NCBI GenBank assembly: GCA_016187945.1 | Contig: JACPIT010000005.1 | Coordinates: forward strand, 1,178,001-1,242,000 | Source of the DNA: Opitutia bacterium | GTDB lineage: Bacteria > Verrucomicrobiota > Verrucomicrobiia > Opitutales > Opitutaceae | Direction of reading: 5' to 3' | Length of the DNA: 64,000 bases | Shown: in pieces, positions 1 to 64,000 of the stretch | Layout: each line of letters begins with the position of its first letter | Position numbering within the stretch: position 1 is the stretch's first letter | Position numbers and translations under genes: made by a program | The notes under the pieces: model-generated | Told to the model about the DNA's origin: nothing | What the model saw: only the letters and a program-made list of their open reading frames with translations | Database searches by the model: none

Positions 1-1
1 A

Positions 2-868
2 TTGCTGCGGGTTCTGCAGGTGCCAACAGCACCGCCCCGTGCGCAAATCGAAGTGATGGTCCTCGAGCCGGCGAACTACGGCTTTCGCTGCGAAATCGAG
101 CACAAGCTCGCGCAGAATGACGAGCTGGCAACTTTCCGCATTCGTGCCAATTGGACGGTTCCAAAAGTTCACGTCCCTCTCGCGCCCCGGGGGACGATCG
201 TGCTCTTGCACGGCATCATGATGGGCAAGGAGACGATGCTGGCGCCGTGGGGGCTCGCTCTGGCGGAGGCGGGTTATCGTGTCATCTTGGTCGATTTGCG
301 CGGACACGGACGTTCGACCGGCGAATGGATTGGCTACGGGGCATGGGAAGCGGACGATCTGCGCGTTGTGCTTGATGAGCTCGACCGCCAAGGCCTGATT
401 GCTGGACGCATCGGCGTGCTCGGTCTGTCCTACGGTGCCGCGGTAGCGCTCCAATGGGCGGCCGTCGATTCGCGGGTAGCCGCGGTCGTGGCCTTGGCGC
501 CCTTTAGTGACGCTCGACGGGCGATCCGGGAATTCACGCGAGCCGCCGCACCGGAGTTGTTGCGCTATCTTTCCGACGCGGACTTCCATGCGGCCGAGGA
601 GCGCGCGGCCCACCTGGCCGGATTTGATTGGAGTGCCGTCGACGTGCTCGCGGCGACACGCCGCTTGCACGTGCCGGTGCTATTCTTCCACGGGGGGCGC
701 GACACGATGATCGTTCCGGAGCACAGCGAGGCGCTCTTCCGCGTCGCTCCGGCTGGTAGTCGTCGTGAAGTGCTCGCCGACGACAACCACTTCACCATCG
801 GACTACGTTTCGACGAAATCGGATCGCTAGTCACGGCTTGGTTTCGAGAGCGGCTCCAGTCACCCTGA
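2..868 (+). CDS. Alpha/beta hydrolase, 5'-truncated by window edge
   Basis: Serine hydrolase of the alpha/beta fold; substrate unknown. The frame is open to the first base and the usable first codon is only a TTG, while the downstream paralog has about 75 more N-terminal residues including a lipoprotein signal, so the true start lies outside the window. Visible motifs are the oxyanion region LLHGIM (about residue 68), LVDLRGHGRSTG, the nucleophile elbow GLSYGA (about residue 142), the acid in GGRDTM (about 231) and the catalytic His in DDNHF (about 262). It matches the next gene along its whole length, so the pair is a tandem duplication. Catalytic triad is complete. Function beyond hydrolase is not assignable. 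Confidence 0.85.
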   Translation: MLRVLQVPTAPPRAQIEVMVLEPANYGFRCEIEHKLAQNDELATFRIRANWTVPKVHVPLAPRGTIVLLHGIMMGKETMLAPWGLALAEAGYRVILVDLRGHGRSTGEWIGYGAWEADDLRVVLDELDRQGLIAGRIGVLGLSYGAAVALQWAAVDSRVAAVVALAPFSDARRAIREFTRAAAPELLRYLSDADFHAAEERAAHLAGFDWSAVDVLAATRRLHVPVLFFHGGRDTMIVPEHSEALFRVAPAGSRREVLADDNHFTIGLRFDEIGSLVTAWFRERLQSP

Positions 869-872
869 TCCG

Positions 873-1934
873 GTGAACTACTCTCGACTCAGCTTGACGT
901 CAGTGTGCGCTCTCTTCGCTGTCGCGGCGCTGATGCTGAGCGGTTGCGTGAGTGGGATACTGGCGACGATGGCCGTCGCCGCGCCGAACAAAGATCACCC
1001 GCCGCGCGTGGTGCGCGACGAGGCCTTCGCCAAACGCGTCGACGCGCTCTACTCGCAAGCATGGCGCGTGAAGGTCGGCCCGCCCGCCGCCGAGCTGGCG
1101 GTCGCTGTTCTCGAGCCAGGTAACTACCAGTTTCGCTACGACATCGAGGTGAAGCAGAACGACAAGGGCCGGAAGTGGCTCGAACCGAAGTTCGATTGGA
1201 CGCTCCCGCTGCAACCGATCGGCGCGCCGAAAGGCACGATCCTCGTCCTCCACGGCTACCGCGATGCCAAGGAAAACATGCTCCACTGGGCGGTCGTGCT
1301 CGCGGAGTTCGGCTACCGCGTCGTCCTCGTCGACCTGCGCGGACACGGCCGCTCCACGGGCGACGGGATCGCCTACGGCGCGTTCGAGGCGAAGGATCTC
1401 GGTCAAGTCGTCGACGACCTCGCCCGCCGCGGCCTGCTCGCCGGAAAACTTGGCGTGATCGGCGTCTCCTACGGAGCGAGCACGGGCCTGCTGCTTGCCG
1501 CGCGCGATGCTCGCGTGGCGGCGGTGGTGGCGCTGGAGCCGTTCAGCAACGCGCGGGACGCCGTCGTGGAATTCGCCCACGGCGTCGCACCGAAAGAAGC
1601 CGCGAAGATCAGCGACGCGACGTTCGCCGCCGCCGTCGCGCGGGCGGAGAAGCAGGGCAAATTTTCCTGGTCCGACGGCGACGTGCTCGCCGCGATGTCG
1701 CGGGTGAAAGCACCGGTGTTGTTCTACCACGGTGCGAAAGACCGCTGGCTCTCGCCCGAAAACAGCCGCCGCCTGCTCGCGAAGGCGCCGCACGGCAGCA
1801 ATCTAGGCATTCTCGAGAACGACGACCACCTCGTGCTCTCGTTCCGCCTCGTGCCAATCGTCTACGACGTGCGGAAGTGGTTCGATCGCCACCTGGCCGG
1901 CGAAGGCGATGCGAGCGCGGCGAAGACGGACTGA
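873..1934 (+). CDS. Alpha/beta hydrolase lipoprotein
   Basis: A 353-residue paralog of the preceding gene. It starts with GTG four bases after the upstream TGA, which suggests translational coupling. The N-terminus is a lipoprotein signal: hydrophobic stretch followed by the lipobox LSGC at about residues 22-25, so the enzyme is probably membrane-anchored outside the cytoplasm. Hydrolase motifs are LVLHGYRD, VDLRGHGRSTG, nucleophile elbow GVSYGAS, acid in GAKDRW and His in NDDHLV. The family (Hydrolase_4/serine aminopeptidase-like) covers esterases, lipases and peptidases, so the substrate cannot be named. The tandem arrangement suggests recent duplication within this locus. Confidence 0.87.
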   Translation: MNYSRLSLTSVCALFAVAALMLSGCVSGILATMAVAAPNKDHPPRVVRDEAFAKRVDALYSQAWRVKVGPPAAELAVAVLEPGNYQFRYDIEVKQNDKGRKWLEPKFDWTLPLQPIGAPKGTILVLHGYRDAKENMLHWAVVLAEFGYRVVLVDLRGHGRSTGDGIAYGAFEAKDLGQVVDDLARRGLLAGKLGVIGVSYGASTGLLLAARDARVAAVVALEPFSNARDAVVEFAHGVAPKEAAKISDATFAAAVARAEKQGKFSWSDGDVLAAMSRVKAPVLFYHGAKDRWLSPENSRRLLAKAPHGSNLGILENDDHLVLSFRLVPIVYDVRKWFDRHLAGEGDASAAKTD

Positions 1935-1989
1935 TCGAGTCGCGCGTGTCTCAGGCGGACGGTGGGACGCGTCCTCCGCGGTGAGCCGC

Positions 1990-2180
1990 GGCTCGTCGGG
2001 ACGACTCGCCCTACTACCGAACACAAATGCGGGAGGGCGCGACGTTGCGGTCGAGAGCTCCGAGGTGGAGCGCGTTGACCTCAACGCGCTCTGACGTCCG
2101 ATTCGTGGCGTGAGTTGTCGAACGCGTTGCGGTCAACGCGTTCCGCCCAAAACAAAAGGCCGGTCGGAGACCGGCCCTAC
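1990..2180. repeat. REP-type palindrome cluster
   Basis: This fills the gap between the hydrolase pair and the convergent membrane-protein gene. It holds a CTAC-ended imperfect hairpin (1990-2014), a perfect 11-bp inverted repeat GAGCGCGTTGA with a 2-nt loop (2068-2091), a related AACGCGTT palindrome (about 2120-2143) and a GGCCGGTC hairpin followed by CTAC (2158-2180). The same ordered compound recurs at 5063-5155, in both cases just past the 3' end of a minus-strand gene. Reverse-complemented, the ends read GTAG followed by a hairpin, the form typical of REP elements. Confidence 0.75.
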
Positions 2181-2222
2181 TCTGACTTTCGTGCGATTTG
2201 CGGGGCTGTTTTCTGCCGAAAA

Positions 2223-3122
2223 TCATCGAGGCGAGGCGGAGGCGAGCACGCGGGTGGCGACTTTGCGCACGGCGTTCGGCGGCACGACGAGGCGCCAGCG
2301 ATCACCGTCGCGGGTGAACGAGAGACAGACCTGCCGGATCGCGCCGCCGGTATCGGTGAGCGCGGCATAGGCGAGCGCGGTGTTCGGACCCGTGTCCTGG
2401 CGGGAGAGCACGGTCAGCGAGCCGAGCGGCGCGTCGCCCGCGATGAACAGCGTGACCAACCCTTCCGGCGTGCGGTAGGTTTCGCGCGCCGTGGTGGGCA
2501 ACCCGGCCAGCACGGTCTCGGCTTCGCTGCGGCCGGCGGCGTCGAATTGCAGCGCCGTTTTGAGGGCGTCGAGATCGCCGCCGGCGGCGGACCAGAGGAC
2601 GGTTTCGAGGGCGTTTTCCGGCGTGGCGAGGCCGCGGTTCTGCCACTGGGCGGCGCGGAGGTTGCGGCCGAATTCGTAGGGCTGCGACGGATCGGTGCGC
2701 GGCTCAGGCGGCGGTGGCGGCTGTGCGGCGCGCAGTTTTTGGGCGGCCATGGCGGCGGCGATGGCCGCTTTGCGCGCGGCTTCGTCGGCCGGAGTCGGCG
2801 GGACTTGGACGCGCGCGGCGATTTTTTCCCGCATCCGCTGGTCGGCGGCGAGCGTGTCGGCTCGGTGGACGGCGGCGGCGGCGATCTCGGCGCGCAGGCG
2901 GCTCGCTTCGTGGGCGGTCTGGCGGAGTTGCGCGAGTTCGGCTTCGCTGGGTTGCAGCGCGGCGAGCCGGGTGTGCTCGGCCCGTTGGCGCGCGAGCGAC
3001 TCGTGCTCGCGGGTTTCGCGGGCGAGTGCGGCGGCGAGTTGGCGGGAGGCTTGGTATTCGCGGCCGACGACCACGGCGGCGGTGGCGAGCAGGAGCGAAA
3101 GCAGGATGATTTTCGCCTTCAT
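2223..3122 (-). CDS. Membrane-anchored protein coupled to sigma-ExbD fusion
   Basis: A 299-residue protein of unknown function. The start is the ATG two bases after the stop of the upstream sigma gene (TGA-CC-ATG), which implies co-translation; a much longer open frame upstream is a shadow of the sigma gene. One N-terminal transmembrane segment (about residues 4-18, ILLSLLLATAAVVVG) is followed by a long alanine/arginine-rich, probably coiled-coil region (about 25-120), a proline-rich linker (PPPPPEP) and a globular C-terminal part ending near VLASASPR. The C-terminal part is rich in beta-type sequence and may be sensory or structural. Its partner carries an ExbD-like domain, so the two may sit in one envelope complex. 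I do not recognise the C-terminal domain. Confidence 0.75.
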   Translation of the reverse strand: MKAKIILLSLLLATAAVVVGREYQASRQLAAALARETREHESLARQRAEHTRLAALQPSEAELAQLRQTAHEASRLRAEIAAAAVHRADTLAADQRMREKIAARVQVPPTPADEAARKAAIAAAMAAQKLRAAQPPPPPEPRTDPSQPYEFGRNLRAAQWQNRGLATPENALETVLWSAAGGDLDALKTALQFDAAGRSEAETVLAGLPTTARETYRTPEGLVTLFIAGDAPLGSLTVLSRQDTGPNTALAYAALTDTGGAIRQVCLSFTRDGDRWRLVVPPNAVRKVATRVLASASPR

Positions 3123-3124
3123 GG

Positions 3125-4336
3125 TCAGAACCAGTTGGTGGCTTCGTTTTGCGGGAACTGCAGGTCGGTGACGACGTTCGCGACCTTGGTCTTGCGCGCT
3201 TCGTCGACGACGTAGGCGACCGACATGAGGTTCGCGCCCGGTTCGGCGCGGACGATCAACGCGCTGGCGCCGGCGGGTTGCTGGCTGAGCTGGCGCAGGC
3301 GTTGCACGAATTCGTCGAGCGTGATCGGTTGGTCGTCCCAGAAGATCGTGCTCTGGCGCGTGACGGTGACGGTGGGGTGAACGGGTTTGGCGAGGGCGGC
3401 GGCGAGCGCGGCGTCGGTCTGCAGGGCGGAAAGGCCTGCGGCGGCTTGGCGCAACTGATCGGCCGCGGCGGTGCGCTCGGCGAGGCGCGTGTTGTCGGCG
3501 GCGAGGCCGGCGAGGGCGCGATTGGATTCGTGCAGGCGTTCGATTTCGGCGCGGGTTTGGGCGTTGGCCTGGTGCTGCCAGCTCGCGACGACGGCGGTGG
3601 CGGCGGCGATGCTGCCGCCGAGGAGGAGGTTGGATTTGAGCGTATGCATGATGGTTTCGAGCAAAGTCGTGCCGAGGCCGGCGGCGGCCGTGGCGGCGAG
3701 GGCGGTGCCGGTGATTTTTGCGGCGAGCCCGGCGGGCACCGCGACGGCGGGTTGATGGAGGAGCGCCACGCTGAGAGCGGAGGCGGTCGAGGTGACGTGG
3801 CGGCGCGCGAGCCCGGCGCGGAGTTTGTCCAGCGCGCGCTCCACGCGCATGCGCGCGGCGTCCTTGCTCAAGCCGACGCGGCGGCCGAGATCGGCGAAGG
3901 CGAGTCCTTGGAAAAACCGCAGGAGCAGCACCTGGCGGTCGCGCTCGGGGAGTTCGTGCAGGGCGTCGTCGATCACCGGACGCAGTTGGTCCCAATCGGT
4001 GGGCGGAGTGTCGGGAGAGTGGAGGTGTTGCATGGTGTGCGCCTCGTGTTCGCGGCGTTCGCGGCGCTGCTCGGTGCGTTTGAGGTGAGCAGCGGCGTGG
4101 TGCACACCGGTGTGAAGCCAGCCGGCGAGATTGTCGCGGCCGGTGAGGAGGCGGGCCTTGCGGGCGAGGTCGATGAAGACCGTCTGGGCGATGTCCTCGG
4201 CGCGGTGAGCGGCGCCGTTGGTCTGGCGCAGCGCGGCGGCGTAGACGAACGGCAGGTGGCGGTGGACCAACTCGGCGAAGGCGGCCTGCGAGTGGTCGAG
4301 GGCGTAGCGGCGAAGCAGTTCGGCGTCAGCAGTCAT
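3125..4336 (-). CDS. ECF sigma factor fused to TM segment and ExbD-like domain
   Basis: 403 residues, about twice the length of a normal ECF sigma factor. Residues 1-95 match sigma region 2 (ELLRRYALDHSQAAFAELV, AEDIAQTVFIDLARKA, GWLHTGVH), and about 118-180 match region 4 (LPERDRQVLLLRFFQGLAF, SKDAARMRVERALDKLRAG). Hydrophobic stretches follow at about 198-220 and 236-252, then a heptad-like coil. The last 75 residues resemble the periplasmic ExbD/TolR domain: ITLDEFVQRLRQL, ALIVRAEPGANLMSV, VVDEARKTKVANVV. The layout suggests a membrane-tethered sigma factor sensing through an ExbD-type domain, an inference. It is transcribed with the downstream membrane protein. No anti-sigma gene is adjacent, and the C-terminal extension may take that role. 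Confidence 0.85.
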   Translation of the reverse strand: MTADAELLRRYALDHSQAAFAELVHRHLPFVYAAALRQTNGAAHRAEDIAQTVFIDLARKARLLTGRDNLAGWLHTGVHHAAAHLKRTEQRRERREHEAHTMQHLHSPDTPPTDWDQLRPVIDDALHELPERDRQVLLLRFFQGLAFADLGRRVGLSKDAARMRVERALDKLRAGLARRHVTSTASALSVALLHQPAVAVPAGLAAKITGTALAATAAAGLGTTLLETIMHTLKSNLLLGGSIAAATAVVASWQHQANAQTRAEIERLHESNRALAGLAADNTRLAERTAAADQLRQAAAGLSALQTDAALAAALAKPVHPTVTVTRQSTIFWDDQPITLDEFVQRLRQLSQQPAGASALIVRAEPGANLMSVAYVVDEARKTKVANVVTDLQFPQNEATNWF

Positions 4337-4423
4337 CGTCTTTCAGTCTATACCTGCCGCCGCGGACCAAACCGAACAAAGATTCCGTCAACGGAAGGAG
4401 CGACGGGCCATATCAAGCAGGAG

Positions 4424-4452
4424 CCCACGAAACACACGAACCACACGAAAAA
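4424..4452 (+). repeat. A-rich CACGAAACACACGA repeat, left copy
   Basis: An A-rich string built from CACGAA/CACACGA units. An inverted copy with only about three differences over 29 bp occurs at 5162-5190, so the two bracket the low-GC hypothetical gene at 4617. Related ACCACAGAA-type strings form another inverted pair at 10640-10780. The rest of the 280-base gap between the sigma gene and 4617 holds nothing recognisable. Confidence 0.65.
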
Positions 4453-4616
4453 AGAAGGAGATTCCAGAGGAGGCCGTCCCGGCGGCGACGAGCGCGCCGG
4501 GGCGATGCCTGCGGCCAGCCCGAGCTTGCTCAGCAATCGTTCGTCCGTAAATCTCAGCGCGGGCGTCCTTCCTGTGAGGGTTTCACTGAGTTTGAATGAC
4601 TTGATCGACTAAAAAA

Positions 4617-4976
4617 ATGCACCGCATCCCCAAGTCGATCGATCTCACTCCGCTCCTTGGCTTGGAGGTCATGCAGATCGCCATCAGCCAAAACGAAGTG
4701 ATCTTCCGCCTCCATCCAGAAGGTGAGATTCGACTGGAAGGCGCTTGGATCCTGAAACGCGGTGACAAAACCGTCATCGATCGTTCGATGGAGCACGCGA
4801 AGCGTGACGCGTGGTGCGTTCACGAAATTCTCGGCAACAAGATCACGCGATGCGTCGTTCGGGATGAACGGCACTTGGAGGTCCATTTCGCTGATGCGGT
4901 CTTGGAGATCGAAGATGACTCCGATTATTACGAGACCTTCGCTATCGAACATTCAGCGCTGAAGCTCTACGTCTGA
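4617..4976 (+). CDS. Small hypothetical protein
   Basis: 119 residues, no signal peptide or membrane segment, acidic. The sequence alternates in a beta-strand pattern (VMQIAISQNEVIFRLHP, ITRCVVRDERHLEVHF, AVLEIEDD, YYETFAIE), reminiscent of small all-beta families such as DUF6188, but the match is weak and I assign no function. The ATG at 4617 has no obvious ribosome-binding site (only an A-run precedes it). Base composition is visibly lower in GC than the flanking genes, and the gene sits between inverted copies of an A-rich repeat (4424-4452 and 5162-5190), which suggests acquisition or mobilisation as a unit. Confidence 0.6.
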   Translation: MHRIPKSIDLTPLLGLEVMQIAISQNEVIFRLHPEGEIRLEGAWILKRGDKTVIDRSMEHAKRDAWCVHEILGNKITRCVVRDERHLEVHFADAVLEIEDDSDYYETFAIEHSALKLYV

Positions 4977-5062
4977 AAAGCCGATCTCCGACTGTTCAGA
5001 ATGGTCGTGGAGGGAAGCAAGTTGGCGGACCGGCGAGCAACGTGCAGCCGTGGCGGTAGAGG

Positions 5063-5155
5063 TGGAGCGCGTTGACCTCAACGCGCTCGGACGGGAACGG
5101 GTTGAGGTCAACCCGTTCCACCCAAAACAAAAGGCCGGTCGGAGACCGGCCCTAC
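5063..5155. repeat. REP-type palindrome cluster, second copy
   Basis: The compound seen at 2068-2180 recurs here: the GAGCGCGTTGA inverted repeat (5065-5088), a GGGTTGAGGTCAACCC palindrome in place of the AACGCGTT one (about 5099-5114), and the GGCCGGTC hairpin ending CTAC (5133-5155). Both copies carry the same CAAAACAAAA linker before the last hairpin. Confidence 0.75.
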
Positions 5156-5161
5156 TCTCAC

Positions 5162-5190
5162 TTTCGTGTGTTTGGTGTGTTTCGTGGTGC
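5162..5190 (-). repeat. A-rich CACGAAACACACGA repeat, right copy
   Basis: This is the inverted partner of 4424-4452. Its outer end abuts the stop codon of carA at 5191-5193. Confidence 0.65.
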
Positions 5191-6363
5191 CTAAATCTTC
5201 CCGGCCGTCCGCTTCGCGACCATTTTGTAGAAGTCTTCGAAGAGCGGGTCGGCGTCGTTCGGGCCGGGGGCGGCTTCGGGGTGATACTGCACGGAAAACA
5301 CCGGCAGCTCCTTGTGGCGGAGGCCTTCGACCGTGTTGTCGTTCAGATTGATCTCCGTCACGACCGCGCCTTTGCCTTCGATCGATTTCGGGTCGGTGGC
5401 GAAGCCGTGGTTTTGCGCGGTGATCGAGACTTTGCCGGTCTCGAGGTTCTTCACCGGCTGGTTGCCGCCGCGGTGGCCGAACTTCAGCTTGTAGGTCGTG
5501 CCGCCGAGCGCGTGCGTGATCATCTGGTGGCCGAGGCAGATGCCGAACGTCGGATAATCCGGCAGCAGCGCGTTGACGGTTTTATGGATGTAGGGCAGCG
5601 CCGCCGGATCACCGGGGCCGTTGGAGAGAAAGAGGCAGTCGACGCCGGCCTCGCGCACTTGCTCGTGCGTGGCGGTGGCGGGGAACACGTTCACTTCGAA
5701 ACCGTGGCGGACGAGCTTGCGGAAGATCGTGTATTTCGCGCCGTAGTCGAACGCGGCGACTTTGAACTTCTTCGCGTGCGGCGGCTGGATGCCGAGCGTG
5801 GTGCCGACGGGGAGGTAGGCGGCGTTGTGGCGCTTCGGGTCGGTGTCGCTCCAGATGAAGGGCGCCTTGCAAGTGGTGTCCTTGACGTAGTCGCTGCCGG
5901 CCATGTCCTGCCAGGCGCGGGCGCGGGCGACGGCATCGGCGTCGGAGAGGGGGAGCGTGCTGAGGCAGCACTTCATCGAGCCGGTGACGCGGAGCTTTTT
6001 GGTGAGCGCGCGGGTGTCGATTTCGCTGATGCCGGGGATGCCGAATTTCTTGAGGTAGGCGTCGAGCGATTGCTGGCTGCGCCAGTTGCTGACGACGGGC
6101 GAGACTTCGCGGACGACGAAGCCCGAGCACTTCGGGCCGGTGTGCTCCTCGTCTTCCTCGTTGATGCCGTAGTTGCCGATCTGGACGGCGGTCATCGTGA
6201 CGATTTGGCCGAAGTAGGAGGGGTCGGTGAGGATCTCCTGGTAACCGGTCAGCGAGGTGTTGAAGACACATTCGCCGGCGATGGTGGCATCGGCGCCAAA
6301 CGCGGCGCCGTGGAACACCGTGCCATCTTCGAGAGCGAGGACTGCGGGCTGGGGAGCGGACAT
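5191..6363 (-). CDS. carA: Carbamoyl-phosphate synthase small subunit
   Basis: 390 residues. It is the glutaminase subunit that hydrolyses glutamine and passes ammonia to CarB for carbamoyl phosphate, the precursor of arginine and pyrimidines. The N-terminal CPSase small-chain domain starts ALALEDGTVFHG-like and contains FNTSLTGYQEILTDPSY; the class I amidotransferase domain follows, with the nucleophile Cys in FGICLGHQM and the His/Glu pair in VQYHPEAAPGP. I placed the start at the ATG of MSAPQPAVL (6363): the upstream open frame encodes low-complexity repeat-derived sequence, and this start gives the usual family length. carB is not in the window, so the two are probably unlinked here. No upstream attenuator was recognised. 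Confidence 0.95.
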   Translation of the reverse strand: MSAPQPAVLALEDGTVFHGAAFGADATIAGECVFNTSLTGYQEILTDPSYFGQIVTMTAVQIGNYGINEEDEEHTGPKCSGFVVREVSPVVSNWRSQQSLDAYLKKFGIPGISEIDTRALTKKLRVTGSMKCCLSTLPLSDADAVARARAWQDMAGSDYVKDTTCKAPFIWSDTDPKRHNAAYLPVGTTLGIQPPHAKKFKVAAFDYGAKYTIFRKLVRHGFEVNVFPATATHEQVREAGVDCLFLSNGPGDPAALPYIHKTVNALLPDYPTFGICLGHQMITHALGGTTYKLKFGHRGGNQPVKNLETGKVSITAQNHGFATDPKSIEGKGAVVTEINLNDNTVEGLRHKELPVFSVQYHPEAAPGPNDADPLFEDFYKMVAKRTAGKI

Positions 6364-6468
6364 TAAAGAGGCACGAAAAGCACTTCCGCCGGGCGTGTCT
6401 AGTGGTTTTCCAAGAAACCGCGGGGTGTGACGCGGACGCGGGCGAGCGGCGGAATCGCCAGGCCGAGG

Positions 6469-6640
6469 GTAGGGCGGGACCGCTGGGCCCGCCGGAAACT
6501 TGACGCGACCCGCGAGGCGGGCCCAGCGGTCGAGACTAACCCGGATATTTAACACCCAATTTTCGATCCCGCGCCTGGCATCGAGGGTAGGGCGGCGTTC
6601 CGAGCGAAGCGGGAAAACCGGACGCGAAGCGGGCCGGGAC
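6469..6640. repeat. REP elements in carA-cupin gap
   Basis: The 390-base gap upstream of carA holds no gene. It contains a GTAG-headed hairpin (6469-6493) with stem GGCGGG/CCCGCC, an inverted partial copy CGGGCCCAGCGGT (about 6518-6531), and another GTAGGGCGG start at 6587. The same GGGCCCAGCGGTCCCGCC core recurs at 18588-18613 and, inside a gene, at 59080-59104. Confidence 0.7.
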
Positions 6641-6753
6641 ATCCCTTCGCTGCCGGAAACCCGCGGCGCTTCGCGCCGCCTGCGCGAAAGGGAAAGTGTT
6701 ACCCATCCGGTGAGTCCGTGGGCAGTCCCGCCCAACCGATGATCGAAGTCAGC

Positions 6754-7767
6754 TCACTCCTCGTCGTCGGTGAAGTGGGCAACGTCGACGGCGCGGAAGA
6801 TTTTCCGCGGCTTCGGAAAGCCGAACTTGTTCGAATCGGCGTAACACCAGAACTCGTTGAGCGGATCGTCGGCGACGACGAAGTAGAGCAGGTCCGCCAC
6901 ACCGGCGTTGCGGAAGCCGTGCCCGACGCCGGGTGCGGCCATCACGCAGTCGCCCGGCTCGACGGCGAACGTTGCGTCGCCGAGGCGAAATTCGCCGCAG
7001 CCTTCGAGGAACACGTAGAACTCCCATTGCAGCGCGTGCCAGTGGAACGGAAACAGCGTCGCGCCTGGCGGCACGCGACCGAGTTCGAGGTCGAACGGAT
7101 GACCGCCGAGGCCGACCGGTGTCCGGTGTTGCGCACCGAACGCGAGCGAGATGCCGCGGAACGAGCCGCGGAATTTTCCCTTCGGCGACTGCCAGTCTTC
7201 CCACGCGATGTCGTCGAGGTGTTTGCAGCGGGCCGCAAACGGCGTCGCTGGCGGCGTCAGTGCGGGCGCGGGCGCTGGCGCGTCGACGACGGTGTCCTCG
7301 CCCTCGAAATAGTCGACCGGCGCCATCTTGAAGAAGACGTTCGGCGTCCGCAGGCCCCACTTTTTGGAGTCGGGGTAATAGAAGCCGTCGAGCTGCGGAT
7401 TGTCGGCGACGATGAAAACCTCGACGTCTTCGGCGCCGGTGTTGATGAGCTGGTGCGGCTCGCCGGGCGGGTGGAGGAAACAATCTCCGGCGCGCACCTC
7501 GCGGCGCTCCTCGCCGACGCGCACCGTGCCGGTGCCGCGACGCACGACGAACATCTCCCACTGCACGATGTGCGCGTGATAAGGGCAGACCGCCGCGCCG
7601 GGCGGAATGCGGCGCACCTGAAAGTCGAACGGATGGCCGCCGCCCCAAACGCCGACGTTGCGAATGCCGCCGAGGGCGAGGGAGACGTTTTGGGCGAAGG
7701 AGTGGAACTTGCCGGTGGGCGAGCGTTGCTCGAACTCGGGGACGTCGCGCAGGTTGATTTTGTTCAT
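6754..7767 (-). CDS. Two-domain cupin protein
   Basis: 337 residues with two similar cupin domains. Domain 1 (about 25-140) shows GHPFDFQVRRIPPGA, YHAHIVQWEMFVV and PGEPHQLINTG; domain 2 (about 190-320) shows GHPFDLELGRVPPGA, FHWHALQWEFYVF and PGVGHGFRNAG. The conserved His and Glu positions of both metal sites are kept (HAH...E and HWH...E), so both could bind a metal. Bicupins include dioxygenases, decarboxylases and isomerases; nothing here picks one. The repeat of the HPFD and PPGA motifs shows internal duplication. I chose the ATG at 7767; open sequence further upstream belongs to a shadow frame. The 256-base gap to the next gene contains nothing I recognise. Confidence 0.85.
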   Translation of the reverse strand: MNKINLRDVPEFEQRSPTGKFHSFAQNVSLALGGIRNVGVWGGGHPFDFQVRRIPPGAAVCPYHAHIVQWEMFVVRRGTGTVRVGEERREVRAGDCFLHPPGEPHQLINTGAEDVEVFIVADNPQLDGFYYPDSKKWGLRTPNVFFKMAPVDYFEGEDTVVDAPAPAPALTPPATPFAARCKHLDDIAWEDWQSPKGKFRGSFRGISLAFGAQHRTPVGLGGHPFDLELGRVPPGATLFPFHWHALQWEFYVFLEGCGEFRLGDATFAVEPGDCVMAAPGVGHGFRNAGVADLLYFVVADDPLNEFWCYADSNKFGFPKPRKIFRAVDVAHFTDDEE

Positions 7768-8023
7768 GGCGAGGCGTGGTATCGCGGAGGGCGGCTGCGT
7801 TGCGCGTGAGAGCATGCGCGAACGGGCGAGCGGCGCGCAAGCGTGCAGCCGACGTGAGTTGGCTGACGATGCCGAGGTGGACGACGAGATCGCTGGCGGC
7901 CGCCGATGTGAGTGGGCGGAGGAGATCGACCGGAGCGGCGGATCGGCGGAACAGCGGAACAGCGGACTGACGTCCGCTGCTACGACTGAACCGCGCGCGA
8001 GTGAACCGCTGCGACTGCGCGCG

Positions 8024-9685
8024 TCAGAGCGGATGGTCGACCGAGCCGGCGAGCATGAGGCTCGAGTAGGGCAGCTCGGCGTGCACGCGCCACGCGTCGC
8101 CGACGCTGGGGCCGTAGATGATTTTGCCGCCGAGTTCGGTGATGCGGCGCTCGATGTTGCGGAGACCGTTGCCCTGACCCTTCGCGGGCGAGGAGGGCAG
8201 GACGCCGTTGTTGAACCACTCGAGGAGGAGGATGCCTTTGGCGGAGGCGAGGTGCAGCGAGGCTTCGGTGGGGCGCGCGTGACGCAGAGCGTTGCTGGCG
8301 AGTTCGCGGCAGATGAAGTAGAGCTGCGTCTGCGCGTCGCGCGAGAGGCCGTCGAGCGCGCCGTCGGCGACGCGCAGCTCGAAGGCGCAGCGGGCGAATT
8401 GCTGCATGTGGCGTTCGACGCGGGCGAGCGCGGTCTCGAGGTCGCGCTCGCGCAACTCGTCCGGTTCGAGGTCGAGGATGAGGTTGCGGAGGTCGGACGA
8501 CGCCTGCTGCAGCATGGCGTTGACGGCGGCGATCTGCTCGGGGCGTGCGGCGACGCCCTGCTCCGCGGCGGTTTGCACGGCGGCGAGTTGGAGGCCGGCG
8601 GCGTAGATCGATTGGATCGGCCCATCGTGGATGTTGCCGGCGAGTCGAATGCGGAGCGCTTCGTTGGCCTCGGCGTCGCGTTTCGCGGAGTCGGGGTGCG
8701 CGCGCTCGAGTTGGCGGCGCATTTCCTCCTCGAGCATGCGGCCCCAGCGGAGCTGGCCGGCGATGAGGCGGGCGATTTCGCCGAACTCCGTGCGCGCGGC
8801 GAGCAGGCCGGTGAGATGCGTGGGCACACGGCTCTCGAGGCTGCGCGTGATCTGGCCGAGCGGGCGCAGCACGAGAAACGCGACGACGCCGACCACGATC
8901 GCGATCGCGGCCACGGCGCCGATGCTGACGTAGATCACGCGCCGGATGAACGCCTGGCGCGCAGCCTCGATGAGCTCGAAGTTGAAGCGCGCGTCGAGCT
9001 GCACGAGCGGCTGGCCGTCGAGGCCTTGCAACGTGCGGCGGAAATCGTGCACGGCTCCCGCGCTGGGCAGAACGGTGTCGACGGGATGCAGCGTGATGCG
9101 CGCGCCGACGATCGTGTTGAGTTGAGAGAGCCATTGCTCGTCCCAGCGACGACCGAGCAGCAGGTAGCCGCGGACGGGCGTCTGGTGCCGCCAGAATTTC
9201 GCATCCTGAATCGCGGCGCCGAAAATTTCCCACAGCGTGCCGTCGACGAGCGTGAAGTAGCGGAACGTGTAGCGGTCGCCGATGGCTTTGCGCAACACGG
9301 CGGCGCTCGGGAACGGCACGGCGGGGCGGCGGTAGTCTTTGTCGATCGTGTGGAGGAGCGCGAGGTTGGCGTCGAGCACCCAGACCGCGTCGCCGCCGTT
9401 CGGGATGCCGACGATGTTGTCGACGTTGCCGGAGGCCCACTGCTCGTCGGGCTTGTCCATGAATTTAACCATGTCGTCCCACCACGCGTAGCTGGAGACG
9501 AGCGATTCGAGGCCGGAGCCCTGGATGTTCGTTGCAGTATCGATGCGCGCGGCGCGCTCGGTGCCGAGATCGCGCATGAGGCCGTGGATTTCGTCGCGGC
9601 CCTGCTCGAGCACGATCCAATAAAGCGCGCCAAAGCCGGCACAAACGAGCAAAGTGACGAGCGCGAGGCGGCTGAGGAGGTTCAT
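8024..9685 (-). CDS. CHASE4-type sensor histidine kinase
   Basis: 553 residues. An N-terminal membrane segment (about 5-25) is followed by a periplasmic sensor with a CHASE4 look (SYAWWDDMVKFM, WVLDANLALLHT), a second membrane segment (about 262-285, GAVAAIAIVVGVVAFLV), a HAMP-like linker, a HisKA_3 dimerisation/phosphoacceptor region with the His in GNIHDGPIQS (about 351), and a HATPase with the N-box ELASNALRHA and G-box GQGNGLRNIE. This is the NarX/DegS type, which normally phosphorylates a NarL-type regulator; none is adjacent, so its partner is elsewhere. The start is the ATG of MNLLSR; an in-frame extension upstream is rejected as it precedes the signal anchor. Confidence 0.88.
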   Translation of the reverse strand: MNLLSRLALVTLLVCAGFGALYWIVLEQGRDEIHGLMRDLGTERAARIDTATNIQGSGLESLVSSYAWWDDMVKFMDKPDEQWASGNVDNIVGIPNGGDAVWVLDANLALLHTIDKDYRRPAVPFPSAAVLRKAIGDRYTFRYFTLVDGTLWEIFGAAIQDAKFWRHQTPVRGYLLLGRRWDEQWLSQLNTIVGARITLHPVDTVLPSAGAVHDFRRTLQGLDGQPLVQLDARFNFELIEAARQAFIRRVIYVSIGAVAAIAIVVGVVAFLVLRPLGQITRSLESRVPTHLTGLLAARTEFGEIARLIAGQLRWGRMLEEEMRRQLERAHPDSAKRDAEANEALRIRLAGNIHDGPIQSIYAAGLQLAAVQTAAEQGVAARPEQIAAVNAMLQQASSDLRNLILDLEPDELRERDLETALARVERHMQQFARCAFELRVADGALDGLSRDAQTQLYFICRELASNALRHARPTEASLHLASAKGILLLEWFNNGVLPSSPAKGQGNGLRNIERRITELGGKIIYGPSVGDAWRVHAELPYSSLMLAGSVDHPL

Positions 9686-9751
9686 CGGGGTGACCGCGGG
9701 CAGGCTACGAGCGCACGCGGGCGGGTCAATGCGTGCGTGCGCGCGGGTCGG

Positions 9752-9833
9752 GTAGGGCAAGTCGTCCCGACGAGCCGCACCCGGTGAAAGTGACGCGGCG
9801 AACGAGCGGCTCGTCGGGGACGACTCGCCCTAC
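9752..9833. repeat. Paired inverted REP elements (BIME-like)
   Basis: A GTAG-headed copy (9752-9777, GTAGGGCAAGTCGTCCC start) and an inverted copy ending GACGACTCGCCCTAC (about 9807-9833) lie in the 149-base gap. The second ends two bases before the stop codon of the FAH-family gene. The same hairpin family occurs at 1990-2014 and 31778-31803. Confidence 0.78.
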
Positions 9834-9834
9834 C

Positions 9835-10626
9835 TCACTCGACCGGATTGCTCAGCGTGCCGATGCCTTCGATCTCGACCGCGATGGTGTCGCCGCGCTG
9901 CAGCCAGACGGGCGGCTGACGCGCGAAACCCACGCCCTCGGGCGTGCCGGTGAGGATGAGCGTGCCGGCGGGCAGCGTTTTGTCGGCGGTGAGAAATTCG
10001 ATCAGCGTCGGCACGTCGAAGATCATGTCGGACGTGTTCGAGTCCTGCATGATCTGGCCGTTGAGGATCGAGCGGATGCGGAGTGCGTTCGGGTTCTTCA
10101 ACTCGGCGGGCGTCACGAGCACGGGGCCGAGCGGGCAAAACGTATCGAAGCTCTTCGCGTGGTTCCACTGGCCGCCGCCGAAGTCGCGCTGCCAGTCGCG
10201 CGCGCTCACGTCGTTGGCGCAGGTGTAGCCGAGGATGTAGTCGAACGCGTCGGCGCGTGCGACGTTGCGCGCTTCCTTTTTCAACACGATCGCCAGTTCC
10301 GCCTCGTAGTCGACGCGCTCGCTGGTCTGGATGGCGGGGAGGCGTATCGGATCGCCGGGGCTTTGCACGGCGCCGGGCAGTTTCATGAACCACATCGGCC
10401 GCTCCGGCGGCGGGCGTTTGCCCTCGGCGGCGTGCTTCGCGTAGTTGAGGCCGATGCAGACGATCGTGGTCGGCGCGACGGGCGCGAGCAGCTTGCCGAG
10501 CGGCACGGAGCGCTCGGTCGGGCGGCAGTAGCCGAACACATCGCCTTCGATCAGGCGCGCGGAGCCGTCGGGTTGCAGCGCGGCGTAGGCGGGGCCGGCG
10601 GGCGTGAGGTGACGGATGATTTTCAT
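9835..10626 (-). CDS. Fumarylacetoacetate hydrolase family protein
   Basis: 263 residues, a typical length for the FAH/MhpD-like family that cleaves or isomerises beta-diketo and 2-hydroxy-dienoate compounds with a divalent metal. Family landmarks are CIGLNYAKHAAE near the start of the core, the metal-ligand region VDYEAELAIVL, TCANDVSARDWQ, KSFDTFCPLGP and GTPEGVGF near the end. The N-terminal 50 residues form the small lid-like domain. The start codon is the ATG at 10626, inside TTTCAT. No pathway neighbour is present, so the physiological substrate (homogentisate, catechol meta-cleavage, or oxaloacetate decarboxylase activity) cannot be chosen. Confidence 0.88.
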   Translation of the reverse strand: MKIIRHLTPAGPAYAALQPDGSARLIEGDVFGYCRPTERSVPLGKLLAPVAPTTIVCIGLNYAKHAAEGKRPPPERPMWFMKLPGAVQSPGDPIRLPAIQTSERVDYEAELAIVLKKEARNVARADAFDYILGYTCANDVSARDWQRDFGGGQWNHAKSFDTFCPLGPVLVTPAELKNPNALRIRSILNGQIMQDSNTSDMIFDVPTLIEFLTADKTLPAGTLILTGTPEGVGFARQPPVWLQRGDTIAVEIEGIGTLSNPVE

Positions 10627-10639
10627 CTGCGCTCAAGGT

Positions 10640-10780
10640 GAACCACAGAACACCCGGAAGACACAGAAGAAATTCTCAGCGCGCACAAGATAGCCGCCGG
10701 GAATGGGAGAGCGTTTCCGCGTCCGAATCCGTCTACAGCGCAGGCGGCGCGCTTCTGTGTCTGCCGTGTTTTCTGTGGTT
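10640..10780. repeat. Fold-back of ACCACAGAA-type repeats
   Basis: Left arm 10640-10668 and right arm 10751-10780 are imperfect inverted copies (AACCACAGAA... against ...TTCTGTGGTT) about 29 bp long, so the 141-bp unit can fold on itself. The A-rich arms resemble the CACGAAACACACGA repeats at 4424 and 5162. It sits between the divergent FAH-family and Gre-type genes and could contain their promoters. Confidence 0.6.
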
Positions 10781-10895
10781 CCGTGGACGGAATGAAAACA
10801 GCGCGGCTTGCCTTTCGTTCCGCCACTCGCTCACTCGGCGGCGTATGGCCCCGCCGCGCCGCAAAAATATATTCCGCCTCGCTCCGCCGCCGCCG

Positions 10896-11465
10896 ATGAC
10901 GATCTACGTGCGCCGCGGCTTCCTGCGCGTGCTCACGGAAGAGTTCGAAGCGCTGAAGGTGAAACGCGCCGCGCTCGTCGAAGACAAGGTCGAGGCGCAC
11001 AGCCAAGGCGACCTGCGCGAGAATTTCGGATTCAAGGCCGCGAAGGACGCGATCCGCGCCGTCGACCGCAAGATGGACGACCTCGACCGCTTTTATCGTC
11101 GCAACACCTTCATCGAGGTCGATCCGGCCGCGTGGCTGACGAAGCCCACCGACTTCGTCCAACTCGGCCACGTGATCAAAATCGAGAAGCAAGACGTCGG
11201 CGCGAAGCGGAAGGACAGTTTCAAGTTCCTCGTCGCGACCTACGGCGAGACCGCGACCGACGCGGACAGCGGCATCGAGTGTCTCCCGCACAACTCCCCG
11301 CTCGCCGCCGCCCTGCTCGGCCTCACCGTCGGCAAACCGACGCAAGTGCAGCTCCCCGCCGGGCCGGCGATCCTCACCGTCCTCTCAATCCGCAACCCGA
11401 CGCAACCCGAACTCGACCGCCTGCTCGCCGAGATCAAGGCGCCGGAGATGGAGAGCGAGGAGTAG
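10896..11465 (+). CDS. GreA/GreB family transcription factor
   Basis: 189 residues. Gre factors enter the RNA polymerase secondary channel and stimulate transcript cleavage in backtracked complexes. The N-terminal coiled coil is recognisable (EEFEALKVKRAALVEDKVE, then HSQGDLRENFGFKAAKDA, comparable to the GDLSEN tip of GreA with its acidic pair), and the C-terminal FKBP-like domain contains SPLAAALLGLTVGKPTQVQLPAG. It is about 30 residues longer than GreA, with the extra length in the linker and C-terminus. I chose ATG 10896 (MTIYVRR); an in-frame ATG at 10845 would add 17 proline/arginine-rich residues and is possible. Whether it cleaves transcripts or competes for the channel is undetermined. 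Confidence 0.8.
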   Translation: MTIYVRRGFLRVLTEEFEALKVKRAALVEDKVEAHSQGDLRENFGFKAAKDAIRAVDRKMDDLDRFYRRNTFIEVDPAAWLTKPTDFVQLGHVIKIEKQDVGAKRKDSFKFLVATYGETATDADSGIECLPHNSPLAAALLGLTVGKPTQVQLPAGPAILTVLSIRNPTQPELDRLLAEIKAPEMESEE

Positions 11466-11490
11466 TGCGCGGCTTTTTTGCTGGGAGGTT

Positions 11491-11702
11491 TTACCACTAA
11501 TGCTCCGCCTAACGGCTACGCTTGGTAGTCCCCTCCGCCTAATCGGCTCCGGTGTGGGTTCCGGGGAGCGGCTAATCGCCGCTTGGATAAATGTCTGGTT
11601 TCCCAGTCGGCGATTAGCCGATCCCCGAAGCTTTCCGGGCGGAGCCGATTAGGCAAAGCCGCACTAAGTAGCATCGCCGTTAGGCGATGCATCAGTGGTT
11701 AA
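11491..11702. repeat. 210-nt imperfect fold-back element
   Basis: The whole unit pairs with itself. Outer arms TACCACTAATGC and GCATCAGTGGTTA, then GCCTAACGGC (11507-11516) against GCCGTTAGGC (11676-11685, perfect), then CCTAATCGGCTCCG against CGGAGCCGATTAGG, then a GGCTAATCGCCG arm against CGGCGATTAGCC, with a loop near ATAAATGTCTGG. No open frame of interest lies inside. It could be a MITE-like element or a long structured transcript. The GCCTAAC/GTTAGGC pair recalls attC core boxes, but no integron context is visible. Confidence 0.7.
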
Positions 11703-12340
11703 GACGGAACGAGACCGCCTCCGGAGCTTCGATGTATGCCGTCGCCCGCACTGCTGACGGAAATCGGCCGCCTGCTGGGAAAACTGGACTGAATTGGTCG
11801 AGGCAGGCCCGACGCCTGCGCGATGCCGAAGCACTGGCCACAAGAAGCGCGAAGAGTGCAAACCCGGGGAACCGACTCAGTCGAGCTGCGCATCGACACG
11901 AGGGAACGCAAAAGGGTGTCGCACCGGTCTCGCCGCCGGTTGACTCCTCCCCGGTTTCCGTCCTCCCGCCGGCAATTCTTGAACAGGTTGTTCAAGAATT
12001 GCTCTCGGTGGTTCCTTGGGGCCCCACGTGGAGTTGCCGAAAAAGGAAAAACGCCCCGCTGCGCGGCTCTATTATCTCCACGCTGTCGCCCGGTTCGACT
12101 GGTCGCGGCAGTAGCGGCGGCTACCAGTCGGCCTGATCGGAGTTGGCCACAAAAAGCGCAAAGAGCGCAAAAATCGGAACCGACGCACTGCGGCGGCCGC
12201 GAGCAGGCTGCTCCGTCCTCCTGGCGAATACAGCTATGTCCGAACGATAGAGGCGGACCGACTGCGCCAGGCCGATTGTGCACCGATGGCATCCCTGGCC
12301 ATTGTCACTTATTACGTGACAATCGCCGCGGGGCGGCCGC
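11703..12340. other. Non-coding gap with small repeats
   Basis: No gene is supported. It contains two direct copies of a GGCCACAA-A-AGCGC-AAGAG-GC string (11836-11862 and 12145-12173), a perfect 13-bp palindrome CAATTCTTGAACA with a GGT loop (about 11973-12001), and an 8-bp hairpin ATTGTCAC/GTGACAAT (12301-12323) just past the XRE gene stop. The short open frames here have no coding character. Confidence 0.5.
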
Positions 12341-12667
12341 TCACTTTAATTTTGCAGCGGTGCGACGCGCGGAAGTTGTGCTCACGCTTTTGCGACCGGA
12401 CGATTTCGTGGCGTATTTGCCTGCGCTCTCGGCGACGGCGGCGGGTGCGATTTCGAAATCCACGAGTTCGCGCAGCGTCACTCCGAGGGCGTCGGCCATT
12501 TTGATCAGCGTGGAGAGGCGGATGTCGAATTTCCGCCCGGCTTCGACCTGCTGGTAGTGCTTGTAGGAGAGGTCAGCACGCTCGGCGAAGGCCTCCTGCG
12601 TGAGGCCGTGGGCCTCGCGGAGTGCTCTGATGCGCGCCAACAGGCGCTTCGCCGTATCGTTTGCCAC
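12341..12667 (-). CDS. XRE-family HTH regulator
   Basis: 108 residues. An N-terminal Cro/CI-type helix-turn-helix occupies about 8-65 (ARIRALREAHGLTQEAFAERADLSYKH, then QQVEAGRKFDIRLSTLIKMADALG), followed by a short acidic stretch and a basic tail (KSSGRKSV, RRTAAKLK). It starts with GTG and is divergent from the type III methyltransferase across a 95-base gap that contains two direct GGTAGTG repeats, a plausible operator. The position recalls the small controller proteins that time restriction gene expression; that role is inferred from context only. Confidence 0.82.
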   Translation of the reverse strand: MANDTAKRLLARIRALREAHGLTQEAFAERADLSYKHYQQVEAGRKFDIRLSTLIKMADALGVTLRELVDFEIAPAAVAESAGKYATKSSGRKSVSTTSARRTAAKLK

Positions 12668-12711
12668 ACGCGAAGATAGCGGGACGCAGCGACTTCAGGC
12701 ACCCGGGCAAA

Positions 12712-12746
12712 GGTAGTGTTGGCTGGACACCCATGCAACGGTAGTG
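12712..12746. promoter_or_regulatory. Direct GGTAGTG repeats in divergent promoter region
   Basis: GGTAGTG occurs at 12712-12718 and 12740-12746, 28 bp apart, between the XRE gene and mod. A GGAGG ribosome-binding site follows at 12753-12757. The repeats are candidate sites for the XRE regulator; no footprint evidence exists. Confidence 0.35.
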
Positions 12747-12762
12747 AGAACTGGAGGTGTCC

Positions 12763-14709
12763 ATGGCCGACACTCCAAGTCCCCCGCCCGCCAGTCCTGT
12801 ATCCCGGTTTCCGCTGACCTCCTTGGACCCGCTGACGCCGCGCTTTGAGGAGCTGAAGACGCTTTTCCCGATGGCGGCGACGGACGGTCGATTCGATTGG
12901 GAGAAATTGCGCGCGCTCCTCGGCGAGCAAACGGCGAGCGGTCCGGAGCGCTACGGCCTTTCATGGGCCGGGAAGAGCGACGCGCTCAAGGTGCTGCGCC
13001 AACTCACCACTGCGACACTGCTCCCCGCGCCGTCCGAGTCGGAGAAGTGGGATCGCACCGGCAACGCGATCGTCGAGGGCGATAATCTCGAGGTGCTCAA
13101 GACGCTGCAGCACGCCTACCACGGCCAGGTGAAACTCATCTACATCGATCCGCCCTACAACACGGGCGGCGACTTCATCTACCCGGACGACTACGCCGAA
13201 GGCCTTGCCAGTTACCAGCGCTTCACCCGCCAGGTGAGCGAGGAAGGTCACAAGCTCACGACCAACGTCAACACGAGCGGCCGCTACCACTCACGCTGGC
13301 TCACGATGATGTATCCGCGGCTCTACCTCGCCCGGAATCTCCTGCGCGAGGACGGCGTCATCTTCGTCTCCATCGACGACCACGAAGTGCACAACCTGCG
13401 GCTCGTGATGGATGAGGTCTTCGGAGAGGAGAATTTTGTCGCTCAGATAACGGTTCAGACGAATCCGAAAGGCAGAGTCCTTGATCCTCATTTTGCGCGA
13501 ACGCACGACTTTGTCCTCGTCTATACGCGGGCCGCTTTAGAAGCGCAGCTCGGCATCCCAAAATCAAAAGAGGAAATCGAGACGGACTTCGATGAGAGCG
13601 ATGAGAGAGGGGTCTTCCGTTCACTCGAATTGCGAAACACGCACCGGCAGTTCGGAAAACATAACCGCCCCAAGCTTTGGTATCCGATTTTCGCGGACCC
13701 GACCGACGGATCGGTGACCTTGGATTCAACACCGAAGCATAAAGTCGAAATCTGGCCGCTTTGGGACGACGGCTTCGAAGGATGTTGGACGTGGGGGCAG
13801 GTCAAGGTGAGAGGTGAAGCGTATGACCTTTACGCCAGAGAAGTCGGAGGCAGATGGAAGGTCTATCGTAAGGCGCGGGCGGTCGACGAAGATGGCGCCG
13901 TGGTGAGACGGAAGCTCAAGACAATGTTCATCGAGCGTTTCTTTCACACGGAGAAAGGGCAGCAAGCGTTCGACGAGTTGATGGGACAGGGCCTATTCCA
14001 AGCGCCGAAACCGGTCGGACTCGTTCAGACTCTTCTCCGGCTCGGGTCACCCGACGATCTCATCCTCGATTTCTTCGCCGGCAGCGGCACGACCGCACAG
14101 GCCGTGCTGGAGTTGAATCTCGAGGACGGCGGCAATCGGAAGTTCATCCTCGTTCAGTTGCCCGAGCCTACGGGGCGCGAGGATTTTCCGACGATTTCTG
14201 AAATCACCAAGGAGCGGGTGCGCCGGGTGATTCGTCGGATCGAGAAGGAACGCGCCGGCCAGCTCGAACTTTCATCGGGCGCGCCATCCGTCGACCTCGG
14301 ATTCAAAGTCTTCAAGCTGGCCGCGAGCAATTTTTCGGTCTGGGATCCGGCCCTGGCGCCGATGCAACCGGATCAGCTCGCCGCGCAATGGCAGCTTACG
14401 GCGGACAACGTCCGGGCCGATGCGCAGGAGCAGGCGCTGCTCTACGAGCTGATGCTCAAGTGCGGCTTGCCGCTCTCCTCTCCCGTCGAAACGGCGGACG
14501 CGGCCGGCTCCATCGCATACCGGCTCGACGAAGGCCGACTGGTGATTTGCCTCGCTCGCGAGGTGACGCAGGAGGCGTTGCGCGCGATGATCGCGTTGCG
14601 GCCGCAGTCGCTCCTCTGTCTCGACATCGGCTTCAAGGGAAACGATGCGCTCAAAGTGAACGCGCAGCTCGAGTGTCAGAGTCACGGCATCCAGTTCCGC
14701 ACCGCCTGA
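12763..14709 (+). CDS. mod: Type III restriction-modification methyltransferase (Mod)
   Basis: 648 residues. It modifies adenine in the recognition sequence and gives specificity to the type III complex. The N6-adenine methyltransferase catalytic motif is IDPPYNTGGDFIYPDDYAEG with DPPY at about residue 128, and the AdoMet motif FFAGSGTTAQAV follows at about 443, the beta-class order. Between them lies the target recognition region (about 220-400). The ATG at 12763 is preferred to the GTG at 12757, because GGAGG is five bases upstream of the ATG. It is followed after one base by res. GC content sampled from a few lines is about 50-58%, below neighbouring housekeeping genes, which fits transfer. 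Confidence 0.92.
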   Translation: MADTPSPPPASPVSRFPLTSLDPLTPRFEELKTLFPMAATDGRFDWEKLRALLGEQTASGPERYGLSWAGKSDALKVLRQLTTATLLPAPSESEKWDRTGNAIVEGDNLEVLKTLQHAYHGQVKLIYIDPPYNTGGDFIYPDDYAEGLASYQRFTRQVSEEGHKLTTNVNTSGRYHSRWLTMMYPRLYLARNLLREDGVIFVSIDDHEVHNLRLVMDEVFGEENFVAQITVQTNPKGRVLDPHFARTHDFVLVYTRAALEAQLGIPKSKEEIETDFDESDERGVFRSLELRNTHRQFGKHNRPKLWYPIFADPTDGSVTLDSTPKHKVEIWPLWDDGFEGCWTWGQVKVRGEAYDLYAREVGGRWKVYRKARAVDEDGAVVRRKLKTMFIERFFHTEKGQQAFDELMGQGLFQAPKPVGLVQTLLRLGSPDDLILDFFAGSGTTAQAVLELNLEDGGNRKFILVQLPEPTGREDFPTISEITKERVRRVIRRIEKERAGQLELSSGAPSVDLGFKVFKLAASNFSVWDPALAPMQPDQLAAQWQLTADNVRADAQEQALLYELMLKCGLPLSSPVETADAAGSIAYRLDEGRLVICLAREVTQEALRAMIALRPQSLLCLDIGFKGNDALKVNAQLECQSHGIQFRTA

Positions 14710-14710
14710 C

Positions 14711-17353
14711 GTGAAGCTTCATTTCGACGCGCAACAGCCCTATCAGCTCGACGCGATCCGCGCGGTCGTGGACTTGTTCGCCGGCCAGCCGGCGGCGGCT
14801 GGTAGTTTCGAGTGGCAGGCAAATCTGCTCGAAGCCGAGTTGCTCGACTCGCTCGGCGTGGCGAATGCTCTCGCACTCACCGACGGGCGCTTGCTCGCCA
14901 ATCTGCGCGCTGTCCAGGAACGCAACAAGTTACCGCCCGCCGATGCGCTGGCGCGGGACGATATTCTCGGACCGCGCAACTTCTCGGTCGAGATGGAAAC
15001 GGGCACGGGCAAGACCTACGTTTTCCTGCGGACGATCCACGAGCTGCACAGGGCTTACGGTTGGAAGAAATTCGTGATCGTCGTGCCGAGCGTGCCGATT
15101 CGCGAAGGCGTGACGCAGAGCATCGCGTCGATGAAGGAGCATTTCGAGGCGCTCTATGGACGGGTGCCGCTCGATCACTGGGTTTACGATTCGGCGCAGG
15201 CATCGCGGCTGCGGCAGTTCGCCCTCGGCAACCAGATGCAGGTGCTGGTGATGAACATCCAGGCGTTCGACAAGAAGTCCGTCGCCGTCGTGCATCAGGA
15301 GAGCGACCGGATGCAAGGGCGTCGGCCGATCGAGTTCATCCAGCAGAGTCAGCCGATCGTCATCATGGACGAGCCGCAGAACATGGAGAGCGAGAATGCG
15401 CGGCGTGCGATCCAGTCGTTGAATCCACTCGTCACCCTGCGCTACTCGGCGACGCACCGGAACGTGCACAATCTGGTCTACCGACTCGATCCGGTGCGCG
15501 CTTACGATCTCGGTCTGGTGAAACGGATCGAGGTCGACTCCGTGACGGACGGCGGTGATTTCAACCGACCTTTTCTTGCCTTGGAGAGCGTCACGGCGTC
15601 GAAGCGCGGACTGGTGGCGAAACTCACGCTCGACGTTGCGCTCGCGACGGGCGTGAAACGGAAGACGGTGTCGTTGAAGCGAGCGGAGGAGGACTTGTTC
15701 GATCTCTCGGGTGAGCGCGACGTGTATCGCGGTTACGTCGTCACCGAGATCAATGCGGACGGCGGTTTCGTAAGTTTCGGCAACGGCGTGGTCCTGCGCG
15801 TGGGTGAGTCGCAGGGCGGGCAGACCGATCTTGTGATGCGCGTGCAGATCGAGGAGACGATCCGCGAACATTTCCGCAAGGAGCTCGCGCTGCAAACGCG
15901 GCCCGCCGGCGAACGGATCAAGGTGCTCTCATTGTTCTTCATCGATCGAGTCGCGAACTATGCGGCCGCCGATGGCAAAATCCGGCGCTGGTTCGAGGAG
16001 AGTTATCGGAAGCTGGCGGCGCAGGCGGAGTTTGCCGCTCTGGCGCCGTTGCCGGTCGAACAGGTGCATGACGGATACTTTGCCCGCGACAAGGAAGGGC
16101 CGAAGGATTCCAGCGAAGGCAAGTCCACCAAGGCGGACGACGAGGCATATCAGTTGATCATGCGCGAGAAGGAGCGGCTGCTTTCGCCCGACGAGCCGCT
16201 GCGCTTCATCTTCAGTCACTCCGCACTGCGCGAGGGCTGGGATAACCCGAATGTTTTCCAGATTTGCACGTTGCGCGAGGGGCAGAGCGAGATTCGTAAG
16301 CGGCAGGAGGTGGGGCGCGGGCTCCGACTGGCGCGCATGGAAAACGGCTATCGCTGCGACGACCCGAAGATCAACCGGCTGACGCTGATCGCGAACGAGA
16401 GCTTCGCGGATTTCGCGCGGCGGTTGCAGACCGAACTCGAGGAAGAGTGTGGCGTGACCTTCAAGGACCGCATCGTGAACAAGCGCGAGCGGCGGAAGGT
16501 TGCGTTGAACAAGGAGCGGCTGCTCTCGGAGGAGTTTCGCGCGTTGTGGGAACGGATCAGCCAGAAGACGCGCTATCATGTCGAATTCGCGACAGCAGAA
16601 CTCGTGTCTGCAGCGGCGCGGGTGTTGCGCGACGAGCCGACGGTATCCGCGCCGCAGGTGGTCGTGAGAAAGTCCGAGGTGGTGATCACGGCGACCGGCG
16701 TCGAGGAAGCGCCGCGCGCGACGCGGCCCGGGATGCGCGCGGCGGACTTGCCGTCGTTGCCCGACATCATCGGTTACCTACAGCGTGAGACGGAGCTGAC
16801 GCGCAGCACGATCGCGGAGATTCTGATCGCTTCCGGCCGCACGGCGGAGGCGTTGAAAAATCCACAGCAATTCATGGAGCAGGCCGCGAGTGCCATTCAG
16901 CACGCGAAGCGCGAGCTGATGGTCGACGGCATTCGTTACGAACGATTGGCGGGCCAAGCTTACGAGATGCAGCTCTTCGAGAACGACGAAATCGAGAGCT
17001 ACCTGAGCCGGCTGTTGCCGGTGGCGCATTCGGTTTACGACGCGGTCGAATACGACTCGGAAGTGGAGCGAAAGTTTGCGGCCGCGCTCGATGGGAACGA
17101 GGACGTGCGTCTCTTTGTGAAGTTGCCGCGCTGGTTCCTGGTGAAAACCCCGTTGGGTGATTATCGCCCCGATTGGGCGCTCGTGCGCGAGAGCGACGGG
17201 CGGGTGTATTTGGTCGTCGAAACCAAAGGCACGACCGACCGCAAAACGTTGCCGGACGCGGAGCGCTTGCGCATCAAATGCGGCGAGAGGCATTTCGAAA
17301 AATGTCTCAACGTGCCCTACAAGCTGGCGACTACGGTCGAAGACCTTGCCTAA
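14711..17353 (+). CDS. res: Type III restriction endonuclease (Res)
   Basis: 880 residues with a GTG start one base after the mod stop, so the two are translationally coupled. It is an SF2 helicase/translocase with a C-terminal nuclease that cleaves DNA after communication between two sites. Visible motifs are Walker A METGTGKTYVF (about 96), motif II MDEPQ (about 219), motif III RYSATH, motif VI region EVGRGLRLAR (about 535), and near the C-terminus the PD-(D/E)XK-like DWALVRESDGRVYLVVETKG (about 820-840). All needed motifs are intact, and there is no frameshift, so the system is probably active. It is somewhat shorter than EcoP15I-type Res proteins. Confidence 0.93.
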   Translation: MKLHFDAQQPYQLDAIRAVVDLFAGQPAAAGSFEWQANLLEAELLDSLGVANALALTDGRLLANLRAVQERNKLPPADALARDDILGPRNFSVEMETGTGKTYVFLRTIHELHRAYGWKKFVIVVPSVPIREGVTQSIASMKEHFEALYGRVPLDHWVYDSAQASRLRQFALGNQMQVLVMNIQAFDKKSVAVVHQESDRMQGRRPIEFIQQSQPIVIMDEPQNMESENARRAIQSLNPLVTLRYSATHRNVHNLVYRLDPVRAYDLGLVKRIEVDSVTDGGDFNRPFLALESVTASKRGLVAKLTLDVALATGVKRKTVSLKRAEEDLFDLSGERDVYRGYVVTEINADGGFVSFGNGVVLRVGESQGGQTDLVMRVQIEETIREHFRKELALQTRPAGERIKVLSLFFIDRVANYAAADGKIRRWFEESYRKLAAQAEFAALAPLPVEQVHDGYFARDKEGPKDSSEGKSTKADDEAYQLIMREKERLLSPDEPLRFIFSHSALREGWDNPNVFQICTLREGQSEIRKRQEVGRGLRLARMENGYRCDDPKINRLTLIANESFADFARRLQTELEEECGVTFKDRIVNKRERRKVALNKERLLSEEFRALWERISQKTRYHVEFATAELVSAAARVLRDEPTVSAPQVVVRKSEVVITATGVEEAPRATRPGMRAADLPSLPDIIGYLQRETELTRSTIAEILIASGRTAEALKNPQQFMEQAASAIQHAKRELMVDGIRYERLAGQAYEMQLFENDEIESYLSRLLPVAHSVYDAVEYDSEVERKFAAALDGNEDVRLFVKLPRWFLVKTPLGDYRPDWALVRESDGRVYLVVETKGTTDRKTLPDAERLRIKCGERHFEKCLNVPYKLATTVEDLA

Positions 17354-17374
17354 GCCGGGATCATGCAGTTGCCT

Positions 17375-17429
17375 GTGGGCCAGCGAGCTTGCTCGCGCTC
17401 CTTGGGCGCCCGCTAGCGGGCTGGCCCAC
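17375..17429. repeat. GTGGGCCAGC palindromic element
   Basis: Outer arms GTGGGCCAGC and GCTGGCCCAC form a perfect 10-bp stem enclosing two small hairpins (GAGCTTGCTC and CCCGCTAGCGGG). A similar outer stem, GTGGGCCAGCGC and GCGCTGCCCAC, lies inside the GH9 gene at 56331-56390. It is 22 bases past the res stop. Confidence 0.65.
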
Positions 17430-17556
17430 CCTCGCACTTTTCAGTCTTGGAATTTCGGAGGAAAATCGGGGCCAACTGCATGAGTCCGGCTAAGGCTGAC
17501 GAGCGCCTGTTCCGGGAGTTGACTTCGCGCGACGGGCGGATTGGCTCGCGATAGCA

Positions 17557-17620
17557 AACCCGCCGGGCTTCTCCTCTTCTTCGAAGAGTGTAGCTTACTT
17601 CGGCGGGTGTTTTTCTTTCT
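17557..17620 (+). ncRNA. Candidate structured RNA/terminator upstream of Abi gene
   Basis: ACCCGCCG (17558-17565) pairs perfectly with CGGCGGGT (17601-17608), followed by GTTTTTCTTTCT, a Rho-independent terminator signature. Inside is a second hairpin, CTCTTC/GAAGAG with a TTC loop (17574-17588). The terminator ends 27 bases before the Abi start codon and 200 bases after res, an odd place for the end of the res transcript and a natural 3' end for a short RNA made just upstream of the Abi gene. A structured RNA is known upstream of abiF genes (Rfam abiF RNA). I could not match the consensus by eye. Confidence 0.45.
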
Positions 17621-17646
17621 GGGGTCGGGCCACCCCGCTGAGCACC

Positions 17647-18549
17647 ATGCGATACGACAAGGCCCCCAAATCGTTCGACCAGCAAGCCGATCTTCTCTTG
17701 GCGCGTGGTCTATTGGCAGATCGAGCCCAGTTGCTCAGGCGGCTGCGGGCGACGAGCTATTTCCGCCTCACGGGTTATCTGCATCCGTTTCGTGAGGCCG
17801 GCAGCGATCGGTATCGGGCGGGCACGTCGCTCGATAGCGTCTGGAGAATCTGCGTGTTCGATCAGCGACTCCGCACGCTGGTGCTGGACGCGATCGAAGC
17901 GATCGAAGTGCATGTCCGCACGCAACTGGCCTACCGTTTCTCCCATCGACACGGTGCGTTCGCCTACAACGACGATCGTTGCTTCCCGAACTTGGCACCC
18001 GATCAGTTCATCCTCTGGCAGCGCAAGCTCGACGACCAAGTGGAGCGCAGCCAGCGCAGCCGCGAAGAGTTCGTGACGCACTTCTTTGCGAAGTATGGCG
18101 ACGAACATCGACGACTTCCGATCTGGATGCTGGTCGAGCTGATGGATTTCGGGGCAACGCTGACTTTCTTTCGCGGCGTGAACGACGATATCAAAAAACA
18201 GATCGCCGCTGAAATCGGGCAACCTGACCGGGTGGTGATGTCGTGGCTGCTTGCGCTGAACACCGTGCGGAACCGGTGCGCTCATCACCTGCGCCTCTAC
18301 AACTGGGAACTCGGAACGCCGGTGTTGGTCCCGCAGCCCAACAAATTTCCCGCGTGGCATGCGCCTCGTCTGCCCAATAACAAAATCGCCGTGATTTTGA
18401 CCCTCTGTCGCGTTTGGCTGAACCATCTTTCGCCGACCAATGGTTGGTCGAAGCGCGTGCGTGCCTTGTTTGCAGAATTTCCCGAGCAGCCGATCGGCCC
18501 GATGGGCTTTGCGGCGGGGTGGCAGGATCAACCGCTGTGGAAGGAATGA
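17647..18549 (+). CDS. Abi_2/AbiF-like HEPN abortive-infection protein
   Basis: 300 residues, the usual length for Abi_2 (AbiD/AbiF) proteins. Family marks are the N-terminal KSFDQQADLLLARGL, YFRLTGYLHPF, the mid-region DQRLRTLVLDAIEAIEVHVRTQLAY and the C-terminal NTVRNRCAHHLRLYNW. RNRCAH (about 217) is an R-x4-H motif of HEPN ribonucleases, so RNA cleavage is the likely toxic activity. It directly follows a type III restriction system, making a defence block. A terminator-like structured element lies just upstream. Phage-triggered abortive infection is the known role of relatives; the trigger here is unknown. Sampled GC is around 57-60%, again below neighbours. Confidence 0.85.
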   Translation: MRYDKAPKSFDQQADLLLARGLLADRAQLLRRLRATSYFRLTGYLHPFREAGSDRYRAGTSLDSVWRICVFDQRLRTLVLDAIEAIEVHVRTQLAYRFSHRHGAFAYNDDRCFPNLAPDQFILWQRKLDDQVERSQRSREEFVTHFFAKYGDEHRRLPIWMLVELMDFGATLTFFRGVNDDIKKQIAAEIGQPDRVVMSWLLALNTVRNRCAHHLRLYNWELGTPVLVPQPNKFPAWHAPRLPNNKIAVILTLCRVWLNHLSPTNGWSKRVRALFAEFPEQPIGPMGFAAGWQDQPLWKE

Positions 18550-18550
18550 A

Positions 18551-18574
18551 AAAGCCCCGCGCGGGGCGGGGCTT
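18551..18574 (-). terminator. Rho-independent terminator for gcvP
   Basis: Read on the minus strand, AAGCCCCG...CGGGGCTT is followed by T residues. It is 70 bases past the gcvP stop and overlaps the end of the convergent Abi gene. Confidence 0.6.
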
Positions 18575-18587
18575 GAGAGAACTCGCG

Positions 18588-18613
18588 CGGCGGGCCCAGC
18601 GGTCCCGCCCTAC
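18588..18613 (-). repeat. GTAG-headed REP element
   Basis: Reverse-complemented it reads GTAGGGCGGGACC followed by the complementary arm GGGCCCGCC. Same subfamily as 6469-6493 and 59080-59104. Confidence 0.75.
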
Positions 18614-18643
18614 CTTTAGGCACTCGCAGGCGCGGCGTAGTTT

Positions 18644-21538
18644 TCAGGCCTGCGCTGCGGGTGCAGCAAAGGCCTCCATCCCCACGCACGAGCACACGAG
18701 GTTGCGGTCGCCGTAGACGTTGTCGATGCGGCCCACGCTCGGCCAGAACTTCGAGGCGCGCGTCCACTTGTCGGGGAACGCGGCGGTCTCGCGCGAATAC
18801 GGGTGCGGCCACTCGGTCGCCGTCACGACCGCCGCGGTGTGCGGGGCGTGCTTCAGCGGGTTGTTGAGCTTGTCGCTCTCGCCGCTGGCGACGGCCGCCA
18901 TCTCGCCGTGGATCGACACGAGCACGTCGCAGAAACGGTCGAGCTCGGCCTTCGTCTCGCTCTCGGTCGGCTCGATCATGAGCGTGCCGGGGACGGGGAA
19001 CGACATCGTGGGCGCGTGGTAGCCGTAATCCATCAGGCGCTTCGCCACGTCTTCGACTTCGACGCCGTGCTTTTTCCAGTCGCGGAATTCGAGGATGCAC
19101 TCGTGCGCGACGAGGCCGCTGGCGCCGCGGTAGAGCGTCGGGAAATAATTCTCGAGGCGCTTGGCGACGTAGTTGGCGTTGAGCAGCGCGAACTTCGTGG
19201 CGCGCGTCAGGCCGTCGGCGCCCATCATGCGGATATACATCCAGGTGATGACGAGGATGGAGGCGCTGCCGTAGGGAGCGGCGCTGACGGCGCCGATCTG
19301 CGATTTGAAATTTGAAATCTCAGAGGCGGGGCGCGCGGGAACGACCGGGTGGTTCGGCAGGAAGGGCACGAGGTGTTTCGCCACGCCGATCGGGCCGACG
19401 CCGGGGCCGCCGCCGCCGTGCGGGATGCAGAACGTCTTGTGGAGATTCAGGTGGCAGACGTCGGCGCCGATGAAGCCGGGGGAGGTAAGGCCGACTTGGG
19501 CATTCATGTTTGCGCCGTCCATGTAAACCTGACCGCCGGCGGCGTGGACGATCTTGCAGATGTCGCGGATCGCGGTCTCGAACACGCCGTGCGTGGACGG
19601 GTAAGTGACCATGAGGCACGCGAGGTTGGCGGCGTGCTGCTCGACCTTCGCCTTCAGGTCGGCGACGTCGATGTTGCCGCTGGCGTCGCAAGCGACGGCG
19701 ACGACCGTCATGCCGTTCATCGCGGCGCTGGCGGGATTGGTGCCGTGCGCGCTGGTCGGGATGAGGCAGATGTTGCGGTGACCTTCGCCGCGCGACTCGT
19801 GGTAGGCGCGGATGACGAGGAGGCCGGCGTATTCGCCTTGCGAGCCGGCGTTGGGCTGGAGCGACACCTGGGCGAAGCCGGTGATTTCGCTGAGCCATTT
19901 CTCGAGCTGCGCGAACATCTTCGCGTAACCCTTCGTCTGGTCGGCCGGCGCGAACGGATGCAGCGCGCCGAACTCGGGCCACGTCACGGGGAACATCTCG
20001 CTCGTGGCGTTGAGCTTCATCGTGCACGAGCCGAGCGAGATCATCGAGTGGACGAGCGAGAGATCCTTCGTCTCGAGGCGCTTGATGTAGCGGAGCATCT
20101 CGTGCTCGGTGTGGTAGCGGTTGAACACCTTGGCGGTGAGAAACGCGGAGCTGCGGGCGAACGCCGTCGGCAGGCCTGCGGGCTCGTTCTCGAGGTTGAT
20201 CGTCGCGCCGAAGAGACCGGCGAGCGTCTCGACTTGCTCGAGCGTCGTCGTCTCGTCGAGCGAGATGCCGACGGTGGTGTCGTTGACGGCGCGGAGATTG
20301 ATCTTCTGCGCGGCGGCGGCGGCGTGCAACTTGGTGGCGTCGACGCCGCCGACGGTCAGCGTGTCGAACACCGGATCGCTGTTGATGATGGCGTGCGTGG
20401 TCTTGAGGGCGTTCGCGAGGAGCTGCGCGAGCGAGCGCGTGCGTTGCGCGATTTTCTTCAGGCCTTCGGGGCCGTGGTAGACCGCATACATCGACGCCAT
20501 GACGGCGAGGAGAACCTGCGCGGTGCAGATGTTGGACGTGGCCTTGTCGCGGCGGATGTGTTGCTCGCGCGTGCCGAGGGCGAGGCGGAGGCCGGGGTTG
20601 CCCTGAGCGTCTTTGGAAACGCCGATAAGGCGACCGGGCATCTGGCGCTTGTAGGCGTCGCGCGTGGCGAGGAATCCCGCGTGCGGTCCGCCGAAGCCCA
20701 TGGGCACGCCGAAGCGTTGCGCGGAGCCGACGGCGACATCGGCGCCGAATTCGCCCGGGGCCTTGAGCAGCGTGAGCGCGAGGAGGTCGGTCGCGACGAC
20801 GCAGAGCGCGCCGGCGGCGTGGGCCTTGTCGAAGAACGCGGTGAAATCGACGATGCTGCCGGTGGTGTCCGGATATTGGACGAGCACGCCGAAGACGTTG
20901 CCGGCGGAGAAGTCGAACGTCGCGTGATTGCCGACGACGACGGAGATGTTGAGCGGCTTGGCGCGGGTGCGGACGATGTCGATCGTCTGCGGATGGCAGC
21001 GCTCGGAGACGAAGAACACCGACGCGGCGTGGCTCTCGCCGAGCTTCACGCGGTGGGCGAGCATCATGGCCTCGGCGGCGGCGGTGCCCTCGTCGAGCAT
21101 GGAGGCGTTGGCGATCTCGAGGCCGGTGAGGTCGGTGATGACGGTCTGGAAATTCAGGAGCGCCTCGAGGCGGCCTTGGGAAATCTCGGCCTGATACGGC
21201 GTGTAGGCGGTATACCAGGCGGGGTTTTCGAGGATGTTGCGCTGGATGACGGGCGGCGTGGCGGTGTCGTAGTAGCCCATGCCGATGAAGGAGCGGAACA
21301 CCTTGTTCTTCGCCGCGATGGCGCGGAGCTCGGCGAGGGCGGCGCGCTCGCCGGCGGCGGCGGGCAGGCGCAGTGGGCGCTTCAGCCGGATCTTGGCCGG
21401 CACGGCGGCGTCGGCGAGGGCGTCGAGCGACTCGTAGCCGACGATGCGCAGCATTTCGGCGACATCGGCGGCGGGCGAGCCGTTGTGGCGGCGTTCAAAG
21501 GAGTCGAGCGGGGCGAGGGATTCGCGGGACAAAGCCAT
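18644..21538 (-). CDS. gcvP: Glycine dehydrogenase (decarboxylating), P-protein
   Basis: 964 residues, the normal length of the homodimeric P-protein. It decarboxylates glycine with PLP and transfers the aminomethyl group to the lipoyl arm of GcvH. Landmarks are [10 protein letters not shown] near residue 70, [19 protein letters not shown], the PLP lysine in [16 protein letters not shown], and the C-terminal [17 protein letters not shown] and [11 protein letters not shown] chose the ATG of [10 protein letters not shown] (21538); upstream open frame is not conserved-looking. gcvT and gcvH are not adjacent. A short AT-rich insert encodes [10 protein letters not shown] in a loop that is variable in relatives. 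No glycine riboswitch was recognised in the leader. Confidence 0.96.
19302..19324 (-). repeat. AT-rich GATTTGAAATTTGAAATC repeat inside gcvP
   Basis: A strikingly A/T-rich string in a GC-rich gene, translated on the minus strand as part of SEISNFKSQ between HPVVPARPA and GAVSAAPYG. Two ATTTGAA units in tandem are visible. It lies in a surface-loop position where other P-proteins vary. Confidence 0.5.
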
Positions 21539-21887
21539 GTGCGAACGTAGGACCCGGCCGGACCGCCGCGCAACTGAGATTTGATGGCGTGCGATGGCCA
21601 TTAAATGCCGTGAGCGGTCCGGAAGATTCCCTCGCGGAGCGCGGTCGCGAGCGGGGCGAAAAAAATTCCGGGGTAATCGCACGCGATGGGCCGCGCACGG
21701 CGATTCGCGCGCGAGAAGTTCGCCAGGTTGTAACCTGCGCGAGTTGATCGGCTGCGAGGCAGTCGTGAGCCTCATCTTTCTTCTCTCAGACTTTACCTGA
21801 CATGAAATTCTCCCGTTCGGCAAAGTAGCGCTTGCTGCGTATGACACCGAACGGTAACGCAGTGCCCGGTCACACACCTCGCCCCGT
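21539..21887. other. Divergent intergenic region gcvP/PEP-CTERM
   Basis: 349 bases between divergent genes, presumably holding both promoters. I looked for a glycine riboswitch on the minus strand and saw no convincing tandem aptamer core. A GGTCCGG/CCGGACC-type pairing (about 21556 with 21616) may form a leader hairpin. Confidence 0.4.
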
Positions 21888-22676
21888 ATGAAATCCCGTT
21901 GCCTCCTCCTCGGCGCGGCGCTCTCGCTTTGCGCCGCTTTGCCTGCCACTGCGCAGGTTGTCCTCTCTCAACTCGACGTCGCCTACACCCAAAACTTTGA
22001 CACGCTGTCCAACACCGCCAGTTCCACGACAAATTCCCTCGCGATCACCGGTTGGTCTTTGACCGAGAGTGGCGGTGGCGCGCGCGATAACGAACAATAC
22101 GCGGTGGACACCGGTGGATCCTCGACCGGCGATATCTATAGCTACGGATCAACCTCTGCCACCGATCGCGCCCTCGGCAGCGTGCAAAGCGGCACATTGA
22201 TTCCGATTTTCGGTGCTCAGTTTACAAATAGCACCGGCGCCACGATCACCTCGCTGGCGATCGCCTATCGCGGCGAGGAGTGGCGGCTCGGCACGGCGTC
22301 CCGCACCGACAAGCTGACGTTCGAATACAGCCTCGATGCGACCGGACTCACGAACGGAACGTGGACCAATGTCGCTTCGCTTGACTTCACCACACCGGTC
22401 ACTGCGACTACGGGCGCCAAAGACGGCAACAACGCCGCCAACTATCTCGATCTCAGTGCGTCGATCCAGTCGCTCTCCATCGCGAACGGCGGGACGTTTT
22501 GGGTGCGCTGGACCGATTTCAACGCCACGGCTGCGGACGACGGCCTCGCAGTGGACAACTTCAGCCTGACGCCCGCTGGTGTTGCCGCCGTCCCCGAGCC
22601 CTCCACCTACGCTGCCGTCTTCGGCGCGCTGGCGCTCGCGGGCGTGATCGTGCGCCGCCGCTTCGCGCGGGTCTGA
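21888..22676 (+). CDS. PEP-CTERM sorting-domain protein
   Basis: 262 residues. Signal peptide at 1-22 ([18 protein letters not shown]), a single beta-rich domain (about 25-230) beginning YTQNFDTL and containing [10 protein letters not shown] and EEWRLG, and a C-terminal PEP-CTERM signal: VPEPSTYAA, a hydrophobic helix and RRRFARV. Such proteins are cleaved by an exosortase and released to or anchored at the surface, usually together with exopolysaccharide; no exosortase gene is in the window. The main domain is clearly homologous to a domain inside the downstream nuclease ([28 protein letters not shown]). Its binding or structural role is unknown. Confidence 0.85.
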
Positions 22677-22805
22677 GTCGCTCGCCGCTTCGCTTTTCGT
22701 CGGACCCGTCGCCCCGCGGGACCGACTGTTGGGTCACCTCTCAATTCCCTTCACCTCTCGCTCCTGCCGATCTTGGTCGATCGTCAGGCCTACGTTCCTG
22801 GGCCA

Positions 22806-25800
22806 ATGCAATTCTTCCTTGGAGGCCTTCGCCTCCGTGTCGTCGTCGCGCACGCGGCGAAACCGTTCCTCGCTCTCGCGTTCGTTGCGGCGCTGCTCTT
22901 TTCCGCCGTCGCGGGCTACGCCAAGATCGGCGCCGCCTACCAGATGCAGCTCGGCAATCCGAGCAACGCGACCGCCACCACGAGCGATCACGTGCACTAC
23001 CTCATCCAGCGCGACCAATACGCGATGGACTACAACGACACCAAGCGCGTGCCCAACTGGGTGAGCTGGGATCTCACGACCACCGACGTCGGCGGCAGCG
23101 GCCGCTCGAGCTTCGCGACCGATCCCGATTTGCCCGCCGGCTTCACCATCGTCGGGACCGGCGATTATTCCGGCTCCGGCTACGACCGCGGTCACATGTG
23201 CCCATCGGCCGACCGCACGCTCGACGCCGCGAATAACCAGATCGTCTTCTACATGACGAACATGGTCCCGCAGGCGCCCGACAACAACCAGGGCGTGTGG
23301 GCCAATTTCGAGACCGAATGCCGCAACATCGCCGCGCAAGGCAACGAACTCCTCATCATTTGCGGCGGCAGCAATTACTCGGGCAACACCATCGCGAGCG
23401 GCGTGGCGATCCCCGGCTACGTCTGGAAAATCGCCCTCGTCGTGCCCAACGGCTCCGGCGAGGCCCTCGATCGCATCACGACCTCGACCCGCGTCATTGC
23501 GATCAAGATTCCCAATATCCAAGGCGTCCGCAGCGATCCTTGGACCAACTATCTGACCTCGATTGCCCAGATCGAAGCCGATACCGGCTTCACGTTCCTC
23601 ACCGCGCTCCCGTCCTCCGTCGCCAACGTCCTCCGCACGAAAGTCGACGGCCAGACCGCCACCGGCATGCCGATCATCTCGGTGCAGCCCGCTTCGCAAA
23701 CGGCCGCGCTCGGCGGCGCGGTGACGTTCTCCGTCACCGCCACCGGCGACGCGCCGCTCGGTTACCAATGGTCGAAGGACGACGTGGAAATCTCCGGCGC
23801 CACGAGCAGCTCACTCACGGTCGATCCTATCCAGGCCTCCGACGCCGGCAGCTACACCGTGACGATTTCCAACAACGTCGGCTCCACCACCAGCAGCGCC
23901 GCCACACTCGACATCACCGGCATCGCGCCGTCGATCACGACTGACCCCACCGCGCAAACCGTCTCCGCCGGCACCACCGCTATTTTCAACGTCGGCGCCA
24001 GCGGCTCCGCCACGCTCGGCTATCAGTGGCGCAAGAACACCCAGCCGCTCGCCAACGGCGGCAACGTCTCCGGCGCGACCGCCGCCACGCTCACGATCGC
24101 CAACGCCCAGTCCGCCGACGCCGCGCTCTACGACGTCGTCGTCACGAACTCCGTCAACACCGCCACGAGCGCCGCCGTGGCGTTGCAGGTGAATCCGGCC
24201 GCGCCCACCCTCACCACGCCACCGACCGCCGCCAGCGTCCTCGCCGGCGCCACCGCGACATTCACCGTCGCCGCGCGCGGCACCACGCCCTTCACCTACC
24301 AATGGAGCAAGGACGGCAACGCGCTGACCGACGGCGGCAATTTCACCGGCGCGACCGCCGCCACGCTCAGCGTCGCCAACGTCAGCAACGCCGAACTCGG
24401 CAGCTACAGCGTCACGATCAGCAACGGCGTCGGCTCGCCCGTCACGAGCAACGCCGTCGCGCTCACGCTGAAGACCGTCGTCGCCGGCCAGCTCGGCTAC
24501 TCCGGCGGCACCTACACGCAGAACTTCGACACGCTGCCGTCCTCCGGCACGTTCACGCTCAGCGGCGCCGGACCGCACGCGCTCGACGCCGCGCCCCTCA
24601 ACGCCGCCGATCTCGGCGGCTGGCACATCGCGAAATGGGGCGGCACCGGCACGAACGAACTCTTCAACGTCGGCACCGGCTCCCTCGCCACCGGCAGCGT
24701 CTACTCCTTCGGCGTCGCCGGCACCAACGCGCTCTCCGATCGCGCGCTCGGCTCGGTTTCGAGCGGCAGCACCGTTTCGCGCTTCGGCCTGGTGATGGTG
24801 AACACGACCGGCCGCACGATCACGCAATTCACGCTGAGCTACATCGGCGAGCAATGGCGCGACGGCGGCAACTCCACGCCGGTGGCGCAGACCCTGCCGT
24901 TTGAATACTCCCTCGGAGCGACCGACATCAACACCGGCACCTTCACCGCGGTGGCGGCGCTCAATTTCGTCTCGCCCAAATTCACGACGACCGCCGGTGC
25001 TATCGACGGCAACGCCAACGCCAACCGCACCGCCCTCAGCGCCACCGTCACCGGCCTGACCTGGAACGCCGGCCAGACGCTCGTGCTCCGCTGGAACGAC
25101 GCCAACGACGCCGGCAACGACCACGCGCTCGCGATCGACGACCTGAGCTTCACCACGCCCGACCCCGCGCCCGCGATCACGCTCTCGCCCAGCGCGCGCA
25201 GCGTCACCGTCGGCGCCAGCACGACGCTCACCGTTTCTGCGAGCGGCAACGGCCTGAGCTATCAATGGCGCAAAGGCGGCCAGCCCATTTCCGGCAACGC
25301 CACGGCCACGACCTCGTCGCTCTCGCTCGCGAACGTCACGCTCGCCGACGCAGGCGACTACGATGCGGTCGTGACTAACTCCGGCGGCTCCGCGACGAGC
25401 GACGTCGCGACGGTCACTGTCCTCACCGCCCTCGAAACGTGGCGCCAGACGCACTTCGGCAGCACGGCCAACAGCGGCAACGCAGCCGACGCCGCCGATC
25501 CGGACGGCGACGGTCTCTCGAACCTCGTCGAATACGCGCTCGGCCTCGATCCCGCCGCGGCCTCCGTTAGCGGCGCCCCCGTTGCCGGCGCGGCGAGCGG
25601 CAACTGGACCTACACCTTCACGCGCCCGTCCGATCGCAGCGATCTGACCTACGAAGTCGAAGCGTCCACCGATCTCGTGAACTGGAGCGCGACCGGCGTC
25701 ACGCTTTCGCTCGTCTCCGAGACGAACGGCGTCGCGACTTACCAAGCCACCTATCCGACCGCGTCCGCCGACAAGTTCTTCTTCCGTCTGAAAATCACGG

Positions 25801-25808
25801 CCAACTAA
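22806..25808 (+). CDS. Secreted NUC1-type endonuclease with Ig-like repeats
   Basis: 1000 residues. A signal peptide (about 15-38) is followed by a DNA/RNA non-specific endonuclease domain (about 40-275) with the betabetaalpha-metal motif YDRGHMCPSAD, His general base included, and FYMTNMVPQAPDNNQGVW. Then come three Ig-like domains (about 295-560, each with GYQW or TYQW and a YxVTISN-type strand), a domain homologous to the preceding PEP-CTERM protein (about 575-790), another Ig-like domain, and a C-terminal module starting WRQTHFG with DPDGDGLSNLVEYALG, common in verrucomicrobial secreted proteins. It should degrade extracellular DNA and RNA. ATG 22806 is preferred over the in-frame upstream start because the signal peptide then begins near the N-terminus. 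Confidence 0.88.
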   Translation: MQFFLGGLRLRVVVAHAAKPFLALAFVAALLFSAVAGYAKIGAAYQMQLGNPSNATATTSDHVHYLIQRDQYAMDYNDTKRVPNWVSWDLTTTDVGGSGRSSFATDPDLPAGFTIVGTGDYSGSGYDRGHMCPSADRTLDAANNQIVFYMTNMVPQAPDNNQGVWANFETECRNIAAQGNELLIICGGSNYSGNTIASGVAIPGYVWKIALVVPNGSGEALDRITTSTRVIAIKIPNIQGVRSDPWTNYLTSIAQIEADTGFTFLTALPSSVANVLRTKVDGQTATGMPIISVQPASQTAALGGAVTFSVTATGDAPLGYQWSKDDVEISGATSSSLTVDPIQASDAGSYTVTISNNVGSTTSSAATLDITGIAPSITTDPTAQTVSAGTTAIFNVGASGSATLGYQWRKNTQPLANGGNVSGATAATLTIANAQSADAALYDVVVTNSVNTATSAAVALQVNPAAPTLTTPPTAASVLAGATATFTVAARGTTPFTYQWSKDGNALTDGGNFTGATAATLSVANVSNAELGSYSVTISNGVGSPVTSNAVALTLKTVVAGQLGYSGGTYTQNFDTLPSSGTFTLSGAGPHALDAAPLNAADLGGWHIAKWGGTGTNELFNVGTGSLATGSVYSFGVAGTNALSDRALGSVSSGSTVSRFGLVMVNTTGRTITQFTLSYIGEQWRDGGNSTPVAQTLPFEYSLGATDINTGTFTAVAALNFVSPKFTTTAGAIDGNANANRTALSATVTGLTWNAGQTLVLRWNDANDAGNDHALAIDDLSFTTPDPAPAITLSPSARSVTVGASTTLTVSASGNGLSYQWRKGGQPISGNATATTSSLSLANVTLADAGDYDAVVTNSGGSATSDVATVTVLTALETWRQTHFGSTANSGNAADAADPDGDGLSNLVEYALGLDPAAASVSGAPVAGAASGNWTYTFTRPSDRSDLTYEVEASTDLVNWSATGVTLSLVSETNGVATYQATYPTASADKFFFRLKITAN

Positions 25809-26266
25809 TCGTGCGCGCCCATCCGCGTGGCCCGCGCGCCGGTCAGAGAGCAGCGCCGCTGCTGGCCGGCTTTGCGACCCCGGTTGGATGCCGCCGGCAC
25901 TCGCCCGATGGCGCCTGGCCTAGAAAGCGCGGTTGAACCACCGATTTTCACTGATGAGCACTCATCGAAGCAGACATGCATCGCCGCGATCGCCCGCCTG
26001 GCAGGTGAGCGACCTCAAGCCGCGCTTTTCGGCCTTCTCATTCATCAGAGGTTAGTCTTCTGCGGAATTTAGGTTCAGGTGGAGGGCGCTGGCTCAACCC
26101 CTGCGGGTCGGCGGGTTTGCACGTGACAATCCCCCGCGCTGTGGCACATCAGGTGCTCACCGTTACCCGCTGCTCTTGCCCCCGCGAATGTAACCGAAAC
26201 GTCGTCCTGGCGAATTGAGTTTGAGCATTCGTAGTTCGAGAAGAGCGCTCTCAACACACCAAGACA
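25809..26266. other. Non-coding gap
   Basis: 458 bases with no supported gene. An ACTGATGAGCACTCATC string near 25950-25966 and its surroundings are AT-richer than the flanks. The end presumably holds the promoter of the next PEP-CTERM gene. Confidence 0.4.
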
Positions 26267-27079
26267 ATGCACCTACGTCGCCTCCTGACCACGATCGTCC
26301 TGTCCGCTGCAGTCGCGGGCACACTCGAAGCACAGTCAACGTTCACCGAGACATTCGCTTACTCCAACGGCGCCCTTGCTGGGCAAGGAGGATGGTCTCG
26401 GATCGGGTCCACCGTGACTAATCCGCTGACGGTGACGAGCGGTTCGGTGTCTTTCGCCACGACCGGCGAGGACGTGGGTTCCGCGCTCGGATTTTCGGCC
26501 AGTTCGGGAAGCCTCTACGCTGGGTTCGATCTGGCTCTCACCGGTGCGCAGGCCACGGGAGACTATTTCCTGGCCTTCAATACGGCGGCGACCGCGACCA
26601 ACTACACGGGACGGTTTTTCGCCAAGTCCTCCGGCAGTGGTTACGTGCTCGGTTATCAATTGGGTGTCACGGGTGCGACGCCGAGCTATTCGAGCACGGT
26701 GTTGGATTTCAGCACCACCTATCGCATCGTGATGCGCTACGATTTTGTCTCTGGAACGCTCAACGATCAGGGCACTTTCTACGTCAATCCGTCGAGCGTC
26801 ACCGAACTCTCCAACACCGCGGCGGTTTCCACGATCACTTGGGCGGGGACAACCTCCGAAAACGCGTCTTTGGCGGCGATCGCGTTGCGCCAAGGAACCG
26901 CCTCCTCGGCTGCGACCATCTCGTCGTTCGACAACCTGATCGTTTCCACGTCGTTCAGCACTGCCGCGAACATTTCCGCTGTCCCCGAGCCCTCCACTTA
27001 CGCCGCGCTCCTCGGTGCGGCCGGGTTGCTGGGCGTCTTCGTGCAGCGTCGTCGGCGCCGCATCTCGACCCAGGCCTGA
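26267..27079 (+). CDS. PEP-CTERM sorting-domain protein
   Basis: 270 residues. Signal peptide at 1-23 (TTIVLSAAVAGTLEAQ), one beta-rich domain (about 25-235; TETFAYSNGALAGQGGW, then GSLYAGFDLAL and ASLAAIALRQG), resembling laminin-G/concanavalin-like exported proteins of this phylum, and a C-terminal [12 protein letters not shown] signal, hydrophobic helix and RRRRR. It is cleaved and sorted by an exosortase in relatives. A clear Rho-independent terminator follows. Ligand unknown. Its main domain differs from that of the PEP-CTERM protein at 21888. Confidence 0.85.
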   Translation: MHLRRLLTTIVLSAAVAGTLEAQSTFTETFAYSNGALAGQGGWSRIGSTVTNPLTVTSGSVSFATTGEDVGSALGFSASSGSLYAGFDLALTGAQATGDYFLAFNTAATATNYTGRFFAKSSGSGYVLGYQLGVTGATPSYSSTVLDFSTTYRIVMRYDFVSGTLNDQGTFYVNPSSVTELSNTAAVSTITWAGTTSENASLAAIALRQGTASSAATISSFDNLIVSTSFSTAANISAVPEPSTYAALLGAAGLLGVFVQRRRRRISTQA

Positions 27080-27100
27080 CGTCGTTTCCTTTTCCGTCCT

Positions 27101-27138
27101 GCCGGTGGGTTCGCGCGAGCGTTCCCACCGGCTTTTTT
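27101..27138 (+). terminator. Rho-independent terminator
   Basis: GCCGGTGGG (27101-27109) pairs with CCCACCGGC (27124-27132), followed by six T. It ends the upstream PEP-CTERM gene. Confidence 0.85.
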
Positions 27139-27177
27139 GTTCACCCATGCGCGCGATTCCGCCCCAGCTATTCTGAC

Positions 27178-30100
27178 ATGATCTCCCTGCTGTTCGTTCT
27201 TCGTCGCTCGATTTCGACTGCCGCCGTTTTCGCAGCGCTCGCCACCGTCGCGCTCGCCACTCCCAGCGTTGTCACTTGGAACTTCGCCACCGCCAGCCCG
27301 AGCAGCGGCCTGCCGGCCAGCCTCAGCGGCGGCACCGTCACCCAGGGCAACAACAACGGCACCACGACGCTGCTCACGACCACCTCCGCTTCGAGCGGCT
27401 ACACTGGCGCCTCCGGCACCAACAATGCCGGCGCTGCCGCGCGCATCGGTGCGTTGAACCAGGCTGCCAGCGGCTCCGCCTATTTTGAGTTCACGCTCAC
27501 GCCGACCGCCGGCGGCCAGATCCAAGCGTCGGCCATCGCCTTCGGCTCGCGCAGCACCAGCACCGGTCCGCAGGCGGTCTCGGTTTTTTCCAGCGTCGAC
27601 AACTACACGACCGCGATCGCGACCGGCGCGTTGGCGAACAACAGCACGTGGGCGCTCCAGTCGCCGACCTTCACCACCGTCACGGGCGTCGCGAACACCG
27701 CCGTGACTTTCCGCATCTACGGCCACAGCGGCACCGGCAGCCCCGGCGCGAACACCGCCAACTGGCGCATCGACGACATGCAACTCACCGTCGACGTGCT
27801 GGGTGGCGGGGCCACCCCGCCCGCCGTGGCCAGCGTCACGCCCGCCGACGCCGCGACCGGCCGCGGTCTCAGCACGGCGATCTCCGTCACTTTCAACCAG
27901 GCCGTGAATGTCACCGGCGACTGGTTCACCGTCACCGGCAGCGCCAGCGGCGCGCACACCGCGACCGTCTCGGGCGGACCGACGACTTTCACGCTCACGC
28001 CGAGCGCGGATTTCGTGAACGCCGAAACCGTGACGTTCACCGTCGCCGCCGCGCAGGTCACCGATCAAAGCAGCGGCACGCTGAACATGGCGGCGGATTT
28101 CACGTCGAGCTTCACCACGATCGCCGCCGCTTCGGGCACGCCGACCGCCATCCACACGATCCAGGGCTCCGGCACCACGAGCGCTTTCGCGACGCAAAGC
28201 CAGACCGTGCAGGGCGTCGTCGTCGCGACGTTCCAAGCCTCCGGCGGCATCGGCGGCTACTACCTCGAGGCGCCGCAAGGGGAGTGGGATGCCGACGACG
28301 CGACTTCCGAGGGCATCTACGTTTTCGACAACATCAACACGGTCGCCGTCGGCGATCTGGTCGCCGCCACGGGCACCGTGACCGAGTTCGCCAGCTCCGG
28401 CGTGACCGAGACGGAAATCGCTTCCGTGGTCGGCTTCAGCAAACTCAGCGCCGGCAACTCGCTGCCGCCCGCGGTCGACGTCACGTTGCCGTTCGCGAGC
28501 AGCGCTTTCGCCGAGCGCTACGAAGGCATGCGCGTGACGCTGCCGCAGACGCTCGTCGTCACGAACAACTTCGATTACGGCCATTTCGGCGAACTCACGT
28601 TGAGCACGGCCCGCCAAAGCACGCCGACCAACGTCGTCGCGCCGGGCGCGGCCGCCATCGCCCTCGATGCGCAGAACCAGCTCGACCAAATCATCCTCGA
28701 TGACGGCGTGAGCACCTCCTACCCGGACCCCACGCCGTGGCTCTCGAGTTCCACGCCGTCCGTCGCCACGCGCCGCACCGGCAGCACCACGACCGGCGTG
28801 GCCGGCGTGTTGGCGAACAAGTTCGGCGGCTACGTCGTCGAGCCCACCGCCACGCCGACCTTCGTCGACGCGAATCCGCGCGCGGCCTCCCCGGCCACGG
28901 CGGGCTCGTTGCGCATCGCCATCGGCAACGTCGAAAACCTGATGAACGGCAACGGCGCCGGCGCCGGCTTCCCGACCTCGCGCGGCGCGACCACGTTCGC
29001 CGAATACCAGCGCCAGCTCGCCACGGTCACCGCCGGCATCCTCGGCCTCGCGCCCGACATCATGGGCCTCACCGAGGTCGAAAACGACCGGGTCACCAAC
29101 AGCGAGGCGAACAGCTACGGCTCGACCAGCATGATCGCCCAACTCGTCGCGAGTCTGAACGCCGCCGCTCCCGCCGGCACGACCTACGCGTTCGTCGACG
29201 CCTCGGCGGTCGACATCGTCACGGACGTCATCCACTGCGCGATCGTCTATCGGGTGGAAACCGTCGAGCTGGTCGGCACGCCCGCGATGCTCAGCAACGA
29301 CTACTTCAACAACCACGCGCGCAACCCGCTCGCGCAGACGTTCCGCCAGAAAACCACCGGCGAAAAACTCACGGTGTGCATCAATCATTTCCGCGCCAAG
29401 GCCGGCGCCTCGAGCATGGACGACGGCACCGGACTCAACGCCGACCAGAGCGACGGCCAGGGCACGAACAACTATATCCGGACCAAGGAGGCGCAGGCGC
29501 TCACCGCCTGGCTCGCCACCGATCCGACCGCGAGCGGCGACACGGATTTCCTCATCGTCGGCGACCTCAATGCCTACGCGAAGGAAGACCCGATCGCCGC
29601 TCTCGTGAGCGCCGGTTACGTCAACCTCACCGAGCGTTTCGAAGGCGCGGGCGGCTACTCGTATCAGTTCGGCGGCGGCTTCGGCCACCTCGACCACGCC
29701 CTCGCGTCGCCGTCGTTGAACACGCAGACGCTCGCCGCCGCGACGTGGCACGTGAACTCCGACGAGCCCGTTTACTACGACTACAACGTCGAGAACAAGA
29801 GCACCGCCCAGCAGGCGATCAACGTCGGCACCGGCTACCGCTACGCCGACCACGACTCCGTCGTCGTCGGCGTGACGCTCGCGACCGCCCGCGCGATCAC
29901 CACGCAGCCGGTCGCGCAGACGCTCAACGCCGGCGCCGCGCTCGCGCTCACGGTCGCCGCCACCGGCACCGGCACGCTCGGTTATCAATGGTTCAAGGAC
30001 GACGTCGCGATCGACGGCGCCACGAGCGCCACCTACTCGGTCGCCTCCGCCACGCCGGCGGACTCGGGCAACTACGCCGTGGTCGTCACCGATTACTACG

Positions 30101-30522
30101 GCTCCACCACGAGCGACACCGTGGCCGTTTCCGTCCGCACTGCGCTCCAGAGCTGGCGGCAAACCCACTTCGGCACCACCGCGAATTCCGGCAACGCCGC
30201 CGACACCGCCGATCCGGATGGCGACGGCCTGACGAATCTCGTCGAATACGCGCTCGGCCTCGACCCGACGGCCGCGACGACGACGAGCGCGCCGCAGGCC
30301 GGCACTTCCGCCGGCAACTGGACCTACACCTACACGCGGCCCAGCGATCGCAGCGATCTCGCCTACGCCGTCGAGATTTCGACCGACCTCGTGAACTGGA
30401 CGACGAGCGGCGTCACGCATTCGCTCGTGTCCGACGTCGGCGGCGTCGCGACCTACCAGGCGACGTATCCGACGGTTTCGGCCGACAAGCTCTTCTTTCG
30501 CCTGAAGATCACCGTTCTCTGA
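27178..30522 (+). CDS. ExeM/NucH-like secreted nuclease, EEP family
   Basis: 1114 residues. Signal peptide at 1-28, a beta-rich domain (about 30-205), a bacterial Ig-like domain (PPAVASVTPADAATG, about 213-310), an OB-fold/ExeM N-terminal domain (HTIQGSG, GVVVATFQASGGIGGYYLEAP), then an endonuclease/exonuclease/phosphatase domain (about 575-900) with GNVENLMNG, MGLTEVEND, HFRAKAG, IVGDLNAYAKEDP and YRYADHDSVVVG, the Asn, Glu, Asp and His residues expected for this fold. An Ig-like domain and the same C-terminal WRQTHFG/DPDGDG module as the NUC1-type enzyme finish it. It likely hydrolyses extracellular DNA. It is followed by a terminator. Start is ATG 27178, directly before the signal peptide. 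Confidence 0.9.
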   Translation: MISLLFVLRRSISTAAVFAALATVALATPSVVTWNFATASPSSGLPASLSGGTVTQGNNNGTTTLLTTTSASSGYTGASGTNNAGAAARIGALNQAASGSAYFEFTLTPTAGGQIQASAIAFGSRSTSTGPQAVSVFSSVDNYTTAIATGALANNSTWALQSPTFTTVTGVANTAVTFRIYGHSGTGSPGANTANWRIDDMQLTVDVLGGGATPPAVASVTPADAATGRGLSTAISVTFNQAVNVTGDWFTVTGSASGAHTATVSGGPTTFTLTPSADFVNAETVTFTVAAAQVTDQSSGTLNMAADFTSSFTTIAAASGTPTAIHTIQGSGTTSAFATQSQTVQGVVVATFQASGGIGGYYLEAPQGEWDADDATSEGIYVFDNINTVAVGDLVAATGTVTEFASSGVTETEIASVVGFSKLSAGNSLPPAVDVTLPFASSAFAERYEGMRVTLPQTLVVTNNFDYGHFGELTLSTARQSTPTNVVAPGAAAIALDAQNQLDQIILDDGVSTSYPDPTPWLSSSTPSVATRRTGSTTTGVAGVLANKFGGYVVEPTATPTFVDANPRAASPATAGSLRIAIGNVENLMNGNGAGAGFPTSRGATTFAEYQRQLATVTAGILGLAPDIMGLTEVENDRVTNSEANSYGSTSMIAQLVASLNAAAPAGTTYAFVDASAVDIVTDVIHCAIVYRVETVELVGTPAMLSNDYFNNHARNPLAQTFRQKTTGEKLTVCINHFRAKAGASSMDDGTGLNADQSDGQGTNNYIRTKEAQALTAWLATDPTASGDTDFLIVGDLNAYAKEDPIAALVSAGYVNLTERFEGAGGYSYQFGGGFGHLDHALASPSLNTQTLAAATWHVNSDEPVYYDYNVENKSTAQQAINVGTGYRYADHDSVVVGVTLATARAITTQPVAQTLNAGAALALTVAATGTGTLGYQWFKDDVAIDGATSATYSVASATPADSGNYAVVVTDYYGSTTSDTVAVSVRTALQSWRQTHFGTTANSGNAADTADPDGDGLTNLVEYALGLDPTAATTTSAPQAGTSAGNWTYTYTRPSDRSDLAYAVEISTDLVNWTTSGVTHSLVSDVGGVATYQATYPTVSADKLFFRLKITVL

Positions 30523-30542
30523 GACGACGCGGGGCGTTTCGA

Positions 30543-30580
30543 CGCCTGGCGAACTGCGCGCTCGCCGGGCGTTTTGTTTT
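30543..30580 (+). terminator. Rho-independent terminator
   Basis: CGCCTGGCGA (30543-30552) pairs with TCGCCGGGCG (30562-30571) with one G-T pair, then TTTTGTTTT. Confidence 0.85.
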
Positions 30581-30646
30581 CGCGCCGCGCGCCACCGGTG
30601 ACGTTCGCTCCTTGCCGGGCGGCGGAGCGCCTGATGCACTGCGACC

Positions 30647-31543
30647 ATGCAAGCGTGGCTCCCCCGGATGGCGTGCGTCGTCGTGTGTTTGCTGGCGTTC
30701 GCGCCGGCACGGGCAGCGGAGGAGTCAGGCCCGCGCGCGCTCGTCGTGGAAGTCGACGGCAAGCCGCAGCTCGTGCGCGACGTGCACAACGGCTTCTGTT
30801 TCTACGAGCGCGACGGCAAGCTCGTCAGCGCGAGCCGGCAAGCGCGCACGGCGCTCGCGCCGATGAAGGAGTTTCTGCCGTTTTTCGTCTCGGTGCGCGA
30901 CATGGAGGCGAAGAGCCACACGTTGAACCTCATGACTAACTCGGGCTCCGGCGAGATGAACCCCGAGTTCGAGTTCCGCGCGAAGTTCGAGTCGGGCTAC
31001 GGCCTCGAGCACGTCTTCTACGTCCTCGAACTCGATTCGGAGGAACTCGGCAAACGCGTGTTCTGCGACGAAGTCGGCACGCTCGAACCGCGACTCACGC
31101 GGAGCGTGCGCATCCGCGTGCCGGTCGTGGCGAAGCTCGGCGCGGGCAAGTTCAAGCTGCACCTCTTCGCCGGCGGCGGCGAGTTGCTCCACTCGCAGAT
31201 GCCGCCGCTCTTCCGCGACCGTCAGCTCGACCGCATGGTGCTGAGCCGGGTGAAAGGGGCGAAGGACGAACCGGTGCGCCCGTTCGTCGGCCCGCCGCCG
31301 GAATATCCCAAGGCGTTTCTCAAAAAACGCCTCAGCGGTGACGCGACGGTGCGGTTCCGCGTGTCGCGCACCGGCGCCGTGATCGAGCCCGCCGTGAAAT
31401 CGGCTTCCGCGCCCGAGTTCGGCGAGTCGGCCCTCGCCGCGGCGCGGCTGTGGCGTTTCCTGCCGAAGATGGAAAAAGGCCGGCCGGTGGAGTCCGAGGT
31501 GGTGCTGCCGTTCAAGTTCGAGCCGCCGCTGGACGAAAAGTGA
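30647..31543 (+). CDS. Exported TonB C-terminal domain protein
   Basis: 298 residues. A signal peptide (1-24, CVVVCLLAFAPARA) replaces the long membrane anchor of true TonB, and there is no proline-rich periplasmic spacer. The middle part (about 30-190) is unassigned and has alternating strand character. The last 80 residues fit the TonB C-terminal fold: PPPEYPKAFLKKRLSGDATVRFRVSRTG, then ESALAAARLWRFLPKMEKGRPV. In relatives this domain contacts outer-membrane receptors, but without an anchor or ExbB partner it is unlikely to transmit energy alone. It may be a periplasmic adaptor. It stands alone between terminators and REP elements. Confidence 0.75.
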   Translation: MQAWLPRMACVVVCLLAFAPARAAEESGPRALVVEVDGKPQLVRDVHNGFCFYERDGKLVSASRQARTALAPMKEFLPFFVSVRDMEAKSHTLNLMTNSGSGEMNPEFEFRAKFESGYGLEHVFYVLELDSEELGKRVFCDEVGTLEPRLTRSVRIRVPVVAKLGAGKFKLHLFAGGGELLHSQMPPLFRDRQLDRMVLSRVKGAKDEPVRPFVGPPPEYPKAFLKKRLSGDATVRFRVSRTGAVIEPAVKSASAPEFGESALAAARLWRFLPKMEKGRPVESEVVLPFKFEPPLDEK

Positions 31544-31545
31544 CG

Positions 31546-31803
31546 GTAGGGCGGCGAGTTCCTTCGCCGCCAGGATGCACCAGCGGCAGCCGGCATCCCT
31601 CGTCCTCTCCTGTGAATCGCCGACCGGCTGTGCCGACGCTTCGCGCGGTAGCGAGGGCGGGCGCCGCTGTCCCCAGCGGCTCCTGCCGCGCGCGCTGTCC
31701 TTGACAACGTTCCCGTCGTCGCCGGGGACGTCGACGACCACCTCGGAACCGCTCGCGAAAATCGTGGAGGATGCAGGGTAGGGCGAGTCGTCCCGACGAG
31801 CCG
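31546..31803. repeat. REP elements before nth
   Basis: Within a 365-base gap: GTAG-headed hairpin 31546-31571 (GGCGGCGA/TCGCCGCC arms) two bases after the TonB-domain gene, an inverted GGAG-type hairpin 31661-31683 (GCCGCTG...CAGCGGC ending CTCC), and a GTAG-headed copy 31778-31803 of the GACGAGCC subfamily. No gene otherwise. Confidence 0.7.
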
Positions 31804-31908
31804 AAGCGGAGCGGAGTCCGCGCCCTGCCTTGCCTTCTGCCGCGTTCGATCGAGGAATCGTCCAACCCGCGCTTGCCGCGGGCACGGAGACCGCTACGCA
31901 CATCGCGC

Positions 31909-32577
31909 ATGCCCGCGCCGGAGTTTTCCTCGAAGCAAGCGCGCGCCGACTATGCGGCGCGGCGGCTCGCGGAGCTTTATCCGCATCCGCCAATTCCGCT
32001 TGCGCACCGCGACGCCTACACGCTGCTCGTCGCCGTGCTGCTCTCGGCGCAGTGCACCGACAAACGCGTCAACGAAGTCACGCCGCACCTCTGGGCGCTC
32101 GCCTCCGACCCGGCCGCGATGATGCACGTGCCGGTCACGCGCATCCAGGAGATCATCCGTCCGTGCGGCCTCTCGCCGCAGAAGGCGAAGGCGATCAGCG
32201 GCCTGTCGCGCCTGCTGATCGAGCGGCACGGCGGCAAGGTGCCGCGCACGTTCGAGGAACTTGAGGCGCTGCCGGGCGTCGGGCACAAGACCGCGTCGGT
32301 GGTGATGAGCCAGGCGTTCGGCGTGCCGGCGTTCCCGGTCGACACGCACATCCACCGCCTCGCGCAACGCTGGAAACTCACGAGCGGTGCGAACGTCGAG
32401 CAGACGGAGCGCGATTTGAAAAAGCTTTTCCCGCGCGAGCAGTGGAATCCGCTGCATTTGCGGATCATCTACTACGGCCGCGAGCATTGCCCGGCGCTCG
32501 GCTGCGACGGGACGGTGTGCGAGATTTGCCGGACGCTGTTTCCCGAGCGGAAACGCCCCGTGCAGACGCGGAAGTGA
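31909..32577 (+). CDS. nth: Endonuclease III
   Basis: 222 residues. A bifunctional DNA glycosylase/AP lyase that removes oxidised pyrimidines in base excision repair. The helix-hairpin-helix LPGVGHKTASVV carries the Schiff-base Lys (about 125), and the catalytic Asp is in FPVDTHIHRLAQR (about 143). Family residues LLVAVLLSAQCTDKRVNEVTP are intact near the N-terminus. The C-terminal iron-sulphur region is unusual: CPALGCDGTVCEIC gives C-x4-C-x4-C-x2-C instead of the common C-x6-C-x2-C-x5-C. Four cysteines are still there, so a cluster may form. Start is ATG 31909; upstream open frame is repeat sequence. Confidence 0.93.
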   Translation: MPAPEFSSKQARADYAARRLAELYPHPPIPLAHRDAYTLLVAVLLSAQCTDKRVNEVTPHLWALASDPAAMMHVPVTRIQEIIRPCGLSPQKAKAISGLSRLLIERHGGKVPRTFEELEALPGVGHKTASVVMSQAFGVPAFPVDTHIHRLAQRWKLTSGANVEQTERDLKKLFPREQWNPLHLRIIYYGREHCPALGCDGTVCEICRTLFPERKRPVQTRK

Positions 32578-32626
32578 CGCGGCGACACGCGCACGCGTCG
32601 CTCCCGATGCTTGCCGCGGCTTGGGT

Positions 32627-32800
32627 GTAGCAGCGACCGCCCAGCCGGCTAACGGCGGCTGCTACCCCTGCCGAAGTTATTGCGCCTTGCATATCAGACT
32701 GACAGGCCGGGCGCACCGTCGAGGCAGCGCACTGGTCGCCGGCCCGGTGCGCCGGGAACGTGACACCGCCCTCGCGGCGGGATGGGCCGCTCCGCCCTAC
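32627..32800. repeat. REP elements before hybrid kinase
   Basis: A 376-base gap with GTAGCAGC...GCTGCTAC (32627-32665), a stem closed by GTAG at one end and CTAC at the other, and a CCGCCCTAC-ended hairpin (about 32773-32800). No gene is supported; the promoter of the kinase is probably in the last 150 bases. Confidence 0.65.
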
Positions 32801-32953
32801 CTTCCGCTTCGTGCGCGGCAGTCTATTGCGCGAACCTCGATAACGGCGCCCGGATCGCGCGTGGCGACGGTTTCCGCAACACGCAGGGGCATCCCGGCAA
32901 AACCTGCGGAGACGGCGCGGCGCACCCCGCTAGGCTGTGCCGAACAACAACGG

Positions 32954-35872
32954 ATGAACTCCCCCGCACCCCTGAACCCTGGGCGTGTCGCGTTCACTTA
33001 CGCGGCGCTGGCCGCGATTTGGATCGTCCTTTCCGATCTGCTGCTGAGCGCGGGCGCCAGCGACGGGCCGACACGGTGGGCGATGTTGAAGGGCGTGCTG
33101 TTCGTCGGAGTGACGACGTTGCTGCTCTACGGTTCGCTGCGTCAGCTCAGCGAGCGTCTCGAACGAGCGGAGTCGGAACGGGGCCGCGAGGAGGCGCGCT
33201 GGCGGGAGGCGCTCGAGGGCGTCGGCGACGGTTTGTGGGAGTGGCGCGTGTCGACGAACGAGATTTATCACGCGCCGCAACTGGAGCGGATGCTGGGTTA
33301 CGAGGCGGGCGAATTTCCCTTCAAGGTCGACGAATGGCCGACGCGCGTCCACCCGGAGGACTTGCCGCGCGTTTACCACGAACTCGAGCGCTGCGTCGCG
33401 GGCGAGCGCTCGGTCTACCAGTCCGAGCATCGCTTGCGCCGGAAAGACGGGGGCTGGACGTGGGTGCTGGACCGCGGCGTGGTGCTCGAGCGCGACGCTG
33501 CGGGCAAGCCGCTGCGGATGATCGGCACGCATTTCGACATCACGCCGCGCAAGGAGCTCGAGCAGCGCCTGAGCGAGCAGGCGGAGCATTATCAGACGCT
33601 GTTCGAGCGAAACCCGCAGCCGATGTGGATCTGCGACGCCGACACGCAGCGTATCCTCGCGGTGAACGAATTTGCGCTCTCGAAGTATGGCTATTCGCGC
33701 GAGGCGTTTCTCGGGTTGACGAGTCTCGATCTGCTCGCGCCGGCGGACGCGGCGAGATTCGCGCAGCCGCCGGCGAGCGGCCGGCCTTGCGCGCCCGCGC
33801 CGGGACCGTGGCGGCATCGTTGCGCCGACGGGAAAATCCTGCTCGTCCAACTCATGTCGCAGACGGTCGAGTGGCGCGGCCGGCCCGCGTGCATCGTGGT
33901 GGCGCACGACATCACCGCGCAGGAACGCGCCGTGCGCGACGTGGCGGAGAGCGAGCAGAAATTCCGCGCGATCTTCGACAGCGCGAACGACGCGATCTTC
34001 ACCGCCGACGAGAATTACCGCATCACGAGCTGCAACTCGCGCGGCGGCCAGCTCGTGGGTCTGCCGTCCGAGGCCGTGGCCGGGCAGGCGCTGATGGATT
34101 TTTTCCCCGAGCGGCAATCCGACGGTTCCGAGTCGCGGCTCACGGCGCGCCGCATCGTCGCGGAGCTGGGCACGAGCCACGGCGATCCGTTCGAATGGAC
34201 GCTGCGGCGGGCGGACGGCACGACGGTCGAGGCGGAGATCACGCTCAGCGGCGTGCAGCAGGCGGGACGGCGGTCGCTGGTGGTCGTCGCGCGCGACATC
34301 ACCGAACGCAAACGCTCCACGCGCGAGTTGCAGCTCCTCCACGCCGCTCTGCAAGCGACACCCGAAGGCGTCATTCTCACGGACGCGCAAGGGCGGATCG
34401 AGTGGGCGAATCCGGCGTTCACGACCATCACGGGTTATGCGCTGGCCGACGTGCAGGGCGGCACGCCGCGCGTGCTGCGCTCGGGGCAGCATGACGAGGC
34501 GTTCTACCGCAAGATGTGGTCGACGATCCGGAGCGGCGAGGTCTGGTCGGGCGAAGTGCAGAACCGCCGCAAGGACGGCACGCAGTATTTCGAGCACATG
34601 ACGATCGCGCCGGTGCGCAACAACGCGGGCGAGATCACAAACTTCGTCGCGGTGAAGGAAGACGTCACCGACAAGCGCCGGCTCGAACAGCAAGTCGCGC
34701 GTTCGCAGCGGCTCGAGAGCGTCGGCATGCTCGCGAGCGGCATCGCGCACGATTTGAACAACGTGCTGACGCCGATCGTGCTCGCCGTCGAACTGCTCCG
34801 CGCCGAGGGCGAACTGGCTCCGTCCGCCCGCGATCGCCTGGAACTGATCGGGCAAGCCGCGCAGCGCGGCGCCAACATCGTGAAGCAGGTGCTCACGTTC
34901 GCGCGCGGCGTCGAAGGCGAGCGCACCGTCGTGCAGCCGCGCTACTTGCTGAAGGAGGTCACGCAGCTCGCCGAGGAAACTTTCCCGCGCTCGATCGAAA
35001 TCCGCGTCGAGAACGGCCGCGACGTGCCGACGATCCGCGGCGACGTCACGCAGTTGCACCAGGTGTTGTTGAATCTCGCCGTGAACGCGCGCGACGCGAT
35101 GCCGCAGGGCGGCCGGCTGACGTTCGGTGCCCGGGCCGTCGTCGTCGATGCGGAGCGCGCGCGCGGGCTCGCGCCGTTTGCGCCCGGCAATTACGTCGAG
35201 TTGACGGTGGCCGACACGGGCACGGGCATGACCGACGAGGTGCTGGAGCACATGTTCGAGCCGTTTTTCACCACGAAGCCGCGCGGCAAGGGCACCGGGC
35301 TCGGCCTCTCGACCGTCTACGGCATCGTCCGCAGCCACGGCGGCAAGATCGAGGTCGATACGCAGCTCGGACGCGGCACGGTGTTTCGCGTGCTGCTGCC
35401 CGAGGTGCTCGAGCCCACCACGCCGCGCGCCGCGGCGACGAACGAGCGCGGCCCCGCGGGCGGCGGGCGGCGCGTGCTCGTGGTCGACGACGAGGCGCCG
35501 ATCCGCATGATTGTCGCGCAAACCCTGCGGCGACACGGATACGACCCCGTGCCGGCGGCCGACGGGATGGAGGCGCTGCAACTCTTCCGGATGGGCCCCG
35601 CGGCGTATCACGCGGCCGTGGTCGATTTGATGATGCCGCGCATGCGTGGCACCGAGCTGATCCGGGAATTGCGGGCGTTGCTGCCGACATTGAGCATCGT
35701 GTATTCGTCCGGTTTCGCGGGTGGCGACGACATGGTGGAGGAAGTCGCCGCGCTGGCGGCGGGCGAAGTGAACGCGTTCCTGCCGAAACCGTTTTTGGAG
35801 GAAGAGCTGCTCGAAGCGCTGCGGAAGGCGGAAATGGCGATCGTGGCCTCCATCGAAAAAAAGAAGGTTTGA
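32954..35872 (+). CDS. Multi-PAS hybrid sensor histidine kinase
   Basis: 972 residues. Two N-terminal membrane helices (about 12-30 and 48-66) with a short extracytoplasmic loop, then PAS domains at about 80-195 (PAS_3 type, [10 protein letters not shown]), 212-320, 333-449 and 461-572 ([13 protein letters not shown]), HisKA with the phospho-His in [12 protein letters not shown] (about 598), HATPase with N-box [14 protein letters not shown] (about 701), DTGTGM and GKGTGLGLS, and a receiver domain (about 840-965) with DD, the phospho-Asp in AVVDLMMP (about 889) and the KP lysine. The receiver at the C-terminus suggests self-control or relay. Closely resembles the kinase after the tRNA in N-terminus, kinase core and receiver. 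Start at ATG 32954 puts the membrane helix at the N-terminus. Confidence 0.93.
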
Positions 35873-35912
35873 TTTCCGAAAAACCGTCCGCAACCGTGCC
35901 CGTCCGGTTTTT

Positions 35913-35989
35913 GGACGCTTAGCTCAGTTGGTTAGAGCACGTGCTTCACACGCACGGGGTCACTGGTTCGAGTCCAGTAGCGTCCACCA
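35913..35989 (+). tRNA. tRNA-Val (anticodon CAC)
   Basis: Full cloverleaf: acceptor GGACGCT with AGCGTCC, D-arm GCTC...GAGC, anticodon stem CGTGC/GCACG enclosing TTCACAC (anticodon CAC, reads GUG), T-arm ACTGG-TTCGAGT-CCAGT, encoded ACCA end. It lies 40 bases past a hybrid kinase gene. No integrated element is seen at its 3' end. Confidence 0.97.
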
Positions 35990-36188
35990 TCCTGCGCAGA
36001 CGAAAGACCGTGGTCGATAGGACTCCCCAACGTCGTCGCTCCTGACAAAAAAACCGGGAGAAAATCGCCCTCGTGATCCAAAACGGCAGGATCGTGAGCG
36101 CGCGGACAGAATCGATTTGTATGCGGTGCGCCGCCTCCGTAGCCTCCGCGCCCAATCGAGCAAGGGCCGGCTCGATTTACCCCCCCCG

Positions 36189-38927
36189 ATGATTCGCACC
36201 AAGCTGGCGGGACCGCTTCAGTTGACGTTCACGTATGCCGTTTTGGCGGGCGTGTGGATCGTCGCTTCCGATGTGCTCGTGGCCTGGTGGCACGGCGGCC
36301 CGACCGGGGCGTTGACCGTCAATGTGACGAAGGGGCTGATCTTCGTCGGCATTTCGAGCGCGGTGCTCTATCGGCTCGCGGGGTCGATGGCGGGGCGCGT
36401 GCGGGCGATCGAGCAGGAGCGCACGCGGATCGCCGACGAGACCGCGCTGGCGCTCCGGCGCGCGAACCGCCTCTACGCGACGCTCGCGCGCGCCAACGAA
36501 GTCGCGCTCACCGCCGTCGATCGCACGGAGCTTTGCCGCGCCATTTGCCAGACGCTGATCGACCACGCGGGCATGCGTCTCGCCTGGATCGGCTGGGTCG
36601 ACGAGACGACGCAGGCCGTGCGCCTCGAGGCGAGCAGCGGCCCGGCGACCGCGTATGCCGCCGGACTCTCCATCACCGTCGATGCCACGCGCGCGGAGTC
36701 GCGCGGTCCGGCCGGCCAGTCGATTCGCAGCGGCAAAGTGATCGTTTGCCAGGACATCGCGCACACCGCGTCGATGATTCCGTGGCAAACTGCGGCGGCG
36801 GCGCACGCGTTGCGCTCGTGCCTGGCGGTGCCGTTGCGGGTGCAAGGCGGCACGCGCGGCACGCTGATGATCTATTCCGACGAGGTCGCGTTCTTCACGC
36901 GTGAGATTGTCGAGTTGGTGGAAAAGCTCGCGGCGGACCTCACCCACGGCATCGAGGTGCTGCAAGTGCGCCAGCGTTATGAGGAGCAAACGGCGGCCCT
37001 GCGCGAGAGCGAGCAGCGCTGGCAATTCGCCCTCGAAGGCGCGGGCGACGGCGTGTGGGACCGGAACATCGCGACCGGCGACGCCTTTCTCTCGCCGCGC
37101 CTGGTCGCGATGTTCGGTTACCAGTCGACTGAACTCCACGGCCACGTCGATGAGTGGGTGGCGCACCTGCATCCCGAGGATGCGGCGCGCGTGCAAGCCG
37201 CCTACGACGAGTGTCTCGCCGGCGGCGCGGATTCGTGCCGCGTCGAATACCGCCTGCGCTGCAAAGACGGCAGCTACCGCTGGGTGCTCGACCGCGGCAA
37301 GATCATCGAGCGCGATGCCGCCGGCCGGCCGAAGCGGATGATCGGCACGCTCGCCGATCTCTCCGAACTCCGCCGCACCCACGAGCGGCTCGTCCTCCTC
37401 GAAGCCGCGCTCCAGGCCACGCCTGCCGGCATCCTCATCACCGACGCCAGCGGCCGGATCGAGTGGGTGAACGAGGGCTTCACGCAGCTCACGGGCTATT
37501 CCCTCGCCGAGGCCGTCGGCCAAAATCCCCGCCTGCTCAAATCCAGCCGCCAAACGCCGGAATTCTACGCGAAACTCTGGCAAACCATCCAGCGCGGCGA
37601 GGTATGGAGCGGCGATATCGTCAATCGCCGCAAGGGCGACGGCGAGTATCACGAGCACATGATCATCGCGCCGGTCTCGCACGGCGGCGACGGCACCACG
37701 CACTTCATCGCGATCAAGCAGGACATCACCGAGCGGCGCCAACTGGAGCAGCAATTCCTCCGTGCGCAGCGCATGGAGGGCATCGGCCTGCTCGCCGGCG
37801 GCATCGCGCACGACCTCAACAACGTGCTCGCGCCGATCCTGCTCAGCGTCGAACTGCTCCGCTTGCGGAGCCACGACTCCGGCGACAAGCGCACCCTCGA
37901 AGTCATCGAGTCTGCCGCCCGGCGGGGCACCGGCATCGTTCGCCAGGTGCTCACCTTCGCGCGCGGCATCGACGGCGAACGCTCGCCGGTGCGCCCTCGC
38001 GATCTCATTCGCGAACTCGTGCTGATGATCGAGGAAACTTTCCCGCGCGACATCGAGATCCGGCGCGACGTGGCCGACGACACTCCGATGGTGAGCGGCG
38101 ATGCGACGCAGCTCCACCAGGTGCTGCTCAACCTCGCCGTGAACGCGCGCGACGCCATGCCGAACGGCGGAGCGCTCCTGTTCGCCGCGCGCCCCGTCGC
38201 GGTCGGCACGAAATGCCCGAGCTACATGGGCGAGATCGCCCCCGGCGACTACGTGATGCTCAGCGTGCGCGACACCGGCCAGGGCATGACGCTCGACGTG
38301 CGCGAGCGCATCTTCGATCCGTTCTTCACCACCAAGCCGCGCGGCAAAGGCACGGGCCTCGGCTTGCCCACGGTGCACGGCATCGTGCGCAGCCACGGCG
38401 GCTTCATCCAGGTCGACTCCGAGCCGGGCGCGGGTTCGGAATTTCGCGTTTATCTGCCGGCGCTGCCGCCCGAGGCCACCGAGCGCGAGGCGCCGGTCGC
38501 CCCGCGGAAAATCGACGGTCGCGGTCGCACGGTGCTCGTGTGCGACGACGAGCCGGCCGTGCGCGAGATCGCCGGCGTGGTCCTCCGTCAGGCGGGTTTC
38601 GAGGTCGTCGAAGCCGGCAACGGCCGCGAGGCGCTCGACCTTTTCAACGCCCACTCGGGCCCGATTCACGCCGCGCTCATGGACATCATGATGCCGTTGA
38701 TGACGGGCGATCGCGCCGCCGCGGAAATGTTGCAGGCCAATCCCAAGCTGCCGCTGATTTTCATGTCCGGCCTGATGGACCAGGAGGCGGTGCGCGTCGC
38801 CTTGGATAACGTCGGCGCCCGGCCGCCGCCGCTGCTCAAGAAGCCGTTCACCGCCCAGGATCTCCTCGGTGCGATGGCGCGCGCGCTCGAAACGGCTCAC
38901 GCCGGCGGCAGCGCACCGAGCGCCTGA
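36189..38927 (+). CDS. GAF/PAS hybrid sensor histidine kinase
   Basis: 912 residues. Two N-terminal membrane helices (about 10-30, 50-68; TYAVLAGVWIVASDVLVAW), a GAF domain (about 94-257; LTAVDRTELCRAICQTLI, VPLRVQGGTRGTLMIY), PAS at 274-390 and 403-511, HisKA with the His in [12 protein letters not shown] (about 540), HATPase (N-box about 643, GKGTGLGLP about 719), and a receiver (about 779-900) with the phospho-Asp in ALMDIMMP (about 830). It is a paralog of the 32954 kinase in the membrane segment, last PAS, kinase core and receiver, but it has GAF in place of two PAS domains, so the pair may sense different ligands with similar output. Start is ATG 36189. Confidence 0.93.
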   Translation: MIRTKLAGPLQLTFTYAVLAGVWIVASDVLVAWWHGGPTGALTVNVTKGLIFVGISSAVLYRLAGSMAGRVRAIEQERTRIADETALALRRANRLYATLARANEVALTAVDRTELCRAICQTLIDHAGMRLAWIGWVDETTQAVRLEASSGPATAYAAGLSITVDATRAESRGPAGQSIRSGKVIVCQDIAHTASMIPWQTAAAAHALRSCLAVPLRVQGGTRGTLMIYSDEVAFFTREIVELVEKLAADLTHGIEVLQVRQRYEEQTAALRESEQRWQFALEGAGDGVWDRNIATGDAFLSPRLVAMFGYQSTELHGHVDEWVAHLHPEDAARVQAAYDECLAGGADSCRVEYRLRCKDGSYRWVLDRGKIIERDAAGRPKRMIGTLADLSELRRTHERLVLLEAALQATPAGILITDASGRIEWVNEGFTQLTGYSLAEAVGQNPRLLKSSRQTPEFYAKLWQTIQRGEVWSGDIVNRRKGDGEYHEHMIIAPVSHGGDGTTHFIAIKQDITERRQLEQQFLRAQRMEGIGLLAGGIAHDLNNVLAPILLSVELLRLRSHDSGDKRTLEVIESAARRGTGIVRQVLTFARGIDGERSPVRPRDLIRELVLMIEETFPRDIEIRRDVADDTPMVSGDATQLHQVLLNLAVNARDAMPNGGALLFAARPVAVGTKCPSYMGEIAPGDYVMLSVRDTGQGMTLDVRERIFDPFFTTKPRGKGTGLGLPTVHGIVRSHGGFIQVDSEPGAGSEFRVYLPALPPEATEREAPVAPRKIDGRGRTVLVCDDEPAVREIAGVVLRQAGFEVVEAGNGREALDLFNAHSGPIHAALMDIMMPLMTGDRAAAEMLQANPKLPLIFMSGLMDQEAVRVALDNVGARPPPLLKKPFTAQDLLGAMARALETAHAGGSAPSA

Positions 38928-38975
38928 GCGCCGCGCGGGATTGCCAACCGCGGCGAGTTGCGCCGTGCTCGCGGC

Positions 38976-40643
<1,668 letters not shown>

Positions 40644-40830
40644 CGCTCGCAGCGCAGCGCGTGGCTCCGCGTCCTTGTCGCGCATCAGCCGCAGCGCGAT
40701 TGGGGCTAATAAGCAACAATGCCCCGCGGCTCGGCGCTCTCGCTCGGGTCGGCGTCTGCGACCTCGTGGCGTTATACGCCACGTTGCGCGACGACCGCTG
40801 AGCGGGCGCGCTCCCAGAGCCGCGGGTAAG

Positions 40831-40915
40831 CATGGAACCCCCCGAACCGGCAATCCTGCAAACGCGCTGTCTCTACACGATCCTCGACGGCGAGATCGTC
40901 TTCCCCGCGCAGTGA
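40831..40915 (+). pseudogene. Duplicated 3' fragment of the amidohydrolase gene
   Basis: Encodes PEPAILQTRCLY and GEIVFPAQ followed by the same TGA, against PEPEILQTRCLY and GEIVFPAQ in the intact gene. It has no start or body of its own; it is the leftover from the tandem duplication. The reading frame and stop are still preserved. Confidence 0.85.
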
Positions 40916-41070
40916 CTCTCGCAGCGCAGCGCAGTGCTCCGCGTCCTTGTCGCGCATCAGCCGCAGCGCGATTGGGGCTAATAAGCAACAATGCTCCACG
41001 GCTCGGCGCTCTCGCTCGGGGCGGCGTCTGCGACCTCGTGGCGTAATACGCCACGTCGCGTGCCGGTCGC

Positions 41071-42279
41071 TCAGCGCGCGCGCTCCCAGAGGCGCAGGTA
41101 GGCGCGCGCGAAGGCCGGGGCGGCGATGGCGTCGGTCTGCAACTCGCGTTGCAGGCGGGCGAGTGTGCGCGGATGGGCGAGGGCGCCGGGAGCCCAGAGC
41201 AACAGCGCGAGCGCGCGCACGAGGCGTTCGCGCACGGGCTCGAACGGGTCGCGCGAGAGCAGCGTGCGCGGGCCGGACTGTTTCAACGTCGCGAGCACGC
41301 CGCGCCACCGGCGCAGCTCCGGAAATTTCGGGCGCGGATCGAGCGCGTAGGCACGCGCGTCGGGGAAACGCGTGCCGAGGCGCAGAGCCTCGAGCCAGAG
41401 CCAGACGAGCTGTCCGACGGGTGCGAGTTGCTCCCAGTGCTCGCACAACGTTTCGCGCGAGGCGCCGGATCGCTCCGGGTGAAACTTGAACTGCACGCCG
41501 GCGGCGTGGAAGCGCAGGACGGCGTCGCGCCACTCGGGCATGCCGCCATGCGCGAGATCGAAGCGCAGGCGGCGGTGCCGCTCCTTCGCGCTCCAATGGT
41601 AGCGGTGCTGCGCGACGAGCACGGCGTCGCCGAGGGCGAGCTCGGCTTTGGCGAGATTGCGGCGCACAAAATCTGCGTCGGCGGGCGTGAAGGCCGGCGC
41701 GTCGAGTCGCTCGCGCGCGAGCAGCAGGCCGGTGAAGCGGTTCATCAGCAGCCGGGTGCCTTCCGCGAGCGGGATGCGCGGTGCGTGGCCGTGGTGCGCG
41801 CACGGTTCGAAAAATCGCGCTGCGCCGAAGAGCCGGCGATGCGCGGCGACCAGATCGTAGCTGAACATGCTGACCGGCTGGCGCGCAAATTCGGCGCGGG
41901 AGGCGATCTTGAATTCGACGTGAGCGCCCGCGTTGGCGGTGAGAATTTCCCCGAGCACCTCGAGTGCGCGCGCGTGACGCCACTCGTTCGCGTGGCGGTT
42001 GCCGCGCAGAAAAACGTAGAACTCGAGGTCGTTGTAGGGGCGCTCGCCGTCCGCCGTGGCGAGCACGCCGCCTTCGCCGCGGCCATAGCCGCCGCCGAGA
42101 TAGACCGCCTCGAGCTGGCGCGCGGGAACGAGGCCGCGCACGCCGCGCAGGACGCGCGCGCAGACGTGCTCGAGGTGGCGCTCGAGCTCCTCGCTGCCAT
42201 CCGGCGTGAAGCGCTGCTCAGGCCGGGTGCTGGAGGGCGGATACAACACGGTGCTCGGGGCGGCGGTTTCTGTGCTCAT
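41071..42279 (-). CDS. Putative nucleotidyltransferase-fold protein
   Basis: 402 residues, soluble. No family is recognised with confidence. Residues around 50-85 read YLGGGYGRGEGGVL then YNDLEFYVFLRG, which resembles the GG/GS-x10-DxD pattern of the minimal nucleotidyltransferase fold, although only one Asp plus a Glu are seen. A helical region follows, with SYDLVAAHRRLFG and AEGTRLLMNRFTGLLLARE, reminiscent of MNT/HEPN-type arrangements. The start (ATG 42279) lies 62 bases inside the upstream glycosyltransferase gene, so the two are coupled in one operon of the polysaccharide locus. A role in modifying a sugar or lipid carrier is possible but unsupported. Confidence 0.7.
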   Translation of the reverse strand: MSTETAAPSTVLYPPSSTRPEQRFTPDGSEELERHLEHVCARVLRGVRGLVPARQLEAVYLGGGYGRGEGGVLATADGERPYNDLEFYVFLRGNRHANEWRHARALEVLGEILTANAGAHVEFKIASRAEFARQPVSMFSYDLVAAHRRLFGAARFFEPCAHHGHAPRIPLAEGTRLLMNRFTGLLLARERLDAPAFTPADADFVRRNLAKAELALGDAVLVAQHRYHWSAKERHRRLRFDLAHGGMPEWRDAVLRFHAAGVQFKFHPERSGASRETLCEHWEQLAPVGQLVWLWLEALRLGTRFPDARAYALDPRPKFPELRRWRGVLATLKQSGPRTLLSRDPFEPVRERLVRALALLLWAPGALAHPRTLARLQRELQTDAIAAPAFARAYLRLWERAR

Positions 42280-43153
42280 GGAAAAAATCCTCCTCGTGGA
42301 CCGCCCGCCCGGCGCGCGTGCCGGCGAGGCGGCCGGCGCGCTGCGCCCAGCGGATGCGCGCGGCGTGCGGACATTCGCGCAGGCGGCGCTCGCGCGCGCA
42401 GTAAGCGAAATCGCGTTGCACGTCGCGCAGCCAGCCGAGCGCGAAACCGCGAAGCCGCGCGCCGTCGGCCGCGCGGCCCGAGCGCATCGCCATGCACGCC
42501 CACGCCTCGCCAAACGCGCGTTTGAACGCCTGTCGCGGCGTGTAGTTGTGCGAGTGCATCACCACGGAGTCCGGGCAATACACGACGCCGTAGCCGGCTG
42601 CGCGGCACCAGCGGGTGTATTCCTCGTCCTCGGAATACTGCATCTCCTCGAGGAAACCGCGTTGCTCCCACACGTCGCGACGGATGCCGCTGCCGACCAT
42701 GCTGAAAAAATGATCCCACTGCGCCGACTCGCGCTGCGGGCCGAAGCAGCGCTCGTAGTCGTGGGCGAACACCGCGCGGCAATCCGGCCGCGGCACCTGC
42801 CGGCTGAACGCCGCGGCGGTGCGCGGCGAGCGCAGCGCGTCCACGAGCGGACGCAGCCAGTGCTCGTCGATCGGCGTCGCGTCGGCATTGAGGAAGATCG
42901 CGAGATCGTGCCGCGCGAGCTGCATGCCGCGGTTCATCACGCGGCTCGGGTTGTATTCCTCGCTGGCGATGCGGACGAACTGCGCCGGCTGCGCGGCGCG
43001 AATCAGTTCGACGGAGCCATCGGTCGAGCCGGAGTCGATGACGATGAGTTCCCAGTCGCGGTAGTTCTGGGCGCGCAGCGCGGGCAGCGTGTCGCGCAGC
43101 GCCCAGGCCTCGTTGAACGAGCGGAGAATGATGCTGACGGATGCGTCGGTCAT
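42218..43153 (-). CDS. GT2 family glycosyltransferase
   Basis: 311 residues, GT-A fold. It transfers a sugar from a nucleotide donor to a growing glycan at the cytoplasmic side. Motifs are VSIILRSFNEAWALRDTL at the N-terminus, VIDSGSTDGSVEL, the DXD-like LNADATP (about 93), and EDEEYTRWCRAAGYGVVY with the ED base (about 170), typical of rhamnosyltransferase-like GT2 enzymes. ATG 43153 gives the canonical start MTDASVSII. Its 3' end overlaps the next gene by 62 bases. It is divergent from another GT2 gene across 138 bases that must hold both promoters. Confidence 0.9.
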   Translation of the reverse strand: MTDASVSIILRSFNEAWALRDTLPALRAQNYRDWELIVIDSGSTDGSVELIRAAQPAQFVRIASEEYNPSRVMNRGMQLARHDLAIFLNADATPIDEHWLRPLVDALRSPRTAAAFSRQVPRPDCRAVFAHDYERCFGPQRESAQWDHFFSMVGSGIRRDVWEQRGFLEEMQYSEDEEYTRWCRAAGYGVVYCPDSVVMHSHNYTPRQAFKRAFGEAWACMAMRSGRAADGARLRGFALGWLRDVQRDFAYCARERRLRECPHAARIRWAQRAGRLAGTRAGRAVHEEDFFHEHRNRRPEHRVVSALQHPA

Positions 43154-43291
43154 GTGGAGGGAAAAGCAGGAGGGCGGGAGAAAGCCGGGAGGATGCCTGC
43201 GCGTGCCGCCGCGGCACATGGGGTCGATGCCACCTTCGAGGGAGGTGCGGACCTACTGCGCGCTACGGTGGCTCGCCGCTATCGTCGCGCC

Positions 43292-44467
43292 ATGCCTGTG
43301 CTCGAAATGGTAACGCCCGAAACGGACATCGCCACCGATGAAGCGCCTGCGCCGGGCCCGATCTGCGTGGCGATCGGCATCATGGCGTGGAACGAGGAGA
43401 ACTCGATCCCGTCGGCGCTGAACTCGCTCTTCGCCCAGTCGCTCTTCGGTCTGCTCGCGGCGCGCGGCGAGCGCGCCGAAATCATCGTGTTGCCGAACGG
43501 CTGCACCGATCGCACCGCGACCGTCGCGGCGCAGACGATGACGCGCCTCCGCGCCGATCACCCGCACGCCGAAGCGATCACCGCGCGCGTGTGCGAACTC
43601 GAGCAACCCGGCCGCAACAACGCCTGGAACCGGTTCGTCCACGAATTCTCGGCGCGTGAGGCGCGGTTCGTTTTCCTGATGGACGCGGACATCCTGTTCC
43701 ACGGCGAGCACACGCTCCGCAACATGGTGTGCGCGCTCGAGCGCGATCCGGAGGCGATGGTCGTCACCGATCGTCCGCGCAAGGAGATCGAGTTCAAGGC
43801 CCGCAAGACGCTTCGCGACCGCCTCTCGCTCGCGACATCGGCGATGAACCGCACCGGCGGGGCGTGCTTCAGCGGACAATGCTACGGCTTGCGCGCGCCG
43901 ATCGCACGGAACCTCTACTTGCCGCGTGACGCCGGCGCGCCCGACGACGGATTTTTCAAACAGGTCGTCTGCACGGATTTTCTCACGCGCCCGGTGAATC
44001 CGCGGCGCGTCGTGCTCGCGCCGGACGCTGCACACATCTTCGAGGCCTACACCTCGCCGGCGGAGGTGCTGCGCAACCAGCGCCGGCAGATGATCGGGCA
44101 GACGATCGTGCACGTGATGATCGAGTATTTGAAGACGCGGCCGCGCGCCGAGCGCGTGAATCTCGCCGCGACGCTGCGCCGCCTGGACGCGCGCGATCCG
44201 GATTGGGTGAAGAAACTGCTCGCGCGTCACGTCGCGCACGCGCGGTTTTTCTGGGAGCTGTTTCCCGGGCTCCTGACGTTCCGGCTGCGCCGTTGCTGGG
44301 CGATGGGCGGGTGGCGATGGGTCGCGTATCTGCCCGCGGCGGTGCTGGCGACGGGCGTGACGATGATCGCATGCTGGAGCGCATTTCGTTTCTTGAAACG
44401 CGGCCACACGCATTTCTGGCCGAAGGCCGCGCGCGGCGCGTTGCTGCGGCAATCGGCGTCCACCTGA
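43292..44467 (+). CDS. GT2 family glycosyltransferase with C-terminal TM helix
   Basis: 391 residues, first gene of a plus-strand polysaccharide operon. A GT-A domain spans about 25-260: ICVAIGIMAWNEENSIPSAL, EIIVLPNGCTDRTA, the DXD motif FLMDADILFHG (about 133), TGGACFSGQCYGLRA. The acceptor region shows DDGFFKQVVCTDFL. One membrane helix is at about 350-372 (VAYLPAAVLATGVTMIACWSAF), so it is tethered to the inner membrane. Donor and acceptor are unknown. Start is ATG 43292. The gap to the Wzy-type gene is 30 bases. Confidence 0.88.
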   Translation: MPVLEMVTPETDIATDEAPAPGPICVAIGIMAWNEENSIPSALNSLFAQSLFGLLAARGERAEIIVLPNGCTDRTATVAAQTMTRLRADHPHAEAITARVCELEQPGRNNAWNRFVHEFSAREARFVFLMDADILFHGEHTLRNMVCALERDPEAMVVTDRPRKEIEFKARKTLRDRLSLATSAMNRTGGACFSGQCYGLRAPIARNLYLPRDAGAPDDGFFKQVVCTDFLTRPVNPRRVVLAPDAAHIFEAYTSPAEVLRNQRRQMIGQTIVHVMIEYLKTRPRAERVNLAATLRRLDARDPDWVKKLLARHVAHARFFWELFPGLLTFRLRRCWAMGGWRWVAYLPAAVLATGVTMIACWSAFRFLKRGHTHFWPKAARGALLRQSAST

Positions 44468-44497
44468 GCGCGGCAGTTCCGCGCGCTACCCCTCGCC

Positions 44498-45943
44498 ATG
44501 CAAGCCAAAGACCTCCTGGCAGCCTCGCTGCTGCTCGTCGCCACCTGCGGTGGCGTTATCGCTTCGTGCATCTCGCAGGTGGCGCGGAGTCTGTTGTTCG
44601 TCGCGCTGCTGGTCGGCGCGGTGTTCGTCGACCGCCTCGATGTGGAATTCGGGAGCCTCTACTGGTATCGGGGCTCGACGCGCGGCTTCGAGCTGACGCT
44701 GCTCGACGCGCTCGCGTGGAGCGTGCTGCTCGGATCGCTGCTCGTGCCGCGCACGCGGCTGCCGCGCTGGTATTGGCCGGCGGGCATCGGACTCATGGGG
44801 CTGTTCGCGCTCTACGCGCTGGCGTCGGTATTGACGGCCGAGCCAGCGATCACAGGCATGTTCGAGCTGAGTAAAATCGTGCGCGGGCTGATCGTGTTTG
44901 CGGCGGCGGCGGCTTATGTGCGCTCGGATCGTGAGCTCGGCGAAATGGCGTTCGCGCTCGCGACCGCGGTCGGCATTCAGGCGATCTTCGGCCTGAAGCA
45001 GCGCTACCTCGGCGGCATGGATCGCGTCGCCGGCACGGTCGATCACGCGAACAGCCTGTCGATGTATCTGTGCCTCGTGACGCCGGTGATCGCGGCGGCG
45101 GCGCTGGCGGATTTTCCGCGCTGGCTGCGTTCGTGGTGCTGGCTCGCGGTGGGCGGCGGCGCGCTCGCGCTGCTGCTCACGGTTTCGCGTGCAGGCATCC
45201 CGATCTTCATCGTGACGGTCGGCGGCGTGGTGTTGTGGGGCATGACGTGGCGCGTGTCGGCGAAGAAACTCGGCTGGATCGCGCTCGCGGCCTTGGTCGG
45301 TGCCGTCATCGTGCGGCAGTCGTGGGACAACATCGTCGAGCGCTACGAACAGGCGACGCTCGAGCAGGAGTATTTCGACAAGAGCACGGAGGGCCGCGGC
45401 GTGTATTTGCGCTGGGCGAAGGCGATCCTCGACGAGCATCCCTACGGCGTCGGCCTGAACAACTGGTCCTACTGGGTGAGTCGCGAACACGGCCCGCGCG
45501 AAGGCTACTACTACGAGGATTACGGCGACTTCAGCCATCCGCCGCCGCGCGAGAGCGGCGATCCGGGCTTCCACGCGGCGCCGGCGCACAATCTCTTTGC
45601 GCTCACGGCGGGCGAACTCGGTTACGCGGGCGCCACGCTCTTTGTGCTGATGTGGCTGCGCTGGCTGCAGCTCGGAAGCATGTTCCTGTGGCGCCGGCTG
45701 ACGTGGCCAACGCATCGGCTCGGCGCGGGCATCTTCTTCGGCACATGCGGGATTTTTCTCCAGAGCATGACCGAGTGGGTGTATCGGCAGACGGCGATCT
45801 ATTTCACGTTCGCGGTGCTGCTCGGCACGCTCGCGAGTCTGACCTGGATGCGGCGGCATGTCGCGCCGGCGTTCGACGTCGCGACCGCGAGTGAGGGGGA
45901 GTTGGAGGACGCGCCGGAGCCCGCGGCGGCCGGGAGGTGGTGA
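44498..45943 (+). CDS. O-antigen ligase/Wzy-type membrane protein
   Basis: 481 residues with about ten or more membrane helices. It resembles the Wzy_C/O-antigen ligase family: RVAGTVDHANSLSMYLC (the family's typical H-N motif), LTVSRAGI, and a long extracytoplasmic loop (about 285-360; STEGRGVYLRWAKAILDEHPYGVGLNNWS, then APAHNLFALTAGELG). Such enzymes polymerise or ligate undecaprenyl-linked glycans on the periplasmic face. Its operon partners (GT2, GT4, deacetylase) fit a polysaccharide polymerase better than LPS ligase, but sequence alone does not decide. It ends four bases before the next start codon. Confidence 0.87.
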   Translation: MQAKDLLAASLLLVATCGGVIASCISQVARSLLFVALLVGAVFVDRLDVEFGSLYWYRGSTRGFELTLLDALAWSVLLGSLLVPRTRLPRWYWPAGIGLMGLFALYALASVLTAEPAITGMFELSKIVRGLIVFAAAAAYVRSDRELGEMAFALATAVGIQAIFGLKQRYLGGMDRVAGTVDHANSLSMYLCLVTPVIAAAALADFPRWLRSWCWLAVGGGALALLLTVSRAGIPIFIVTVGGVVLWGMTWRVSAKKLGWIALAALVGAVIVRQSWDNIVERYEQATLEQEYFDKSTEGRGVYLRWAKAILDEHPYGVGLNNWSYWVSREHGPREGYYYEDYGDFSHPPPRESGDPGFHAAPAHNLFALTAGELGYAGATLFVLMWLRWLQLGSMFLWRRLTWPTHRLGAGIFFGTCGIFLQSMTEWVYRQTAIYFTFAVLLGTLASLTWMRRHVAPAFDVATASEGELEDAPEPAAAGRW

Positions 45944-45945
45944 GC

Positions 45946-47205
45946 ATGCGCGTCGCGCACATCCTGCGAAAATACGATCCGACAGAGTGGGGCGGCACCG
46001 AGTCGGCGGTGCTGCGGTTGCTCGGCGGCCTGCGCCAACACGGCGTCGAGAGCACGGTTTACGCGCCGCGCCTCGCGCGCGACGTGCGCGACGATCCGTT
46101 CGCCGACGCCGGGTTTCGCGTCCGGCGCTTCGAGGCGCTCGTGCCGGTGTGGGGCATCTCGCGCGAGGCGCGTCGGCAGATGATCGCGGTCGGGGGGAAT
46201 CTCGTTTCGTTCGAGCTGATGGGCACGTTGTGGCGCGAGCGCGGCATCGACCTCGTGCACTCGCACGCGCTCGGCCGGCTCGGCGGCATCGGGCTGACGG
46301 TGGCGCGGCGGCGCGGGCTGCCGTTCGTGACGACCATTCACGGCGGAGTCTACGACCTGCCGTCGCGGGTGCGGGGGGAACTGAACGATGCGCCGACGCG
46401 CGGTTGGGAGTGGGGAAAAATTTTCGGGCTCTTCGTGCGGTCGCGCCAGATGCTCGACGAGGCGGACGCGATTTTCACCTGCAACCCGCGTGAGACGGAA
46501 CTGATCCGCGCGCATCATCCGCGCCAGCGCGTGCACGTGCAGCCGCACGGCGTCGACGCGGCCGCCTATGCGATCGATCATCGAGCGGCGGCGCGCACGG
46601 CGTTTCCGTGGACCGCGGGAGCGGAGGTGATGCTGATCGTCGGCCGACTCGATACGGTGAAAAACCCGGGCTGGGCGATCGAGCGGCTGCCGAAGATCGC
46701 GGAGCGACACCCGCGAGCCGTGCTCGCCCTCGCGGGCGCGTGCACCGAGCCCGGCTACGAGGAAACGCTGCGACGCCGGGTGGCGGAGTTGCAGCTCGGT
46801 GAGCGGGTGCGATTCCTCGGGGGGATACCCGCGGGCGATGCGCGCCTGCTCGGGCTGATGCAGCTCGCGCGCGCGATGGTGCTGCCGTCGGTGTCGGAAA
46901 CGTTCGGCCTCGTGATCCTCGAGGCATGGGCGGCCGGCACGCCGATCCTCGCGAGCCGCACGTCGGGCGCGACGGCGTTGATCGCGTCGGGCGAAGACGG
47001 CGTGCTGTTCGATCTCGAGCGGCCGGCGGCGTTCGAGACGGTCCTGCACACGGCGCTGACGGACGAGGTCTGGCGCGCGAGCGTGATTGCGGCGGGCCGG
47101 CGAAAGGTCGCGGCCAACTACGACACGGCGTCGGTCGCGGGACGGGTTAAGGCTATTTATGAGGAACTCATCGCGGAACGGCACCCGCTACGTCATTCTG
47201 CGTGA
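45946..47205 (+). CDS. GT4 family glycosyltransferase
   Basis: 419 residues, GT-B fold. The N-terminal acceptor domain begins RVAHILRKYDPTEWGGTE with the Gly-rich loop, and the C-terminal donor domain contains VMLIVGRLDTVKN, GACTEPGYEE and the E-x7-E motif in PSVSETFGLVILEAWAAGTP (about 325). ATG 45946 has GGGAGG eight bases upstream and is preferred over the GTG at 45937. The gene follows the Wzy-type gene by two bases and overlaps the next gene by 47 bases, so the four genes are one transcription unit. Sugar specificity unknown. Confidence 0.92.
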   Translation: MRVAHILRKYDPTEWGGTESAVLRLLGGLRQHGVESTVYAPRLARDVRDDPFADAGFRVRRFEALVPVWGISREARRQMIAVGGNLVSFELMGTLWRERGIDLVHSHALGRLGGIGLTVARRRGLPFVTTIHGGVYDLPSRVRGELNDAPTRGWEWGKIFGLFVRSRQMLDEADAIFTCNPRETELIRAHHPRQRVHVQPHGVDAAAYAIDHRAAARTAFPWTAGAEVMLIVGRLDTVKNPGWAIERLPKIAERHPRAVLALAGACTEPGYEETLRRRVAELQLGERVRFLGGIPAGDARLLGLMQLARAMVLPSVSETFGLVILEAWAAGTPILASRTSGATALIASGEDGVLFDLERPAAFETVLHTALTDEVWRASVIAAGRRKVAANYDTASVAGRVKAIYEELIAERHPLRHSA

Positions 47206-48001
47206 CGACGACACGAACGCACTGACGCCGGTCGCGTCGCTCGAGCGGCTGTATCGGCCGTTTCTCGAGCGTCAGTTGCCGGTGAATCTCGCGGTGATCC
47301 CCGAGGTGCGGCGCGCGACGACCGATCCGCGCGGGAACCGCGAGGGATTTGTGCCGGCGGGGCAGGGCGAGCCGACGGTGCCGCTCGCGAAGAGCCCGGA
47401 ACTCGTGCGTTACCTGAAGGCGAATCCGAACCTGCACCTGGTGCAGCACGGGTGTCACCACGACTGCTTTGAGTTCGCGATCTCGGACGCGCGGGAGATC
47501 GCGCAGCGTTTCGAGCGCGGCGCGCAGCGGTTCGTCGAAGCGGGATTCGCGGCGCCGGTGACGTTTGTGGCGCCGCACGATCGCTTTTCGCCGGCGAGCC
47601 TCGCGGCGGCGGCGGAGCGGTTCGCGGTGGTTTCGAGCGGTTGGTTTGAGCTGCGACGTTTGCCGCCAACTTGGTGGCCGCGTTACGCGATGAAAAAATT
47701 TCTGAAGCAGCCGCATTGGCGCGTCGGCGAGACGGTGCTGCTGAGTCATCCGGGCTGCTTGCTGTCTTATCAGCGGCCGATGGAAACGATGCTCGCGAAC
47801 TTACAGCGCGCCGCGACGAGCCAACGGCTCACAGTGCTCGTGACGCATTGGTGGGAATATTTTCACGACGGCGTGGAGAACGAGGCATTCGTCGGCGTGT
47901 TGCATGCGCTCGCCGAGTGGCTGGCGGAAATGGAGCGGCGCGGTGAAGTGCGCGTGGTGCCGTTCTCGGCGTTGGCCGAAGAGGAAATCCCGCTGAACTA
48001 G
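47159..48001 (+). CDS. DUF2334-like polysaccharide deacetylase
   Basis: 280 residues, no signal peptide. Metal and catalytic features of the NodB/DUF2334 fold are visible: YVILRDDDTNAL (adjacent Asp residues, base and ligand), LHLVQHGCHHDCFE (ligand His pair), VTFVAPHDRFSP and LLSHPGCLLSYQ, ending with VLVTHWWEYF. It probably removes acetyl groups from an N-acetylated glycan or acts on a lipid-linked sugar in the cytoplasm or at the membrane face. The start (ATG 47159) lies 47 bases inside the GT4 gene. It is the last gene of the operon; it ends before a REP pair and a hairpin at the convergent junction. Confidence 0.82.
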   Translation: MRNSSRNGTRYVILRDDDTNALTPVASLERLYRPFLERQLPVNLAVIPEVRRATTDPRGNREGFVPAGQGEPTVPLAKSPELVRYLKANPNLHLVQHGCHHDCFEFAISDAREIAQRFERGAQRFVEAGFAAPVTFVAPHDRFSPASLAAAAERFAVVSSGWFELRRLPPTWWPRYAMKKFLKQPHWRVGETVLLSHPGCLLSYQRPMETMLANLQRAATSQRLTVLVTHWWEYFHDGVENEAFVGVLHALAEWLAEMERRGEVRVVPFSALAEEEIPLN

Positions 48002-48022
48002 ATCTCCGCATTGGCGCCTGCT

Positions 48023-48097
48023 GGAGGGCCCGCGTCCCCGCGGGCCGAGGCGCGTGAGCCGAAGGATGGTCGCGGCCCGCGTGGACGCGGGCCCTCC
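48023..48097. repeat. GGAG-headed REP pair
   Basis: GGAGGGCCCGCGTCC...GGGCC (48023-48046) and an inverted copy ending GGGCCCTCC (48074-48097) face each other, a BIME-like unit between convergent genes. Related GGAGGGC hairpins lie inside the GH9 gene at 57291-57363. Confidence 0.78.
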
Positions 48098-48151
48098 GAC
48101 AGGTGACCACACCGACAGGTTGGTGGAGGGGAAGCGACAGTCGCGCCGAGA

Positions 48152-48180
48152 CCACTTGTAACCTATTAGGTTACAAGTGG
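48152..48180. terminator. Perfect 13-bp hairpin at convergent junction
   Basis: CCACTTGTAACCT pairs perfectly with AGGTTACAAGTGG over a three-base loop. The stop codon and last codons of the minus-strand phosphatase-fold gene are inside the stem. No T-tract follows, so it is a weak or bidirectional terminator at best. Confidence 0.45.
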
Positions 48181-49401
48181 AGCGGAGGGCTCGCGACGGT
48201 TGGGCGGAGTGGCGGCGGGACGGCGGGGCGGGGACGGCTCGCGGTTCGCGCGGTGGGCGATCTCGGCGTCGCGCGTCATGAGTTGATAGATGTGCGGGAT
48301 CGCGGTGATGCCGACGGGGACGTCGGTGCGATTCGAGAGCAGCGCGGCGTAGCTGTGCGGAGCGTCGGGGTGGTAGCCGTGCATGCCGCGGAGCGGGCGC
48401 TCGCCCATGTGGCTCGGGACGATGAGCACGCCTTCGTGCGCGAGGAAGATCAGTTCGCCGAAATAGCGGTCGGGAAACAGCGCGCCGAGATCGCGCAGCT
48501 CGGCGTCGGACATGATACGGCCCTGCGATACGCGCGCGAGCGCCTGGGTGACGAGACGGCGCGCGTCGTCGTTGAAGAACCAGAAGCGCGCCATGGTGGA
48601 GTCGTAGACCACGACGTAGTCGCGGCCGAAGGTGAGGCCGAGGGCGTCGATTTGCGCGCGGAGGTCGAGCAGTTCGTCGCAGTTGGCCATGCCGTGGTCG
48701 CTGAAGACGTAGAGGCGAATCTCCGAGTAGTGGCGTTGGGCGTGCACGAGGAGCTGGTCGAGCCAGCGTTCGTAGCCGCGGAGTTTCTGGCCTACTTCGG
48801 CAGAGTCGTTGCCGACGCGGTGCATGAGGCCGTCGAGGGCCGGCCAGTAAAGGAAGGCGAAATCGATTTCCTCCTGCGCGACATCGGCCATGAGCGCGGT
48901 GAGGTTTTGTTCCTCGCTGCGCGCCGGATCGCTGACGTGCGCGGCGATGCCGTGGTCTTGGAGAAAATCGAAAATGTTGGGGCCGCGGTTGAGGCCGCCG
49001 GGCTGCAACGGGTTTTTCTTCTCCGTGAAATCGAAGAGCGAGATGTAGCGGAACGGGATGTTGTAGAGGTCGAAGTAGCCGCGGAACTTCAGTTGCATCT
49101 TCACGAATTTCGAGAGCCAGCGCCGGAAAATGCGCCGGCTCGTGACGGCGCGCGGGAGCCATTGCAGCGGTTTGAGCGAACGGAACGGCGAGCGGGGCGG
49201 GTCGTAGACGAAGTAGCACCAGTTGCGGTGTTCGCTCGGCCAGACGCCGGAGAGGATCGACGGAATGCACGCCGAGCTGTAGCCGAACACGGAGCGCAGC
49301 CGGCGCCGATGCGGGGCGACGGCGTGCGCGAAGGTGTCGCGGCGGAGAATTTCCCAGCCGCAGGCGTCGACGAAAACGAAGAGAGGTAGAACGGATTTCA
49401 C
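48166..49401 (-). CDS. Alkaline-phosphatase-fold hydrolase
   Basis: 411 residues. The N-terminus KSVLPLFVFVDACGWEIL contains the first metal Asp, SIL/SGVWPSEH follows, and SDHGMANCDELLD (about 243) is the second metal site typical of type I phosphodiesterase/nucleotide pyrophosphatase and phosphoglycerol transferase-like enzymes; a late metal His is likely in MHGYHPDAP. No membrane helix is clear, so it is probably cytoplasmic or peripheral. It is the last gene of a minus-strand polysaccharide operon. GTG 49401 is preferred; a TTG at 49419 overlaps the STAS stop and cannot be excluded. Substrate unknown, perhaps a nucleotide-sugar or lipid phosphodiester. Confidence 0.78.
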   Translation of the reverse strand: MKSVLPLFVFVDACGWEILRRDTFAHAVAPHRRRLRSVFGYSSACIPSILSGVWPSEHRNWCYFVYDPPRSPFRSLKPLQWLPRAVTSRRIFRRWLSKFVKMQLKFRGYFDLYNIPFRYISLFDFTEKKNPLQPGGLNRGPNIFDFLQDHGIAAHVSDPARSEEQNLTALMADVAQEEIDFAFLYWPALDGLMHRVGNDSAEVGQKLRGYERWLDQLLVHAQRHYSEIRLYVFSDHGMANCDELLDLRAQIDALGLTFGRDYVVVYDSTMARFWFFNDDARRLVTQALARVSQGRIMSDAELRDLGALFPDRYFGELIFLAHEGVLIVPSHMGERPLRGMHGYHPDAPHSYAALLSNRTDVPVGITAIPHIYQLMTRDAEIAHRANREPSPPRRPAATPPNRREPSAPLVT

Positions 49402-49411
49402 AGTGTGAGGC

Positions 49412-49753
49412 TCAGGCAACGAGAGCGGGCGCGCCGACGGGCTGGCGTTCGACGACCTCGAAGAGGCGATGCAGGCGCGTGAGCTCGATGAGCTGACGCG
49501 CCGGTGGCGCCGGATTGAGCAGGCGGAAGGCGATGCCGGCGTCGCGGTGGCGCTGAATCCAGCGATAGAGCGCGACGAGGGCGCCGAGGCCTTTGCTGTC
49601 GACGCTTTCGGTGCGGGAGAGGTCGAGTTCGATCGCGGCGACTTGCGGGTGCAACGCGGAGCGAGTCTGCGCGACCAGGTCGGCGGCCGTGCGGGCGTCG
49701 AGCACGGGGAGGTCGCTGATGAGCACGGCGTGGTGGGTTTTCTTGATGCGCAT
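49412..49753 (-). CDS. STAS-domain protein, anti-sigma antagonist-like
   Basis: 113 residues, only a STAS domain. The strand-helix pattern fits SpoIIAA/RsbV: AAIELDLSRTESVDSKGLGALVALYRW with the phosphorylatable Ser in VDSKGL (about 61), and LLNPAPPARQLIELTRLHRLFEVV at the end. Such proteins bind an anti-sigma kinase when unphosphorylated. It lies inside the polysaccharide operon between the nucleotidyltransferase-like and phosphatase-fold genes. An RsbT/RsbW-like ATPase is encoded divergently at 52901, the obvious candidate partner, although no cognate sigma factor is adjacent. Confidence 0.88.
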   Translation of the reverse strand: MRIKKTHHAVLISDLPVLDARTAADLVAQTRSALHPQVAAIELDLSRTESVDSKGLGALVALYRWIQRHRDAGIAFRLLNPAPPARQLIELTRLHRLFEVVERQPVGAPALVA

Positions 49754-49791
49754 GGTGAGGAGGGCTGTGAAAGCCGGTTGGTTGGTGGTGG

Positions 49792-50712
49792 TTAAAACGG
49801 GACGCGGCTGTCCACGGCCCCGGGTGTCTGCGGCGGTGGGGCAGACAAAGAGGAGCGGGCTCGTCGCAGCAGGCCGCTGACCGGCGTCGCGATGGCGCGC
49901 GAGAGCGTGCCGACCTTCGCGCGCGCCCATGCGGCGGGCGATGCGGCGTGCGGCGATTTTTCGAGCGAGCAAAGCAGGAAATCTTCCGCGACGCGCACGC
50001 TCGATCCGGGCAGCCAGTCGGTCAACTGGCCGCCCCACGCGATCGAGTGGGCGATCTCGGTGACGCCGCCGACGAACGTGTCGGGGCCGACAATGCTGTC
50101 GAAGACATGTGCGCCTTCCTCGACGAGCACGCGGTTTTCGAGCACGGCGTTCGGGCCGATGATGGCGCCGGGGCCGACATAGGTATCGTCGCCGATCCAG
50201 CACGGCGCGCGGAGTTGCGCGTTCGGCGCGACGCGCGCGTGAAAGCCGAACCACACGCCCGGCCGCACTTCGTGCAAGCCAACGCGGTCGGGCGTGAGCG
50301 CGTGCGGCATCAGGTCGCGCGTGGTGGCGAAGAAATCGGCGAGGCTGTAGAACGGCCGGTGATTCGGCAGCGCGGGCAGGCGGTCGGCCACGACCACGTC
50401 GAACGGCTCCGGCAGCCACCCGGTGTCGCGGCCGCGATGGCGCGCACGCGCTTCGTCGATGAAAGGCTCGTTGGCCACGGGCACGACCTCCGTCTCGAGG
50501 CCCCAGCGTGCGCCATCGTCGACGAGCGCGGCGATCTCGTTCGCGCGATCCGCTGCGAGAATGGTGACGCGCTTCGCGCCCCGCAGCGCGAAGTGCTGGA
50601 GCCAATGCTCGACCAGGCCGAGCCCGAGGAAGGGCAGCGCCGCGAGCGCACGGCGTTGCGCGAGCGTTGCCACGCCGGGCCGTTCGGCCGGACAAATGAG
50701 GAGCGCTTTCAT
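49792..50712 (-). CDS. NDP-sugar pyrophosphorylase-like protein with hexapeptide repeats
   Basis: 306 residues. The N-terminal half has the look of a sugar-nucleotidyltransferase Rossmann domain (MKALLICPAERPGVATL, LGLVEHWLQHFALRGAKRVTILA), and the C-terminal half is a left-handed beta-helix of hexapeptide repeats (WIGDDTYVGPGAIIGPNAVLEN, then VGPDTFVGGVTEI). The Gly-rich nucleotide loop G-x-G-T-R of true pyrophosphorylases is missing, so the enzyme may have lost activity or may use another substrate. Sits five bases from the sugar transferase gene in one operon. Probable role is in glycan precursor synthesis or regulation; uncertain. Confidence 0.75.
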   Translation of the reverse strand: MKALLICPAERPGVATLAQRRALAALPFLGLGLVEHWLQHFALRGAKRVTILAADRANEIAALVDDGARWGLETEVVPVANEPFIDEARARHRGRDTGWLPEPFDVVVADRLPALPNHRPFYSLADFFATTRDLMPHALTPDRVGLHEVRPGVWFGFHARVAPNAQLRAPCWIGDDTYVGPGAIIGPNAVLENRVLVEEGAHVFDSIVGPDTFVGGVTEIAHSIAWGGQLTDWLPGSSVRVAEDFLLCSLEKSPHAASPAAWARAKVGTLSRAIATPVSGLLRRARSSLSAPPPQTPGAVDSRVPF

Positions 50713-50717
50713 TTCGT

Positions 50718-51449
50718 TCAATAGGCGCCGGCGGCGGAGATCACGGCGGGCACGGTTTTGATCAGAATGCGCACGTCTTCGGTGAAGCTCTGGTGTTCGA
50801 TATAGCTGACGTCGAGTCGCACCTGGCCGGGGAAATCGATCTCGGCGCGCCCGCTGATTTGCCAGAGGCAGGTGAGGCCGGGCTTCACGGCGAGACGGCG
50901 ACGATCGGCGAGGGAATACTTCTCGACCTCGGAGGGCACGGGCGGCCGCGGGCCGACGAGCGACATGTCGCCGCGCAGGACGTTGTAGAACTGCGGAAAC
51001 TCGTCGACGGAGTATTTGCGCAGCCAGCGGCCGACGCGCGTGATGCGCGGATCGTGCTTGAGTTTGAAGGTCACGCCGGTTGCGTGCTGGTTTTGCGCGA
51101 GCAAATCGCGGAGCTTTTGCTCGGCGTTGCGGCACATCGAGCGAAACTTGAACATCCGGAACGTGCGCCCGTGTCGACCGACGCGCGTTTGCCGGAAGAA
51201 CACCGGTCCGCCGTCGAGCTTGATCAGCGCGGCGACGACAACGAAGAGCGGCGCCAGCGCGAGCAGCGCGACCGCGCTGCCGACGATGTCGAGCGCGCGC
51301 TTGGTCGCCTCGCTGCGCCGCAAAAACCAGCGCCACGCCAGTTGCCGGCAGCGGCAACGGAGCCGCCGCCGCGAGCGCGCCCACGGGCTGGCGAGCGCGG
51401 CGTAGTCACTCAAGGAGGCGGGACGCGGAGCGAACGTCGATGTGATCAT
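50718..51449 (-). CDS. Bacterial sugar transferase (initiating phosphoglycosyl transferase)
   Basis: 243 residues. It moves a sugar-1-phosphate to undecaprenyl phosphate, the first step of exopolysaccharide assembly. One membrane helix (about 55-78; IVGSAVALLALAPLFVVVAALI) precedes the catalytic domain: VFFRQTRVGRHGRTFRMFKFRSMC, RVGRWLRKYSVDEFPQFYNVLRGDMSLVGPRPP (the D-E dyad), KPGLTCLWQISGRAE. It is the short, monotopic form without extra N-terminal helices. Gap of five bases to the following gene and 33 bases from the preceding GT4. Sugar specificity cannot be told. Confidence 0.93.
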   Translation of the reverse strand: MITSTFAPRPASLSDYAALASPWARSRRRLRCRCRQLAWRWFLRRSEATKRALDIVGSAVALLALAPLFVVVAALIKLDGGPVFFRQTRVGRHGRTFRMFKFRSMCRNAEQKLRDLLAQNQHATGVTFKLKHDPRITRVGRWLRKYSVDEFPQFYNVLRGDMSLVGPRPPVPSEVEKYSLADRRRLAVKPGLTCLWQISGRAEIDFPGQVRLDVSYIEHQSFTEDVRILIKTVPAVISAAGAY

Positions 51450-51482
51450 GAGGAAACGGAGTTGAGGTTGGTCGGGCGGGCC

Positions 51483-52697
51483 TCACGCCGAGGCGAGGCA
51501 CGAGGCGGAGTCGGCGACGACCCGCGCGAAGAGACGTTCGAGGCCGTCGATGTATTCGGAAAACCCGTAGTGCACGCGCACCCAGTAGCGGCCGCGCTCG
51601 CCGAGTTTGCGTGCGAGCGATTTGTCGCGCAGCAGCTCGTCGATGCGCGCGGCGAAGCGCCGGCGGTCCATCCAGGGCACGAGGAATCCGTTCCAGCCGT
51701 CCATGAGCCACTCGCGGATGCCGCCGGCATCGAACGCGACGACCGGCAGTCCGTGGTGCATCGCCTCGAGGCCGGTCGCGCCGAAAGGTTCGGGCCACAC
51801 GGAGCTCATCACGGCGACGCTGCAATGCGCGTAGAATTCGACGATCGCCGCCTGCGGCACAAACCCGTGGAAGCGGACGCGATCGGCGAGGCCGAGCTGG
51901 CGCGAGAGCGATTCGCACGCCTCGCGTTGCGAGCCGTCGCCGAGGATCTCGCACTCGAACGGTTCCTCGACGAGCGCGAGCGCTTCGAGGAGGACGTCGA
52001 CGCCTTTGCCGCGGATGATCTGACCGGCGAAGACAAGGCGGTTGCGATCGTCGAACGTGCTGCGCAGCGGCGAGGCGGGATTCGCCGGCACGGGCGCGTG
52101 GATGTCGATGCGCTCCGGCGCGAGGCCGTTCAGCGCGAGTTGCTCGCGCATGTAGCGCGTGGCGACGATGAGCCGCGCGAAGCGGCGATGCAGGTCGAGT
52201 TCGCGGCGCTTCGCTTCGTAGCTGACGAATTTCAGAGGGAAACCGCCGTCGCGATTGCGCGCCACCGATGCGCCGCACGGGAAAATGCAGTAGGGAGAAA
52301 GCGCGCGATCGCAGATGCGCCGGCTGAAGACGTTGTAGCGGTAGCTCCGCATGCAGTAGAGGTCGTGGTCGTGCACCATGCGCACGACCGGCCGCCCGCT
52401 CGCCACGAGCGCCGCGGTGGTTTCGAGACCGTTGAGGCGATGGACGTAGATCGCGTCGGGATCGATGTCGTGCACGAGTTCGGCGGCGCGCGCGCTCGTT
52501 TCCGCCTCGCTCCCCTCGGGGAGTTTTCGCCGGACCGGGAAAATCTCACGCCACTCCTGCTCCTGTTTTCCCGTGCCCTCGCCATGCAGGAGCGCGACCG
52601 CGTGACCGCGGCGTTTGAATTCCGCGGCGGTGACGGCGATGTTCGCCTCGGCACCGCCATGCGCGCCGAAGCGCTCGTGGACGAAGAGCAGTTTCAT
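51483..52697 (-). CDS. GT4 family glycosyltransferase
   Basis: 404 residues, GT-B fold, first gene of the minus-strand polysaccharide operon. N-terminus KLLFVHERFGAHGGAEANIA; four conserved-looking cysteines near the middle (YCMRSY, ICDRALSPYCIFPCG) could bind a metal, as in some GT4 proteins; donor domain LVFAGQIIRGKGVDVLLEAL and E-x7-E motif in PEPFGATGLEAMHHGLP (about 317). ATG 52697. Upstream 203 bases separate it from the divergent RsbT-like gene and presumably hold both promoters. Confidence 0.91.
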   Translation of the reverse strand: MKLLFVHERFGAHGGAEANIAVTAAEFKRRGHAVALLHGEGTGKQEQEWREIFPVRRKLPEGSEAETSARAAELVHDIDPDAIYVHRLNGLETTAALVASGRPVVRMVHDHDLYCMRSYRYNVFSRRICDRALSPYCIFPCGASVARNRDGGFPLKFVSYEAKRRELDLHRRFARLIVATRYMREQLALNGLAPERIDIHAPVPANPASPLRSTFDDRNRLVFAGQIIRGKGVDVLLEALALVEEPFECEILGDGSQREACESLSRQLGLADRVRFHGFVPQAAIVEFYAHCSVAVMSSVWPEPFGATGLEAMHHGLPVVAFDAGGIREWLMDGWNGFLVPWMDRRRFAARIDELLRDKSLARKLGERGRYWVRVHYGFSEYIDGLERLFARVVADSASCLASA

Positions 52698-52900
52698 GCG
52701 CAGGCTGGGGAAAAATGGTTTTTCATCGGACGCTGCGAAGTTACCGCACGCGCCGTCCGGGGACAGGTAGGTTGCGCCCTCCATGTGCCGGTGCGTCTCA
52801 ACCCAAAAAAACGGGGGCGCGCCGCGCATCGGCTCATGCAAGTCACCTACCGCAATCGGGGGAGGCACCCTGATATGCGGCGCGCGTGTGGGCTGGTTAA

Positions 52901-53428
52901 ATGCGCCGTCTTACGATGACGACCACCACACCCCTTTCCGAAATTCGGGGCACCGCGCTCGCGGGGCCACCTCTCGCAACGGCAACCCCGCGCGCGCCGG
53001 CGCACGTGAGCATCGCGCCCGATGCCTCGCGCTGCGTGCGCCTCGCGATCCGCTCCGCGGGCGATCTCGTGCTCGCGCGGCAACGCGGGCGCATGCTCGC
53101 GCTCGATCTCGGCTTCCGCGGCGGCGACGTGACGGTGATCGCGGCAGCGATTTCCGAAGTGGCGCGCAACGTCGTCGAGCACGCCGTCAGCGGCGAGGTC
53201 TGCCTGAGCGAGACGCGCCGCGCCGGCTGCACCGGTCTCGCGATCGTCGTCACCGACGAGGGGCCCGGCATGTTCGACGCGATGCGGTTCTCGGAATTCG
53301 GCGGCACCGAACGGCAAGGCGGGCCCGGTCTCGGGCTGCCGGGCGTGCGCGCCATCATGGACGAGTTTGAAATCGATTCCACGCCGGGGCGCGGGACCAC
53401 GGTGCGAATGACGAAATGGCTGAGGTGA
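52901..53428 (+). CDS. RsbT/RsbW-like GHKL ATPase (anti-sigma kinase family)
   Basis: 175 residues. The core (about 35-170) is a GHKL ATPase without a dimerisation domain, as in RsbT, RsbW and SpoIIAB. The N-box is AAISEVARNVVEHAVSGE, the G1 box TDEGPGMFD and the G2 region GGPGLGLPGVRAIMDEFEI. It normally phosphorylates a STAS protein on Ser/Thr. The STAS protein at 49412 is the likely partner. It overlaps the next gene, the histidine kinase, by 13 bases and so is co-expressed with a two-component pair. ATG 52901 or 52916 are possible; the first is used. Confidence 0.85.
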   Translation: MRRLTMTTTTPLSEIRGTALAGPPLATATPRAPAHVSIAPDASRCVRLAIRSAGDLVLARQRGRMLALDLGFRGGDVTVIAAAISEVARNVVEHAVSGEVCLSETRRAGCTGLAIVVTDEGPGMFDAMRFSEFGGTERQGGPGLGLPGVRAIMDEFEIDSTPGRGTTVRMTKWLR

Positions 53429-54684
53429 TTCCAGTTGGCCGCGGGGCCAATGGAAAGCCGCCGGCGACGCGCAGGAAACTGCCGCGGACATCGGTGACGC
53501 GTTCCATTTTTCCGAGCGACGCTTCCGCTCCGGCGGACGGCGCGGTCGCGTGCGATCTCGCGCTGCGCGCCGGCTATGCCGTGGCGTTGCGCGATCACCT
53601 GCGCGAGGGCGGCGAGAGCGGGCTCGCGGGCGCCTACGAATGCGGCCGCGAAGCCAGCATCGCGGGACTCGGCGTGCTCGATCTCGTGCGCTTGCACCAC
53701 ACGATCCTCGGCGAACTCGAGAGCGGCGCCGAGGTGGACGCGCCCGCCGTGCTCGCGACCGTAGCGCCCGCGGCCGCCGCGGAGCGCGAGAAGGAATTTC
53801 TCCTCGAAGCACTCTCGCCCTTCGAGGCCGCACATCGCGGCTACCGCCGCGCGCACGAGGCGCTGCGCGCGCGCGAGCGCGAATTGAGCGACGGTCGCGC
53901 GCATTACGAGCGGCTCTTCAACGAGGCCCGCGGCATGGAGGAGGCGCTGCGTCTGCTCTCGAAACGCCTCGTCGATGCGCAGGAGGACGAGCGGAAACGT
54001 TTCAGCCGCGAGCTGCACGACGAGGTCGGCCAGGCGCTGAACGCCATGACGATGAACCTCGCCGCGCTCAAGCGCCTCGCCGAGTGCGGCACGCCGGCGG
54101 CGCAGGCGCGCGTCGACGACACCGTGCAGCTCGTCGAGCGCACGATCGAGACCGTGCATCGCTTCGCGCGCGAGCTGCGCCCGGCGATGCTGGACGAGCT
54201 GGGGCTCGAAGCGGCGTTGCGCGCCTGCGTGCGCGGCTTCGCCGAACGCACGGGCCACAGCGTGGAATTTCACGGACGGCTGGAGGGCAACCTCCTGACG
54301 CCCGATCAGCGCATCGTGATTTATCGCGTCGCGCAGGAAAGCCTGAACAACGTGGCCAAGCATGCGTCGGCCACGCACGTCGACGTCATCCTCTGGCGCG
54401 AAGGCGGCCTGGCCATTCTCGAGATCCGAGACAATGGCCGCGGCTTCCTTCCTGCGCCGCGGCGGGAAGAGCCGGACCGCCAGCGACTGGGTTTGCTGGG
54501 CATGGAGGAGCGCGTGCGACTTGTTGACGGAAGATTCCACCTCGGATCGCGACCCGGAGCCGGAACGATCGTGCGCGTCGAGATTCCTCTCGCGCCCGAC
54601 GAGTCCGCTCCCGCTGCCCTAGCCGGAAGCAGTGCCGCCGATCCGATCCACGTTACCCCTGTCTCGACACCTACACCCACATGA
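53416..54684 (+). CDS. Histidine kinase with RsbU-type N-terminal domain
   Basis: 422 residues, soluble. The N-terminal region (about 45-130; ALRAGYAVALRDHLREGGESGLAGAY, REASIAGLGVLDLVRLHH) resembles the RsbU N-terminal domain that binds RsbT-type switch proteins. A coiled segment follows, then HisKA_3 with the His in SRELHDEVGQALNAM (about 200), and HATPase with N-box ESLNNVAKHA, DNGRGF and RLGLLGMEER. Such DegS/NarX-type kinases phosphorylate NarL-type regulators; the adjacent gene encodes one and its ATG overlaps this stop (ATGA). The overlap with the RsbT-like gene upstream suggests that the switch protein controls the kinase. Confidence 0.87.
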   Translation: MAEVIPVGRGANGKPPATRRKLPRTSVTRSIFPSDASAPADGAVACDLALRAGYAVALRDHLREGGESGLAGAYECGREASIAGLGVLDLVRLHHTILGELESGAEVDAPAVLATVAPAAAAEREKEFLLEALSPFEAAHRGYRRAHEALRARERELSDGRAHYERLFNEARGMEEALRLLSKRLVDAQEDERKRFSRELHDEVGQALNAMTMNLAALKRLAECGTPAAQARVDDTVQLVERTIETVHRFARELRPAMLDELGLEAALRACVRGFAERTGHSVEFHGRLEGNLLTPDQRIVIYRVAQESLNNVAKHASATHVDVILWREGGLAILEIRDNGRGFLPAPRREEPDRQRLGLLGMEERVRLVDGRFHLGSRPGAGTIVRVEIPLAPDESAPAALAGSSAADPIHVTPVSTPTPT

Positions 54685-55382
54685 AATCGATCAAGGTCCT
54701 GTTGGCCGACGATCACACCGTGGTCCGGCAAGGTCTTCGCTCCTTGCTCGCCGCCGAGCCCGCCTTCGAGGTGGTCGGCGAAGCCGAGAACGGCCGCCAG
54801 GCCGTCCAGCTCACGCACAAACTCCAACCCGACGTTGTCGTCATGGACATTGCCATGCCGCAACTCAACGGACTCGAGGCCACGCGCCAGATCCTCAAGG
54901 AGGTTCCGACCGCGAAGGTTCTCATCCTGTCTTCCTACGGAGACGACGAATATGTCCACCAGCTCACCGAGGCCGGCGCCGCCGGCTACCTCATCAAGCA
55001 AACCGCGGCACACGATCTCATCAAAGCCATCCATGAAGCTCACGCCGGAAACGCCTTCTTCAGCCCATCGATCTCGAAGCGCCTGCTCGACAGTTATCGC
55101 GAGGCATTCATTCATGGGCGCCCGATGAAGAAACGGAACAGCACGCTCACCTCGCGCGAGCAGGAGGTGCTGCAACTCGTCGCCGAGGGCCGCGTGAACA
55201 AGCAGATCGCCGCCGAGCTCTGCATCAGCATCAAGACGGTCGAGAAGCACCGGCAGCAAGTGATGAACAAGCTCAACATCCACGACGTCGCGGGGCTCAC
55301 CCGCTACGCGCTGGCGAAGGGCGTCATCGAAAACTCCGCCGTGCCCGCCGGCGCGCCCGCCGCGGCGATGGCCGTCGTCTGA
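54681..55382 (+). CDS. NarL/FixJ-family response regulator
   Basis: 233 residues. Receiver domain about 1-120 (VLLADDHTVVRQGLRSLLAAE with the acidic pair, phospho-Asp in VVVMDIAMPQLNG at about 55, Thr/Ser and LIKQ lysine), linker, and a LuxR-type helix-turn-helix (about 155-215; LTSREQEVLQLVAEGRVNKQIAAELCISIKTVEKHRQQVMNKL split across the motif). It is coupled to the kinase by an ATGA overlap. It is expected to bind DNA as a phosphorylated dimer. Target genes are unknown; the divergent polysaccharide operon is a candidate by proximity. Confidence 0.94.
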   Translation: MKSIKVLLADDHTVVRQGLRSLLAAEPAFEVVGEAENGRQAVQLTHKLQPDVVVMDIAMPQLNGLEATRQILKEVPTAKVLILSSYGDDEYVHQLTEAGAAGYLIKQTAAHDLIKAIHEAHAGNAFFSPSISKRLLDSYREAFIHGRPMKKRNSTLTSREQEVLQLVAEGRVNKQIAAELCISIKTVEKHRQQVMNKLNIHDVAGLTRYALAKGVIENSAVPAGAPAAAMAVV

Positions 55383-55501
55383 GCGCGCGAGGGTGCGATC
55401 GACGGCGATCGATCGCGCCCGCCCGAGCTGTCGGCGCGCGTTAAGCCATCGCGCCGGCAGCAAACGCGGTCGCTCGGTCGCGCGCGCGTCGATGCGAAAA
55501 A

Positions 55502-55874
55502 TTGGAGGCGGGGCCATCAGCCCCGCGGGTCGCTGGCCGCGAAGCTCCCGCCTCGCGGGGCTGATGGCCCCGCCTCCAACGGCCGGCATCCAGTAGCAGC
55601 CGACGTGAGTCGGCTGGGAACGCGTGGCGAAATTCGCCAGCCTCCTCACGTCGGCCGCTACGCGCGCGGCGCGACGAGCGCACCGCTGACAACGCTGCGG
55701 TGCTGAGGTAGGGCCGGCTTCAGCCGGCCCAAAGGGAGCCCGCTCGCCTTGGCTGGCCGCGAGCACCGTCGAACGGGTCCGGCTGACGCCGGACCTGCTT
55801 CGCGCGCTTCGGCGTAGCGCAGGCGTCTCGCCTGTTTCTTGCCGACCGTGCAAGCAGGCTGAAGGCCTGCGCTA
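55502..55874. repeat. Cluster of REP pairs between regulator and GH9 gene
   Basis: A 489-base gap almost filled by palindromes: a perfect 26-bp inverted repeat with GGAG heads (55502-55527 and 55554-55579), a GTAGCAGCCGACG...CGTCGGCCGCTAC pair (55593-55661), a GTAG hairpin with GGCCGGC arms (55708-55730), a TCCGGC-type hairpin near 55778, and a GTAGCGCAGGC...GCCTGCGCTAC pair (55813-55874). The last CTAC supplies the TAG stop of the GH9 gene. The GTAGCAGCCGACG type also occurs inside that gene. Confidence 0.85.
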
Positions 55875-58800
55875 CTGCTTCGCGTCCGCGCCACGCGCAC
55901 CCGCGACGTCCCACACCGCGCGGCCATCGACGCTCGCGAACGACATGCCGCGCACGCTGCGGCCTTCGAGGCCGACGACGCGCGCGGGCACTTCGACGCG
56001 CGCCCATTTTCCGACGGCGGGCAACTCGCCGATCGCGCGCCGCCCGTCGCTGCCGGCCGTGCCGTAGGTGATGACGTTCGCGCCCCAATACGCGCGGTGT
56101 TCCCAAGACGTGCCGTCGTTCCAACTCACCATCAGCTCGCGCGGCGGGTTCGCCGGATCGAGCCACACATGCACGAACAACACGTCGCCGCTCTGCACGT
56201 CGAGCGGTTCCCGCGCGTCAGCGAAGCCGTGTTCGTGCACGCCCGCGCCGCTCGCGGAGAAGTGTGCCTTCGTGCCGGAAAACGGCGCGGGCGGGAAGAA
56301 CGCGGAGCTGCCTGGTGCGGTCATCACGGTGTGGGCCAGCGCGCTCGCGCGCGCCGAATCAGGCGAGGCGCGCCCGAGGGCGCTGCCCACCGACGTTTCG
56401 CCTCGCTCGATCCAGTTCCACGGTTCACTGCCGGGTTGCTCGACCGCGCCGTTCGGCAACGCGTCGTCGACCCACGCCGTGGACGATGTGGCCACGCGCA
56501 TGTCCGTCGCGGCGAAGACACGTCGCCCGTCGGGCCACGCCACCTCCGCTTCGATCCAGTGCACGCCGCCGCGGCGCGGCGTGAACGTGAACTCGTGCGC
56601 GCGCGTCGGATCGGAGTCGCGCGTTTCCCAGATGATGTCGGCGTCGGCCAGATTCGTAGCAGCCGACGTAAGGAGGCTGGGTTCGGTGTGTGTGGCCGCG
56701 TTTTCACGCGCAGCCTCCTCACGTCGGCTTCTACTTGGCTTCGGATCGCGGCGTAAAGCCGCTCCTACAGTTTTGGGTTCGCGGATTTCCAGCCGCGCGG
56801 TCAGCGCGTCGCCGATTTGCGGTTTTTCTTTCGAGAGCACGATGCGCGCCTCCGCGGCGAGCCATGGTTGGCTCGCCGTCGGGGTGAGCGACGCGAGGAA
56901 CGCCGCGCTCACGAGTCCGCGGGCTTGGTTCGTAACGACGAACTCCGTGCTGACGTTATGCGTGTCGCTCCAGCGATCCATATAGGCGAACGGATCGCGT
57001 GCGTCGCCATCGTCGGGGAAACTCAGCATCCGTAGCGGCGTCTGCGTCGGTCCGTGATAGGGCAGGCCGGCCTGGATGTTGCCGAGCGGGAGGCCACTCG
57101 GCGGCAGCGCCCGGCGGTCGTTGTGCGCATACTGGCTGACGATCTCGCGCTGACGCAATCGGCCGAGTCCGGTGATGAAGCAACGGTTGAGCGGATTCAC
57201 GCCGCATTCGAAGTCGAGATTGCGCACGAGCGCCGCGACGTAGCTTTGCACGTCCTGTAGGAGCCTGCCTTCGCGTGCGCCCGTTCTGGCGGCCCGCCGG
57301 GAGGCGGGCCCTCCCAAATGCTCGTCCCCTATCGCCGCGGAGGGCGCGCGTCCTCGCGCGCCGAGAATGTCCGCGTCAGCTCGTTCGTCGCCTGGAGCCG
57401 ACATTTTATCGATCGCCTGCCAACAGGCTCCGGCGTCGGCGAAACCGACTTGCTCGGCGGCGAGTTGCGCGCCGACGGCGAGGTCCATCGCGCTATCGAG
57501 TGAGAAATACCAGCCGGCGTTGCGATAGTGCTTAGCCTCGACAGGAAACGCGGTGCCGTAGGCGCTCGCGTTCGTGTTGGCGAGCGCGACGTCGGCCGCG
57601 GCGAGAATCTCGCCCTCGCACAGCCGCAGGTAGCGTGCGTCGAGTTTGTCCGGCGGCAGCCGGCCCGAGCGCGCGGCGAACGCGTAGCTGCGGACCGCGT
57701 TGCCGAAGCTTTCGCTCAACCGCCACCAGCCCCAGCGTCTCGTGCGCTCGCTCGTCGGATCGGGCAGCCAGCGGAAGAGTTCGCGCTGAAAATCGGGCTC
57801 GCCGGTCGCGAGAAACAACTCGCACTCGGCCCAGGCGAGTTCGTCGTGGTGCGAGAAATTGTCGCCGTAATGCGTGAGCCGCTGGTAGGCGCCAGCGTCG
57901 CCGTGCCGCGCGAGCGCGTCGGTGAGAAATTTCCAGCCGCGTTTCGCCTGGGCGAGGTAACGCGCGGCATCATGCGGGTAGTGTTTTTTCATCGCGGGCG
58001 ACGCAGCGCATTCGGCGAGCGCGGCGACGGCCGCGGCGGTGGCGGCGGTGTTCTTCGGCCAGACGACCTGCGGCTCGCCGGCGTCGGGCAGGGCGTTGCT
58101 CTCGTAGCGGCGGTCGCGCGGATAGACGAGGAAGTAGAACCCGCCATCGTCGTCCTGGAGTTTCGCGAGGTAGTCCGCTTCCCATTTCGCTTCTTGGAGG
58201 AAGTCCGGAATGCCGTCGCCGCTCTCGGGGAGGCCGAGATTGTCGAGTGCGGCGAGACCGGGCAGCGCGTCGGCCGCGAACACGAGCGTGTGCACGAGCG
58301 CGGCGCTGTTGGTGGTGTATTTGGAATAATCGCCGGCGTCGTGGTGGCCGCCGCTGACGTCGAGCGGTCCGCGACGCACAAACGGATAGAGCTGGGATTT
58401 TTCGTCGTTCGCGAACGGATGCGGCGGACGGGAGGCTTCGCTGCGCTGCTCGGCCGCGAGTTCGCCGATGAGTTTCCAGGTGAACGGAAATTGCGCGGCG
58501 CTCGCCGGCACTTCGGCGGGTGCGACGTGACACGCCGCATGCACGAAGCGCGTGAACGGCAGCGCGTTTTCGGTGCCGCAGCGTTGGTGATAGAGTCCGA
58601 GCGCGTAGGCGCGCGCGACGGCCATCGCCGCGCCGTCGTGTATGCGGAACGGCGTGGACACGCCGAGTCCGTCGACCGCGACGCGATAGATGCCGGATTC
58701 TTTCAGCGGAGAAAAATCGGCGACGAACACTTCCCGGTAGGGCGGCGGCGTGGCCGGGAAGCCTTTGTCGATGCGCCGCACGAGTGGCCCGCGAAAGACT

Positions 58801-59501
58801 TCGCGCGCGGTGGCCGCATCGATGACGCGGAAGTCGCGCGCGGCGATCGGTAGTTCGCCGGCGCTGCCGAGGTAGTAGCCGATCGCGGCCTCTTTCGGCA
58901 GCGCGGGCGCGTAGCCGACTTCGCTGACGTGGATCGCGGGCGACTCGCGTTGCGGATCGAGCGTGGCGGTGAATTTCCAGTCGGCGGGCCAGAGGAAAAC
59001 GAATGGCGCGGCGGGTTTGCCGGCGGGTGAGAATGGGACGGGATCGCCGGGCCGGCCGTTTGGAGTCGCGCGTCCTTGCGGCGGGCCCAGCGGTCCCGCC
59101 CTACCTTCGTGTTGCGAAACTTCCACGTGCGCGCTGGCTGCGAGCGGCTGGGCGAGTTCGAGGTAGAGCCGGTTGCCGAGGCGGACGTCTTTCGTGTCGA
59201 GCGCGGCGTAGAGCACGCGACGTTTGAAGCCGACGGATTTCACGGCGAGCGGCGCGCCGTTGGCGGTGACCGCGAACGCCTCCGCCGGCGGCAGGTGCGG
59301 CGTGAAGTTTTCGCCGACGATGCCGGGGAGAATCGCAGCGTCGCCGTAGAGCGTGACGATCTCGAGTTCGAGCGTCGTCGGTGTCAGCGCGCGGAGCGCG
59401 TGATCGCCCGGGCGAGGCAGAGCGAGTTCGTTGGCGCGGGTGGAGGCGCTGGCGGCGAGCGCGAGGGCGAGAGAGGCGAGAACGGCGCGGGTGAAAAACA
59501 C
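55872..59501 (-). CDS. Exported GH9 glycoside hydrolase with REP-derived inserts
   Basis: 1209 residues. Signal peptide (1-23), cellulase N-terminal Ig-like domain (about 175-275), GH9 (alpha/alpha)6 barrel (about 290-880) with the Asp pair in GGHHDAGDYSKYT (about 385) and the acid Glu in HNVSTEFVV (about 849), then C-terminal Ig-like and beta-sandwich domains. GH9 enzymes cleave beta-1,4-glucans. It is paralogous to the next gene (59891). Compared with that paralog it has four extra segments, at about residues 131-166, 699-750, 907-952 and 1037-1057, each coded by palindromic repeat sequence. The stop TAG comes from another such repeat. None introduces a frameshift, so the gene is intact on paper. 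Whether the protein folds is unknown. Confidence 0.88.
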   Translation of the reverse strand: MFFTRAVLASLALALAASASTRANELALPRPGDHALRALTPTTLELEIVTLYGDAAILPGIVGENFTPHLPPAEAFAVTANGAPLAVKSVGFKRRVLYAALDTKDVRLGNRLYLELAQPLAASAHVEVSQHEGRAGPLGPPQGRATPNGRPGDPVPFSPAGKPAAPFVFLWPADWKFTATLDPQRESPAIHVSEVGYAPALPKEAAIGYYLGSAGELPIAARDFRVIDAATAREVFRGPLVRRIDKGFPATPPPYREVFVADFSPLKESGIYRVAVDGLGVSTPFRIHDGAAMAVARAYALGLYHQRCGTENALPFTRFVHAACHVAPAEVPASAAQFPFTWKLIGELAAEQRSEASRPPHPFANDEKSQLYPFVRRGPLDVSGGHHDAGDYSKYTTNSAALVHTLVFAADALPGLAALDNLGLPESGDGIPDFLQEAKWEADYLAKLQDDDGGFYFLVYPRDRRYESNALPDAGEPQVVWPKNTAATAAAVAALAECAASPAMKKHYPHDAARYLAQAKRGWKFLTDALARHGDAGAYQRLTHYGDNFSHHDELAWAECELFLATGEPDFQRELFRWLPDPTSERTRRWGWWRLSESFGNAVRSYAFAARSGRLPPDKLDARYLRLCEGEILAAADVALANTNASAYGTAFPVEAKHYRNAGWYFSLDSAMDLAVGAQLAAEQVGFADAGACWQAIDKMSAPGDERADADILGARGRAPSAAIGDEHLGGPASRRAARTGAREGRLLQDVQSYVAALVRNLDFECGVNPLNRCFITGLGRLRQREIVSQYAHNDRRALPPSGLPLGNIQAGLPYHGPTQTPLRMLSFPDDGDARDPFAYMDRWSDTHNVSTEFVVTNQARGLVSAAFLASLTPTASQPWLAAEARIVLSKEKPQIGDALTARLEIREPKTVGAALRRDPKPSRSRREEAARENAATHTEPSLLTSAATNLADADIIWETRDSDPTRAHEFTFTPRRGGVHWIEAEVAWPDGRRVFAATDMRVATSSTAWVDDALPNGAVEQPGSEPWNWIERGETSVGSALGRASPDSARASALAHTVMTAPGSSAFFPPAPFSGTKAHFSASGAGVHEHGFADAREPLDVQSGDVLFVHVWLDPANPPRELMVSWNDGTSWEHRAYWGANVITYGTAGSDGRRAIGELPAVGKWARVEVPARVVGLEGRSVRGMSFASVDGRAVWDVAGARGADAKQ
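56330..56391. repeat. GTGGGCCAGC-type palindrome inside GH9 gene
   Basis: GTGGGCCAGCGC (56331) pairs with GCGCTGCCCAC (to 56390) around two small GC hairpins, as in 17375-17429. Translated in frame as VGSALGRASPDSARASALAH. The paralog goes straight from WNWVTASPA to PFSGTKAH at this site. Confidence 0.75.
56656..56767. repeat. GTAGCAGCCGACG REP pair plus third REP inside GH9 gene
   Basis: GTAGCAGCCGACG (56656) faces ...CGTCGGCTTCTAC (to 56734), followed by a GCGGCGTAAAGCCGC hairpin ending CTAC (56764-56767). The same pair, in the same order, lies outside the gene at 55593-55661. It encodes the stretch from KTVGAALRRDPK to LLTSAATN, absent from the paralog. Confidence 0.82.
57257..57363. repeat. 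GTAG and GGAG REP elements inside GH9 gene
   Basis: GTAGGAGCC at 57257, a hairpin GGCCCGCCGGGAGGCGGGCC ending CTCC (57291-57315) and a GGAG-headed hairpin with GGCGCGCG/CGCGCGCC arms (57339-57363). The GGAG types match 48023-48097. It encodes part of an about 50-residue insert (DILGARGRAP, GGPASRRAART) before SYVAALVRNLDFE. Confidence 0.8.
59080..59104 (-). repeat. GTAG REP element inside GH9 gene
   Basis: On the minus strand GTAGGGCGGGACC and the arm GGGCCCGCC, the same subfamily as 6469-6493 and 18588-18613. It encodes GRAGPLGPP, at the start of an about 36-residue insert lacking in the paralog. Confidence 0.82.
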
Positions 59502-59559
59502 GGCGGCAGCGTGCCCGTGGCGTGCCCACCGGCGTATGGGGTCGGCGACTACCGAGGTC

Positions 59560-59581
59560 GGCGGTCATAGACCGCCGCTAC
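59560..59581 (-). repeat. GTAG REP element in GH9-GH9 gap
   Basis: GGCGGTC-ATA-GACCGCC stem then GCTAC; reverse-complement GTAGCGGCGGTC. It lies in the 389-base gap between the two GH9 genes, 59 bases upstream of the first gene's start. Confidence 0.72.
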
Positions 59582-59616
59582 AGGGGGGCGGAGCGCACGA
59601 GGCGAGAAGCGGGCAC

Positions 59617-59650
59617 AAAAAAGCGGACCGGGAAATGAATCCCGGTCCGC
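59617..59650 (-). terminator. Rho-independent terminator of the second GH9 gene
   Basis: GCGGACCGGG (59623-59632) pairs perfectly with CCCGGTCCGC (59641-59650); on the minus strand the stem is followed by six T. It lies 241 bases past the stop at 59891. Confidence 0.85.
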
Positions 59651-59812
59651 GGTAGGGTGGAGAAAGTCGGCGCTTGGTTCGCCGACAAGGTCGGGGCGAT
59701 CGAGCCGGTTCCAAAGCTGAAGTCCGGATGACAGACTTCGGCGGGAGTGGCGGCTGGCCCGTTCGCCGCGCGTTTTCTCCGCCGCGCGGCGAGGGCGTTT
59801 GTGGAGCGATCA

Positions 59813-59885
59813 GCTCAGGAGCGATTGTTGCTTATTAGCCCCAAATGTGCGGGGCGTTTCTGGCGTGTTACGCCTTGTTGGATTT
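59813..59885 (-). repeat. Third copy of the GGGGCTAATAAGCAACAA element
   Basis: The reverse complement shares GGGGCTAATAAGCAACAA and a GGCGT-ACGCC hairpin with the middle of the duplicated unit at 40559-41101. So the non-coding core of that unit exists independently of the duplication. It is immediately downstream of the second GH9 gene. Confidence 0.6.
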
Positions 59886-59890
59886 TTTCG

Positions 59891-62800
59891 TTATGGCAGG
59901 GTGGCGCCGGGTTTGGCGCGGCCGGTGACGTCCCAGGTGGCGCCGCCGCCGTAGCTGGAGAAGCACATGCCGGTGACGCTCTTGCCTTCGAGGCCGACGG
60001 CGGAGGCGGGGAGTTCGAGGCGAACCCACTGGCCGGCGGCCGGGAGCGCGCCCGCGTTGTAGCGCGAGACGGTGCCGGTGGTGCCGTAGCCGATGTTGTT
60101 GGCGCCCCAATAGGCCCGGTGCTCCCACGAGCTGCCGTCATACCAGTGGAGCATGATCTCCGTGGTGCCCGACGCGACGTAGACGTAGGCGTAGAGCGTG
60201 TCGCCGGTGCCGATTTGCATCGGAGAGCTGGCGCCGAGGAACGAGTGTTCCTTGTTGCCGGTGCTGCCGCCGGTGGTCTGGTGCGCCTTCGTGCCGGAGA
60301 ACGGCGCGGGGCTCGCCGTGACCCAGTTCCACGTGTCGCCGCCGGTGTTGGTCGAGGCGTAGGCGCCGGAGGGCAGCGCGTCGTCGACGAACTTCACGAC
60401 GGAGGCGTCGGCTTGGAACGTGCTCGCGGCGGAGACGCGGCGGCCGTCCGGCCACTCGACTTCGACTTCGACCCACTGGTCGCCGGTGCTCTTCGGTTGG
60501 ATCGCGTAGCTGGAGCCGTAGGCGGGTTCCTGCTCGCGGGCTTCCCAAACGATGCGGGCGCCGGTGAGGTCGAGGGTGGAGTTGACTTGGAGCGTCACCA
60601 GCGAACCGACTTCGACGACGTTCGTCGGAGTGACGATCGTGAGAACGTTCGTCGGCTTCCAGGCGCCGGTGGCCGCGGTGGTTTTAGTGGCGAGGAACGC
60701 GGTCGCGAGGAGCGCGCGGCCTTGGTTCGTGTGCACGAACTCCGTGCTCACGTTGTAGGCGTCGGCCCAGCGGTCGTAGAACGGCAGGGTGGTCGCCACG
60801 GAGTTGTCGTCCGAGGGGAAGGTCAGCGCGCCGAGCTCGCTCGTGTAAAGCGGGAGGTAGGCGAAGCTGCCCTGGACGTTGCCCTGCGGGATGCCGGATT
60901 GCGGGAGGACGCGGCGGTCGTTTTGCGCGTATTGGTGGACGATCTCGCGCTGACGTTTCGTGCCGAGGCCGGTGAGGTAGGAAACGTTCACCGGGTTGGT
61001 GCCGCCTTCGAAGTTCATGTTCGCGAGGAGGCCGGTGATGTAGTCGGCCTTGGGCGAGATCTGATAGGCGACGGCCATGTCCATGGCTTGGTCGAGGGAG
61101 AAATACCACCCGGCCGAGCGCATGTGCTTCGTCTCCTCGGGGAACGAGGTGCCGTAAGCGGACTGGTTGGACCACCGCAGCGAGTCGTCCGCGGCGGCGA
61201 CGATCTGCGCTTCGCATTTGGCGAGGTAGGTGGCGTCGAGCGCGGCGGTGCGGCCCGAGCGGGTCGCGAAGGCGTAGGAGCGGATCGCGTTGCCGTAGGA
61301 CTCGTAGCAGCGCCACCAGCCCCAGCGGAAGGTCGCGGGGTCGGAGGGATCGGGGAAGTATTCCTTGATCTTGGTGGCATACTGCGACTCGCCGGTGGCG
61401 AGATACATTTCGACCGCGGCCCAAGCGAGCTCGTCGTCGTGCATGGCGAAATCGCCATAGTGCGTGATCTTCTGGTAGGCGCCGGTTTTGCCGTATTTGG
61501 CAAAGGCGTTCATGAGGAACTGCCAACCGAGCTTGGCCTTCGTGAGATAGGCGGCGGCTTCGGTCGGGTAGTATTTCTTGAACTGCGGCGACGACGCGCA
61601 CTGCGCGAGCGCGGCCACGGACGCGGCGGTGACGGACGTGGTCTTCGGCCAGACGATCTGCGGATCGCCGTGATCGGGCGTGACGTTGTTCTCGTAGCGG
61701 CGCTGCGCGGGGTAGACGAGGAAGTAGAAACCGCCGTCGGCATCCTGGAGCTTCGCGACGAAGTCCGCTTCCCACTTGGCTTCCTGGAGGACGTCGGGGA
61801 TGCCGTCGCCGCTTTCGGGCAGGCCGAGGTTGTCCATCTGCGCGACGCCGGAGACCGAGTCGACGGCGAACGTGAGGATGTGCGCGAGGAGCGCGGCGTT
61901 GCTCGTGTATTTCGAGTAGTCGCCGGCGTCGTGGTGGCCGAGCGAGACGTCGATCGGGTTTTTGTTCACCCACGGATAGAGCATCGAAGCTTCATCCTTG
62001 AGCTGCGGCGCGGTCTGCGAGGGGTTGGCGTTCGCGCTTTCCTGGGCGATGACGGACCAGGTGTAGGCGTAGGCCGAGCCGGTGGGGATCGAGGCGGGCG
62101 CGGTGTGGCACGCGTCGTGGACGTGGCGCGTGAACGGCAACGCGTTCGAGCCGCCGCAACGCTGGTGATAGAGGCCGAGCGCATAAGTGCGCGCGAAGGC
62201 CATCGGGATGCCCTCGTTGATCATGAACGGCAGCGAGGCGCCGTAGCCCGGGACGACGAGGCGGTATTCGCCGGGCGTCGAGAGCGAGCTGAAGTCGGCT
62301 TCCATGACTTTCGTGTAAGGCGCGGGCGTGTAGGTCCAGCCGGCTTCGACGCGCGGCGCGAGCGAGCCGGTGAATTTCACGGCGCCGGTCGCAGCATCGG
62401 CGATCTGGAACTGCGTGCCCGCGGGCACGTCGAGTTCGCCGAGGTTGCCGAGGAGGTAACCGACCATGGCCTTCTTGGGGAGGCCGGGCGCGTAGCCTTC
62501 CTGGTTCACGTGGATCGCGACGCTTTCGCGCATCGGCTCGGCGACGGCTTTGAATTCCATCGAGGACGGCCAGAGCGAGGCGTCGGAATTTTTCACTTCA
62601 ACGGTGGCGCCGGCGGGGACCGCGGAGGCGAGCTCGAGGATGAGCGCGTTGTCGATGCGGAGATCGCGGACCTGCAACGGCGCGTAGAGCGGGCGGCGCT
62701 TGAAGCCGACGCGAGAGACGGCGACGTTAGCGCCGTTCACGGTGACCTGGAACTTGGAGGTCGTGGGCGCGTTGAACACGTTGGCCGAGACGAAATCCCA

Positions 62801-64000
62801 GCTATCGGGAGCGGACGCGGTGGCGTCCTTGCTATTGATGCGACGCAGCTCGACGAATGTCGGCGCGAGGATGTGCAGCGCGTGATCGCCGGAGACGGGC
62901 ATCTCGAGCGTCGTGTAGTCGACGACCTCGGGCGAGCGCGTGCTCGGTGTGACGGTGCCGCCAGAGCCGGTGGAGCCGCCCGTGCTGCCGCCAGTCGAGC
63001 CGCCCGTGGAACCGCCGGTCGAGCCGGAGGAAGAGCCGGCGTCGGCGATGGAGAGCGTCAGCGAGTTCGTGTTGAGCGTGAGGCCGGAGATTGCGGCGAA
63101 CGTGAACGTCGCGCTTTCGGTGCCCTCGGTTTCGGTGTCGGTGACGGCTTGGAGCGTCATCGTGGCGGACGCGGAGCCGGCCGGGATGGTGAACTCCACC
63201 GGCATGTCGCCGGCCGTGCGGCGGTAATCGACCCATTTCGTGGCGGTGCCACCGAGCGTGAACGGCACGGTGAGCGCGGCGGACGTGTCGCCCGTGCGGG
63301 TGAAGGTCAGCGCGACGGTGTCGCCCTCGGTGACCGAGGTCGCGCCGGCGGCGATGCTGAGCGTCGGCGTGGTGGTCGGAGGCGGAGTCGTGGTGCCGCC
63401 GGTCGAGCCGCCCGTGCTGCCACCGGTGGTCGGCGGCGGCGTGGTCACGCCGGGATCGTTGATCGCGAGCGTGAGGACGCTCGTGCCGAGGGTGTAGCCG
63501 GTGACGGGCTGAAGCGTGAAGATCGCGGTCTCGCTGCCTTCGGTTTCCGCATCGGTGACGGCTTGGATCGTCAGCGCGGCGGAAGAGACATTGGCGGCGA
63601 GCGTGATCTCGGTCGGCATGTCGCCGGTGGTGCGACGGTAGTCGTTCCACTTCGTCGCGGTGCCGGTGAGGGTGAACGGAACGGTGATCGCGGACGCGAG
63701 CGAGCCGGTGCGCGTGACGGTGACGATGGTGGTGTTACCTTCGTTCACGATGACGTTGTTCGCGGAGATGTTCAGGGTGGGCGCGACACTCGAATCGCTG
63801 CCGTTGCCGTTGATGGTGACGGTGGCGGAGCTCGGTGAGCCGACGCCGTAGCCGGTGGCGGGCGTCATGCTGAGTGTGAAGATCGCGGTCTTGCTGCCGC
63901 TGGGGAACGCGCCGGCGGGCGACGCGATCGTCATGGAGGCGCTGGTGGCGCCGGCGGGAATGACGATGCTGGTCGGCATGTCGCCGTTGGCGGTGCGGTA
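59891..64000 (-). CDS. Exported GH9 glycoside hydrolase with Calx-beta repeats, N-terminus outside window
   Basis: At least 1370 codons; the frame is open through the window edge (YRTANGDMPTS), so start and signal peptide lie beyond. From the N-terminal side: at least three Calx-beta domains (each with NEGN/TEGD, TKWxDYRRT-GDMP, TEGSE/TEGTE), Gly-Ser-Thr and Pro-Thr linkers, a cellulase N-terminal Ig-like domain, GH9 barrel with the Asp pair in GHHDAGDYSKYT and the acid Glu in YNVSTEFVHT, and C-terminal beta domains with GTKAHQTTGG and YDGSSWEHRAYWG. It is a paralog of the preceding gene without its repeat inserts. It probably acts on beta-1,4-glucan outside the cell. A terminator follows. 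Confidence 0.9.
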   Translation of the reverse strand, partial: YRTANGDMPTSIVIPAGATSASMTIASPAGAFPSGSKTAIFTLSMTPATGYGVGSPSSATVTINGNGSDSSVAPTLNISANNVIVNEGNTTIVTVTRTGSLASAITVPFTLTGTATKWNDYRRTTGDMPTEITLAANVSSAALTIQAVTDAETEGSETAIFTLQPVTGYTLGTSVLTLAINDPGVTTPPPTTGGSTGGSTGGTTTPPPTTTPTLSIAAGATSVTEGDTVALTFTRTGDTSAALTVPFTLGGTATKWVDYRRTAGDMPVEFTIPAGSASATMTLQAVTDTETEGTESATFTFAAISGLTLNTNSLTLSIADAGSSSGSTGGSTGGSTGGSTGGSTGSGGTVTPSTRSPEVVDYTTLEMPVSGDHALHILAPTFVELRRINSKDATASAPDSWDFVSANVFNAPTTSKFQVTVNGANVAVSRVGFKRRPLYAPLQVRDLRIDNALILELASAVPAGATVEVKNSDASLWPSSMEFKAVAEPMRESVAIHVNQEGYAPGLPKKAMVGYLLGNLGELDVPAGTQFQIADAATGAVKFTGSLAPRVEAGWTYTPAPYTKVMEADFSSLSTPGEYRLVVPGYGASLPFMINEGIPMAFARTYALGLYHQRCGGSNALPFTRHVHDACHTAPASIPTGSAYAYTWSVIAQESANANPSQTAPQLKDEASMLYPWVNKNPIDVSLGHHDAGDYSKYTSNAALLAHILTFAVDSVSGVAQMDNLGLPESGDGIPDVLQEAKWEADFVAKLQDADGGFYFLVYPAQRRYENNVTPDHGDPQIVWPKTTSVTAASVAALAQCASSPQFKKYYPTEAAAYLTKAKLGWQFLMNAFAKYGKTGAYQKITHYGDFAMHDDELAWAAVEMYLATGESQYATKIKEYFPDPSDPATFRWGWWRCYESYGNAIRSYAFATRSGRTAALDATYLAKCEAQIVAAADDSLRWSNQSAYGTSFPEETKHMRSAGWYFSLDQAMDMAVAYQISPKADYITGLLANMNFEGGTNPVNVSYLTGLGTKRQREIVHQYAQNDRRVLPQSGIPQGNVQGSFAYLPLYTSELGALTFPSDDNSVATTLPFYDRWADAYNVSTEFVHTNQGRALLATAFLATKTTAATGAWKPTNVLTIVTPTNVVEVGSLVTLQVNSTLDLTGARIVWEAREQEPAYGSSYAIQPKSTGDQWVEVEVEWPDGRRVSAASTFQADASVVKFVDDALPSGAYASTNTGGDTWNWVTASPAPFSGTKAHQTTGGSTGNKEHSFLGASSPMQIGTGDTLYAYVYVASGTTEIMLHWYDGSSWEHRAYWGANNIGYGTTGTVSRYNAGALPAAGQWVRLELPASAVGLEGKSVTGMCFSSYGGGATWDVTGRAKPGATLP
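62950..63033 (-). repeat. In-frame Gly-Ser-Thr linker repeat
   Basis: Tandem 12-bp units encode (GGST)n between the last Calx-beta domain and the Ig-like domain. A shorter similar tract is at about 63365-63440. These are coding linkers that may vary in copy number. Confidence 0.8.

Follow-up and report, generated by a model that had tools for sequence, protein, structure and literature searches.

REP palindromes of different families occupy shared in-frame slots in a GH9 gene and in three other genes of related bacteria

In this work we confirm that the four extra segments of a GH9 enzyme (hereafter GH9a) are REP/REPIN elements belonging to families that are repeated elsewhere in the same genome, and we have found that in related species the corresponding sites of this and other genes are occupied by elements of different families. 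The explanation that we consider likely is that REPs and REPINs are moved by RAYTs (REP-associated tyrosine transposases), that the copies found in genes are in-frame survivors located in loops, and that the active families of each species refill the same codon-level slots. The window, which is the whole stretch of 64,000 nucleotides analysed, corresponds to positions 1178001-1242000 of contig C9 of a genome of 5.47 Mb in 16 contigs (G000), from a bacterium of the Opitutaceae, and coordinates refer to the window unless a contig is named.

GH9a (55872..59501, minus strand) codes for a protein of 1209 amino acids with CelD_N and Glyco_hydro_9 domains, and its paralog GH9b (59891..63979, minus strand), used for comparison, has none of the four inserts and no match to any REP consensus at up to 5 mismatches. 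The first-pass annotation had described four extra segments relative to this paralog, all in frame and free of stops, and had assigned them to the same kinds of palindromes found in intergenic gaps of the window. The alignment with the paralog and with other relatives bears out that the segments are real and that all four keep the frame without stops. Insert 1 is an F7b REPIN (59033..59104, minus strand) inside the extra residues ~131-168; its intact unit (59080-59104) is identical in 25 of 25 bases to the F7b units at 18589..18613 (minus strand) and 6469..6493 (plus strand), and its partner unit (59033-59057) is degenerate, with 6 mismatches counted by eye. Insert 2 (57257..57434, minus strand, inside extra residues ~682-752) is an outer GTAGGAGCCTG REPIN interrupted by a nested pair of GGAG-headed F8 REPs (57291..57362, listed without strand), whose units at 57291-57314 and 57339-57362 have their GGAG ends facing each other and resemble the F8b REPIN at 48023..48097. 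This second segment had been placed at 57256-57405; it is present, but its end falls at 57434. Insert 3 (56656..56768, minus strand, inside extra residues ~906-950) combines an F6 REPIN (56656-56734), which resembles the one at 55593..55661, with an F1 unit (56746-56768) that has 0 mismatches to its consensus. Finally, insert 4 (56331..56390, minus strand, inside extra residues ~1031-1070) is an F9 REPIN resembling that at 17375..17429, with 3 mismatches in its better unit and a partner unit placed by eye. The proposed matches in kind were found, and the location of these family members outside genes (the REPINs among them being listed without strand) is as called by the coding model.

The families were defined by 14 consensuses which, at up to 4 mismatches, gave 352 REP units in 182 clusters in 922 kb of real sequence and 0 hits in one order-2 Markov shuffle of 922 kb. 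Because the F8a consensus was typed from GH9a itself, its 0-mismatch hit in this gene is circular. Two units make up 90 of the 182 clusters and one unit 63 of them; the two-unit clusters are inverted with their heads outward in 85 of the 90 cases, and 84 join units of the same family group. The GTAG head is found just before hairpins with stems of at least 7 bp 5.4 times more often than expected (109 vs 20.4); AGTA and TAGG outrank it in this position and both overlap GTAG, and variant heads are present in F8 (GGAG) and in F9 and F4 (GTGG). In genome-wide counts at up to 2 mismatches, G000 contains 383 F1 units and 64 F7b units, and the related genome G008 contains 4 F1 units; a GTGGGAGGGGCTTTA family has 112 units in G008 and 15 in G000, and a reversed-pattern control gave 0 in all 13 genomes. 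The base before the head is fixed by family: T in 97% of 117 F1 units, G in 96% of 30 F5 units, G in 94% of 18 F7b units and C in 86% of 50 F6 units. A target sequence sought in the flanks of the REP units yielded just this base and A-rich upstream flanks, with no proven signature.

We found 8 Y1_Tnp matches in the G000 genome, and five of these genes have REPs of a single family close to them, on both sides for F3b, F1, F5 and F9 and on one side for F8b. The REPs flanking the F9-associated gene have 2 to 3 mismatches, and a sixth gene has F8b-like units nearby at 4 and 6 mismatches. When the 8 proteins were scored with the NCBIfam model REP_Tyr_transpos, one of them entered as a fragment only, five were above the cut-off of 80; the F1-flanked transposase, with 74.8, was below it. 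According to the same-family REPs beside these genes, F1, F8b and F9, all of them present in GH9a, have a likely cognate RAYT, and none was found among the Y1_Tnp genes of G000 for F6, F7b or the outer REPIN of insert 2. By their head and hairpin, copy number, inverted pairs, cognate RAYTs in some families and mostly extragenic location, these elements are REPs and REPINs of the GTAG type.

An earlier contig search with a single GH9 protein as query gave no match, and a profile search of the contigs with an alignment found 79 loci. From a homolog panel of 84 loci we kept the 49 ORFs with both motifs, excluding the remaining loci, and the 51-row alignment represents 50 distinct proteins (L022 and L106 being the same gene), orthologs and paralogs together. 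Inserts at sites 1, 2 and 3 are found only in GH9a and in its ortholog from G008 (2 of 51, 2 of 51 and 2 of 49 rows, respectively), the insert at site 4 is present in GH9a and missing in the G008 ortholog (1 of the 14 rows reaching that far), and one site beyond the four has an insert in the G008 ortholog only (1 of 51). The flanks of the inserts align across homologs, so the absence from orthologs and the aligned flanks anticipated in the first-pass annotation were both observed. The closest ortholog of GH9a is that of G008, which is a metagenome-assembled genome (MAG), and its ORF is intact and has in-frame REPs of its own. At sites 1 and 3 these are REPINs of the GTGGGAGGGGCTTTA family of G008, unlike the occupants in G000, and at site 2 an old outer REPIN is common to both species and the later inner sequence differs; the conserved segments shared with distant orthologs that would have spoken against insertion were not found. 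The first REP of site 3 lies at an equal position and phase in both species, which makes in-place replacement possible there. Three of the four G008 sites are no more than 5 codons away from a G000 site, which happened in ~0.04% of the trials with uniform placement over 1000 codons; this coincidence rejects uniform placement but not selection for tolerant loops. Furthermore, the GH9a core has a dN of 0.20 and a dS of 0.73 between G000 and G008 (dN/dS ~0.27, 982 codons), and thus the gene is under purifying selection despite its inserts.

The AlphaFold2 model of GH9a, obtained from 41 sequences (model residue = protein residue minus 21), had a mean pLDDT of 84.2 and a pTM of 0.83. It contains five stretches of at least 3 residues below pLDDT 50 and all of them fall inside the four inserts, which are predicted as disorder between secondary-structure elements, with insert 2 partly helical; the homologs missing in the insert columns also lower the pLDDT there. 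As judged from this model, the inserts probably add short, floppy loops to the GH9 enzyme.

Shared slots with different occupants were present in 4 of 4 genes examined, which were picked for having G000 inserts: GH9, an HrpA-type helicase, a MeaB-like GTPase and a CusA-like pump. The helicase gene (C9:1164665-1169293, ~9 kb left of the window, identified by an HrpA match in the PDB and by Pfam) has five insert sites, A to E. Among 27 other genomes matched we took 20, which together with G000 gave 21 orthologs, 12 of them of the genus; G011 (broken frame), G013, G037-G040 and G047 were left out. In all five sites palindromes of different families are found in different genomes. Site E is occupied by F5b/F5 in G000, by F7b in G005 and by a GGGGCCGTTGCCC family in G001 and G008; G002 (z -0.7) and G007 (z -0.5) have inserts without a clear hairpin there, G003, G006 and G012 have none, and the sequences of G009 and G004 are cut at this site by contig ends. 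At site A, G003 and G012 have F5-type elements, G005 and G008 have the GGGGCCGTTGCCC family, G000, G001, G002 and G007 have other sequence, and G004, G006, G009 and G010 have no insert. Most occupants belong to families that are repeated in their own genome: F5b has 35 units in G003 and 29 in G012, F7b has 34 in G005, and the GGGGCCGTTGCCC family has 31 in G001, 21 in G008, 10 in G005 and 0 in G000. Site E of G000 departs from this pattern, since no second exact copy of its F5b unit exists in this genome (6 at up to 2 mismatches), so that not every occupant comes from a family common in its host.

Of the 12 genus genomes, 8 have no insert at HrpA site B, and G000, G005 and G006 have palindromes of different sequence there, G010 having an insert without a clear hairpin (z -0.5). 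The genomes with an empty site include G001, G007, G008 and G002, which are the rest of the G000 clade (support 0.985 in a tree of the core, with weak inner order), and parsimony requires 2 gains versus 1 gain plus 5 losses when G010, G014, G015, G018 and G019 are left unscored. At site D, where the occupant of G007 has no clear hairpin (z 0.7), the F5 arms are identical in G000 and G001 and nearly identical in G002, which indicates inheritance and not re-insertion at this site. For sites D and E, parsimony gives 2 changes versus one gain with 1 or 2 losses, and these two sites do not separate re-insertion from loss. In the MeaB-like GTPase (Pfam typing; 8 of 13 genomes matched) the slot is at the junction of two domains and contains F1 in G000 and F7b in G001 and G005, with no insert in G009 and G004 and 9 to 13 extra or different residues in G003, G007 and G002. 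The pump has a Pfam ACR_tran match and we take it to be CusA-like; 10 of 13 genomes matched and the five with at least 81% identity were read, slot 1 of G012 and slot 2 of G005 being missing from the comparison. Slot 1 has F5 in G000 and F7b in G001 and G005, at an identical position following a lysine codon, and it is empty in G007; a second loop has an insert in G000 and none in G001, G007 and G012.

The in-gene elements were also counted in a sample of 1.722 Mb (C9 500001-1422000 and the initial 400 kb of each of C12 and C2) containing 605 REP units in 327 clusters. According to a hexamer coding model, 30 of the 327 clusters are in frame inside genes, in 24 ORFs, versus 148 by random placement (five draws per cluster), so in-gene insertion is strongly depleted (~5-fold); despite this depletion, about 1 cluster in 11 persists in frame in a gene. 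Clusters out of frame or at gene boundaries, between same-strand coding flanks, numbered 30 versus 11 by random placement. The 30 in-gene clusters include likely chance matches, namely C12:7027 and an F1 match at C9:1266137 that presumably lies in an adenylation-type motif. The HrpA-type helicase has 3 of them (5 by eye), and 2 are in a protein of 1079 amino acids that we assume to be a 2-oxo acid dehydrogenase fusion. Some peptides recur in unrelated proteins, such as VGAALRRD...KAAPT, which is encoded by F1 REPINs, and GRANPPDEP, which is encoded by F5. When read head first, the in-gene F1 units (n=8) were in phase 0 six times, in phase 1 once and once in the phase closed in the consensus, this last unit being a likely chance match, and the F5 units together with F5b were in phase 1 in 4 of 4 cases. 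The favoured F1 and F5 phases encode charged, proline-rich peptides, and F7b, F9 and F3b units were in mixed phases, with few units each.

All these data suggest how the segments could have arisen. The GH9a segments are hairpins with GTAG, GTGG or GGAG heads, which belong to five or six families and for the most part form inverted pairs, and the same-family REPs beside several transposase genes point to family-specific RAYT proteins of the same genome as their probable movers. Most insertions into genes would be lost because of a break in the frame, the TAG contained in the head, or a disturbance of the fold, and those persisting would have a length that is a multiple of three, an open phase and a position in a loop, where they would give rise to largely unstructured peptides. 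A loop that tolerates one element may tolerate the next, and in this way the same codon-level slots would be refilled in different species, sometimes by insertion within an older element, as insert 2 suggests. The encoded peptides are probably translated and close to neutral, near-neutrality being the simplest reading of them. The first-pass annotation had proposed that these elements spread into genes and create new peptide segments; entry into genes is well supported, and the new peptides stand as coding capacity. More tentatively, the slots could be inherited landing sites in the coding sequences of this genus, fixed loop codons that are repeatedly emptied and refilled by different RAYT-driven REPIN families with a resident REP or its scar perhaps being the preferred target, in which case loops in the proteins of each species would be encoded by the mobile palindromes that it currently has.

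It could be argued that each slot derives from one ancestral insertion whose sequence gene conversion or concerted evolution afterwards overwrote, in place, with the prevailing REP family of the genome. Slots that begin at the same codon in different species would be explained in this way, as would the equal phase and the compensating stem changes (GTAGGAGCGGCTTTACGCCGC vs GTGGGAGGGGCTTTAGGCCCC) of the first REPs at GH9 site 3, the outer REPIN of insert 2 that both species have in common and the outer GGTAGGG/CCCTACC shared by several families. However, G000 is the one member of its clade that has an insert at HrpA site B, and the F5 arms of G000 at site D keep the variants of G001 and G002 and depart from the F5 consensus of G000. 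Because of the five losses that a single gain demands at site B and of these off-consensus arms, we have set aside concerted evolution as a general rule; we consider a single ancestral insertion per slot unlikely, in-place conversion being possible at single sites such as GH9 site 3. The shared slots are best explained by renewed insertion into loops that tolerate it, in part within older elements, and the slots would then have been refilled by new elements and not by conversion of the resident ones.

We regard it as improbable that the inserts are adaptive, that is, kept since the peptide or the mRNA hairpin acts as a linker, in pausing or in mRNA stability. They are missing in most homologs, their sequence differs between orthologs, they are largely predicted to be unstructured, and in-gene copies are ~5-fold depleted with respect to random placement. 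The uneven reading phase of two families (F1, and F5 with F5b) with their charged, proline-rich peptides would agree with a function, as would the presence of 4 of the 30 in-gene clusters in GH9a alone, but the phases of F7b, F9 and F3b, with few units each, are mixed. It is very improbable that the segments are outside the protein because the gene is a pseudogene, because the ribosome bypasses them or because of an assembly artefact, an objection that the first-pass annotation had itself raised. The relative's genome (G008) is a MAG, which would favour an artefact, but it is a second genome in which the ORF is intact and has its own in-frame inserts at shared sites; this and the dN/dS of ~0.27 in the core led us to reject bypassing and artefact. 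Moreover, if the segments were skipped, neither frame nor absence of stops would be needed.

Several elements of this kind have been described in other bacteria. As in the REPINs of Pseudomonas, where inverted REP pairs form families tied to RAYTs and excision was seen in reads (Bertels and Rainey 2011; PMC3116915, in the sections available), the inverted pair is here the unit and several families are tied to a RAYT. According to the same sections, genes are overlapped by 14 of the 1,067 REP 16-mers of P. fluorescens SBW25 (PMC3116915); here, with a different counting method, 30 of the 327 clusters are intragenic and in frame. Small mobile sequences adding peptides to proteins are also known from the RU elements of enterobacteria, which in the portion of the article at hand are MITE-like and, with 103 to 168 bp, longer than the REPs of this work (Delihas 2007; PMC2759123).

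The closest case is Opitutus terrae, of the same bacterial family, in which GTAG-type REPs were reported inside ORFs as single and double insertions, with RNA helicases among the targets as here, and loops or linkers were suggested (Di Nocera et al. 2013; PMC3733652, in the accessible part). In-gene palindromes like those noted in the first-pass annotation are thus not new to this family. In the accessible part of that article homolog alignments are mentioned just for N-terminal REPs of other species, without evidence from empty sites, the in-gene families of O. terrae are not linked to flanked RAYTs as they are here, and, its supplementary intragenic list aside, no protein is described that combines four loci of this sort with nesting; it does report different REPs at about the same recB site in two Xanthomonas species (PMC3733652). 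Beyond this remark, our literature search, with most subscription journals outside it, found no prior report of reuse of REP slots. What this work adds are codon-level slots common to distinct families across a genus, in which most occupants match the REP stock of their own genome and empty slots point to independent gain. These slots provide a list of insertion-tolerant loops (in HrpA, CusA, MeaB and GH9) and a way to study REP targeting, and represent a natural repeated experiment on how proteins gain peptide from mobile DNA in a bacterium whose genome exceeds 5 Mb.

Finally, the first-pass annotation had compared the segments with the palindromic elements of Rickettsia. RPE-4, RPE-6 and RPE-7 are in-frame palindromic inserts in ORFs, solvent-exposed in the proteins, and orthologs have different RPE groups or none; for R. 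japonica a common origin with divergence was favoured, with hotspots still considered not negligible (PMC3767692, in the sections available). The likeness holds for palindromes that keep the frame and for different occupants or none at orthologous loci, but the elements described here are GTAG-type REPs, several of them with cognate RAYTs. RPE-4 and RPE-6, set apart by description, are of the CGTC type, apparently without a dedicated transposase (PMC3733652, accessible part), and the heads found here are GTAG, GTGG or GGAG. In contrast to Rickettsia, as described in the available sections (PMC3767692), the shared slots are filled here by distinct families that have further copies in the genome and in some cases cognate RAYTs, and one slot, HrpA site B, has no insert in the nearest relatives; our data thus bear on the question posed for Rickettsia, a hotspot versus one ancient insertion that has diverged.

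The MeaB-like GTPase gene of the source genome (L173:4793-6154 in G000) and its ortholog in a second genome (locus L278 in G005) both have SRVGGAESAGLRVGGA within the GTPase part, as a second extra repeat. This repeat is missing from five of the six other orthologs read, and the remaining one does not extend to the region.

In the gene of a CusA-like pump of the source genome (L174:12243-15611, corresponding to G000:C9:1052243-1055611), REP inserts were found at two places, both of them beginning immediately 3' of ...CGAAA, which ends in a lysine codon. From the symmetry that we assume for this protein, the two places seem to be equivalent positions in its two halves. A further gene (G000:C9:668848-670431) codes for a 528-aa protein, presumably a sugar kinase, with a REPIN (an inverted REP pair) of family F7a in the middle of the protein, and its C-terminal ∼25 residues (KIVGAALRRD...KAAPTT) appear to be coded by a REPIN of family F1.

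Within the window, two REP arrays ∼3 kb apart (2064-2180 and 5061-5155) present an F4 pair and an F3b unit in identical order, and a head-to-tail duplication of 272 nt lies at 40559-41102, its copies being 91% identical. Near its start, the GH9 paralog (59891-63979, minus strand) contains two copies of a 245-nt repeat (63035-63279 and 63449-63693; 73% identity), which we take to be Calx-beta-like and which are separated by glycine-threonine linkers.

Finally, the ortholog of the HrpA-type helicase from G015, a genome consisting of one contig of 5,957,605 bases, likewise has inserts at sites B to E, and these are long. They agree with the remark on RNA helicases made for the REPs of Opitutus terrae (Di Nocera et al. 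2013; PMC3733652).
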